Assembly (NCBI GenBank): GCA_030426395.1
Contig: JAUHYE010000022.1
Location: forward strand, 1-39,165
Reading direction: 5' to 3'
DNA length: 39,165 nt
From: Phycisphaerae bacterium
GTDB taxonomy: Bacteria > Planctomycetota > Phycisphaerae > Phycisphaerales > UBA1924
Positions 1 through 39,165 of the stretch are shown in pieces (position 1 is the first letter of the stretch; each line of letters opens with the position of its first letter). Made by a program: the position numbers and the translations under genes. The notes under the pieces are model-generated. The model did not search any database, was not told the DNA's origin, and saw only the letters and a list, made by a program, of their open reading frames with translations.

Positions 1-98
1 TCGACGTGGATCTCGATGGTGTAGGGGTTCGTCTGGGCCACCGCCAGCGACGCGGCCGCCAGCACGCCGCCGCCCGCAATCTTCATCCTCGCTCGCAT
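1..98 (-). CDS. Secreted protein, N-terminal part only
   Basis: This is the first 32 codons of a minus-strand gene that runs off the left edge. The start ATG at 98 is preceded by a good Shine-Dalgarno sequence (AAAGGAGCG). The translation begins MRARMKIAGGGVLAAASLAVAQ, a signal peptide with a likely cut after AVA or AVAQ. The mature start, QTNPYTIEIHV, closely resembles the mature start of the gene just upstream (QSDPYRMELRV), so the two are probably tandem paralogues. A C-terminal GC-type dockerin is expected by analogy but lies outside the window. Function unknown. Confidence 0.75.
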   Translation of the reverse strand, partial: MRARMKIAGGGVLAAASLAVAQTNPYTIEIHV

Positions 99-125
99 GA
101 TTCGCTCCTTTGCTCAGCAGGCCAA

Positions 126-806
126 TTAGCAACCAAGATCGAACCGGTTCTGGAACGCCAGGAAATCGAACACCGTCAACTCGCCATCGAAGTCGAAGTC
201 GGCCAGCTCTTCGCCCGCGTCGAACGCGTTGAGGAACGCGAGGTAGTCGCCGATCGTCAGCACGCCGTCGCCGTCGACGTCGGCCCGGCAGGGGACCACG
301 CGGATCGTCGCGTCGCCCTCGACCAACTCGTCCAGCCGCGACTCGGGCGGCGGGCAGCCCCAGCCGTGGATCTCGTACTGCGTGGTCAGCGTCGACAGCC
401 GCACGTCGAAGGGGAACGCGGTGTCCGGGGCCGTGACCGTCGCCCGCCAGAACAGCACCGGGTCGGGCTGTGGCCATTGGCAGTCGGCGCACGGCAGGCA
501 CAGCGAGCCGGCCAGGATGCCCTCGATGCCGTCGGCGGTCCGCTCGCCCGCCGACGTGCCCGGGCCCATCAAGGCGAGCAGTGCCTGGTCGCCGAACGCG
601 TCCGCGTGGCCCGTCAACACGCTCGTGCGGATGATCGAGGGGTACCAGTACCGCTGGTCGTTGTACCACGCCCACAGCTCGACCGTGGCGGCCTCCCCCG
701 GCTCGAGCACCGGGCGATCCACCCGCAGCTCCATCCGATAGGGATCCGATTGGGCCTGAGCGAACGCGGACACGGACAGAACAAACAAGAGGGCGATGCG
801 TTTCAT
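126..806 (-). CDS. Secreted GC-type dockerin protein
   Basis: A 226-residue exported protein of unknown role. The start at 806 follows a strong Shine-Dalgarno sequence (GAGGAGG); an in-frame ATG at 845 would put residues in front of a normal signal peptide and is not preferred. Residues 1-19 form the signal peptide (MKRIALLFVLSVSAFAQAQ). Residues about 20-170 look beta-rich, with four cysteines in CLPCADC and WGCPPP contexts. The last 54 residues are a paired Ca-binding dockerin-like module (DVDGDGVLTIGDYLAF, then DFDFDGELTVFDFLAF) that starts with a Cys and ends Leu-Gly-Cys. That layout matches the GC-type dockerin family of Phycisphaerae, thought to anchor proteins at or outside the cell surface. 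The gene lies 27 nt upstream of its truncated paralogue. Confidence 0.85.
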   Translation of the reverse strand: MKRIALLFVLSVSAFAQAQSDPYRMELRVDRPVLEPGEAATVELWAWYNDQRYWYPSIIRTSVLTGHADAFGDQALLALMGPGTSAGERTADGIEGILAGSLCLPCADCQWPQPDPVLFWRATVTAPDTAFPFDVRLSTLTTQYEIHGWGCPPPESRLDELVEGDATIRVVPCRADVDGDGVLTIGDYLAFLNAFDAGEELADFDFDGELTVFDFLAFQNRFDLGC

Positions 807-869
807 GGTGGCCTCCTCGCGGCGTGCATCTTCAGCATACCACAAGCCGCCCGATCCACCAAACCAATC

Positions 870-1745
870 TCAGCCCATCGCCGCCCGCAGCTTCGCTGCC
901 TGGGTAATGACCGCCGCCGCCGTGGCCGGCGTCACCTGCGTCGCCCCGTCGCTCCAGGCCCTGGCGGGCTCGGGGTGGCTCTCGATGAACAGCGCGTGCA
1001 CGCCCGCGACCACCGCCGCGGCGGCGAGCATCCCGCTGCGCTCGGGCCGCCCGCCGGTCTGCTCGCCCGAGCCGGGAAGCTGCGTGCTGTGCGTGGCGTC
1101 GAAGCAGACGGGCGCGGGGCCCCGATCGCAGAACGCCGAGCGGTCGAGCTCCATCATGTCACCGATGCCGATGAAGTCGTTGACCAGCCGGTGGTACCCG
1201 AAGAACGTGCCGCGCTCGGTGAGCATGGCGTTGTCGCAGCCCGCCTCGTGCAGCTTCTTGATGGGCCCGAGCATCTCGCGCGGGCTCAGGAACTGGCCCT
1301 TCTTGACGTTGACGACGGCGCCCTTGGGCGCGGCCGCTTGCGCGGCGGCCGTCAAGAGGTCACTCTGCCGGCACAAGAACGCGGGGATCTGGATGATGCT
1401 GGCCACCCCCGCGACGGAGTCGGCCTGCTCGGGCAGGTGGATGTCGGTGGTCACCGGGCAGCAGAGCTCGTCACCGATCTTCGCAAGCCACCCCAATCCC
1501 TGCTCGAGCCCCGGCCCCCGCGGCGACGACGCGCTGCTGCGGTTCGCCTTGTCGAAGCTGGCCTTGAACACGTACGCAAGCCCAGCCTCGTCGCACGCCG
1601 TCTTGAGCGCCCGCCCGACCTCCAGCCCCATCTCGTACGACTCGAGCGTGCACGGCCCGGCGATGACCAGCAGCGGGTGGCCGCCGCCAACGGGGATGGA
1701 GGGGCCGTGGGGGTTGGGAACGACGCACGGGGCTTGGTGTGGCAT
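870..1745 (-). CDS. kdsA: KDO-8-phosphate synthase (2-dehydro-3-deoxyphosphooctonate aldolase)
   Basis: Condenses arabinose 5-phosphate with phosphoenolpyruvate to KDO-8-phosphate, the committed step to the KDO sugar of lipopolysaccharide; cytoplasmic. The 291-residue length fits the family (about 270-290). Conserved blocks are IAGPCTLES (30-36), FKASFDKANRSS (60-71), QIPAFLCRQSDL (119-130), NVKKGQF, GTFFGYHRLVNDF, FDATHSTQLPG and FIESHPEP. Cys32, His219, Glu255 and Asp266 match the four metal ligands of class II (metal-dependent) enzymes such as Aquifex KdsA; the E. coli metal-free class has Asn where Cys32 stands. The start ATG at 1745 has no Shine-Dalgarno sequence, but TACCAT lies 6 nt upstream, suggesting a leaderless mRNA. 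The pathway partner kdsD is about 6 kb away. Confidence 0.95.
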   Translation of the reverse strand: MPHQAPCVVPNPHGPSIPVGGGHPLLVIAGPCTLESYEMGLEVGRALKTACDEAGLAYVFKASFDKANRSSASSPRGPGLEQGLGWLAKIGDELCCPVTTDIHLPEQADSVAGVASIIQIPAFLCRQSDLLTAAAQAAAPKGAVVNVKKGQFLSPREMLGPIKKLHEAGCDNAMLTERGTFFGYHRLVNDFIGIGDMMELDRSAFCDRGPAPVCFDATHSTQLPGSGEQTGGRPERSGMLAAAAVVAGVHALFIESHPEPARAWSDGATQVTPATAAAVITQAAKLRAAMG

Positions 1746-1751
1746 GGTCCG

Positions 1752-1757
1752 ATGGTA
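1752..1757 (-). promoter_or_regulatory. -10 box of kdsA, leaderless type
   Basis: TACCAT on the minus strand is separated by 6 nt from the kdsA ATG. With the usual 5-7 nt from box to transcription start, the message would begin at or next to the start codon. No convincing -35 box is seen. Confidence 0.5.
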
Positions 1758-1769
1758 CCGGCGTTGCCG

Positions 1770-1775
1770 TAGACT
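1770..1775 (+). promoter_or_regulatory. -10 box of the DinB-family gene, leaderless type
   Basis: TAGACT lies 6 nt upstream of the ATG at 1782 and there is no Shine-Dalgarno sequence. It is back to back with the kdsA box, so the 36-nt gap holds two divergent promoters. Confidence 0.5.
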
Positions 1776-1781
1776 GGCGGC

Positions 1782-2333
1782 ATGACCAACCCCCACGCCG
1801 AGCTCCTCGCCCACAACGTGCTGCACTGCCAGGCCCTCTTCGAGCGCTACCTCGCCGGCTTTACCGAGGCCAACCGCACGACGCAGGCCCCCAGCCTGCC
1901 CAACCACGCCGCCTGGACGCTTGGCCACCTGGCCCTCACCGCCCACCGCTGCGCCGACCGCGTGCGCGGCCGCGACGACCAGGGAGAACTGCCGCCGGAG
2001 CTGTTCGTGCTTGGCGATCGCGGCGACGCGCACCGCTACGCCACCGAGAGCGTGGCCTTCGGCTCGACGCCCACCGACGACCCCGACCGCTACCCAAGCC
2101 TCGTCCGCGGGCTCGAAGCCATGCACGAGGCCCACGACACGCTGGCCGGCGCTCTGCGAGACGCCAGCGACGACGCGCTCGCGCGGTCCACGCCCTGGGG
2201 CATCGGCGAGACCACCTTGAGCGACCTGGCGCTGCGCATGGGCTTCCACATCGCCACCCACGCCGGGCAGATCGTCGACCTCAGGCGGGCCCTGGGCTTC
2301 GGTTCGGTGCTCGGCCCGCCGGCCAAGCGTTAA
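1782..2333 (+). CDS. DinB-superfamily metalloenzyme-like protein
   Basis: A 183-residue protein with the DinB/YfiT four-helix-bundle pattern. WTLGHLALTAHR near residue 46 gives the first conserved His. A C-terminal HIATHAGQIVDLRRALG segment (about residues 152-168) carries the HxxxHxGQ metal-binding motif. Members bind a divalent metal and often act as thiol-dependent S-transferases (bacillithiol or mycothiol type), but substrates vary and none can be assigned here. The start at 1782 rests on the upstream TAGACT box. Divergent from kdsA, with no evident functional link. Confidence 0.85.
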   Translation: MTNPHAELLAHNVLHCQALFERYLAGFTEANRTTQAPSLPNHAAWTLGHLALTAHRCADRVRGRDDQGELPPELFVLGDRGDAHRYATESVAFGSTPTDDPDRYPSLVRGLEAMHEAHDTLAGALRDASDDALARSTPWGIGETTLSDLALRMGFHIATHAGQIVDLRRALGFGSVLGPPAKR

Positions 2334-2380
2334 GATCGCGCGCTTCACGCCGAATTCACGGCCCGTTCATGCTCGCGTGG

Positions 2381-2386
2381 TATGGT
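2381..2386 (+). promoter_or_regulatory. -10 box of the membrane protein/lipoprotein pair
   Basis: TATGGT lies 6 nt before the ATG at 2393, the same spacing as at kdsA and the DinB-family gene. This favours the start at 2393 over the in-frame ATG at 2369. Confidence 0.5.
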
Positions 2387-2392
2387 CTCTTG

Positions 2393-2773
2393 ATGCGTGA
2401 CCCACCCGCCAGACATGCCCGCGCACATCCCGGGCGCGAACCCGCCGGCCCGACGTGGGGCTGGGTTGTGCTCGTGTTCGTGCTGGCCGTCTTCGTATTG
2501 GGTGTGCTGGGCGGCGTGGTCGCCTTGGCCTATTCACCACTGGTGCAGGGCCTCTTCGGCCCGGCCACTCCGGAGCCCGCCGCGCCAGCCGGAGAGATCG
2601 ACGACGTCCCCGCGCCCGACAACACGGTCACCCAGACCGACGAGCGATTCGAGCGCGAAGCCGAGGCGCGGATGGGCGAGTCGGGCGAAGTCGACGAGAG
2701 CGAAGGCGGCGAGCAGGCCGGCCCGCCCCCACCCATAGAAGGGCTCGACACGCCCGTGGAGGATCCGCAATGA
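2393..2773 (+). CDS. Single-pass membrane protein with acidic tail
   Basis: A 126-residue unrecognised protein. A short basic N-terminus (MRDPPARHARAHPGREP) precedes one hydrophobic helix at about residues 23-45. The remainder is Pro- and Glu/Asp-rich and probably disordered (for example DDVPAPDNTVTQTDERFERE and GESGEVDESEGGEQ). The positive-inside rule suggests a cytoplasmic N-terminus and a periplasmic acidic tail. The stop overlaps the ATG of the next gene (ATGA at 2770-2773), so the two are probably translationally coupled and may act together at the envelope. No function can be named. Confidence 0.75.
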   Translation: MRDPPARHARAHPGREPAGPTWGWVVLVFVLAVFVLGVLGGVVALAYSPLVQGLFGPATPEPAAPAGEIDDVPAPDNTVTQTDERFEREAEARMGESGEVDESEGGEQAGPPPPIEGLDTPVEDPQ

Positions 2774-3159
2774 AGCGACTCGCCGTGCTCGCGCTTGTGA
2801 TGTTCGTGGTCGTGGCCGGTTGCTCGTCGCCGCGCACCGGCGTCCGCATCGGCGACAACACGCTCGAGCAGTTCGAGGCCGGCGTCACCACCGAGGCCTG
2901 GCTCATCGCCATCATCGGCGAGCCCACAACGTGGTCCATCGTCCAGGGCGTCGAAGACACGAAGGTCTACCGCTACGAACTCGTCGAGCGAAAGGGTGGG
3001 CTGATGAGCTTCTTTAGTGGCGACCAGCTCAGCACGTCGGTGGTGTACTTCATCATCACCGAGGGCATTGTGACGCGCTTCTGGACCGATCGCGAGGTCG
3101 AACGCACCCTGACCGGCCAGGCCGTCGAGCAGATCGGCGGGGTCAAGGCCAGCCCCTGA
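2770..3159 (+). CDS. Small lipoprotein, BamE/SmpA-like
   Basis: A 129-residue lipoprotein. The signal peptide MKRLAVLALVMFVVVAGC carries a lipobox (VAGC) with Cys18 as the lipidated residue. The mature part has a BamE/SmpA-like pattern: a GVTTEAWLIAIIGEPTTW helix-turn-strand segment, then strands containing YRYELVERKGG and VVYFIITEGIVTRFW. BamE proteins assist the beta-barrel assembly machine in the outer membrane, but the similarity is only at pattern level, so this is a tentative fold call. It overlaps the upstream membrane protein gene by 4 nt and is presumably co-expressed with it. Confidence 0.75.
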   Translation: MKRLAVLALVMFVVVAGCSSPRTGVRIGDNTLEQFEAGVTTEAWLIAIIGEPTTWSIVQGVEDTKVYRYELVERKGGLMSFFSGDQLSTSVVYFIITEGIVTRFWTDREVERTLTGQAVEQIGGVKASP

Positions 3160-3249
3160 TCCCGCGCCCGACCCCTCGCCAGACCGCCGCCCGACCGCCA
3201 CTTCCTGCCCATACACTGCGCCGACCGCCAACACTCGCAGGAGGGCCCC

Positions 3250-4131
3250 ATGAAGATCTACCACGTCGACGCCTTCACCCCCCACGTCTTCGGCGGCAAC
3301 CCCGCCGCCGTCGTCCCGGTCGAGCGGTGGCCGAGCGAGGCGGTCATGCAGCAGGTCGCCGCCGAGCAGAATCTCAGCGAGACGGTCTTCGTCGGGCCGG
3401 CCAGCGAGAGCGATGCCGATCGCAGGATCCGCTGGTTCACGCCCACCATCGAGATGGACCTGTGCGGCCACGCCACGCTGGCCGCGGCACACGTGCTGTG
3501 GAACCACGAGGCCGAGGTCGTCGAGCGGCTGACCTTCGAGAGCCGTAGCGGGCCGCTGACAGTCTGGCACGAGAAGCAGCACGCCGACGACTTGATCGTG
3601 ATGGACTTTCCCGCCCACGCCACCGAGCCCTGCGAGGCGCCGCCCGAACTGATCGAGGCGATCGGCATCGGTCCCGCCGAGGTGCTCCGCACGAGTAAGC
3701 CCGTGGCGACCGGCGACGATGCGTTCCCGAACTACATCGCCGTCTTCGACACCAAGCGCGACATCCACGAGCTCGCGCCAGACATGAAGAAGCTGGCAAA
3801 GGTCAACGCCCACGGCCTGATCGCCACCGCGCCGGGCGCGAGCCACGACTTCGTCTCACGCTTCTTCGCCCCCCGCGCGGGTGTTGACGAGGATCCGGTG
3901 ACCGGCAGCGCCCACTGCGCGCTCGCGCCCTACTGGGCCCGGCGCCTGGGCAAGAGCCGCCTGGCCGCGCGGCAGGTCTCCAAGCGAGGCGGCGAGCTTC
4001 GCTGCGACGTGGTCGAGAGCGCCTCGGGCGCTCGCGTCCTGCTGGCGGGCAAGGCCGTGACGTACAGCGTGGGCGAGATCGTGGCGAAGCTGGCCGAGGG
4101 CGAGCCGCAGGCGACGGAAGCGTCGGTATAG
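3250..4131 (+). CDS. PhzF-family isomerase
   Basis: A 293-residue member of the PhzF family (diaminopimelate-epimerase fold), soluble and cytoplasmic. Conserved features are the N-terminal YHVDAFTPHVFGGNPAAVV, the SETVFV segment near residue 45 with the family's catalytic Glu, the WFTPTIEMDLCGHATLAAAH block, and the C-terminal DEDPVTGSAHCALAPYW block. The length is typical (about 260-300). PhzF of phenazine synthesis isomerises trans-2,3-dihydro-3-hydroxyanthranilate. No phz genes are nearby, so this is one of the many family members of unknown substrate. The start at 3250 follows a strong Shine-Dalgarno sequence (AGGAGG). Confidence 0.92.
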   Translation: MKIYHVDAFTPHVFGGNPAAVVPVERWPSEAVMQQVAAEQNLSETVFVGPASESDADRRIRWFTPTIEMDLCGHATLAAAHVLWNHEAEVVERLTFESRSGPLTVWHEKQHADDLIVMDFPAHATEPCEAPPELIEAIGIGPAEVLRTSKPVATGDDAFPNYIAVFDTKRDIHELAPDMKKLAKVNAHGLIATAPGASHDFVSRFFAPRAGVDEDPVTGSAHCALAPYWARRLGKSRLAARQVSKRGGELRCDVVESASGARVLLAGKAVTYSVGEIVAKLAEGEPQATEASV

Positions 4132-4258
4132 CGCACGTCCGATAGCGAGAAACATCAAAGTAATAACCCCGATGCGATGCTGTACTGTGTTCGTCCGGTT
4201 TCGATCCGGCACGTTCTGGGTATGCTGTAGCATCATCCAACCCAAAGGAGGGACTCTC

Positions 4259-5587
4259 ATGCTCGTGGGACGCACCGCCACCGCTTCGCTCGTGTTCGCA
4301 GCCGCCGCTTTCGGGCAGGCTACCGACCCAACCGTTTTCGTGGGCAACAACGGCAACCTGCTCGGCGCCGTGACCAGCCTCCAGCCCGACGCCACCGGCG
4401 CGCTGGTGCAGGTCGACTACCTCATCATCGACGAACGCCCCTCGGGCACAGGCTCGCTGCCGGGCACGAACGTCGAGGGCATCGCGCTCTCGCCGAGCGG
4501 TCGATATCTTGCCACGGGTCATGCGACCGCGCTCGACCCCGAGCAACTCACCATCATCGAGGTGGATGCCGACGGCACGCTGGAGATCGTCGACACGTTC
4601 CTGGTGCCCAACGCGCCGCTGGGGATGGCGTGGGTCGACGACGAGCACATCGTGGTGGGCGAATCGAACCTGGGCGCCTCGTACGCGCGCGTGTATCGGT
4701 ACACGCCCGGCGGGTCGCCCATGGCCGGCTCGCTTGTCGAAGTGGACGCTACGCCCGAGGGCTCGTTCATTACGAATATCGAGGCCGACCACGACCAGCG
4801 TCGGATCTTCGTGCAGGACTCGGCCTTCGGCGGCGGCACGGCGAACGTGACGGCGTACGAGGTCGACGCCGACGGGCAGCTGAGCGAGACCGGATCCGTC
4901 TTCACCGCCCCCAACTTCGCGCTGGACATGTGGCTGGCTCCAAACGGCGAGTGGCTGTACGCCGGCGGCGGCATCAGCGGAACGGGCCGCGACGTGCTGG
5001 GATTCCGTGTCGGCGCGTTCGGCTCGCTCGAGGTGATGCCCGGCTCGCCCTTCATCAGCCCGGGCGATTCGCCGGCGTACATCACCGTGAGCCCCGACAA
5101 TCGTTTCGTGTACGCCGGCCACGGGCGCGACGCGACGGTGCAGGGCTTCTCGACCGATAGCGAGACCGGCGCGCTGCGCGTGCTGGGCGTGTCGTTCGAC
5201 GTCGGCGGGCAGGGCACGCTGGGCACCGTGGGGACGCTCGCGCTGCCGGCGGGCAACTTCCTGTTCGTCACCGACAACTCGACCTCGAGCGACGGCATGA
5301 GCGGCATCTACAGCTTCCGCATCGAGGACGACGGCGACATCACCCAGATCGGCGACATCGTGATGACCCCCGGGAGCCAGCCGGACAACTTCGTCGTCTG
5401 GCAGCCCGGCGGGGACACCTGCCGGGCCGACCTCGACGGCGACGGCCAGCTCACGATCTTCGACTTCCTGGCGTTCCAGAACCTGTTCGACGCGGGCGAC
5501 CCGATCGCCGACTTCGACGGGGACGGCTCGCTGACGCTGTTCGACTTCCTGGCGTTCCAGAATGCGTTCGACCAGGGTTGCGAATGA
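4259..5587 (+). CDS. Secreted beta-propeller (lactonase-like) GC-type dockerin protein
   Basis: A 442-residue exported protein. The start at 4259 follows AAAGGAGGG; an in-frame ATG at 4172 would add 29 residues ahead of the signal peptide and is rejected. Residues 1-19 are the signal peptide (ending AAAFGQA). Residues about 20-385 carry propeller-blade repeats with YLATGHA, WLYAGGG, FVYAGHG and FLFVTDN strands and linking VDADGTLEIV and VDADGQLSET phrases, typical of the 7-bladed lactonase/6-phosphogluconolactonase superfamily. Enzymatic activity cannot be inferred. The last 55 residues are a GC-type dockerin: DLDGDGQLTIFDFLAFQN, then DFDGDGSLTLFDFLAFQN, opening with Cys and ending Gly-Cys-Glu. 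Confidence 0.88.
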   Translation: MLVGRTATASLVFAAAAFGQATDPTVFVGNNGNLLGAVTSLQPDATGALVQVDYLIIDERPSGTGSLPGTNVEGIALSPSGRYLATGHATALDPEQLTIIEVDADGTLEIVDTFLVPNAPLGMAWVDDEHIVVGESNLGASYARVYRYTPGGSPMAGSLVEVDATPEGSFITNIEADHDQRRIFVQDSAFGGGTANVTAYEVDADGQLSETGSVFTAPNFALDMWLAPNGEWLYAGGGISGTGRDVLGFRVGAFGSLEVMPGSPFISPGDSPAYITVSPDNRFVYAGHGRDATVQGFSTDSETGALRVLGVSFDVGGQGTLGTVGTLALPAGNFLFVTDNSTSSDGMSGIYSFRIEDDGDITQIGDIVMTPGSQPDNFVVWQPGGDTCRADLDGDGQLTIFDFLAFQNLFDAGDPIADFDGDGSLTLFDFLAFQNAFDQGCE

Positions 5588-5830
5588 CGCGGTCGGCCGG
5601 GAAGATTTGTAATACTCCCGCCGTGCTTCGGCTCTGGCCTTCTTGAGGGCTTCGGCCTTTGCGAGGGCCTGGGCCCGCGCCTTCATGCGGGCGCGGATGG
5701 GCAGGACGATGCGGTTGAGGTTTTCGTCGAGCATGCGATGAAGATACGGCGACGGCTGGGGCCGTCAAGCCGAGCTTCGTGCAGCGCCGGCAGATTGCGC
5801 GCATTGGCGGTCATCGGGTGCGGATTGTGG

Positions 5831-6394
5831 TCAGTTGGTCGCCGGGTGCTGCTCGCGCCACTGGCGGCGCCAGTCTCCGGCGTGCGTCTTGATGGCCGCC
5901 TCGAATCGTGCGGCGTGCCATTGGGCGTTGCACTCGGGGCAGGTGGCCATGCCGTCGTCGTCTTGAGATACGTCGTTCTTGTGCAGATCGAGGGCGAGGT
6001 CGTGGCCGCAGGCGGGGCAGAGGCCGGCCTCGGCCCACGCGTTGATGGCGCGACGGTTGGTCTCGCGGGCGCGAGCGCTCGCGACGAAGGGCACCCAGCG
6101 GTAGGCGCAGGCAATAAGGAGCCCGATGGCAAGCATGACAGCGTGCCAGTACCAGTCTGGAAGTACCGGTTGGGACGAGACCGCCTGGATGATGACGAGA
6201 GTCAGGCCGGGGCCGATGGCAATCAGCAAGAAGGCAAAGAAGACCGACCAGTGCATGTTTTGCGAGTTGCCCAGAGAGACCTCGCCGCTGAGCTTCCTCA
6301 GTCGCTTTCCCGGCTTCTTCGGAAGATCCAACGCCTGGAGTTTCACGGCGTGGCCGAGGTCATCGGTCGGTTGGATGGGTTTCTTCGAGCTCAT
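5831..6394 (-). CDS. Two-TM membrane protein with C-terminal zinc ribbon
   Basis: A 187-residue protein of unknown function. The cytoplasmic start has a basic stretch (PKKPGKRLRKL), followed by two membrane helices at about residues 48-72 and 82-104. A cytoplasmic tail then holds a zinc ribbon: CPACGHDL, a short hinge, and CPECNAQW. Its ATG at 6394 overlaps the scpA stop (TGA at 6393-6391), so it is the second gene of a coupled pair with scpA. Zinc-ribbon membrane proteins of this sort are common and uncharacterised in Phycisphaerae; further examples lie at 12737-14370. The 243 nt downstream (5588-5830) hold no clear gene. Confidence 0.8.
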   Translation of the reverse strand: MSSKKPIQPTDDLGHAVKLQALDLPKKPGKRLRKLSGEVSLGNSQNMHWSVFFAFLLIAIGPGLTLVIIQAVSSQPVLPDWYWHAVMLAIGLLIACAYRWVPFVASARARETNRRAINAWAEAGLCPACGHDLALDLHKNDVSQDDDGMATCPECNAQWHAARFEAAIKTHAGDWRRQWREQHPATN

Positions 6395-7224
6395 GCTTCC
6401 TCGGGTGTATGCGCGTCGACCAATCCTAACCACACCTGTCCGGGCTCCTCGCCCTCGGGGCCATTGGGTATGGGGGCCCGCCAAGCGCGGAGGCGGACGT
6501 TGCGGATGAGTTCGAGGATGCCCAGGAACATGCCGATGGCCTCGCCTCGCGTGCGGCCGGTGAAGAGGGCGCTCAGGGGTAACGCGGGCTGGCCGGTGTC
6601 TTCGCGGGCGCGTTCGAGTCGGTCGATGGCGTCGGCCTGGTGGAGCTCGATGGGCGTGTCGTCGTCGGTGACGGTGTGCTCGCCCAGGCGGTCGAACTGG
6701 ATGCTGCTGGCGATGCGGTCGAAGGCTTCAACTAAGTCCGTCAGCGACAGGTCGTCCATATCGAGGGCGAGGTCTTCTTCGCTCTCGTCGCGGGCGGGGC
6801 GGAGAGCGGGGGCGACGCGGGCGCGGGCCTGCCATTGCTCGAGGCGCTCTTCGAGGGCGTCGGCGCGGTCGCGGAGGCGCTTGTACTCGAGGAGCTGGCG
6901 GACGAGTTCGGCCCGCGGGTCCTGGGGTTCTTTGTCTTCCTTCGTGTGCTCGCGCCTGGCGGCCTCGGCGTCCTCGGGGCTCAGGTTCTCGGCGGCGACG
7001 ACGCGGCTCTTGATCTCCGCCAGCGTGGCGGCCATGACCAGGAACTCGCCGGCGGTGTCGATGTCGATGGTCGACAGGTCGGCGATGGCCTCCATGTACC
7101 GCTCGGCGATGAGGGCGACGGGGATGTCGTGGATGTCGACCTCGTGGACGCGGACCAGGTGCAGGAGCAGGTCCATTGGCCCCTCGAAGGCGTCGACGGC
7201 GATGGCGGGGCCGGTGGCGTCCAT
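6391..7224 (-). CDS. scpA: Segregation and condensation protein A
   Basis: The kleisin subunit of the SMC-ScpAB condensin, which bridges SMC heads and compacts and segregates the chromosome. The 277-residue length is normal (about 240-280). The N-terminal domain has the signature FEGPMDLLLHLVRVHEVDIHDIPV (about residues 10-33), ERYMEAI and GEFLVMAATLAEIKSRVV. The middle is a charged, variable linker (residues about 90-190), and the C-terminal winged-helix region contains FLGILELIRNVRLRA. The start at 7224 is chosen because homology begins there and TACACT lies 5 nt upstream; there is no Shine-Dalgarno sequence. No scpB is adjacent; the zinc-ribbon membrane gene follows with a 4-nt overlap. 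Confidence 0.93.
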   Translation of the reverse strand: MDATGPAIAVDAFEGPMDLLLHLVRVHEVDIHDIPVALIAERYMEAIADLSTIDIDTAGEFLVMAATLAEIKSRVVAAENLSPEDAEAARREHTKEDKEPQDPRAELVRQLLEYKRLRDRADALEERLEQWQARARVAPALRPARDESEEDLALDMDDLSLTDLVEAFDRIASSIQFDRLGEHTVTDDDTPIELHQADAIDRLERAREDTGQPALPLSALFTGRTRGEAIGMFLGILELIRNVRLRAWRAPIPNGPEGEEPGQVWLGLVDAHTPEEA

Positions 7225-7229
7225 GGGGG

Positions 7230-7235
7230 AGTGTA
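7230..7235 (-). promoter_or_regulatory. -10 box of scpA, leaderless type
   Basis: TACACT on the minus strand, five C residues, then the ATG at 7224. No Shine-Dalgarno sequence is present. Confidence 0.45.
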
Positions 7236-7307
7236 AGGGGGGAGGGGGCAATGGGCATTGGCAATTGGCAATGGGGGGGAGCGGCCTTCGGCCTTGGGAG
7301 GCGGGCG

Positions 7308-7313
7308 TACCCT
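7308..7313 (+). promoter_or_regulatory. -10 box of kdsD, leaderless type
   Basis: TACCCT lies 5 nt before the ATG at 7319. The 94-nt gap between scpA and kdsD thus holds both divergent boxes. It also contains short TTGGCAA tandem copies near 7257-7272. Confidence 0.4.
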
Positions 7314-7318
7314 CACCG

Positions 7319-8353
7319 ATGACGACCATGACGCCGCCGAAGACGACCGAACATTTGGAATTGGCCAGCCGGCTCCTGAGAGAAGAGGCCGCGGCGGTGG
7401 GGGCGATGGCGGAGCTTCCGGAAGGGTTTGCCGAGGCGGTCGAGATCATCGACGCATGTGCGCGGGCGGGTGGCACGGTGCTTGTCACCGGGCTGGGCAA
7501 GAGCGGGCACGTGGGGGCGAAGATCAGCGCGACGATGGCGTCGCTGGGCATCCCGAGTCACTTGGTGCATCCGACCGAGGCGGCGCACGGGGACCTGGGG
7601 CGGTTCCGGTCGAGCGATCTGGTGCTGGCGCTCAGCTTCAGCGGGAAGACGGCCGAGGTGGTGGCGCTGTGCGGGCTGCTGCGGCAGGACGGGCTGCCGA
7701 TCGTGACGATCACCGGCAAGAGGCCGGCGGATGGGGAGCAGGCCGATCCGTTGAGCCGGTTGGCGACGGTGCCGCTCTACTTAGGTTTGAAGCACGAGGC
7801 CCTCCATCCACGCTTCAGCGCGCCCACGGCGTCGACGACGGCGACGCTGGCGCTGGGCGATGCGCTGGCGATCTCGGCGGCGGCGCGGCGTGGTTTTACC
7901 GATGCGGACTTTGCGCGGCGGCACCCCGGCGGGGCGCTCGGTGGGGCGTTGCGTCCGGTGATGGATATTGCGCGGTGCACGATCCACGACCATCTGCCGG
8001 TCGCGCCCGAATCCGTCAGCGTGATCGAGGCGCAGCACGCGGTGCAGAACAAGAGCGGGCGGCGGCCGGGGGCGATCCTGCTCGTCGATGATGCTGGGAA
8101 GCTCACTGGCATCTTTACCGACGGCGACCTGCGTCGATTGGTGTTGCGCGACCGCGGCGAGCTGGATCGGCCCATTGGCGACGTGATGACGAGGAACCCC
8201 CGCACGATCTCGAGCGATGCGCTCGCGCGCGACGCGGTGGCGCTGGTGCTCGAGCACCGGCAGGACGAGGTGCCGATCGTGGACGGCGATGGCAAGCCCG
8301 TTGGGTTGCTGGACGTGCAGGATCTGGTGGCTTTGAAGCTGGTCGAGGGTTAA
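7319..8353 (+). CDS. kdsD: Arabinose 5-phosphate isomerase (KpsF/GutQ/KdsD family)
   Basis: Interconverts ribulose 5-phosphate and arabinose 5-phosphate, the first step toward KDO; cytoplasmic. The 344-residue length and domain order are standard: an SIS sugar-isomerase domain (about 45-185) followed by two CBS domains (about 215-340). GLGKSGHVGAK gives Lys61, HPTEAAHGDLG gives His90, and RHPGGALGG gives His202, matching active-site Lys59, His88 and His193 of E. coli KdsD. FTDGDLRR is the usual first-CBS motif. The segment that reads EACPLGLAPT in E. coli is altered here to EALHPRFSAPT. The start at 7319 is supported by the TACCCT box. Supplies the substrate of KdsA. It converges on the next gene with a 6-nt gap. 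Confidence 0.92.
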   Translation: MTTMTPPKTTEHLELASRLLREEAAAVGAMAELPEGFAEAVEIIDACARAGGTVLVTGLGKSGHVGAKISATMASLGIPSHLVHPTEAAHGDLGRFRSSDLVLALSFSGKTAEVVALCGLLRQDGLPIVTITGKRPADGEQADPLSRLATVPLYLGLKHEALHPRFSAPTASTTATLALGDALAISAAARRGFTDADFARRHPGGALGGALRPVMDIARCTIHDHLPVAPESVSVIEAQHAVQNKSGRRPGAILLVDDAGKLTGIFTDGDLRRLVLRDRGELDRPIGDVMTRNPRTISSDALARDAVALVLEHRQDEVPIVDGDGKPVGLLDVQDLVALKLVEG

Positions 8354-8359
8354 CGCGGG

Positions 8360-9811
8360 TTAGTGGGGGTTCGGGGGGTCGGCGTCCTCACGGCGGAGGA
8401 CGTCGAGGAAGTTGCCGCTCATGCTGTAGATCCACCAGCCGGCCTTCTCGCCGTCCATGACGAACCACTCGAAGACGTCGGGCCGGTCGGCCCGGCGGAA
8501 GCGCATGTTGCCGACGTGGACGAGGCGTTCTTCGAACTCGCCATTTTGGTAGACGACCAGTTCGTCGCCCTCGATGGTGGCGGTGAAGCGAGTGCCGTCG
8601 GTGTACGTGCCCTCGATGGCCCGTTTCTGCGCTTCGGTGACGGGCACGCGCTCGGACTCGACATCCGGCGGCACGACGCCGAGCAGCAGCTTGGCGATCT
8701 CGGCCTCGATGAGCACGGCGTGGGGCGCGCCGCCGCCCATGGTGTTGCTGAGGACGGCGATCTCGAGCCCGTCGTCGGGGTAGGTGAACAGCGAGGCCGA
8801 GCCACCGTCGAAGGTGCCACTGTGGCCGGCCTTGAAGTGGCCGTCCATCACGCCCAAACGCTGGGCGAAGCCGTAGGGGATGCTGGCGGTGGCGTGGTCG
8901 CCCCGGACGGTCGAGGGTGTGCGGAATCTGGCGAGCGATTCGTGCGAGAAGATGCGCCCGTCGTTGATGGCGCGGCTCCAGCGGATGAGGTCGATGGCGC
9001 TGCTGCAGATCGAGCCCTGCCCGGCGTAGGCGCTCATGTCGATGTGGGGTACGTGCCGGACGCCCTCGTCCGAGCGGCGCAACCGTTCGGACGCGATGTC
9101 GGCGGGCGGGTACGCGCACACGGTCATGGCGTGGGGGTCGAGCGGGGCCAGCACGTGCTGGCGGATGTACTCGTCATAAGGCATGCCGCCGGCGGCCTCG
9201 ACGACCAGGCCCAGGACGAGGTAGCCCGCGTTGCAATAGACCCAGGTTTCTTCGGGGGCGAACATGGTCCGGCCGTCGGTGATGGCGACGTCGTCGAGTA
9301 GTTCCAGGCCCTTCTTGGGCGTGGTGTAGTGCTCGGGCGGGGCGAGCTCGTCGATGTCGCCGCCGACGAAGCCGCTGGTGTGCCGCAGCCATTGCTCGAT
9401 GGTGGCGTCGGGGACGTTGCTTGGAAGCTCGGGCACGAGCGTGCGCACGCGGGTGTCGTATGCAAGATCGCCCCGCTCGACGAGCTGGACGATGGCGGCG
9501 GCGGTGAACTGCTTGCCCACCGAGGCGATGTCGTAGACGGTGCGCTCGGTGGCGGGTCGCGTGTGCGCCGCGTCGGCGTGGCCGAAGCCCCTGGCGTAGA
9601 CGATCTCGCCGTCCTGGGCGATGGCGATGGAGAGGCCGACGATGCCGCGCTCGGCGACGGCACGCTGGCCGATGGCGTCGATGGCGGCGTGCGGCACGCG
9701 GGTGGGGCCGATGCTCCCGGTGCTCGGATTGGCCGCGCAGCCCGAGATCGACAGCGCGGCGACGAGTCCGCCCACGAGTCCGCCACCGAGTCCCCCGAGG
9801 CGTGTCTTCAT
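8360..9811 (-). CDS. Serine hydrolase lipoprotein, class C beta-lactamase family
   Basis: A 483-residue penicillin-binding-protein-like hydrolase. The N-terminal lipoprotein signal has lipobox ISGC (Cys25), so it is probably membrane-tethered on the outside. The family triad is visible: SVGK (Ser97-Lys100), Tyr-Cys-Asn near residue 190 (the YxN motif), and HSG in KAGHSGTF (the KTG equivalent). The catalytic domain spans about 40-375. A C-terminal domain (about 380-475) of beta strands begins with KRAIEGTYTDGTRFTATIE, as in other family members with lipocalin-like tails. The substrate (peptidoglycan peptide, ester or amide) cannot be told. The ATG at 9811 lacks a Shine-Dalgarno sequence, but TAGCAT lies 5 nt upstream. 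Confidence 0.9.
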   Translation of the reverse strand: MKTRLGGLGGGLVGGLVAALSISGCAANPSTGSIGPTRVPHAAIDAIGQRAVAERGIVGLSIAIAQDGEIVYARGFGHADAAHTRPATERTVYDIASVGKQFTAAAIVQLVERGDLAYDTRVRTLVPELPSNVPDATIEQWLRHTSGFVGGDIDELAPPEHYTTPKKGLELLDDVAITDGRTMFAPEETWVYCNAGYLVLGLVVEAAGGMPYDEYIRQHVLAPLDPHAMTVCAYPPADIASERLRRSDEGVRHVPHIDMSAYAGQGSICSSAIDLIRWSRAINDGRIFSHESLARFRTPSTVRGDHATASIPYGFAQRLGVMDGHFKAGHSGTFDGGSASLFTYPDDGLEIAVLSNTMGGGAPHAVLIEAEIAKLLLGVVPPDVESERVPVTEAQKRAIEGTYTDGTRFTATIEGDELVVYQNGEFEERLVHVGNMRFRRADRPDVFEWFVMDGEKAGWWIYSMSGNFLDVLRREDADPPNPH

Positions 9812-9816
9812 GGGCG

Positions 9817-9822
9817 ATGCTA
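9817..9822 (-). promoter_or_regulatory. -10 box of the serine hydrolase gene, leaderless type
   Basis: TAGCAT on the minus strand is separated by 5 nt (CGCCC) from the ATG at 9811. Confidence 0.4.
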
Positions 9823-9841
9823 TGGCCCGCGTCGCGTGCGC

Positions 9842-10501
9842 TCAGGCGGCGTGCCGGGCTGCCGCCGGCACGTCGGCGCTGCCCAGCCTCACGGTGTGCT
9901 CGGCGGGCGGGCCCGACTTGGTGCTGGTCTGGGCGGTGACGCGGTAGGTGGCCCGGGGCGTACCGGGGGGGACGGACTTGTCGGTGAACGCGCGGCCGCG
10001 GGCCAGGGTCAGGAACTCGAAGGCGCCGTCGTGGCCGAGGCTGCGCTCGACGAGATACGTCACCCCCCGCAGGCTCCGGTCGTTCTTGCATACGAACTTA
10101 CATGTGATCCAGCCGCTCTCGTCCAGCTGGGCGGTGAAGGCGATGGGCTTGCCCGGGGCGGGCGTGGGCGATGGCTTCGAGCGCGTGCGCAGGCGCGCGG
10201 CCACGAGCACGTCGGCGGGTTGGGGCTGCCCGGCGGCGTGGGTGCGCACGCGCTCGGCGGCGTGGGCGGCCTGCTTGCGGAGCGTCCGGGCCCGCTGGCG
10301 GTACGTGGCCCCCGCGGCCCGGGCGGCCGACCTGGCCCCGGCGTAGGCGATGCGCAGCTGGGCGGCCTCGTCGGCCAGGGCTTCCAGCTCGTCGATGGTC
10401 GCCTCGTCGAGCCCGATGAACGCGGGGTCCTGCCGCCACACGGGCACGCGGACCTTGACCCACCAGATGACGCGGCCGAGACGTTCGGGGAGTGTTGCCA
10501 T
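9842..10501 (-). CDS. Helical plus fibronectin-III-like protein, unknown
   Basis: A 219-residue cytoplasmic-looking protein without a signal peptide. An N-terminal segment (WRQDPAFIGLDEATIDELEA) leads into an Ala/Arg-rich helical region (about 40-110). A C-terminal Fn3-like beta domain (about 125-215) follows, with TCKFVCKNDRSLRGVTYLVE and ATYRVTAQTSTKSGPPAEHT segments. The same architecture recurs at 25277-26056, so the two are likely distant paralogues. The start at 10501 is the only reasonable Met; it has neither a clear Shine-Dalgarno sequence nor a TANNNT box, so the exact start is less certain. Upstream, across a repeat array, lies a divergent dockerin gene. Function unknown. Confidence 0.75.
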   Translation of the reverse strand: MATLPERLGRVIWWVKVRVPVWRQDPAFIGLDEATIDELEALADEAAQLRIAYAGARSAARAAGATYRQRARTLRKQAAHAAERVRTHAAGQPQPADVLVAARLRTRSKPSPTPAPGKPIAFTAQLDESGWITCKFVCKNDRSLRGVTYLVERSLGHDGAFEFLTLARGRAFTDKSVPPGTPRATYRVTAQTSTKSGPPAEHTVRLGSADVPAAARHAA

Positions 10502-10635
10502 GCCCGTTGCATCGGCGGGCGGCGCGCGGCGATCCAGTCGGAGCGCTCGAATGCTCAAAAAGAGTTGATTTGTTCGGGTGACGATCGGAAAACTGGCCCT
10601 CCGAGGCCTCCCGCACGCCCCATCCACGGCGTTTG

Positions 10636-10782
10636 GTCGACCGTTTGTCGCATCCGGTCGACCAACCGCGGCCCCGCGTCGACGGCTGGCGGCCGGGGGT
10701 CGACGGGCCGGGGGGCGGGGTCGACGGGCGATGGCGGGGGGTCGACCGCGGGTGGGCGGGCGTCGACCACCGGGCCGTCGAC
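10636..10782. repeat. Array of eight GTCGAC palindromes at 21-bp period
   Basis: GTCGAC cores begin at 10636, 10657, 10678, 10699, 10720, 10741, 10762 and 10777: six successive spacings of exactly 21 bp, then one of 15. Several cores extend to GGTCGACC. The 14-15 nt between cores vary in sequence and are GC-rich. The array sits in the 412-nt gap (10502-10913) between divergent genes. That gap otherwise holds only the promoter of the plus-strand gene near 10842-10869. No protein with normal composition is encoded across it. Confidence 0.9.
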
Positions 10783-10841
10783 CATCGCGCGGCGGCGGGG
10801 TGAGCGGGGCCGGGCCGCACCAGATTTCACGAAATGGCCTG

Positions 10842-10869
10842 TTACCTTGGGCGCGTGGTGCGGTATAAC
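10842..10869 (+). promoter_or_regulatory. Probable promoter of the FG-GAP dockerin gene
   Basis: TTACCT (10842-10847), a 16-nt spacer, then TATAAC (10864-10869). Transcription would start near 10876, leaving a leader of about 38 nt that includes the Shine-Dalgarno stretch GAGGGAGA before the ATG at 10914. Confidence 0.5.
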
Positions 10870-10913
10870 TTGCAAATGGGCGTGCCGGCCGCGCGTCGAG
10901 AGGGAGAACACCA

Positions 10914-12719
10914 ATGAGCCATCGCCAGACACCGTCCCATACCACCGTTCTGCTCGCCGCCAGCGGGCTGGCCCTGGCCGCGAGCGCCGCCGCTGCCCAG
11001 GGGCCGCTGGAAGAGCCGTTCGATGGGCTGTATTGGACCTACAGCATCTACGCGCCGATCGGGTTCACCGTGCAGGCCGAGCGTGGGAGCTCCAAGGCGG
11101 GCCGCGCCGTGTCGTCGGCGGGTGACGTCAACGGCGACGGCGTGGATGACCTCCTCCTCGGGGCCTCGGGCAACCGGTTCGACGGCGACACCGGCGACGC
11201 GTACGTGGTCTTCGGCCGCGCGGGCGGCCCGCCCGACCCCTTCGATCTGGCCGACCTGGACGGGACCAACGGGTTCAGGCTCCGCGGGTTCCTGGCCGAG
11301 AGCCAGACGGGCTACGCCGTCTCGCGCGCGGGCGACCTTAACCACGACGGAGTCGACGACGTGATCATCGGGGCGCCCGTGGCCACCAACGACGGTGGGT
11401 ACGCCGCCGGCGAGTGCTACGTCGTCTACGGCCGCGATGCGGCCACGGGCGGCGCGTTCCCCGCGGAGATCCAGCTCTCGGACCTGGATGGGACGGACGG
11501 CTTTAGGATCGAGGGACTCGTGGGGGTCAAGTGCGTCGGCGCGGCGGTCGCTGGCGCGGGCGACCTGAACGGCGACGGCATCGACGACGTGATCATCGGC
11601 GCGGCCCGGGTCTATCCCGCGGGCGGGGTCAGCGCGGCCTTCGTGGTGTTCGGTCGCGATGCGTCGGCGGGGTCCGCGTTCCCCGCGGTCCTGGGGTTGT
11701 CGACGCTCGACGGCGCGACCGGGTTCCGCATGAGCCAGACCGGCCCGTTTGAGGAGTGTGGCCAGTCCGTCGCGGGCCTGGGCGACGTCAACGGCGATGG
11801 GCTCGACGACGTGGCCGTGGGCGCCCCAAGGGCGCTGGGCAACGCCGGCCAGGGCTACGTTGTCTTCGGACGCGACGCGGCGAGCGGCCCGGGCTTTGCC
11901 GCCGAGGTCTCGCTGGCCGCGCTCGACGGCTCGGACGGCTTCCGCCTGAACGGGACGGGGACCGAGCGGGCCGGCACGGCGATCGCGTCGGCCGGCGACC
12001 TCAACGGCGACGGCACGCCCGACATCGCCATCGGGGCGCCGGGGAATTTCCGCAACGGGACGAGCTACGTGGTCTTCGGCCGCGGCGATGGCGGGTTCGA
12101 CGCCGACGTGCCGCTCGGTTCGCTCGCCGCGGACGCGGGCTTCCGCCTCACCGTCGACGATCCGGGCGGGAAGGCCAGCAACGGGTCGGCGCTCGCCTCG
12201 GCGGGCGACCTCAACGGCGACGGGTTCGACGATCTGGCGGTGGGCGCCCCGGGTTGGGGCTACTGGAACAGCGGGTACCTCGAGTACAGAAACTATGGCG
12301 CCACGTTCGTCGTGTTCGGGCGCGACACCGCCGCGGGCGAGCCCTTCCCGGACAACCTCGTGCTCACCGATCTCGACGGCGGGGACGGCTTTGGGGTCTA
12401 TGGCTCGGAACAGAATACCCTGGCGGGCGTGTCGGTCGCGTCGGCGGGGGACCTCAACGGCGACGGGCGGGCGGACCTGGCGATCGGGTCGCAGCTCGTG
12501 GACGGATCCAGGCCGGGCGCCTTTGTGGTGTACGGGCGGGATGTCGTCGAGTGCGCCGCTGACCTGGACGGCGATGGCGAGCTGACAGTGTTCGACTTCC
12601 TGGAGTTCCAGAACCTGTTCGACGCGGGCGACCCGCGGGCCGACTTCGATGGCGACGGCGCGTTGACGCTCTTCGACTTCCTCGAATTCCAGAACGCGTT
12701 CGACGCGGGCTGCGAATAG
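10914..12719 (+). CDS. Secreted FG-GAP beta-propeller GC-type dockerin protein
   Basis: A 601-residue exported protein. The signal peptide covers about residues 1-28 (cut after AAAAQ). It is followed by seven FG-GAP/integrin-alpha-like repeats, each with a GDxNxDGxxDxxxGA calcium loop: SAGDVNGDGVDDLLLGA, RAGDLNHDGVDDVIIGA, GAGDLNGDGIDDVIIGA, GLGDVNGDGLDDVAVGA, SAGDLNGDGTPDIAIGA, SAGDLNGDGFDDLAVGA and SAGDLNGDGRADLAIGS. Between loops runs a YVVFGRDAA strand. Seven copies imply a closed seven-bladed propeller. The last 57 residues are a GC-type dockerin (DLDGDGELTVFDFLEFQN, then DFDGDGALTLFDFLEFQN), bracketed by Cys and ending Gly-Cys-Glu. Probably an extracellular, calcium-stabilised binding or adhesion protein. 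A Shine-Dalgarno sequence supports the start at 10914. Confidence 0.93.
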   Translation: MSHRQTPSHTTVLLAASGLALAASAAAAQGPLEEPFDGLYWTYSIYAPIGFTVQAERGSSKAGRAVSSAGDVNGDGVDDLLLGASGNRFDGDTGDAYVVFGRAGGPPDPFDLADLDGTNGFRLRGFLAESQTGYAVSRAGDLNHDGVDDVIIGAPVATNDGGYAAGECYVVYGRDAATGGAFPAEIQLSDLDGTDGFRIEGLVGVKCVGAAVAGAGDLNGDGIDDVIIGAARVYPAGGVSAAFVVFGRDASAGSAFPAVLGLSTLDGATGFRMSQTGPFEECGQSVAGLGDVNGDGLDDVAVGAPRALGNAGQGYVVFGRDAASGPGFAAEVSLAALDGSDGFRLNGTGTERAGTAIASAGDLNGDGTPDIAIGAPGNFRNGTSYVVFGRGDGGFDADVPLGSLAADAGFRLTVDDPGGKASNGSALASAGDLNGDGFDDLAVGAPGWGYWNSGYLEYRNYGATFVVFGRDTAAGEPFPDNLVLTDLDGGDGFGVYGSEQNTLAGVSVASAGDLNGDGRADLAIGSQLVDGSRPGAFVVYGRDVVECAADLDGDGELTVFDFLEFQNLFDAGDPRADFDGDGALTLFDFLEFQNAFDAGCE

Positions 12720-12736
12720 GCCCGCGCCCGGATCGG

Positions 12737-13780
12737 TCACGGTGTTGTCTTGATCGCGGTCCCGCACTCGGGGCAGACTTCCAGCCCCGTCGCGTCGTAC
12801 TGGCAGGCGGGGCAGGGGGTGCGGCCGAGATTCTTGAGGCGGCGGCGTTTGTAGAAGCGAAGCTCGCGGCGGATGGTCAGGGCGACGAGCGTGGGGACGA
12901 GGACGACCAGCCAGGGGGGGAACTGGACGTACTTGAAGTTGCGGGACCAGCCGGCGTCGAAGGTGAACATGTGGAGCAGGCCGGGCCTCAGGTCGACCCC
13001 GTTGGGAGGCGTGTAGTTCGCCCAGTATTTGTACGAATGGTCGTAGCCGACGAAGAACGATCCCTCTCCACCGCCGGCGTCGAATGGGCCGGAACTCCAG
13101 TACATCTCGAAGAGGAACGGCATGAGCGCCGCCGCGCCGGCCAGGCCCAGCCAGAGGACCAGCGCGAGGCGCGTGGGTCGCAGGCGGCGCAGGGGACTTT
13201 TGCGCACGGCGCGGGCGAGCGTGCCGCACTCGGGGCAGCGTTCGAGGCCGGTGACGTCGTAGTCGCAGTTGGGGCACGGGGTGCGGCCGGCGGCCAGGAG
13301 GGCGCGGCGCTCGGCGCTCTGCCAGTCGCGGACGCGCGCGAACCAACTGGCCAGCCAGCGGGGGAGGTGCCGGGCGAGCCACCTGGCGGGCCGGGCGAGC
13401 GCGATGACCAGCAGCGTGGGCATCAGCAGCACGGCCCACGGCGGGGCGCGTCGCACGAAGGGGCGGCTGTGCGGTGTGGGCCGCGGTTCGGCGTCGCGGC
13501 TGGGGCCCCAGTCGAAGCGGAGGCTGGCGGACATGCCGGGGTTCCACTCGACGAGCCAGAGGTCCTCGCCGCGCACTGGATTGACGCTGGATCGCTCGAC
13601 GCTCGCGCGGTACACGGCGCCGTGCTTACAGGCCCAGAAGGCGTGGCCGCCGGGCGTCCAGAGGCGGACCTCGACGAGGAAGGGCAGGAGCGACGCGGTG
13701 GCGGCGAGGGCGATCCATGCGACCCACGCGCAGAGCGCGAATCGGGGGAGGGCGGGGCGTTCGCGTGCCGGGCGCGTCAT
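12737..13780 (-). CDS. Multi-pass membrane protein with two zinc ribbons
   Basis: A 347-residue protein that looks like two fused copies of one module. Each copy has a hydrophobic helix, a roughly 60-100 residue extracytoplasmic segment, a second helix, a basic cytoplasmic stretch and a zinc ribbon. The ribbons are CPNCDYDVTGLERCPECG (mid-protein) and CPACQYDATGLEVCPECG (C-terminal). The preceding helices include WAVLLMPTLLVIAL and WLVVLVPTLVALTI, with strong similarity between the halves (PPW, LxPTL, GRTPCP). The upstream gene encodes a single copy of the same module, so this locus grew by tandem duplication and fusion. The ATG at 13780 overlaps the stop of that gene (ATGA). Function unknown; regulatory or scaffold roles are possible. 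Confidence 0.8.
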   Translation of the reverse strand: MTRPARERPALPRFALCAWVAWIALAATASLLPFLVEVRLWTPGGHAFWACKHGAVYRASVERSSVNPVRGEDLWLVEWNPGMSASLRFDWGPSRDAEPRPTPHSRPFVRRAPPWAVLLMPTLLVIALARPARWLARHLPRWLASWFARVRDWQSAERRALLAAGRTPCPNCDYDVTGLERCPECGTLARAVRKSPLRRLRPTRLALVLWLGLAGAAALMPFLFEMYWSSGPFDAGGGEGSFFVGYDHSYKYWANYTPPNGVDLRPGLLHMFTFDAGWSRNFKYVQFPPWLVVLVPTLVALTIRRELRFYKRRRLKNLGRTPCPACQYDATGLEVCPECGTAIKTTP

Positions 13781-14370
13781 GGCGATGGCTCGGTGGCCGG
13801 GTTGATGGTGGCGCCGCACTCGGGGCAGCGGGTGAGGCCCGTCACGTCGTACTCGCACGATGGGCAGGGGGTGCGGCCGGCGCGCACGGCCCGCTGCTCG
13901 CGGCGGCGGCGTTTGTGGTTGCGGATGAAGATGGGGGTGCCGATGAGGAGTGTGGGGGCGAGGGTGGTGATCCAAACTGGAAAGATGATCACACGCGGCG
14001 GACGCAGTGGCGCCTGGCCTTGTAACGTCCATTGGAGGTCGAATGCCACGATTGAATCCACACTCGGGTACCAGCCGTAGCGTGTTGAGTCCCAAGTCAG
14101 GGCAGGGTTGGGCCCGGTGTCGATGCGGCCAACGGCGCCGCCACCAACGAGCCACAACACTTTCGAGGTTCCCGATAGGTGGTTGTAGTAGAACAGGCAC
14201 GGCAGCACGCACGAGATTGCCACCAACCACCACCACGCGGCCAGCACCGGTCGCCGCCGGGCGAATCGCCAGGTGACGCGCGCGATGAGGCAGACGGTCT
14301 GGCCGGGTCCGATGGGCTTGATGGCGGCCTCCGGGGGGAATTGTTGGCCGGCCGACCGGCGAGAGCCCAC
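13777..14370 (-). CDS. Two-TM membrane protein with C-terminal zinc ribbon
   Basis: A single-module relative of the downstream gene, about 197 residues if started at the GTG at 14370. Helix one is about WWWLVAISCVLPCLFYY. An extracytoplasmic segment follows (SKVLWLVGGGAVGRIDTG and so on), then helix two (IIFPVWITTLAPTLLIGTPI) and a basic stretch NHKRRRREQRAVRAGR. The ribbon is CPSCEYDVTGLTRCPECG. There is no in-frame ATG ahead of helix one, so the start is uncertain. GTG at 14370 is chosen because a TAGACC sequence lies 8 nt before it; an internal GTG nearer the helix is possible. Translationally coupled to the next gene by a 4-nt overlap. Confidence 0.65.
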   Translation of the reverse strand: MGSRRSAGQQFPPEAAIKPIGPGQTVCLIARVTWRFARRRPVLAAWWWLVAISCVLPCLFYYNHLSGTSKVLWLVGGGAVGRIDTGPNPALTWDSTRYGWYPSVDSIVAFDLQWTLQGQAPLRPPRVIIFPVWITTLAPTLLIGTPIFIRNHKRRRREQRAVRAGRTPCPSCEYDVTGLTRCPECGATINPATEPSP

Positions 14371-14382
14371 CGCGGAGCGGTC

Positions 14383-14388
14383 TATCCT
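14383..14388 (+). promoter_or_regulatory. -10 box of the ABC1/UbiB gene, leaderless type
   Basis: TATCCT lies 6 nt upstream of the GTG at 14395, and there is no Shine-Dalgarno sequence. On the opposite strand the same bases contribute to the possible box of the zinc-ribbon gene. Confidence 0.5.
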
Positions 14389-14394
14389 CCCCGC

Positions 14395-16203
14395 GTGTCC
14401 AACACCATCAATATCCCGAGCAACATCGCCCACATCGGCCGCACCATCCGCAACATCAAGCGGGCCAAGGAGATCGTCAGCGTGCTGGCGAGCTTCGGGT
14501 TCGGCAAGGCCATCGCCGACCTGGACCTGGACCGGCTGGTGCTGCGCGGGCGGCGGATGGTGGGGCTCAGCAAGCAGGGCGAGTCGGTGCAGCGCACGCC
14601 GACGGCGGTGCGGCTGCGCGAGGCGATGGAGGAACTCGGGCCGACGTTCGTGAAGCTGGCGCAGGTCTTGAGCACGCGGCCGGACCTGATCCCGCCCGAG
14701 TGGGCCGAGGAGTTCACGAAGCTGCAGAGCACGGTGAAGGCGGTGCCGGCGGGTGAAATCCGCGCGTATATCGATGCGTTGATCGAGGAGATGCCGGCGC
14801 AGAAGAGCGGCGTGCACTTCGCGTCCATCGACTACGAGGCGATGGCGGCGGGTTCGATCGCGCAGGCGCACCGGGCGACGCTGGTGGACGGCACGGAGGT
14901 GGTGCTGAAGGTGTTGCGGCCGGGCATCGAGGACGTGATCGAGTCGGACCTGGAGATCATGGCGACGCTGGCGGAGTTCGTGGAGGAGCGGTTCAGCGAC
15001 CTTGGGTACAGCCCTGTGGACGTGGTCGAGCAGTTCCGCCGGCAGGTGCGTCGAGAGATCGATCTGGAGCTGGAACGCCGGAGCATGGCGCGGATGGCCG
15101 CGGCGTTCGAGGAGGACCCTCGGGTCGTTTTTCCGAAGGTGTACCCGCAGCACTCGACGCCAGAGATCCTGTGCATGGAGCGGATCGACGGGGTGCTGCT
15201 GAGCGACTTCAAGAAGGATAAGGACTCGTTCAGCGAAGCGCAGCGGCGGGAGATCGTGGCGATAGGCAGCGACGTGGTGTTCAAGCAGTGCTTCGAGGCG
15301 GGGTTCTTCCACGCCGACCCGCACCCGGGGAACCTGTTCGTGCTGGTGGGGCTGCCGGTGGAAGGGCCCAATGCCGTGGACGAGGAGGACACGCGCGAGC
15401 TGATGCGGCGCGAGGCCAGCGACATCCGGCTGTGTTTCATCGATTACGGCATGACGGGCAACATCGATCCGCGCACGTCCGAGGTGCTGGCCGACCTGGT
15501 GCAGGGGACGATCGCGGGCGACCTGGACCGCGTGCTGGACGTGGTGGTGGAGCTCACCGGCGTGAGCCCGATGATGGTGCATGACCGGGCGTTCCGGTCG
15601 GACGCGTGGGAGTTTATTTCTCGCTTTCAGAGTGCTTCGCTCGCGGACCTGCGCATGGGGGCGCTGCTGAGCGAGTTCTTCGCGAAGCTCAGAAAGCATA
15701 AGTTGCGCGTGCCGGCGGACATCGTGTACCTGATCAAGGCGATCACGACCATCGAGGGCGTGGGCGAGATGGTGTGCCCGAGCTTTGATCTGGTGGAGCA
15801 CGTGCGGCCGCACATCGAGGGGCTGCTGCGGCGTCGGTACGGCTTCCGGGCGGCGAAGCGTCGCGTGCAGGGGGCGGTGCTGGGGTACGCCGAGCTGGCC
15901 GAGCGCGCGCCGCGTGAGGTCGCGGGCATCCTGCACATGATGCGCAACGAGGAGCTGGGTGTGCAGCTCAAGCACCACGGGCTGACGGAGGTGACCGACG
16001 AGCTGGAGCGGGCCAGCCGCAACATCAGCTATTCGCTGGTGGTGGCGGCGCTCATCGTGGGCGGGTCGATCATGCTGCTGGCCGACCGGGCGGGGTCGCA
16101 GGATGCGCCCGAGGGCCTGCTGTTCTGGATCGGGCTGTCGGCCTTTGTTTTTGCGGGGATTCTGGGCGTGGTGCGGCTGCTCTTCGGGAAGCGACTCGGT
16201 TAG
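14395..16203 (+). CDS. ABC1/UbiB (AarF) family atypical kinase
   Basis: A 602-residue UbiB-family protein. Members act on quinone or lipid metabolism at the membrane and bind nucleotide through a protein-kinase-like fold. Visible landmarks are KLAQ at 87-90 followed by VLSTRPDLIP (the family KxGQ motif, here with Ala for Gly), the A-rich loop AAGSIAQAH (151-159), VVLKVLRPG with the ATP-contact Lys172, catalytic FHADPHPGNLF near residue 304, and metal-binding IDYG. Two C-terminal hydrophobic helices (about residues 546-562 and 574-595) anchor it in the membrane, as in bacterial UbiB. The GTG start at 14395 rests on the TATCCT box and the conserved N-terminal region; the next in-frame Met would cut into it. 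It ends overlapping the convergent gene by 4 nt. Confidence 0.92.
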   Translation: MSNTINIPSNIAHIGRTIRNIKRAKEIVSVLASFGFGKAIADLDLDRLVLRGRRMVGLSKQGESVQRTPTAVRLREAMEELGPTFVKLAQVLSTRPDLIPPEWAEEFTKLQSTVKAVPAGEIRAYIDALIEEMPAQKSGVHFASIDYEAMAAGSIAQAHRATLVDGTEVVLKVLRPGIEDVIESDLEIMATLAEFVEERFSDLGYSPVDVVEQFRRQVRREIDLELERRSMARMAAAFEEDPRVVFPKVYPQHSTPEILCMERIDGVLLSDFKKDKDSFSEAQRREIVAIGSDVVFKQCFEAGFFHADPHPGNLFVLVGLPVEGPNAVDEEDTRELMRREASDIRLCFIDYGMTGNIDPRTSEVLADLVQGTIAGDLDRVLDVVVELTGVSPMMVHDRAFRSDAWEFISRFQSASLADLRMGALLSEFFAKLRKHKLRVPADIVYLIKAITTIEGVGEMVCPSFDLVEHVRPHIEGLLRRRYGFRAAKRRVQGAVLGYAELAERAPREVAGILHMMRNEELGVQLKHHGLTEVTDELERASRNISYSLVVAALIVGGSIMLLADRAGSQDAPEGLLFWIGLSAFVFAGILGVVRLLFGKRLG

Positions 16204-16886
16204 CTGCCCGAGCCGTCCTTCTTCTTGCCGCTGATGGCGTCGCCCGCGCTGGTGAGGATGCCGCCGGCGGTGTCGAAGAGGGCGCCCAGGCCCAGGCGAG
16301 CGGCGGAGACGCCCGTTGCGGCGGCGTCGGTTGCGGTGGTGACGGGATGACGCATGGCCTCGCGGAGGGCGCCCTCGACGGCGGGGCGGATGCTCTCGAA
16401 CACGCGGCCGGCGTGGTGGGTGAGGTCGCTGGCGGCGCCCTTGGCGTTGCTGCCGGCGGCTTTGGCCAGGCGTGCGCCAGAGTCCTTGAGCAGGTCCTCG
16501 ATGACTCGGAGGTCGTCGATGGCGGCCTTGACGTCGTCCTTGGCGAAGCTCTCGCCGCGGGCGCGGGCTTCCTCGAGGGCGAGCTGCGTGGCATGGGCGG
16601 CCTTGCCCAGGCCCTCTCCCAGGCCCTCGAGCGTCTCGGCCATGACCGAGTCCTTGCGTTCGTCGCTGAGCTTGTGGGCTCCCTTGCTCGCGCCCTCGAG
16701 GACTTCGCGGGTGACGCGTTGCACGGCGCTCGCGCCGCCCTCGATGGCGCGGCCGGGCGTGGCGGCGGCGCTGGCGACCAGGTCGCTGATGCGGCGGCGA
16801 ACATCGCCGGCATCCGCGGTGGTGTCGCTGGCGATGGTCTCGGCTTGGGCCTGCGTGTCGTGGTTCTGTTCGTCGTGGTTGCTCAT
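16200..16886 (-). CDS. Ala-rich helical protein, unknown
   Basis: A 228-residue protein rich in Ala, Asp and Glu, predicted almost entirely helical, without a signal peptide or clear membrane helix. It contains repeated amphipathic stretches (SDLVASAAATPGRAIEGGAS, EDLLKDSGARLAKAAG, RPAVEGALREAMRHP) and a Lys-rich tail (SGKKKDGSGS). The pattern recalls phasin-like or other amphipathic surface-coating helical proteins, but no family is recognised with confidence. The start at 16886 follows a Shine-Dalgarno sequence (GGGAGGCG). It is the last of six minus-strand genes beginning with the AGCS symporter and overlaps the convergent UbiB stop. Confidence 0.72.
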   Translation of the reverse strand: MSNHDEQNHDTQAQAETIASDTTADAGDVRRRISDLVASAAATPGRAIEGGASAVQRVTREVLEGASKGAHKLSDERKDSVMAETLEGLGEGLGKAAHATQLALEEARARGESFAKDDVKAAIDDLRVIEDLLKDSGARLAKAAGSNAKGAASDLTHHAGRVFESIRPAVEGALREAMRHPVTTATDAAATGVSAARLGLGALFDTAGGILTSAGDAISGKKKDGSGS

Positions 16887-16971
16887 GTCGCCTCCCAGTA
16901 GGTTGGAACGTTTTATTGTACGGGGAAGGCCCGCAACCCGTTCGGGCGTGAAGCGGGGTTCATCCGGCTGG

Positions 16972-17724
16972 TCAACTCCTGGAATCCAGACCCGGTAACT
17001 CGGCGACGGTGGGGCTGCCGTACCAGCCGTGCAGGGTCCAATCGGCCTGGGGCAGCATGGGCAGGGCGAGTTGGGCGTTGGGCGCGTCGAGCCACACGAA
17101 GACGTTATCGACGCCATCGTCGTTGGTGAGCCGGCCGGTGACGAGCACGCCCTCGGCCGTTCGCACTTGCTCGTGCAGGGACTTGGTGTAGGGTGCGCTG
17201 GCCATGACGTACATGCGTCCGACCCACTCGTCGGGGACTTCGGGGTCGGCCAGCCGGCGGTCCTCGTACTCGAGTTCGAGGCGGGTGAGCTCTTTCAGCG
17301 GCGCATCGGTGGTGAGGAGGTAGGTGTCCATGACGAAAACGCCCATCTGGCCCGCAGGGTCGGTGGCGGCCAGGGCGGCGCCCTTGTCGATGGTGTCGGC
17401 GTCGAAGACGAAGATGCCGCGGTGGTTTGGGTCGCTCTTGGGCTCGGCAAGCGGGCCGGCGATGAGCAGCGTGCCCTCGGCGGCCAGGCGCTGCATGTTG
17501 GCGAAGTGGCCCTGCATGGCCTCGGCCTGCTGCTCGCGGGTGGGGCTGGTGAGCGGGCCGGTCTTGATGAAGGTCATGGCGTAGGGGCGGCCGGGGTTGG
17601 CCTGGGCTTCGGCCTGAGGTTCATCGGCGGCGCCGGCCTGGCACGTGCCGCAGCGGCAGCCGCCGATGGCGACCGCGCCGGCGAGCAGGGCGGCCAGAGC
17701 AACCGAGGCAATGGGTTTGGTCAT
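16972..17724 (-). CDS. YciI-like domain lipoprotein
   Basis: A 250-residue lipoprotein with lipobox IGGC (Cys23). Residues about 47-145 match the YciI/YCII ferredoxin-like fold: YAMTFIKTGPLTSP, MQGHFANMQRLAAEGTLLIA with a central His, GPLAEPKSDPNHRGIFVFDA, then ATDPAGQMGVFVMDTYLL. A second, weaker copy follows (RMYVMASAPYTKSLHEQ, GVLVTGRLTNDDG, VFVWLDAPN), so the protein may be a tandem YciI pair in one chain. YciI proteins are generally soluble and some are dehalogenase-like; a surface-tethered form is less usual. A good Shine-Dalgarno sequence (GGAGG) precedes the ATG at 17724. Confidence 0.8.
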   Translation of the reverse strand: MTKPIASVALAALLAGAVAIGGCRCGTCQAGAADEPQAEAQANPGRPYAMTFIKTGPLTSPTREQQAEAMQGHFANMQRLAAEGTLLIAGPLAEPKSDPNHRGIFVFDADTIDKGAALAATDPAGQMGVFVMDTYLLTTDAPLKELTRLELEYEDRRLADPEVPDEWVGRMYVMASAPYTKSLHEQVRTAEGVLVTGRLTNDDGVDNVFVWLDAPNAQLALPMLPQADWTLHGWYGSPTVAELPGLDSRS

Positions 17725-17751
17725 CTTCGATTCCTCCGCAACGTATCGGCG

Positions 17752-18801
17752 TTAGAAGGGCGGGGCGTCGTCGCTGCCCTGATCGATCTCCGGCAGGTCG
17801 CCCTCGTAGGGCTCGATCTTCATGCTCATGGAGATGCGCTGGGCCATCTTCATCGGCACGCCGTCCTGGAAGATTGTCATGCGGATGTCGCCGCTGGTGT
17901 TGACCTCGGCGCTGCCCGCGGCGGAGTTGAGGGAGAACACCGAGGTGCTGGAGCCGGCCATGGTGGTCGAATCCATGCGGAGCCTCGTGCCCGGGGGCAG
18001 GTCCGGGTTGTCGACGTGGTGGGGCTCCATGCCGACCTCGATCTCCGAACTCACGTGGAACATCCCATCCTCGATGGCGGTGAGCGTGTGCGTCGAGGTG
18101 CGTTGCATGCGCACGCCGCCGATCTCGATGTCTTCGATAATGCGCCAGCGGCCGCCGACGCCGATGGGGGTTTCGGGGAGCTGCAAGCTTGCGGAGGCCG
18201 CGGTGTCCTCCATCGTCGATCGCAACTGCCGGTCCGTGATCGGCGTGCCGTCTTGGTTGGTCACGAAGACGTCGGTGGTGCGGCCCATGGGATCGAAGCT
18301 GGAGCGGATCATGATGCCGCGCATGACGGCGAGGCCCTGGCTGTAGGCATCGGCCACGAATGGGTCGATGCCCTGGGCCGGCAGCACCCCGACACGCTCG
18401 ATGGAGCAGTCTACCTTCGCGACGCCGTCGTCATCGACGCTGCGCACGTGCATCGACATGTACATCTCGTTCGCGGGCATCTTGGGCCCCTCGAAGCCGG
18501 TGCCCATGTCCATCTGCATCTGCATATCGGTGACCATCCGCAGCATGGCCTTGTCGCCCGCGGTTATCTTGTAGCGGCGGACCTGGGGATCGACACCCGG
18601 TTCGAGCAACTCGACAACGGCGGGCTTGGCTTCCGTGGCGGCTTGGGGCTCAGGCTCTGCTTCCTGAGCTGGATCTTGCTGGGCCGGCTCTTTCTGGGTT
18701 GGCTCGTTCTGGGCTGGCTCTTCCTGGGCGTACGCGGATGCAACGCCCGAAAGGCCCAGCAGCGCCGCCAGGAGCACGATGGTGGTGAACGGACGGCGCA
18801 T
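17752..18801 (-). CDS. Secreted protein with EPAQ repeats, unknown
   Basis: A 349-residue exported protein. The signal peptide covers about residues 1-25 (ending ASAYA). Next comes a low-complexity linker of near-pentapeptide repeats (EEPAQ, NEPTQ, KEPAQ, QDPAQ, then EAEPEPQ). A beta-rich domain (about 65-345) follows, with Met-rich segments such as MVTDMQMQMDMG and QRISMSMKIEP and an internal VTNQDGTPITDRQL. The layout resembles the secreted DUF6263-type proteins of planctomycetes, but that identification is tentative. It lies 36 nt downstream of the flotillin gene and 27 nt upstream of the YciI-like lipoprotein, so probably one operon. AAAGG precedes the start. Confidence 0.75.
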   Translation of the reverse strand: MRRPFTTIVLLAALLGLSGVASAYAQEEPAQNEPTQKEPAQQDPAQEAEPEPQAATEAKPAVVELLEPGVDPQVRRYKITAGDKAMLRMVTDMQMQMDMGTGFEGPKMPANEMYMSMHVRSVDDDGVAKVDCSIERVGVLPAQGIDPFVADAYSQGLAVMRGIMIRSSFDPMGRTTDVFVTNQDGTPITDRQLRSTMEDTAASASLQLPETPIGVGGRWRIIEDIEIGGVRMQRTSTHTLTAIEDGMFHVSSEIEVGMEPHHVDNPDLPPGTRLRMDSTTMAGSSTSVFSLNSAAGSAEVNTSGDIRMTIFQDGVPMKMAQRISMSMKIEPYEGDLPEIDQGSDDAPPF

Positions 18802-18837
18802 GCGCTGGTGCCTTTCTGTGATGGACTTCGGGAAGAT

Positions 18838-20517
18838 TCAGCCCTTGGGCTTGGTCTGGCCCTTGGGGGTTTGGGGCCGATGGTCCTCATCGACCGGAGC
18901 GTGCCTTGGCTCGTCGTGCTTGGGCTCGGCCACGTGGCCCAGGGCTCCGGGCAACTCGATGCCGGCCTGCTTGGCCAGCTCGTGCACCGGCGGCAGGGCG
19001 CCGATGAGCCCGGCAAGGAAGTCGCTGGTGCTGCCGCCCGGGCCGGCCTTGCCGCCGCCCGCGCCGCTGTCCCACACGGTGATCTTGTCGATCTTGAGGT
19101 TGCTGATGGCCTTGACCTGCTGGGCGACGAGCTCGGGCAACTGCTCGATGAGCAGCAGCGTGGGCGCCACCTGCGGGTTGTCGGCGGCGGCGGCCATGAG
19201 CTGGCGGTAGCCCTCGGCCTTGGCCTCGAGCACCTGCCGCACGCCCTCGGCCTCGGCCTTGTACCTGGCGAGTGTGGCGTCGGCCTCGCCTCGCGCCTCG
19301 CGGCGCTTCTTCTCGGCCTCGGCCTCGGCGGCGATCTCGATGCGTTGCTTCTCGATCTCCTGGGGGGCCAGTTCTTCCTTGCCCAAGCGGGCGATTTCCT
19401 GCTCGCGCTCGGCCTTGAGGATGGCCTCGTGGGCCTGCGCGGCCGCGACGTCGGCGCGGCGCCGGCTCTCGGCCCGTACCTCGGCCAGCTTGGCGTTGTA
19501 CTCGGCGATCTGGGCCTGGCTGGTGTTCTCGCCCTCGACGGCGCGGGCCTCGGCCTCGGCCACCGCGACGCGCTGGGTCTGCTCGGCGCGCTTGCTGGCG
19601 GCGGCCGTCTCGGCCCGTCGCTCGGCGACGGCGATGTCCTGGTCGCGCTTGCTCTCGGCCTCGCCCGTGATGGCCTGGGCCTCGTACTCGGCTACCGCCA
19701 CGCGCTGCTTGCGCTCGGCGTCCTTCTCGCCTTCGGTGGCGGCAGCGGTTTCCTTTGCGACGCTGACGGTGCGCTCGCGATTGGCGAGCGCCTCGCCCGT
19801 GGCGCCGTCGCGGTCGGCCTGGGCCACCTCGACCTTGGCCTTGTTGATGGCCTCGGCGGCGGCGCGCTGGCCGATGGCGCGGATGTAGCCGCTCTCGTCG
19901 GTGATGTCGCGGATGTTCACGTTGATCAGCTCGAGGCCGACCTTGTTGATCTCGTTGGTGACCGTCTCACGGATCTGGCTCTCGAACTTCTCGCGGTCCT
20001 TGTTGATTTCCTCGATCGACAGGGTCGCGATCACCAGACGCAACTGGCCCAGGATGATGTCCTGCGCGAGCTCGCGGATGCCCTGGGGCGGCTTGCCCAG
20101 CAGGTTCTCGGCGGCGGCGGCCATGAGCACCGGGTCGGGCGAGATGCGCACCGTGAAGGTCGACGGCACGTTCACGCGGATGTTGTTGAGCGACAGCGCG
20201 CCCTCGAGGGGGATGTCGATGACCAGCGGCTCGAGGCTCATGTAGGCGTGCTGCTGGATGACGGGGAAGACGACCTTGATGCCGCCGTTGTAGCAACGCC
20301 GGCCCGTCTTGCCCGCGCTACCCCAGACCACCAGCACGCGGTTGGGCGGGCATCGCTGCACGCGTGCGGCCAGGAACCACACGACGATGATGAAGATGAA
20401 GAACGCCACGCCCAGGCCGATCATCGCGAAGATGCCGATGTTGTCGCCCGAGTCGCTCTGGGCAAGGACTTGCGCCAATGGCGTGCCGAGTGAGGTGAGT
20501 GCGGATTGATACATCAT
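18838..20517 (-). CDS. Flotillin family membrane-scaffold protein
   Basis: A 559-residue flotillin (SPFH/band 7). A short N-terminus is followed by one membrane helix (about 28-50, GIFAMIGLGVAFFIFIIVVW). Then comes the SPFH domain (about 52-230; RCPPNRVLVVWG, GGIKVVFPVIQQHAYMSLEP, VPSTFTVRISPDP) and a long Glu/Ala-rich coiled coil (about 235-440) with the flotillin EA-repeat character. The C-terminal oligomerisation region contains LPELVAQQVKAISNLKIDKITVWD. The tail is His/Pro/Lys-rich. Flotillins form ordered membrane microdomains, usually with an NfeD partner; that gene lies 104 nt upstream on the same strand. The ATG at 20517 is used; a second ATG directly follows. Confidence 0.94.
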   Translation of the reverse strand: MMYQSALTSLGTPLAQVLAQSDSGDNIGIFAMIGLGVAFFIFIIVVWFLAARVQRCPPNRVLVVWGSAGKTGRRCYNGGIKVVFPVIQQHAYMSLEPLVIDIPLEGALSLNNIRVNVPSTFTVRISPDPVLMAAAAENLLGKPPQGIRELAQDIILGQLRLVIATLSIEEINKDREKFESQIRETVTNEINKVGLELINVNIRDITDESGYIRAIGQRAAAEAINKAKVEVAQADRDGATGEALANRERTVSVAKETAAATEGEKDAERKQRVAVAEYEAQAITGEAESKRDQDIAVAERRAETAAASKRAEQTQRVAVAEAEARAVEGENTSQAQIAEYNAKLAEVRAESRRRADVAAAQAHEAILKAEREQEIARLGKEELAPQEIEKQRIEIAAEAEAEKKRREARGEADATLARYKAEAEGVRQVLEAKAEGYRQLMAAAADNPQVAPTLLLIEQLPELVAQQVKAISNLKIDKITVWDSGAGGGKAGPGGSTSDFLAGLIGALPPVHELAKQAGIELPGALGHVAEPKHDEPRHAPVDEDHRPQTPKGQTKPKG

Positions 20518-20621
20518 GGACAGAGTCCCCCCTTCACCGCCCGATTCGAGGCGGGAAAACGTGATTCAGGATAGGCCCAAGGGCGGGCCCGCCCGATCAG
20601 GCCAAATCGTTCAGGATTGGT

Positions 20622-21185
20622 TCAGGCCCGCTCGACGAGCAGGGTGTTGTTCTGGCTGTCGGCCGAGACGATCTTCACGCTGGTGCGCGGGGGGATCGGC
20701 TCGGTCCCGGCTTGTACCGCGTCGTACTCGCGGCGGTTGCCGTTGATGACGACCGAGACCGCGCCCCTGCCGGCGTTGGCGGGCGGCACGGTGACCGCGA
20801 CGTCGCCGGTCAGGCCGGCGGCGGCGGCGATTGAGATGTTGCCCGAGCGTTGGAGTTTGAAGACCTGGCGGGTGAGCCAGGCCATGAGCCAGGCCACGCC
20901 AACGCCGCTGACGATGGCGATGGCGACCGAGCCCACCATGCCCAGCTCGAGCACGCGGAACGCGGCCAGGCCCATCCAGCCGCTGCCCAGGCAGAAGGCC
21001 GCGATGGTCTGGATGCTCAGGGCGCGGAAGTCGCCCGCGCCGCTGGTATCCATATCGATGTCGGCGTCGATGTCGAAATCGCCGCCCAGCTCACCCATGA
21101 GCAGCTGGATGAGGAACAGCCCGGTGCCAAAGAGCGCAGGCACAGCGAACCAGATAGCCCCATCGGCAAAGAACCAGTCGAGCAT
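20622..21185 (-). CDS. NfeD-like membrane protein with C-terminal OB-fold domain
   Basis: A 187-residue protein with an N-terminal hydrophobic segment (WFAVPALFGTGLFLIQLLMG), an acidic loop (DFDIDADIDMDTSG) and two further hydrophobic helices at about 58-75 and 80-100. A C-terminal beta-barrel domain (about 115-187) follows, with GLTGDVAVTVPPANAGRGAV, SVVINGNRREYDA and TSVKIVSADSQNNTLLVE. This is the NfeD/YqiJ layout, whose OB-fold partners flotillin at membrane microdomains. It is encoded immediately upstream of the flotillin gene, the canonical arrangement. A Shine-Dalgarno sequence (AAGGGGGGA) precedes the ATG at 21185. Confidence 0.87.
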   Translation of the reverse strand: MLDWFFADGAIWFAVPALFGTGLFLIQLLMGELGGDFDIDADIDMDTSGAGDFRALSIQTIAAFCLGSGWMGLAAFRVLELGMVGSVAIAIVSGVGVAWLMAWLTRQVFKLQRSGNISIAAAAGLTGDVAVTVPPANAGRGAVSVVINGNRREYDAVQAGTEPIPPRTSVKIVSADSQNNTLLVERA

Positions 21186-21233
21186 GTCGAATCCCCCCTT
21201 CTCGTCAGGTTCTTGGGGAATCTTGCCCGGGGA

Positions 21234-23177
21234 TTACTCGACGTCCTTGCCCGAGACCACGTCCTCGACGGGGGCGGGGGTGTGGGCGTCGGTGTCGAGC
21301 TCGCCGCGCTTGAGCTTCCCGATGTAGCCGTGGTAGGCCTTCATGGCCTGCGGACCGAAGATCAGCATGATGGGGATATTGACCCACAGCATGAGGCCGA
21401 GTCCAAGGGTGGTCCAGAGGTTGAGTTGGTCTTCGGTCTTGATGAACGGCAGAGTGGACAAGATGATCAGGATGCAGTAGATCACCTTATACGGCAGCAC
21501 GGCCTTTGGGGCGGCCTTGCCAAACAAGTACACCACACCCTGCTCACCGTAGTAGCTCCATGAAATCATAGTGGAGACCGCGAACAGCCACGATGCGAGA
21601 ACGATGAGCCATTTGCCCAGGCCGGGCACGGCGCGGTCGAAGGCGTGGGCGGTCAGGCCCGCGCCGACGTAATAGCCATACAGGGGCGTGTTGCCGTCCT
21701 CGTCATAGACCATGGTGGGCTTGGTCTCGGCTTCGGCTGGAGACCATGAGATTATCTTTTGGTCGGCATCCTCGCGGATGACACCGTACATCTCGAGTCG
21801 CTGGGCGTCGTCGCCTTCGCCCACCTGGGCGAGGGCCATCACCCGGCCGCCGAGGCTCCAATCTCCGGACGTCCGGCGCGCCTGGTCGCCTCGCGATGGC
21901 AGTGTGGTCGTGGCCACCATCCACTCGCCGGGGCGCTCCACGATCTGAACGACGCTCGCGGCTGGGATCTCGACGACGGGGTCAATGGAGTCACTGGCGT
22001 CGGCAATGGCGAAAGTCACCATTTGGCCATCATCGGAGACGACCATGCCGCTGAGGGTTCTCTGGTCGTCGCCTTGGCCGTAAGTGATGCTTTGCAGGGG
22101 CGTGGTGGTGAGGCCTGCCTGATCCATGGTCGCTTCGGCGTCGCGGTTCCAGGCGCCGGTTGAAAGGATCACCAGGGCGGTGATGGTGCACACCACGATA
22201 GTGTCGATGAAGGGCTCGAGTCCCGCCACGACACCTTCGCGCACGGGCTCGTCGGTCTTGGCGGCCGAGTGAGCGATGGGCGAGGAGCCTTGGCCAGCCT
22301 CGGAGCTGAACAGAGCCCGCTGGATGCCGTAGGACACGGCCACGCCAAAGGCGGCCCCGCCGAAGGCTCTTGTGGCGGACGCTTCCTCGAGGCCCAGGCC
22401 CGAGCGCACGATGAGCGCGAGCAGGCCGGGCAGATCCACGACGTTGATGGCCAGAACGTACAGGCCCGCGAGCAGGTAGATCGCGCACATGAGCGGCACG
22501 ATGCGGCCGGCGACCGACCCGATGCGCTTGATGCCCCCGATGATCACCAAGCCCACTAGAATGGCCAGTACGATTCCCACCACGATGCGTGGGACTGGGG
22601 TGTACTGGGTCGTTACCTCGGCCACGTTCCACGACTGGAACATGTTGCCGCCGGTGACGGCGCTGACCAGCAGCGTGATGCAGAACAAGCCACCCACAAT
22701 CACGCCGATGGGGCCCAGGCCCCATTTCTTGAAGCCATCGCGCACGACGAACATTGGTCCGCCGTGGGGGTTGTCGGGGTCATCGGTGTTGCGGTAGAGC
22801 ATGCTCTGGGTGACTTCGGTCATCTTGAGCGCCATGCCGATGACGCCGATGATCCACATCCACATCACGGCTCCCGGGCCGCCCAGGGCGACGGCGGCGG
22901 CCACACCGCCAATGTTCCCAAGGCCGACCGTGGCGGAGAGTGCTGCCGAGAGCGCTTGGAAGTGGTTGATGGCGCCCGGGTCGTTCTTGTCGTCGTACTT
23001 GCCGCGAACGACGGCTGTGCCGTGGGTCAGGGCCCGGTACTGCCCGAAGACGGACCAGATTGTGAACAGGATGCCGGTGGCAAGTAGGATGTAGACCACG
23101 ACGTTGTGGAACAGGATGCCGTTGATGACTTCGATGAAGCCTTCGAAGCGGCCCAGAAGATCTGAGAGCGCTTGCAT
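21234..23177 (-). CDS. Alanine/glycine:cation symporter (AGCS) with large insertion
   Basis: A 647-residue sodium-coupled amino-acid transporter of the inner membrane. Family blocks are clear: HFQALSAALSATVGLGNIGG (72-91), PMFVVRDG, LFSSEAGQGSSPIAHSAAKT (289-308), EPVREGVVAGLEPFIDTIVV, and LFAVSTMISWSYYGEQ (531-546). Typical AGCS proteins have about 450-500 residues. The excess is one insertion at about 344-505, between STGAW and GAGLTAHAF, rich in beta-type and charged segments (QRTLSGMVVSDDGQMVTFAI, VEIPAASVVQIVERPGEWMV) and lacking membrane helices. The start at 23177 (MQALSDLL) is preferred over an in-frame GTG at 23201, because AAAGGA lies about 10 nt before it. First of six minus-strand genes that include nfeD and flotillin. 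Confidence 0.93.
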   Translation of the reverse strand: MQALSDLLGRFEGFIEVINGILFHNVVVYILLATGILFTIWSVFGQYRALTHGTAVVRGKYDDKNDPGAINHFQALSAALSATVGLGNIGGVAAAVALGGPGAVMWMWIIGVIGMALKMTEVTQSMLYRNTDDPDNPHGGPMFVVRDGFKKWGLGPIGVIVGGLFCITLLVSAVTGGNMFQSWNVAEVTTQYTPVPRIVVGIVLAILVGLVIIGGIKRIGSVAGRIVPLMCAIYLLAGLYVLAINVVDLPGLLALIVRSGLGLEEASATRAFGGAAFGVAVSYGIQRALFSSEAGQGSSPIAHSAAKTDEPVREGVVAGLEPFIDTIVVCTITALVILSTGAWNRDAEATMDQAGLTTTPLQSITYGQGDDQRTLSGMVVSDDGQMVTFAIADASDSIDPVVEIPAASVVQIVERPGEWMVATTTLPSRGDQARRTSGDWSLGGRVMALAQVGEGDDAQRLEMYGVIREDADQKIISWSPAEAETKPTMVYDEDGNTPLYGYYVGAGLTAHAFDRAVPGLGKWLIVLASWLFAVSTMISWSYYGEQGVVYLFGKAAPKAVLPYKVIYCILIILSTLPFIKTEDQLNLWTTLGLGLMLWVNIPIMLIFGPQAMKAYHGYIGKLKRGELDTDAHTPAPVEDVVSGKDVE

Positions 23178-23476
23178 GACGTGGGGGTCCTTTCTGCTCA
23201 CGACTCGGGGGTCGGATCGGGTCGGTTTGTCTGCGGAGCGGCTGGCCAGGCGGGTCCCACGAGCGGGCCGGCTGCTGGCGCGTTAGGGGCATCATCCCCC
23301 GAACGGGCTGGCGATTCAACCCAGGATCGGCGATTTGGGTGCCCGGAGGGGCAGATTAGGGCCGTCTATGGCTCTCGTGGGGCCGGGGTTACACGCGGCC
23401 GGGCCGGGAGAGCAGACTATCGTTTGCTGTCGTGAATCTGCCAGAGTGATGAACTCGGGCGGGCTGTTGCCGCCGG
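23178..23476. other. Intergenic region, no gene seen
   Basis: The 299 nt between the ATPase gene and the symporter gene, both on the minus strand. They should hold the symporter promoter. A short CCGGC-tat-GCCGG inverted repeat lies at its left end (about 23473-23485), partly within the end of the ATPase gene. No tRNA, clear terminator or credible small gene was found. Confidence 0.5.
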
Positions 23477-25084
23477 CTATGCCGGGCTGATGCCTCTATA
23501 GAGTTGCTGCACGCGCTCGCTCTGGCGCTTGCGGACGCCCTCGAGCACCAGCCTGGGCACCCGCCAGGCCTGCTGCTGGGCGGTCACGTTCGAGCAATGC
23601 TCGCTGAGGCACTGGTAGAGGAACTTGAACGCGTCGCGGGGCTGGTGCATCTGGTCGAGGGCGTCGACCAGGTCGCGTTCGGTCACGTCCTCGGCGAAGA
23701 GGTCGACGAGGGTGATGGGCTTGGCGCCGGGTTCGAGGCAGGCCTTGAGGCGCGCGTCACACAGGTCGTAGAGCATCGCGCCGGTCCAGCTCAGGCGGTC
23801 GACGAGGTTCTGCTTGTCCAATCGAGCCTCCTGGAAGAAGGCGCTGGACTCGCGGTAGAGGGCGTGGCGCAGCTCGATGGGCAGCAGCATCTTGACGCCC
23901 ACGCCGTCCATCTGGAGGAACTTGTTATTGAGCAAGGGCCAGATGATGGCGCGCATGGCCTCGGGGTTGCCGCTGATGAGGCTCGGCTCGTCGACGCGGT
24001 CGATGACGATGAGCAGGCCGCGATAGCCCAGGGGCGCGAGGACCCGGCGAAGCCGGTCGAGCATGGCGTAGCGGGTGTCGTCGGCGTCGGTGGTTGGCAG
24101 GCTGCCTGGGGAGGCGAGGGCCGGCTCGAGCTGCGCGAAGCTGTGGGCGTACGAGGTATCGGTGCGCGAGCTGACGCGGACCTGCTTGCGGACCTTGCGG
24201 CCCAGGCGGTGCGTGGCCATGCGGTCGAGGACGAGCCGCTTCACGCCCGCGGCCGCCCACACCACCGCGCCGGCGGCGACGAGCACCCACCAGACGACGT
24301 CTGGAAGCCCGCCCAGTTGCCACCACCCGATGAGTGCGGCCAACGGCAATATCCACCCGGCGAAGAGCGCCGCGTCCCACGCCAGCCGGCCGCCGCCGAG
24401 TGGCAGCTTCAGGGCGCGGCGCAGGCGGCCAGTGCGCACCTCGGCGCTGTCGGGGCGGTCGTAGACCGATTGCAGGAGCAGCAGGTCTCGCCGCGCGCCG
24501 CCGTCGAGCTTGCGCAGGGCCTTCTTGTTCGACTCGCCGAGTTCGATGGCGTTCGGCGGCGTGGGCTCTTCGAGCAGCGCGTCGACGAGGCGCGGCACGG
24601 CCCACAGCAGCATCGCGTCGATGTGGTCGACCAGGCGGAAGTGCTTCAAGCTCTCCGATGCCGTGGCCTGCCCGCTGCGTGGCTCACTGAACCCGCTGCG
24701 CTCGTGGAAGCGGTCGAGCACGGCGTTGAGGTCGTCGTGGGCGATCATCAGCACGCGCTCGGCCGGGTTCCTTCCGTTGTGCCGGCGCGCACGGGCCTCG
24801 ATCTGCAAGCGCAGGGCCGTCTTGCCGCTGCCCTTCTCGCCGAAGACGATCGAGGTGCTGGGCCGCGCCAGGTCGCCGACGATCTTCTCGAAGTCGCTGT
24901 GGCGGGCGTCGCCGAGGGGCTTGGCCGGGCCGGGCGTCTCGGCCTGATCGCGCACGGCCTGGGCGGGCGATGCGCCCTCGGGCTCGCGCGAGAGCCGGGC
25001 GAAGACCGCGTCGTCGCGGGCCTCCTCGCCTCGGAAGGGGTTCTCGGCGATGCTCCAATGCTCGAAGAACTGGCCGAGGTTCAT
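23477..25084 (-). CDS. Membrane-inserted P-loop ATPase (KAP/ExeA-like)
   Basis: A 535-residue protein. The N-terminal WSIAENPFRGEEARDDAVFA resembles the entry of ExeA/GspA-type AAA ATPases. Walker A is GEKGSGKT (82-89) and Walker B is LLIVIDRVDEP (357-367). Two membrane helices (about 237-256 and 263-281) sit between them inside the ATPase domain, the arrangement seen in KAP-family NTPases. The C-terminal third is helical with NLVDRLSWTGAMLYDLCD and RLVLEGVRKRQSERVQQL. KAP NTPases organise membrane complexes and some occur in defence loci, but no defence partner is adjacent. It appears to be a single-gene unit; a weak GGGAG stretch lies upstream of the ATG at 25084. Confidence 0.82.
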   Translation of the reverse strand: MNLGQFFEHWSIAENPFRGEEARDDAVFARLSREPEGASPAQAVRDQAETPGPAKPLGDARHSDFEKIVGDLARPSTSIVFGEKGSGKTALRLQIEARARRHNGRNPAERVLMIAHDDLNAVLDRFHERSGFSEPRSGQATASESLKHFRLVDHIDAMLLWAVPRLVDALLEEPTPPNAIELGESNKKALRKLDGGARRDLLLLQSVYDRPDSAEVRTGRLRRALKLPLGGGRLAWDAALFAGWILPLAALIGWWQLGGLPDVVWWVLVAAGAVVWAAAGVKRLVLDRMATHRLGRKVRKQVRVSSRTDTSYAHSFAQLEPALASPGSLPTTDADDTRYAMLDRLRRVLAPLGYRGLLIVIDRVDEPSLISGNPEAMRAIIWPLLNNKFLQMDGVGVKMLLPIELRHALYRESSAFFQEARLDKQNLVDRLSWTGAMLYDLCDARLKACLEPGAKPITLVDLFAEDVTERDLVDALDQMHQPRDAFKFLYQCLSEHCSNVTAQQQAWRVPRLVLEGVRKRQSERVQQLYRGISPA

Positions 25085-25210
25085 GGCTTCACGGGCTCCC
25101 GCCGGGGTCGAGGTGCGCTCGGGAGAGGTTAGTGGGGGGGCGTTGGGGCGTCCAGTAGGCTCGGCTTGGTCCAGTTTGGCTTGGCTGCGCTGGGAAGAGG
25201 AGAACCCGCG

Positions 25211-25250
25211 TCAATAGAAAGCGGCGGACGGGCCCGTGCCCATCCGCCGC
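25211..25250 (-). terminator. Intrinsic terminator of the Fn3-like gene
   Basis: A 13-bp stem with one mismatch, GCGGCGGATGGGC / GCCCGTCCGCCGC on the minus strand, with a 4-nt loop. It is followed by TTTCTATT and lies 26 nt past the stop at 25277. Confidence 0.75.
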
Positions 25251-25276
25251 GAAGCGAATCGAGTTGAGTCTCCGGA

Positions 25277-26056
25277 TCAGCCCGCCTTGTCCTTGCCCTT
25301 GGCCGTCTGGGCGTCCTTGAGGGCCTGGGCGTCCTCGATGGTCAGGGTTTCGCCACCCTCGGGGTCACTGGTCGCGGCGCTCTGGGCCGCCTGGGGCGTC
25401 TCCTGGTTCCCGCTGCCGAAGTAGAAGGGCGCCGGGAAGCTCCACTGGCCGACGATGCCGGTGGTCAGGATGGTGCGCACGCGGTAGTTGATCTGGGCCA
25501 GGCCGGTGGGCACGTTCGAGTCGACGTATTCCTTGTCGCCGATGGTGCCCAGCGACTGCCACGCGCCGGGCAACTCGCCCACGGGCACGAGCTGGCGCTG
25601 CACCTCGAAGACCGCGCCGCCGGCCTTGGACGCCGCGAACGTGAACACGACGTCGCCGCTGGTGGTGGTGTCGGTGCTCAGGTTTGTCGGGATGGGCGCC
25701 TCGCTGCGGGGCGTGCCCGAGCGCGGCGGGTCGATCTGGGCCCGGGCGTAGACGTCCGGGTCCCCGGTGGTCTTGGCGTAGCCGTCGATGAGCTCGATGT
25801 CGCCGCCCACCATGGCGCGGGCCAGGGCGAGCGCCGTGTCCTTCTCGACGCGGGCGGCCTTCTTGAGCGACTTCAGGTCCTTGAGCTGCTGGTACTTTTC
25901 TTCCAGGGTGGCCGAAAGACCGGCCACGGCGGCGATTTGCGCGGCCGACAAACCGATATCGGGCGGGGTGCCCTGGTTGCCCTGCCAGATGGTCACATGA
26001 TCCTTGAGCCACGGCACGAACTCGGCCTCGGAGCGAGGCACTCTTTCATACGTCAT
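25277..26056 (-). CDS. Helical plus fibronectin-III-like protein, unknown
   Basis: A 259-residue protein without a signal peptide. The N-terminal part (EFVPWLKDHVTIWQGNQGTP, then PDIGLSAAQIAAVAGL) leads into a helical segment of about 60 residues with KKAARVEKDTALALARAMVG. An Fn3-like beta domain (about 130-215) follows, with VVFTFAASKAGGAVFEVQRQ, KEYVDSNVP and INYRVRTILTTGIVGQWSFP. The tail is charged and contains TIEDAQALKDAQTAKGKDKAG-like repeats. The same order is found at 9842-10501, suggesting a small family with a cytoplasmic assembly or binding role. The start at 26056 follows GAGGGGAT; an in-frame ATG 54 nt upstream is less likely. Confidence 0.78.
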   Translation of the reverse strand: MTYERVPRSEAEFVPWLKDHVTIWQGNQGTPPDIGLSAAQIAAVAGLSATLEEKYQQLKDLKSLKKAARVEKDTALALARAMVGGDIELIDGYAKTTGDPDVYARAQIDPPRSGTPRSEAPIPTNLSTDTTTSGDVVFTFAASKAGGAVFEVQRQLVPVGELPGAWQSLGTIGDKEYVDSNVPTGLAQINYRVRTILTTGIVGQWSFPAPFYFGSGNQETPQAAQSAATSDPEGGETLTIEDAQALKDAQTAKGKDKAG

Positions 26057-26358
26057 AACCGAATCCCCTCGGCCCGCTGCGGGCCGCGTTGAACACCGGG
26101 CCGATCCCACGTGCCGGCCATGATCCGGTCATCGGCGGCTGCGGATTGCGAAATGAGCGTTCGATGGAAGGTTCGGCGAAAATCGGAAGGATCGGGTCCG
26201 GTTGTGCGGGCTGGGGAAGGGATGGGCCGCTGGCGGGGCATGAGAGGGGCATGAGGAGGGTGGTCGCAGAGCGTGATGGGACGGTGGGGCTCGATTGGGC
26301 ATGAGACAGGGCCCGCGTTGGCGGGCCCTGTGGAGGGTGGTCAGGATATCAAGACGGC
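26057..26358. other. Intergenic region with terminator
   Basis: The 302 nt between two minus-strand genes. It holds the hairpin at 26307-26330 and, to its left, the upstream region of the Fn3-like gene. Short open frames here have implausible composition and no start signals. Nothing else is recognised. Confidence 0.5.
26307..26330 (-). terminator. Perfect hairpin after the large secreted dockerin gene
   Basis: CAGGGCCCGC, a 4-nt loop, then GCGGGCCCTG: a 10-bp perfect stem located 29 nt past the stop of the gene at 26359-28404. The following minus-strand sequence (TCTCAT) is only weakly U-rich, so termination may be partial. Confidence 0.6.
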
Positions 26359-28404
26359 TCAACGCCGCGTGTAGCCCCGGTACGCGTCGGTAAAGAGCAT
26401 CGCGTCGGTCGCGTCGACCACGCCGTTGCCGTCGATGTCCACGCGGCGGGCCCGGCGGTCGAACATGGGCGTGAACTCGAGCATGTCGTATTCGTCGACC
26501 TCGTTGTCGTCGTTGAGGTCGAGCATGTTGGTGGTCTGGAAGCAGTTGGGGCCGATCGAGTTGGAGTAGGCCTGATGGAAGAGCCAGACATCGCGTTCTT
26601 CGGTGTCATCGGGCAGGGGCTGGCCGGGGTCATGCACGAGTGTGTGCGTCGACCAATACGCGCACTGGTTGATCGGATCGGCCTGCGCATCGGCGAAGAG
26701 CGCCCACGCCGGGAAGTTGGCGTCGGGAACATAGGGAAGTTCGGGTCCCCCGCGCACAAGAATGTTCGTGGTGCTGACGACATCCGAGTACGTACTATTC
26801 AGCCGAACACGCCTGATCTGGGGCCAGCCGGTCGAGGTGCCATCGGAGTAGGTGAACTCAATGAATGCCAGCCCCTGGCGGTTTACAACGATCACAGGAT
26901 GGTAAGCTTGGCCGCTGGTGGCGATGCGGCCCATTGCCTCGATCTCCTCGGACTGCACGGTGTACGTCGCAATGCTCGGCTCCCACGTCGTCGCCGGTGC
27001 GGGGGTGTCGTGGAAGTTGGCCATGTCCGGGTCGATCACGTACCACTGCACCACCCACTGGTCCTGGGGGATCACGTCCTCTTCGTCTACCTCAACGTCG
27101 CGCACTGCGTGGACGGCAAAGATCCGAAAATCGCCATTCACGTCCTTGGCCAGCACGGCCGACTGGAACGCCACGCTCCCGGCCAGGGGACGCCAGCCCG
27201 CGGTGTCCGGCGTCTCGGGAAGAAACTGGTCGAATTGGCTATAGATCGGCTGCACGAACCACAGCTCTTCGGGCAGATCCATGTCCTCGAAGTCCAGGGG
27301 CGCGGACGTGCCGCTCACGCTTTGCTGCAGTGTCCATTCTTCGCCGGCCTCTGCACTGTCGTCGTAGAAGAGCCCCTTGAGCCGCACGTGCTTGTGCAGG
27401 TGCTCGGCGGTCGTCCGATCTGGAACGCTGATGAAAAAGCTTGCGTTGTCGACCTGCTCGTAGGGCGCCTGCACTGCGTAGGCGAAGTCGGATGGATCGG
27501 CAGCGCGCAGCGAGTCAGCAGGGTCTGGTGTCGTGTTCAAGCGGATGATCGTGATGTCGCCCGGGTCCGGCCGATCGCCGTCGAGGATCGACTTCGTCCC
27601 CCCGTCGTGCTGGAATGGGATGATGTACATGAATTGCTCGTGCGGGAAGAAGCGGTCGTACGGCAGGTCGCTCCCGCTGTCGCACGAAATCTGCGGGCGG
27701 TTGGGCGTCACGATGGCCGCGCCCGTTAGTCCGTCGGGCTCGCCAGGGAGGTTGTGGAAGGCCATAGTGATGCCGCGAACTGTCTGGCCTGGCGGCTGAT
27801 GCAAAGAGATCTCGTTTCGGTACGGGGCGTAGCCGCTCGCGTTCAGGTCCAGGACGGCACCGGACTTGGTCGGCAAACTCCCATCGCCCGTGTAGTAGTG
27901 CCAATAGTCGTCGTCCAACGAGTCCAGAGGGTCAGATGGGTCTGGAAAACCTGACGGGTCGCGGTTCAAGGCCAGGTGCAACTTCGCCACCGGGCCGCAC
28001 TCGGCCAGATACGACGAATTGCCCTCGGTCTCGGTGTAGAGCATCCACAGGCGATCGTTGATGGGGTCGTAGGTCGCCCGCGGCTCGAAGAGCGTGTTGA
28101 AGAAGGACGGATGGGCCGGGTGCAGGGTCCTCACGAAGGGGAAGGGTGGCGAGCCAAGTGGCGTGTACGAGCGGAAGTCCTCGACGGCCAGAGTCGTGCG
28201 GTTGTAAAGGGCGATACGGCGGTTGGCCGTGACGATAGTGGCCAGCGAACTGGTCGCCACGCCGGGGGCGGTCTCCGTGATGCCGTAGCCGGCCCCGCCG
28301 GGCTCGTCGTTGTCTTGTGTGAAGACCTTATTCTGGCTCTGCGCGACCGCCAGCCCGGCCGCGCCCAGCAGGGCCGCGACCGCGATACAACCTCGAAAAT
28401 CCAT
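26359..28404 (-). CDS. Large secreted protein with C-terminal dockerin-like module
   Basis: A 681-residue exported protein. The start at 28404 (MDFRGCIAVAALLG) follows AGGAGAA; the signal peptide ends near residue 22 (LAVAQ). The body is a long beta-rich region with repeated strand and Asp-rich loop patterns (ITETAPGVATSSLATIV, NDRLWMLYTETEGNSS, YHPVIVVNRQGLAFIEFTY), consistent with a propeller or beta-sandwich array. It has few cysteines, one of them in SISCDSG-like context. The last 55 residues carry two Ca-binding loops (DLNDDNEVDEYDMLEF and DIDGNGVVDATDAMLF) of classic dockerin or EF-hand type. Unlike the GC-type proteins here, it ends TRR with no terminal Cys, so its fate may differ. Divergent from another dockerin gene. 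Confidence 0.82.
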   Translation of the reverse strand: MDFRGCIAVAALLGAAGLAVAQSQNKVFTQDNDEPGGAGYGITETAPGVATSSLATIVTANRRIALYNRTTLAVEDFRSYTPLGSPPFPFVRTLHPAHPSFFNTLFEPRATYDPINDRLWMLYTETEGNSSYLAECGPVAKLHLALNRDPSGFPDPSDPLDSLDDDYWHYYTGDGSLPTKSGAVLDLNASGYAPYRNEISLHQPPGQTVRGITMAFHNLPGEPDGLTGAAIVTPNRPQISCDSGSDLPYDRFFPHEQFMYIIPFQHDGGTKSILDGDRPDPGDITIIRLNTTPDPADSLRAADPSDFAYAVQAPYEQVDNASFFISVPDRTTAEHLHKHVRLKGLFYDDSAEAGEEWTLQQSVSGTSAPLDFEDMDLPEELWFVQPIYSQFDQFLPETPDTAGWRPLAGSVAFQSAVLAKDVNGDFRIFAVHAVRDVEVDEEDVIPQDQWVVQWYVIDPDMANFHDTPAPATTWEPSIATYTVQSEEIEAMGRIATSGQAYHPVIVVNRQGLAFIEFTYSDGTSTGWPQIRRVRLNSTYSDVVSTTNILVRGGPELPYVPDANFPAWALFADAQADPINQCAYWSTHTLVHDPGQPLPDDTEERDVWLFHQAYSNSIGPNCFQTTNMLDLNDDNEVDEYDMLEFTPMFDRRARRVDIDGNGVVDATDAMLFTDAYRGYTRR

Positions 28405-28527
28405 GGCTCGTTCTCCTATAGATGGGTCCATGTCGATCCGCACCCAATGTACAGGAAAGCTGGGGGGGCAGTCAAGACAATCTGGGATATCTGGTGAATA
28501 TATTTTCGCTGCTTTCTCAGATTCCTC

Positions 28528-28556
28528 TTGCGTCGCGACCCGGTTTGCGTCAAAAT
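28528..28556 (+). promoter_or_regulatory. Promoter of the propeller dockerin gene, leaderless type
   Basis: TTGCGT (28528-28533), a 17-nt spacer, then CAAAAT (28551-28556), 6 nt before the ATG at 28563. No Shine-Dalgarno sequence. AT-rich DNA lies just upstream (near 28497-28507). Confidence 0.5.
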
Positions 28557-28562
28557 GGTTGC

Positions 28563-29978
28563 ATGAGTATCCCTAAGTCACTCCTCGCCGCCCTGCTCCT
28601 CGCCCCGTTTGCCCACCTGACAATGGCCCAGGGCGACCCCTGCGAAACACAGTTCATCCCGGGTTTCGTGGGGCTCAGTGCCCAGTTCGCCGGAGACATC
28701 GACATCGATGGCGACCACCTGCTCTTTAGCGACTACACCGCGTACACCCTCTGTTCCACGCCGGACCCCTTCGAATGCTCGGCTGGGGCCGTGTTCGCGT
28801 ATCGCTGGATCGAAGGCCGGTGGGCGCACGTCCAGACCATCGTCCCGCCGGATCTGGCCTATTACGAGGGCTTCGGGGCCGGCGTGCACGTGGAGGGCGA
28901 CACGATGATGGTCTCAACAAGGAAGGACGGCGGACGGATCGACATGTACGCTTACGACCAAGGACTTGGGCAATGGATCGAGAACGATCGCATCTACCCC
29001 CCCCCCGCCAGCTACGAGTACATCTTCGGGGGCGAACTGGCCTTCGACACCGGGCTGGCGATCGTGTTCGAGACCAACGTGGTCGCAGGCCAGCCGCCGC
29101 TGCTGCACCGCTACGTGCTGGGCGACGAGGGCTGGGAGTACCGCGATACGTTCGAGGGGCCGACCAGTCCGGTGGGCAACTACGGCAAAAACATCAGGAT
29201 GAACGAGGAGTGGATCATCGTCAGTGCCAGCGCGGACCGAACGCACGCCGTTAATCACGGCTCGGTATACGTGTACCGCCGCAACCCCGACGACACGTTC
29301 GAGTTCTTCCAGAAGCTGCTTCCACCCGAGGTGGAAGCGGGCGGCGCGATCCCGAGCGGGTTGTGGTTCGGAACATATGTCGGCTTCGATGGGCGCACGC
29401 TTGCCATCTCGGCACCGGGAACGAGCCGTGACTTTGATAATCAGGGCGTCGTCTACACCTACGAGTTCGATGGCCAGGCTTGGACGCTTCGCCAGGTGCT
29501 GACCCACAGCATGGCCGGCGAGCTCCATGCCGATACCTTCGGTTTCGGCCTGAGCGTCGAGGGCGACACGCTGGTGGCGGCGATGGGCCGCACGTTCAGC
29601 CGCGTCGCGTTCGTCTTCCGCCGCGGCGTGGACGGCGTGTGGCGCGAGGTGGCCGTGGTGCGACCGACGCACCCCGAGGCCAGCGCCTTCGGCTTCAAGA
29701 GCGTGGTCGAGGGCGATCGCATCGTGATCGGGGCTCCCGAGCAATACGCGCCCGCTCCGAGCTACACACGGTACGGCGCGGCCTACGCGTACGACGTAAG
29801 CTGCCTGGTCTGCCCCCCCGACCTCGACGCCGACGGCTTGCTGACCATCTTCGACTTCCTGACCTTCATGAACCTCTTCCAGGACGGCGACGCCCAAGCC
29901 GATTTCGACGGCGACGGCGAGTTGACACTCTTCGACTTCCTCGCTTATCAGACGGCGTTCGACGCGGGGTGCGAGTAG
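28563..29978 (+). CDS. Secreted propeller-like GC-type dockerin protein
   Basis: A 471-residue exported protein. The signal peptide covers about residues 1-22 (ending LTMAQ). The main domain (about 25-410) has six or more blade-like repeats of the form VxGDTMMVSTR, YxYDQGLGQWIE, FDGRTLAISAPG, VEGDTLVAAMG and VEGDRIVIGAPE. Strands such as GSVYVYRR, GVVYTYEFDGQAW and GAAYAYDV lie between them, a pattern typical of FG-GAP-like or integrin-type propellers. The last 57 residues are a GC-type dockerin (DLDADGLLTIFDFLTFMN, then DFDGDGELTLFDFLAYQT), opened by Cys and closed by Gly-Cys-Glu. Probably an extracellular or surface-anchored binding protein. The start at 28563 is supported by the promoter 6 nt upstream and by the signal peptide. 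Confidence 0.87.
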   Translation: MSIPKSLLAALLLAPFAHLTMAQGDPCETQFIPGFVGLSAQFAGDIDIDGDHLLFSDYTAYTLCSTPDPFECSAGAVFAYRWIEGRWAHVQTIVPPDLAYYEGFGAGVHVEGDTMMVSTRKDGGRIDMYAYDQGLGQWIENDRIYPPPASYEYIFGGELAFDTGLAIVFETNVVAGQPPLLHRYVLGDEGWEYRDTFEGPTSPVGNYGKNIRMNEEWIIVSASADRTHAVNHGSVYVYRRNPDDTFEFFQKLLPPEVEAGGAIPSGLWFGTYVGFDGRTLAISAPGTSRDFDNQGVVYTYEFDGQAWTLRQVLTHSMAGELHADTFGFGLSVEGDTLVAAMGRTFSRVAFVFRRGVDGVWREVAVVRPTHPEASAFGFKSVVEGDRIVIGAPEQYAPAPSYTRYGAAYAYDVSCLVCPPDLDADGLLTIFDFLTFMNLFQDGDAQADFDGDGELTLFDFLAYQTAFDAGCE

Positions 29979-30132
29979 CTTCGCTTGCTCGGGCGGAGCC
30001 CTCGGCGGCGCGAGTTGGTAGGAGCGGGAGGGCTGGAAGGGTGAAGGTCCGGTAGGGTGCGAAGGAAGGGGTGCGCGCCGTTCCCGGACGGTCCGGATAT
30101 CAAAAACCGCCCTGAGAGGCCGGAGCGAACGA

Positions 30133-30480
30133 TGCGCTCGGCGCAGCGGTTGTCTGCGGCGGCGCAGCGCTCTCCTGCGCCGCCGCAGCGGAAGTTTGTC
30201 GATCCACAAACAGTCGCTGCGCTACCACAAACATCCGCTGCGCCGGCGCAGAACTCCGCTGCGCCGCCGCAGGGATTCGCTGCGCCAGCGCAGGAGTCCG
30301 CTGCGCCGGCGCAGGGGTTCGCTGCGCCGCCGCAGGGGTCGCTGCGCCAGCGCAGCGGTTCGCTGCGCCGCCGCAGGAGTCCGCTGCGCCGGCGCAGCGA
30401 AAGTTTGTGAGAGCGCAGCGTTCTCCTGTCGATCCACAAACTTCCGCTGCGCTCACGCGGAACCGTCCTGCGCGGCCCCG
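30133..30480. repeat. Array of about seventeen palindromic units at 21-bp period
   Basis: Units begin at 30133, 30155, 30176, 30197, 30218, 30239, 30260, 30281, 30302, 30323, 30343, 30364, 30385, 30406, 30427, 30448 and 30469; all but two spacings are exactly 21 bp (one 22, one 20). Most units carry a TGCGCC-N-GCGCA-like imperfect palindrome followed by a variable spacer often ending TCCGC or TTCGC. Two units (30197, 30427) have TTTGT...ACAAA arms around CGATCC instead. Two more mix the halves: 30218 has TGCGC left and ACAAA right, 30406 has TTTGT left and GCGCA right. The array fills much of the 778-nt gap (29979-30756) between convergent genes. Open frames across it are low-complexity heptad repeats and are not credible proteins. 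Confidence 0.92.
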
Positions 30481-30500
30481 GGCTCGCGCGGGCGATGGGG

Positions 30501-30735
30501 AAAGCCCGGCAGGGGTGGCGCGGGCGATCGAGATTCTCGGACGCTCGTCTCCGCGACACTCGCGTCTCTTAGTAAGGAAGAAAGCCCGGGCTCGCGCCCG
30601 GGCCTCGTTGGGGTCAGCGTTCACGAGAGTGAAAGCCCAGGCTCGCGCCAGGGCCTCGTTCCTACGAGGCCAACGCACGGCCGGAGAAAGCCCAGGCTCG
30701 GGCGCCAGGGCCTCGTTCTGACGAGGCCAACTCAC
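30501..30735. repeat. Degenerate hairpin repeats, three copies and a fragment
   Basis: AAAGCCC(A/G)GGCTCG units begin at 30581, 30632 and 30687, with a partial copy at 30501. Each reads AAAGCCC.GGC, a short loop, GCC.GGGCCTCGTT, forming a GC-rich stem. In the last two copies a second hairpin, CCTCGT..ACGAGG, follows directly. They may be terminators for the two converging genes or a REP-like intergenic repeat. Confidence 0.75.
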
Positions 30736-30756
30736 CGCCGGAGGCGGTGACTAAGG

Positions 30757-32199
30757 CTAATGCTCGACGCGCTTGCCCAGCAGCGGGCCCACGCGGTCGA
30801 CCAGGCGGTTGAGCGTCTGGCGGTCCTTCGCCTCGGCGTTGAGGCGGAGCAAGGGCTCGGTGTTGCTCATGCGGACGTTGATCCACCAGCCTTCCTTCTG
30901 GAAGCAGTCGATCGTGATGCCGTCCAGGTTGTCGACGACCGCGTCGTCGGTGGCGATCTCCTCCTCGAGCTTGTGGATCGCCTCCTGGGGCTCTTCGTTC
31001 GTGAAGTTCAGCTCGCCGCTCTGGGTGTAGCGGGCGATGGGCTTGATGAGCTGGCTGAGCTTCTTCTTGTTGCGGGCCAGCAGGCCGAGCACGGTGGCCA
31101 TCGCGATGGCCCCCGAGTCGGCATTAAAATTGTCCTGGAAGTAGAAGTGACCGGAAAGCTCGCCGCCGAAGACGGCGTCGTGCTCGGCCATCGCGGCCTT
31201 CATGAACACGTGGCCCACGCGGCCGCGCACGGGCTTGCCGCCGGCCTTGCGCACGTCCTCCTCGACGGCCTTGCTGGAGCGCAGGTCGTAGACGATCGCG
31301 GCGCCCGGGTGGCGCGTGAGCGCGTCGGTGGCCAGGAGGGCCGTGAGGTGGTCGCAGCCGATGATCATGGCCTCGTCGTCGACGACCATGCAGCGGTCGG
31401 CGTCGCCGTCGAAGCAGAAACCCACGTCGGCGTCGTTCTCGATGACGGCCTCCTGGGTCATGCGCATGTTGCTTTTCACCAGCGGATTGGGCGCGTGGGC
31501 GTACTCGCCGCTGGTGTTGTCCATGTTGACGGTGATGAGCTCGATGCCGCAGTCCAGGTACCCTTCGAGCAATTCGCCCTTCATGCCGAAGACCTTGGGG
31601 ATCATCGTGCCGGCCATGGCGTTGGAGGCGTCGACGACGACCTTCAGGGGTTTATTGCGCGTCGCGGGCCCGCCCTCGCGCACGAAGTGCCGCACGTGCT
31701 TGGCGTAGGGCTTCCACAAGTCCCGCTGCTCGACGCGGCCGCTGGGCTCGTCGATGGTGCGCATGTCGGCCATGGCGGCGTGCTTGCGGATGTCGGCCAG
31801 GCCCGTCGCCTCGCCGATGGGCCTGGCTTTCGGCCCGGCGATCTTGAAGCCGTTCCAGTTGGGCGGATTATGGCTGGCGGTGACCATGACGCCTCCGGCA
31901 CAACCAAGATGATTAATCGCGAAGTAGATCATGGGCGTGTCGACGAGCCCCAGGTCGATGACGCTGACGCCGGTGCGGGTGAGCCCGTCGATGAGCTGCT
32001 CGGTGAGCGTGGGGCCGCTGTCGCGCATGTCGCGCCCGACGACGACGGTGCGCATCATGGGGGTGTTCTCGCCGGTGGCCTTGGCGACCTCGAGCACGAA
32101 CCTGCCGGTGCCCACGCCCACCTGCCAGGCCATGCGATCGGTGAGCAGGTCGGGGTAGGTTCCGCGGATGTCGTACGCCTTGAAGACTCGTCCCAGCAT
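30757..32199 (-). CDS. Phosphomannomutase/phosphoglucomutase
   Basis: A 480-residue alpha-D-phosphohexomutase that interconverts hexose 6- and 1-phosphates for surface polysaccharide, lipopolysaccharide or glycogen synthesis; cytoplasmic. The four-domain signature is complete: N-terminal FKAYDIRG, catalytic TASHNPP with phospho-Ser109, metal loop DGDADR (264-269), sugar-binding GGELSGH (about residue 347), and phosphate-binding SNTEPLLRLNAEA near the C-terminus. The length fits ManB/AlgC-type enzymes (about 450-480). Sequence alone does not separate mannose from glucose preference. A Shine-Dalgarno sequence (GGGAG) precedes the ATG at 32199. The protein ends VEH, converging on the repeat-rich gap. 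Confidence 0.92.
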   Translation of the reverse strand: MLGRVFKAYDIRGTYPDLLTDRMAWQVGVGTGRFVLEVAKATGENTPMMRTVVVGRDMRDSGPTLTEQLIDGLTRTGVSVIDLGLVDTPMIYFAINHLGCAGGVMVTASHNPPNWNGFKIAGPKARPIGEATGLADIRKHAAMADMRTIDEPSGRVEQRDLWKPYAKHVRHFVREGGPATRNKPLKVVVDASNAMAGTMIPKVFGMKGELLEGYLDCGIELITVNMDNTSGEYAHAPNPLVKSNMRMTQEAVIENDADVGFCFDGDADRCMVVDDEAMIIGCDHLTALLATDALTRHPGAAIVYDLRSSKAVEEDVRKAGGKPVRGRVGHVFMKAAMAEHDAVFGGELSGHFYFQDNFNADSGAIAMATVLGLLARNKKKLSQLIKPIARYTQSGELNFTNEEPQEAIHKLEEEIATDDAVVDNLDGITIDCFQKEGWWINVRMSNTEPLLRLNAEAKDRQTLNRLVDRVGPLLGKRVEH

Positions 32200-32331
32200 G
32201 GTGGCTCCCGATGGGGTGTTGATATCAGAACGGGGACGTTAGACGGCATGTTCGCGAAAGTCAGCTTTGCTGGGGGTGTGTTTGGGTTGGGCGAAGGGTG
32301 ACCGAGCACGGGTGACCGAGTCGGAATGCTC

Positions 32332-32412
32332 GCGGTTGAGCGGGGATTCATCCGGCCTTCACCGGGCGCTCAGCGCCGGGAGAGAAACTCCTCTTGAGAT
32401 CCACTCAACCGC
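32332..32412. promoter_or_regulatory. Inverted repeats upstream of sodC
   Basis: GCGGTTGAG at 32332-32340 is repeated inverted as CTCAACCGC at 32404-32412. The right arm is also part of TTGAG-N5-CTCAA at 32394-32408, ending 43 nt before the sodC ATG. Size and position suit a regulator site, but no regulator can be named. Confidence 0.35.
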
Positions 32413-32451
32413 CTAGGCCACGCACCCACCCGGAAGGAAGGAGCCACCACC

Positions 32452-33102
32452 ATGACACGCACCGCCGCCGCATTCGCCAAGCCGAGCCTGCTCGGGGCCC
32501 TGACCGCGGCCATCGCCACCGTGGGCGTCCACCAGGCCGGCACGGCGGACATCGACCGTGCCAAGGGCGGCGCCCAGCACGCCGAGCACGCCCACGCCAG
32601 CCCGTGGGCGGACCTGACCCGGGCCGTCGCCGTGATCCGGCCCACGGATGGCAATGACGGGGTTTCGGGCACGATCCGCTTCGAGCGGACCGATGGCGGC
32701 GTCCGCGTGACGGCGTATGTCGAGGGCCTGGAGCCCAACTCCAGGCACGGCTTCCACGTCCACCAGTTCGGCGACGCTACGAAGCCCGACGGCACCAGCG
32801 CGGGCGGGCACTACGACCCCGCGGGCAGCGGCCACCACGCCAAGCCGGGCAGCGGCGACGCCCACCACGCGGGCGACTTCGGGAACCTGGAGGCCGACGC
32901 CGATGGCGTGGCCCGCTACGACCGCACGTTCGACACGCTGACGATCGCCGGGAGCCAGGCCCCGGTGCTGGGCCGGGCGGTGATCATCCACGCCGAAGAG
33001 GACCGGTTCGACCAGCCCACGGGCAGCGCGGGGGCCCGGATCGGCATCGGGGTGATCGGGGTGGGGAATCCGGAGGGGTTCGATCGGCCGCTGGGCCGGT
33101 AG
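32452..33102 (+). CDS. sodC: Cu,Zn superoxide dismutase, cysteine-free
   Basis: Converts superoxide to hydrogen peroxide and oxygen, in the periplasm or at the surface. A 216-residue protein with a signal-like N-terminus (basic start, then LLGALTAAIATVGVHQAG) and a His-rich linker (AQHAEHAHA). The SOD fold is complete: HGFHVHQFGD supplies copper ligands, AGGHYDPAG through HHAGDFGNLEAD supplies the bridging and zinc ligands, and GRAVIIHAEEDRFDQPTGSAG leads to ARIGIGVIGVGN with the active-site Arg. The family disulfide is absent: the usual second Cys (A-C-G-V-I) is Ile here, and no Cys occurs anywhere in the protein. GGAAGGAAGGAG precedes the ATG. It lies directly upstream of the ribosomal-protein operon. 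Confidence 0.92.
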   Translation: MTRTAAAFAKPSLLGALTAAIATVGVHQAGTADIDRAKGGAQHAEHAHASPWADLTRAVAVIRPTDGNDGVSGTIRFERTDGGVRVTAYVEGLEPNSRHGFHVHQFGDATKPDGTSAGGHYDPAGSGHHAKPGSGDAHHAGDFGNLEADADGVARYDRTFDTLTIAGSQAPVLGRAVIIHAEEDRFDQPTGSAGARIGIGVIGVGNPEGFDRPLGR

Positions 33103-33105
33103 GGC

Positions 33106-33135
33106 TTGCCGGCGGGGCTGGAGCGCGGCTATCAT
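33106..33135 (+). promoter_or_regulatory. Promoter of the rplK operon
   Basis: TTGCCG (33106-33111), an 18-nt spacer, then TATCAT (33130-33135), just after the sodC stop. It gives a leader of about 160 nt ahead of rplK. Confidence 0.55.
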
Positions 33136-33159
33136 CTCGACCCGGAACTCCCGGGGCTT

Positions 33160-33183
33160 GGCCTTCGGGGTGTCCCGAAGGCC
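33160..33183 (+). promoter_or_regulatory. Leader hairpin of the rplK operon
   Basis: GGCCTTCGGG, loop GTGT, CCCGAAGGCC: a 10-bp perfect stem in the 5' leader, not followed by a T run, so not a terminator for sodC. It is a candidate autoregulatory structure; ribosomal protein L1 represses the L11 operon through its leader in E. coli, but the L1-binding motif was not verified here. Confidence 0.5.
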
Positions 33184-33305
33184 GACAACGCAACGCCGAA
33201 TGGACCACCGCGTCCGCGTGCGAGCCGATTGGCCGGCCCACGCTGTCGGATCTGTCTTTCCGTTCGTGGGAGGACGGTTTCGGGCCGGTGGGAGGTGGAG
33301 GACCG

Positions 33306-33734
33306 ATGGCCAAAAAAGAAGTCGCGCACGTCTTTAAGATCATGGCCCCCGGTGGGGCGGCCACGCCCGCGCCCCCGCTGGGCCCGGTGCTCGGTGCCAA
33401 GGGCGTGAACCCCGGGCAGTTCATCCAGCAGTTCAACGCGGCCACGGCGAGCCTGAACGGCAAGGTCGTGGGCTGCATCGTCACGTCGTACACCGATCGC
33501 TCGTTCGAGTTCGAGGTCAAGAGCTCGCCCGCCTCGGTCCTTATTAAGGAAGCCGCGGGCATCACCAAGGGCGCCGGCACGCCGCAGACGCCGATCGCCA
33601 AGATCACGCGCGACCAGTGCCGCAAGATCGCCGAAGAGAAGATGGCCGACCTGAACGCGCTGACGCTGGACGCGGCCACGGACGTGATCGCTGGAACCGC
33701 ACGCTCGATGGGCGTCACCGTGGTGGAGGGCTGA
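33306..33734 (+). CDS. rplK: 50S ribosomal protein L11
   Basis: A 142-residue L11, a component of the GTPase-associated centre on 23S rRNA. Diagnostic stretches are APGGAATPAPPLGPVLGAKGV, NPGQFIQQFNAAT, the variable strand VVGCIVTSYTDRSFEF, and the C-terminal rRNA-binding domain with GTPQTPIAKITRDQCRKIAE and GTARSMGVTV. The start at 33306 follows GGAGGTGGAGG; an in-frame ATG 18 nt upstream is less well placed. First gene of rplK-rplA-rplJ-rplL. The usual upstream nusG and secE are not present. Confidence 0.97.
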   Translation: MAKKEVAHVFKIMAPGGAATPAPPLGPVLGAKGVNPGQFIQQFNAATASLNGKVVGCIVTSYTDRSFEFEVKSSPASVLIKEAAGITKGAGTPQTPIAKITRDQCRKIAEEKMADLNALTLDAATDVIAGTARSMGVTVVEG

Positions 33735-33738
33735 GGCG

Positions 33739-34434
33739 ATGGCACACGTGAGCAAGCGGACCAAGGCCAACGAGAAGTCGGCGCCCACCAAGGCGCTGCC
33801 GGTCGACGAGGCCATCAGCACCGTCAAGAAGTTCAAGGGCCCGCGCTTCGACCAGACCGTCGAGGTGTGCATGCACCTGAACCTGGACACCAAGCAGGCC
33901 GATCAGGCCTTGCGCGGCTCGGTGGCGCTGCCCAAGGGCATCGGCCAGAGCAAGCGCGTGGTGGCCTTCTGCAGCGAGGACAAGGTCAAGACCTGCCTGG
34001 ACGCCGGGGCCATCAAGGCCGGCGGCGAGGACCTGGTGGCCGAGATCGAGAAGGGCTGGATGGACTTCGACGTCGCGGTGGCCAGCCCCGACATGATGCG
34101 CGTCATCAGCAAGCTGGGCCGCGTGCTGGGCCCCAAGGGCCTGATGCCCAGCCCCAAGGCCGGCACCGTCACGACCGACGTGCCCACGGCCGTGCAGGAG
34201 TACGCCGCGGGTAAGCTCGAGTACCGGGCCGACTCGGGCGGCAACGTCCACGCGGTCATCGGGAAGATGAGCTTCCCCGAGGCGGACCTGAAAGAGAACT
34301 ACGAGTACTTCGTCCAGGCGATCGAGAAGATCCGTCCCAACGCGGTCAAGGGCGAGTACATCAAGAAGATCACCATCAGCGGCACCATGACCCCCGGCGT
34401 CCGCGTGTTCCACGAGGCCGCCGTCGTCTCCTGA
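33739..34434 (+). CDS. rplA: 50S ribosomal protein L1
   Basis: A 231-residue L1, the protein of the mobile L1 stalk near the ribosomal E site and often a translational repressor of its own operon. Characteristic parts are AISTVKKFKGPRFDQTVEV, HLNLDTKQADQALRGSVALP, the loop SKLGRVLGPKGLMPSPKAGT, and the C-terminal TISGTMTPGVRV. Length is normal. Separated from rplK by 4 nt, with GGAGG at its start, so probably co-translated. Confidence 0.97.
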   Translation: MAHVSKRTKANEKSAPTKALPVDEAISTVKKFKGPRFDQTVEVCMHLNLDTKQADQALRGSVALPKGIGQSKRVVAFCSEDKVKTCLDAGAIKAGGEDLVAEIEKGWMDFDVAVASPDMMRVISKLGRVLGPKGLMPSPKAGTVTTDVPTAVQEYAAGKLEYRADSGGNVHAVIGKMSFPEADLKENYEYFVQAIEKIRPNAVKGEYIKKITISGTMTPGVRVFHEAAVVS

Positions 34435-34455
34435 CGAGCGGGAAAGGAAGTACCC

Positions 34456-35001
34456 ATGTCCAAGCCCGTCAAAGAAATGATGATGGCCGACTACATGGCC
34501 AAGCTGGGCGAGAACGGCGATGCCCTCCTGGTCAACATCCGCGGCGTCGGCGCCAACGACACCAACGCCCTGCGCAAGGACCTGGCCAAGAGCGAGATCT
34601 CGGTCACGGTGCTGCGCAACAACGTGGCCCGCAAGGCCTTCGAGGGCACCGGCCTCGAGCCGCTGGGCAACCTGCTGACCGGGCCCAACGCCCTGGTGTA
34701 TGGTGCCGAGACGGTCGTCGAGGTGGCTCGCAAGATCGTCGACATCGCCAAGGACATGCCCGACATGGAGCTCCGCGGCGCGGTGCTCGACGGCGAGCTG
34801 TTCGAGGGCGAGGCCGGCGTGAAGCGGCTGAGCAAGTTCCCCACGCGGGACGAGGCCATCGCCCAGGCGGTCACCATCATCCTCACGCCCGGCGGCAAGC
34901 TCGTCGGCGCCGTCAAGAGCCCGGCGAGCAACATCGCTGGCATCCTCAAGACGATCGAGGAGAAGCTCGAGAAGGGCGAGACCATCGCCAAGATCGCCTG
35001 A
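34456..35001 (+). CDS. rplJ: 50S ribosomal protein L10
   Basis: A 181-residue L10, the base of the L12 stalk. It contains MADYMAKLGENGDALLVNIR, an rRNA-binding segment with LRNNVARKAFEGTGLEPL and LTGPNALVYG, and a C-terminal amphipathic helix (GILKTIEEKLEKGETI) that binds L12 dimers. In E. coli L10 with L12 represses its own translation. It follows rplA by 21 nt with a Shine-Dalgarno sequence (AAAGGAAG). The gap to rplL contains hairpins described separately. Confidence 0.96.
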   Translation: MSKPVKEMMMADYMAKLGENGDALLVNIRGVGANDTNALRKDLAKSEISVTVLRNNVARKAFEGTGLEPLGNLLTGPNALVYGAETVVEVARKIVDIAKDMPDMELRGAVLDGELFEGEAGVKRLSKFPTRDEAIAQAVTIILTPGGKLVGAVKSPASNIAGILKTIEEKLEKGETIAKIA

Positions 35002-35014
35002 CAGAAACAACAAC

Positions 35015-35108
35015 CGTCCCGGTCGTGGCAACGCGGCCGGGACGCTTTCGTAGACAGCCGTCGACGACGGCGACCACCGACTGGCCCCGGGATGATCCGC
35101 TTCGGATC
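35015..35108 (+). promoter_or_regulatory. Hairpins between rplJ and rplL
   Basis: The 183-nt gap holds an 11-bp stem CGTCCCGGTCG / CGGCCGGGACG-type (35015-35025 with 35034-35044, one wobble pair, 8-nt loop) followed by CTTTCG, and a 6-bp stem GATCCG-CTT-CGGATC (35094-35108). They may cause partial termination or RNA processing that adjusts the L10:L12 ratio; L12 is needed in several copies per ribosome. Confidence 0.5.
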
Positions 35109-35184
35109 GGGGTTAAAGCGCCGAACGGTTCGGCCCCACTCGGAGGCGTCCAGACTCGACTTTGAACTTTGAAAGAAGCGCACC

Positions 35185-35592
35185 ATGAGCGACGAAGCCA
35201 AGACCTTTGATGCCAAGATCACCAAGATGGGCGACGAGATCGTCGGCCTGACCCTGAAGGAGGCCGTCGACCTGGCCGATTACCTGAAGGACACCTACGG
35301 CATCGAGCCCGCCGCCGGCGGCGCGGTGATGATGGCCGGCCCGGCCGATGGCGGTGGTGGTGGCGCCGCGGCCGAGGAGAAGACCGAGTTCGACGTGGTC
35401 CTCAAGGGCGACGGCGGCCAGAAGATCAAGGTCATCAAGGTCGTCCGCGAGGCGACCGGCCTGGGTCTGAAGGAGGCCAAGGACATGGTCGACAACCTGC
35501 CGGCCAAGATCAAGGAAGGTCTGGGCAAGGACGAGGCCGACGCCCTGGCCGAGAAGCTCAAGGAAGCCGGCGCCGAGGTCGAGGTCGCCTGA
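35185..35592 (+). CDS. rplL: 50S ribosomal protein L7/L12
   Basis: A 135-residue L12, the multimeric stalk protein that recruits translation factors. It has an N-terminal dimerisation helix pair ([20 protein letters not shown]), a flexible Gly/Ala hinge ([15 protein letters not shown]) and the C-terminal factor-binding domain ([57 protein letters not shown]). It is a few residues longer than E. coli L12 because of the hinge and N-terminus. A Shine-Dalgarno sequence (GAAAGAAG) precedes the ATG. Two terminators follow. Confidence 0.97.
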
Positions 35593-35605
35593 CCCTTCCC
35601 GTGCC

Positions 35606-35634
35606 AAACCTCGACATTTTCGTGTCGGGGTTTT
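35606..35634 (+). terminator. Intrinsic terminator after rplL
   Basis: AAACCTCGACA, loop TTTTCG, TGTCGGGGTTT, with one G.T pair, then T residues. It lies 14 nt after the rplL stop. Confidence 0.8.
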
Positions 35635-35651
35635 CCAGATCGATCGATCGT

Positions 35652-35683
35652 CAAGGCCGCGTGCGGATCAGCACGCGGCCTTG
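35652..35683 (+). terminator. Second hairpin terminator after rplL
   Basis: CAAGGCCGCGTGC, loop GGATCA, GCACGCGGCCTTG: a 13-bp perfect stem followed by TCTATCG. With the first terminator it separates rplL from rpoB. Confidence 0.7.
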
Positions 35684-35776
35684 TCTATCGCCCCGAAACG
35701 GCCTGGGAGGCCGGAAAGGGCGATTTCGGGATATTTTGAGAAATCATTGTCAAAGTGCTAGCGAAACGGGTGGCCC

Positions 35777-35807
35777 TTGTCAAGAGTATTTTTGAGCGCT
35801 ACGCTCA
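35777..35807 (+). promoter_or_regulatory. Strong rpoB promoter with overlapping palindrome
   Basis: TTGTCA (35777-35782), a 17-nt spacer, then TACGCT (35800-35805). A palindrome TGAGCG-CTA-CGCTCA (35793-35807) overlaps the -10 box. A second TTGTCA lies 30 bp upstream at 35747-35752. The surroundings are unusually AT-rich for this genome. Confidence 0.6.
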
Positions 35808-35873
35808 TAATTGCGTCATGATAAAACAGGACGGGGCTGGCGGCGATCCGGACAGCACGATGTAGATCCAGAA

Positions 35874-35909
35874 GGACCCTCCACAGGCCAGGGCTGTGGT
35901 CAAGGGTCC
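35874..35909 (+). promoter_or_regulatory. Structured rpoB leader
   Basis: Nested hairpin: outer stem GGACCCT / AGGGTCC (35874-35880 with 35903-35909) stacked on inner stem CCACAG / CTGTGG (35881-35886 with 35894-35899), with a 7-nt loop and a 3-nt bulge. It ends 22 nt before the rpoB start. A candidate RNA control element. Confidence 0.55.
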
Positions 35910-35931
35910 GCTTCCCATCGCGAGGTGACCG

Positions 35932-39165
<3,234 letters not shown>

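Follow-up and report, generated by a model that had tools for sequence, protein, structure and literature searches.

A candidate family of leader-anchored, structure-forming 21-bp tandem arrays in one genus of Phycisphaerae

On balance, we regard the intergenic tandem array described here as one copy of a non-coding, leader-anchored and structure-forming 21-bp minisatellite family that belongs to a single genus, probably of the Phycisphaerales, as judged from one distant match (27% identity) in a named MAG of that order and from the GC-type dockerin proteins. It lies in a 39,165-nucleotide stretch of a Phycisphaerae genome (hereafter the window; Table 1), and in each element a conserved leader some 50 bp long has roughly 9–25 tandem 21-bp units on its 3′ side. 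Arrays of this class have in common the leader and the period, and most of them are also self-complementary.

Table 1. Positions of the array, its leader and neighbouring features in the window
Feature	Position	Strand	Remarks
Leader GTCCGGATATCAAAAACCGCCCTGAGAGGCC...	30090..30139	+	Match to leader model R2; array on 3′ side; 3′ end of leader overlaps unit 1
Tandem array, 17 units of 21 bp	30133..30489	.	One spacing of 22 and one of 20
Units 4 and 5: TTTGTCGATCCACAAAC type and hybrid TGCG..CACAAAC type	30197..30238	.	Roughly mirrored by units 14–15
Units 14 and 15: hybrid TTTGTG..GCGCA and TGTCGATCCACAAAC types	30406..30447	.	
Leader-side neighbour: FG-GAP_2 protein with GC-type dockerin domain (NF041540)	28422..29978	+	
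Array-side neighbour: phosphoglucomutase/phosphomannomutase	30757..32199	-	Present in 7/7 genus genomes, including own
TTCTCGGAC (inward GTCCGAGAA) past far end of array	30534..30542	-	Also at copies A2, A3 and G004; no general tail
Second, weaker array of 21-bp period with unrelated GTCGAC-centred units	10610..10806	.	Palindromy non-significant (p 0.92)

The window array and copies of its unit family

The 17 units begin at 30133, 30155, 30176, 30197, 30218, 30239, 30260, 30281, 30302, 30323, 30343, 30364, 30385, 30406, 30427, 30448 and 30469, with spacings, in order, of 22, 21 (eight times), 20 and 21 (six times; n = 16). These starts agree with the first-pass annotation, which had counted 17 units with 14 of 16 spacings of exactly 21 bp and the other two of 20 and 22 bp. 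It had also proposed phasing by two helical turns, and this is borne out by the near-strict spacing, 21 bp being two turns of B-DNA. The extent that it gave (30133–30480) stands for the array, which runs on to 30489, but not for the start of the element, as the leader begins at about 30090. Each unit is made up of a TGYG-N4-CRCA core (13 bp in unit 1) and a nine-base linker, and unit 17 is degenerate, keeping six of the eight core positions. Identity at lag 21 is 0.60, and among lags 5–89 it exceeds 0.45 at 21, 42 and 63 only. A second half-site type, TTTGTG/CACAAA, appears in units 4–5 and 14–15 as rough mirror images.

The two-fold symmetry of the cores, proposed earlier from inspection, is real: dyad pairing in the best phase is 3.62 of 5, compared with at most 2.44 in 200 dinucleotide shuffles, and it is also significant (p = 0.002) against a column-permutation null that retains the tandem structure. 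The suggested capacity for hairpins is likewise upheld by fold prediction, in which the RNA forms one long branched hairpin (−243 vs. −177 kcal/mol for shuffles, z −12.0), with units 4–5 pairing with units 14–15 across the array, and the DNA fold reaches z −12.8. Shuffling the order of the units barely weakens the fold (z −1.0).

The convergent gap that holds the array is 778 bp long, and its intergenic position is confirmed by the flanking genes, which end at 29978 (+) and 30757 (−). Between the array and the phosphoglucomutase gene, at 30581–30743, lie hairpin-type repeats, AAAGCCCGGGCTCGCGCCCGGGCCTCGTT, and a 57-bp tandem pair; hairpins similar to these repeats are found near the A3 and G004 arrays and the array at the phosphoglucomutase gene (PGM) of G003. 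The second array of the window sits upstream of a dockerin-type gene. A search of the window against Rfam gave no match at the gathering threshold.

Copies of the window's own unit family occur elsewhere in the same genome and in congeners. Two contigs of the own genome, C57 and C128, end inside array pieces that are 97% identical (L036 1–262 and L037 1–147), which are probably one array split by the assembly; arrays with contig ends inside them probably break short-read assemblies. A further copy lies at C57:9185–9495, and the leader side of the own-genome copies, where visible, is 3′ of an FG-GAP dockerin gene. In the congener G004, an array that alternates TGTGGATCCACA and TGCGCTAGCGCA at 21 bp likewise follows an FG-GAP dockerin-type gene. 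The TGYG-N4-CRCA core is retained within this family (A1–A3, G004, G006), and its central bases are often self-complementary.

These features, namely near-strict phasing at 21 bp, dyads kept throughout the unit family and self-complementary centres, are what would be expected of a phased operator array, in which a dimeric protein binds each dyad and all dimers lie on one face of the DNA, coating or looping it in the manner of centromere, iteron or nucleoid proteins. We nevertheless consider such an array unlikely as an account of the class, for reasons that come from arrays with other units.

The leader and the arrays that it predicts

The leader comprises GTCCGGATA and half or all of a terminator-like hairpin, AAACCGCCCTG..GGGCGGTTT; the full AAACCGCCC..GGGCGGTTT hairpin is present in many leaders, and the first half alone in others. 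Flanks of arrays with unrelated units have the GTCCGGATA and AAACCGCCC-type motifs in common. In a 999-kb sample that included the window, GTCCGGATA occurs five times, three of them at arrays, the window's among them. The flank motif had 16 matches in 6.9 kb of array flanks vs. 5 in 62 kb of control gaps, an enrichment that is partly circular because the motif was first seen in the same flanks. Neither flank motif was within 150 bp of 11 of the 23 census arrays.

Two independent searches made no use of the array itself. Comparison of a 62-bp window leader with seven genus genomes, the own genome included, led to seven new fetched loci, five of which have clear arrays with lags of 21, 42 or 63; the remaining two are a weak case (L192) and a locus that, judged by eye, retains no more than two or three units (L194). 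The second search used R2, a sequence-only model built from 16 leaders, which had 202 matches at E ≤ 1 in the seven genus genomes. Among these, 29 of 30 returned loci were examined, 15 of them new; the known loci L203 and L215, read at a wrong place (contig starts), do not count among the 15. A 21- or 42-bp array lies within about 420 bp downstream of 13 of the 15 new loci and upstream of none (0/15), compared with 11 of 300 random stretches; the other two new loci, weak matches in G001, had no 21- or 42-bp array. The leader therefore predicts an array. Irrespective of unit sequence, almost every clear leader locus has a period of 21 or a multiple of it. When lags 9–70 were compared at 20 leader loci, a multiple of 21 scored best at 18 of them and at 16 of the 17 whose identity was at least 0.55; 119 of 123 comparisons between units showed zero offset.

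The leader hardly occurs beyond the genus. At E ≤ 1e-4 it is found in all seven genus genomes (1–12 matches per genome, and 10–52 at E ≤ 1, where some matches count once for each strand) vs. 2 of 156 other genomes of the family. These two out-of-genus matches resemble ordinary terminator hairpins, one being without an array (L230) and the other having only a weak lag-42 signal (L231).

A model with terminal repeats was tested and dropped. A far-end motif was found at 4 of 22 leader loci; since there is no general tail, the element seems one-sided. This bears on the possibility of a mobile element of the BrickBuilt type, i.e., a MITE-like unit with a trapped minisatellite and a transposase that acts on the leader, an explanation that overlaps with our preferred reading. 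The combination of a leader with a mostly intergenic minisatellite, the many leader matches per genus genome and the homologous copies at different loci would all fit such mobility, but the rarity of the far-end motif speaks against a general tail or terminal inverted repeat, and the Y1 transposase family, the criterion for RAYTs, is present in 2 of 7 genus genomes and absent from the own genome and four others. We therefore treat transposition of this kind as a possibility towards which we do not lean.

Period, self-complementarity and coding across arrays

A covariance model of the window unit (R1) matched 13 of 163 genomes of the family. Seven of 12 fetched regions hold 21-bp arrays (G006 twice, G003, G012, G020, G073 and G071), mostly of differing units; the matches in G012:C1, G018, G093, G086 and G121 were dropped, as they look by eye like coding sequence. 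Within the family, at least five further genera (G012, G020, G022, G071, G073) also have 21-bp arrays, and none of these genomes has a leader match at E ≤ 1e-4. The G071 array combines two unrelated palindromes in one shared phase. In G004, many units at L170 (about 1120–1390) are different 12–14-bp palindromes joined by a similar AGCCGTT-like linker. As further particulars of single loci, the 18-unit 21-bp array of G022 (L039 6018–7087) stands directly upstream of a short ORF that resembles, by eye, part of a tyrosine recombinase, and the far ends of two G006 arrays (L075, L076) run into C-rich, CCCCAACCCCATAACCC-like tracts common to both loci.

A scan for palindromic arrays of seven units with periods of 14–45 over 481 kb, mostly loci fetched for matching the window array or R1, returned periods 21 and 42 only, and also an unexpected own-genome array of unrelated sequence. 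Because a unit model could bias the period, the census stretches were taken regardless of arrays and scored by plain lag identity (≥0.58 over a 130-bp span, periods 9–60). In 400 kb of the own genome together with the window, 15 of 19 arrays had period 21 or 42 (11 of 15 after removal of the two window arrays and of two entries of one previously known array), as did 6 of 8 in 400 kb of G004. In a wider census (lag identity ≥0.56, periods up to 70), multiples of 21 accounted for 13 of 20 arrays in the own genome, 7 of 10 in G004 and 4 of 6 in G003; an 80-kb sample of G006 had no arrays, nor had a Markov control. In the eight genomes sampled outside the genus, the corresponding figures were 0 of 6 for five genera from the same family (400 kb) and 1 of 6, with period 63, for three other families (240 kb). 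TRF, which allows indels, gave multiples of 21 in 11 of 18 (own), 6 of 16 (G004), 4 of 5 (G003) and 0 of 1 (G006) cases, and in 0 of 2 and 1 of 5 for the same two outgroups. Tandem repeats of period 81 form a separate class (TRF, at least 80 bp: own 4, G004 7, G003 1, G006 1).

Sequence is much less constant than period. When unit profiles of 30 arrays were compared, 22 of 435 pairs were similar at z > 3, and these fall in a few families; the A1 profile spans its 20-bp spacing, which weakens its similarities. In a set of 31 arrays that had been detected through their phase, exact phasing holds for 243 of 247 unit comparisons, while identity of adjacent units ranges from 0.40 to 0.86, i.e., 14–60% of positions differ.

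Arrays of unrelated sequence have self-complementarity in common. Measured on the plus strand against controls in which the 21 columns were permuted alike in all units, it is in excess over 34 arrays (Stouffer −13.4), and also in 17 census arrays (−7.2) and in seven arrays found through the leader or orthologs (−7.1), with little or no excess in 11 of the 34 (z above −1). For 19 arrays from the census or found through orthologs, dyad pairing is 0.654 vs. 0.575 (sd 0.014). By dyad phase alone, 6 of the 11 arrays found with the model and 5 of the 19 from the census are significant at p < 0.05. The natural unit order folds slightly better than shuffled orders (21 arrays, Stouffer −3.8). Compensatory covariation within units shows no excess (37.5 vs. 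30.4, sd 5.6, in a phase-selected null), and a Stouffer score of 6.95 for covariation was withdrawn once phase selection had been controlled.

Taken together, these comparisons weigh against the operator array. Unrelated units behind similar leaders, different palindromes within one array (G071, G004) and several arrays without a significant dyad are all difficult to reconcile with it, as is the fact that the arrays are not kept beside orthologous genes. The proposal that the array is a series of sites for a dimeric protein holds in its dyads and its phasing, but not as one sequence-specific dimer for the whole class, since the same sequence would then be needed at all loci. Related arrays without core conservation, which had been named beforehand as a finding that would count against the proposal, do occur across the class, whereas the core is kept in the A1–A3, G004 and G006 family; likewise, a single recognition sequence in phase holds within the A1 family and fails across the class. 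Judged from the sequences, a single sequence-specific dimeric protein is unlikely for the class and possible within the window's own unit family, and a protein may read the dyads or the phasing rather than the sequence.

A period of 21 also corresponds to seven codons, and several frames are open and read as heptads; thus, the arrays might be degenerate protein-coding heptad repeats. We consider this very improbable. Coding selection on heptads, another finding named in advance as counting against the first-pass interpretation, was absent from the 31 arrays to which a codon-substitution test was applied (Fisher p 0.79 and 0.46), and spacings of 20 or 22 bp break the frame in A1, A2, A3 and G022. 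When genes were predicted by a simple method based on GC3, 8 of 19 census arrays were free of any predicted ORF, 10 shared sequence with what were judged to be weak ORFs or upstream extensions of genes, and one (L108) lay inside the end of a real-looking gene. The arrays are mostly intergenic, in any orientation and without coding selection.

Turnover, possible mechanism and relation to known systems

An orthologous gene can have an array beside it in one genome and none in another. For three such genes, the 1.5 kb on the side that matches contains an array in 2 of 6, 1 of 7 and 2 of 7 genus genomes, although the gaps compared are not always strictly the same because the next gene often differs; where two genomes carry arrays beside the same orthologous gene, the units are dissimilar. 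Conversely, similar units recur at non-orthologous loci (L121, L119 and the G003 PGM locus). The arrays show no clear orientation preference relative to genes, the flanking genes of 22 leader arrays being 11 plus and 11 minus on the leader side and 8 plus and 14 minus on the array side. Proximity to dockerin genes is uneven: a dockerin-type gene adjoins 11 of the 22 leader arrays, as judged by eye, and such genes number 47 of 811 overall; in the census, 7 of 23 arrays adjoin one vs. 27 of 186 control gaps.

Turnover beside orthologous genes, recurrence of unit families at non-orthologous loci, the lack of a clear orientation preference and the decayed remnant at L194 would also be expected of a plain selfish satellite, in which a hairpin-prone leader triggers tandem duplication by slippage or template switching, and the product has no function. 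Dyad symmetry would then be a by-product, since strands that fold back amplify best. This alternative also overlaps with our preferred reading and has some plausibility, but we doubt it in its plain form: indels are few among diverged units, which is unexpected for freely drifting DNA, and the same period everywhere needs a ruler.

For the minisatellite family that we favor, we infer that the working property would not be a recognized base sequence but the capacity of a single strand, either a transcript or DNA during replication, to fold up as one long hairpin or a series of hairpins. Units would be copied and homogenized in 21-bp steps next to the leader, and drift would therefore give each locus a unit of its own without loss of length or dyad tendency. 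By analogy with REP and BrickBuilt sequences, the array would likely be a structured, propagating spacer between genes, and any effect on the neighbors would likely be exerted through folding, termination or RNA stability. The near-strict spacing of 21 bp among diverged units exceeds what hairpins need and would fit a constraint at the level of the duplex. Folding alone leaves this spacing unexplained, and thus either a copying ruler or a duplex-level partner that reads the two-turn phasing is needed. Tentatively, and with more doubt than belief, we put forward that a leader-directed process writes repeats that are fixed in length (21 bp), preferentially self-complementary and free in sequence, in which case the leader would be the start site, and an enzyme or a replication intermediate would be the 21-bp ruler.

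To our knowledge, bacterial minisatellite families known so far spread one unit sequence. Length and structure are separated from sequence in the present arrays, and it can therefore be asked what sets the length of a repeat. If a process counts 21 bp, tandem repeats would be made here in a new way, and if selection sets 21 bp, the arrays would function in the structure of the genome or the transcript, in a group of bacteria with little experimental biology.

CRISPR loci consist of a leader and a directional array of palindromic repeats, with identical repeats, unique long spacers and cas genes. Our arrays are similar in that a leader is followed by a directional array of palindromic repeats, and differ in having linkers of about 9 nt in place of unique long spacers and a unit sequence that varies by locus. 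No Cas1 match was found in the own genome (93% complete), and one of the seven genus genomes has a match; the first-pass judgment that the array is not CRISPR is sustained by the 21-bp unit and by this result for the own genome. The leader-first, directional architecture might also suggest a guide-like array that is processed into 21-nt RNAs, but matches of 90 own units to DNA outside the arrays in the own sample were no better than those of reversed controls, no phage match was found for the one array compared, and Cas1 had no match in the own genome, so that we regard guides as extremely unlikely. The single comparison with phage sequence was thus negative, and a single comparison with plasmid sequence yielded two weak matches.

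Among the matches listed in a search of the open literature by title and the start of the abstract, which covered neither subscription journals nor preprints, there was no description of such arrays in Planctomycetes. PARCELs, as the passages cited describe them, are tandem repeats with dyad symmetry that are dispersed in the genome, as our arrays are, but they are coding repeats of 75 nt (PMC2996958), compared with 21 bp and no coding selection in the 31 arrays tested here. The GTAG- and CGTC-tagged REP/BIME sequences are likewise extragenic, hairpin-forming palindromes that are sometimes clustered, at least in the parts of the account used here (PMC3733652), whereas our arrays are tandem at 21 bp; no GTAG or CGTC tag was noticed by eye in the unit lists. 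Prokaryotic satellites in general are short tandem repeats, some of them intergenic, and transposition of non-coding satellites was reported to be rare; the combination of a shared leader, a fixed period and a changing unit is absent from the passages of this survey that were available (PMC6749651).

The nearest known system is BrickBuilt of Porphyromonas gingivalis, a minisatellite-MITE with a 23-nt tandem unit, present in 19 copies in one strain, whose copies have, in the excerpts drawn on, one unit sequence throughout, a tail and terminal inverted repeats (PMC4596501). Like BrickBuilt as described there, the present arrays combine a conserved leader with a spacerless tandem unit of similar length, are intergenic and occur in many copies; a leader and an intergenic tandem minisatellite are found here, while a tail or terminal inverted repeats and a uniform unit are not. 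The arrays thus differ from BrickBuilt in lacking a general tail and in carrying a unit that differs at most loci, while the period of 21 is kept across the genus.
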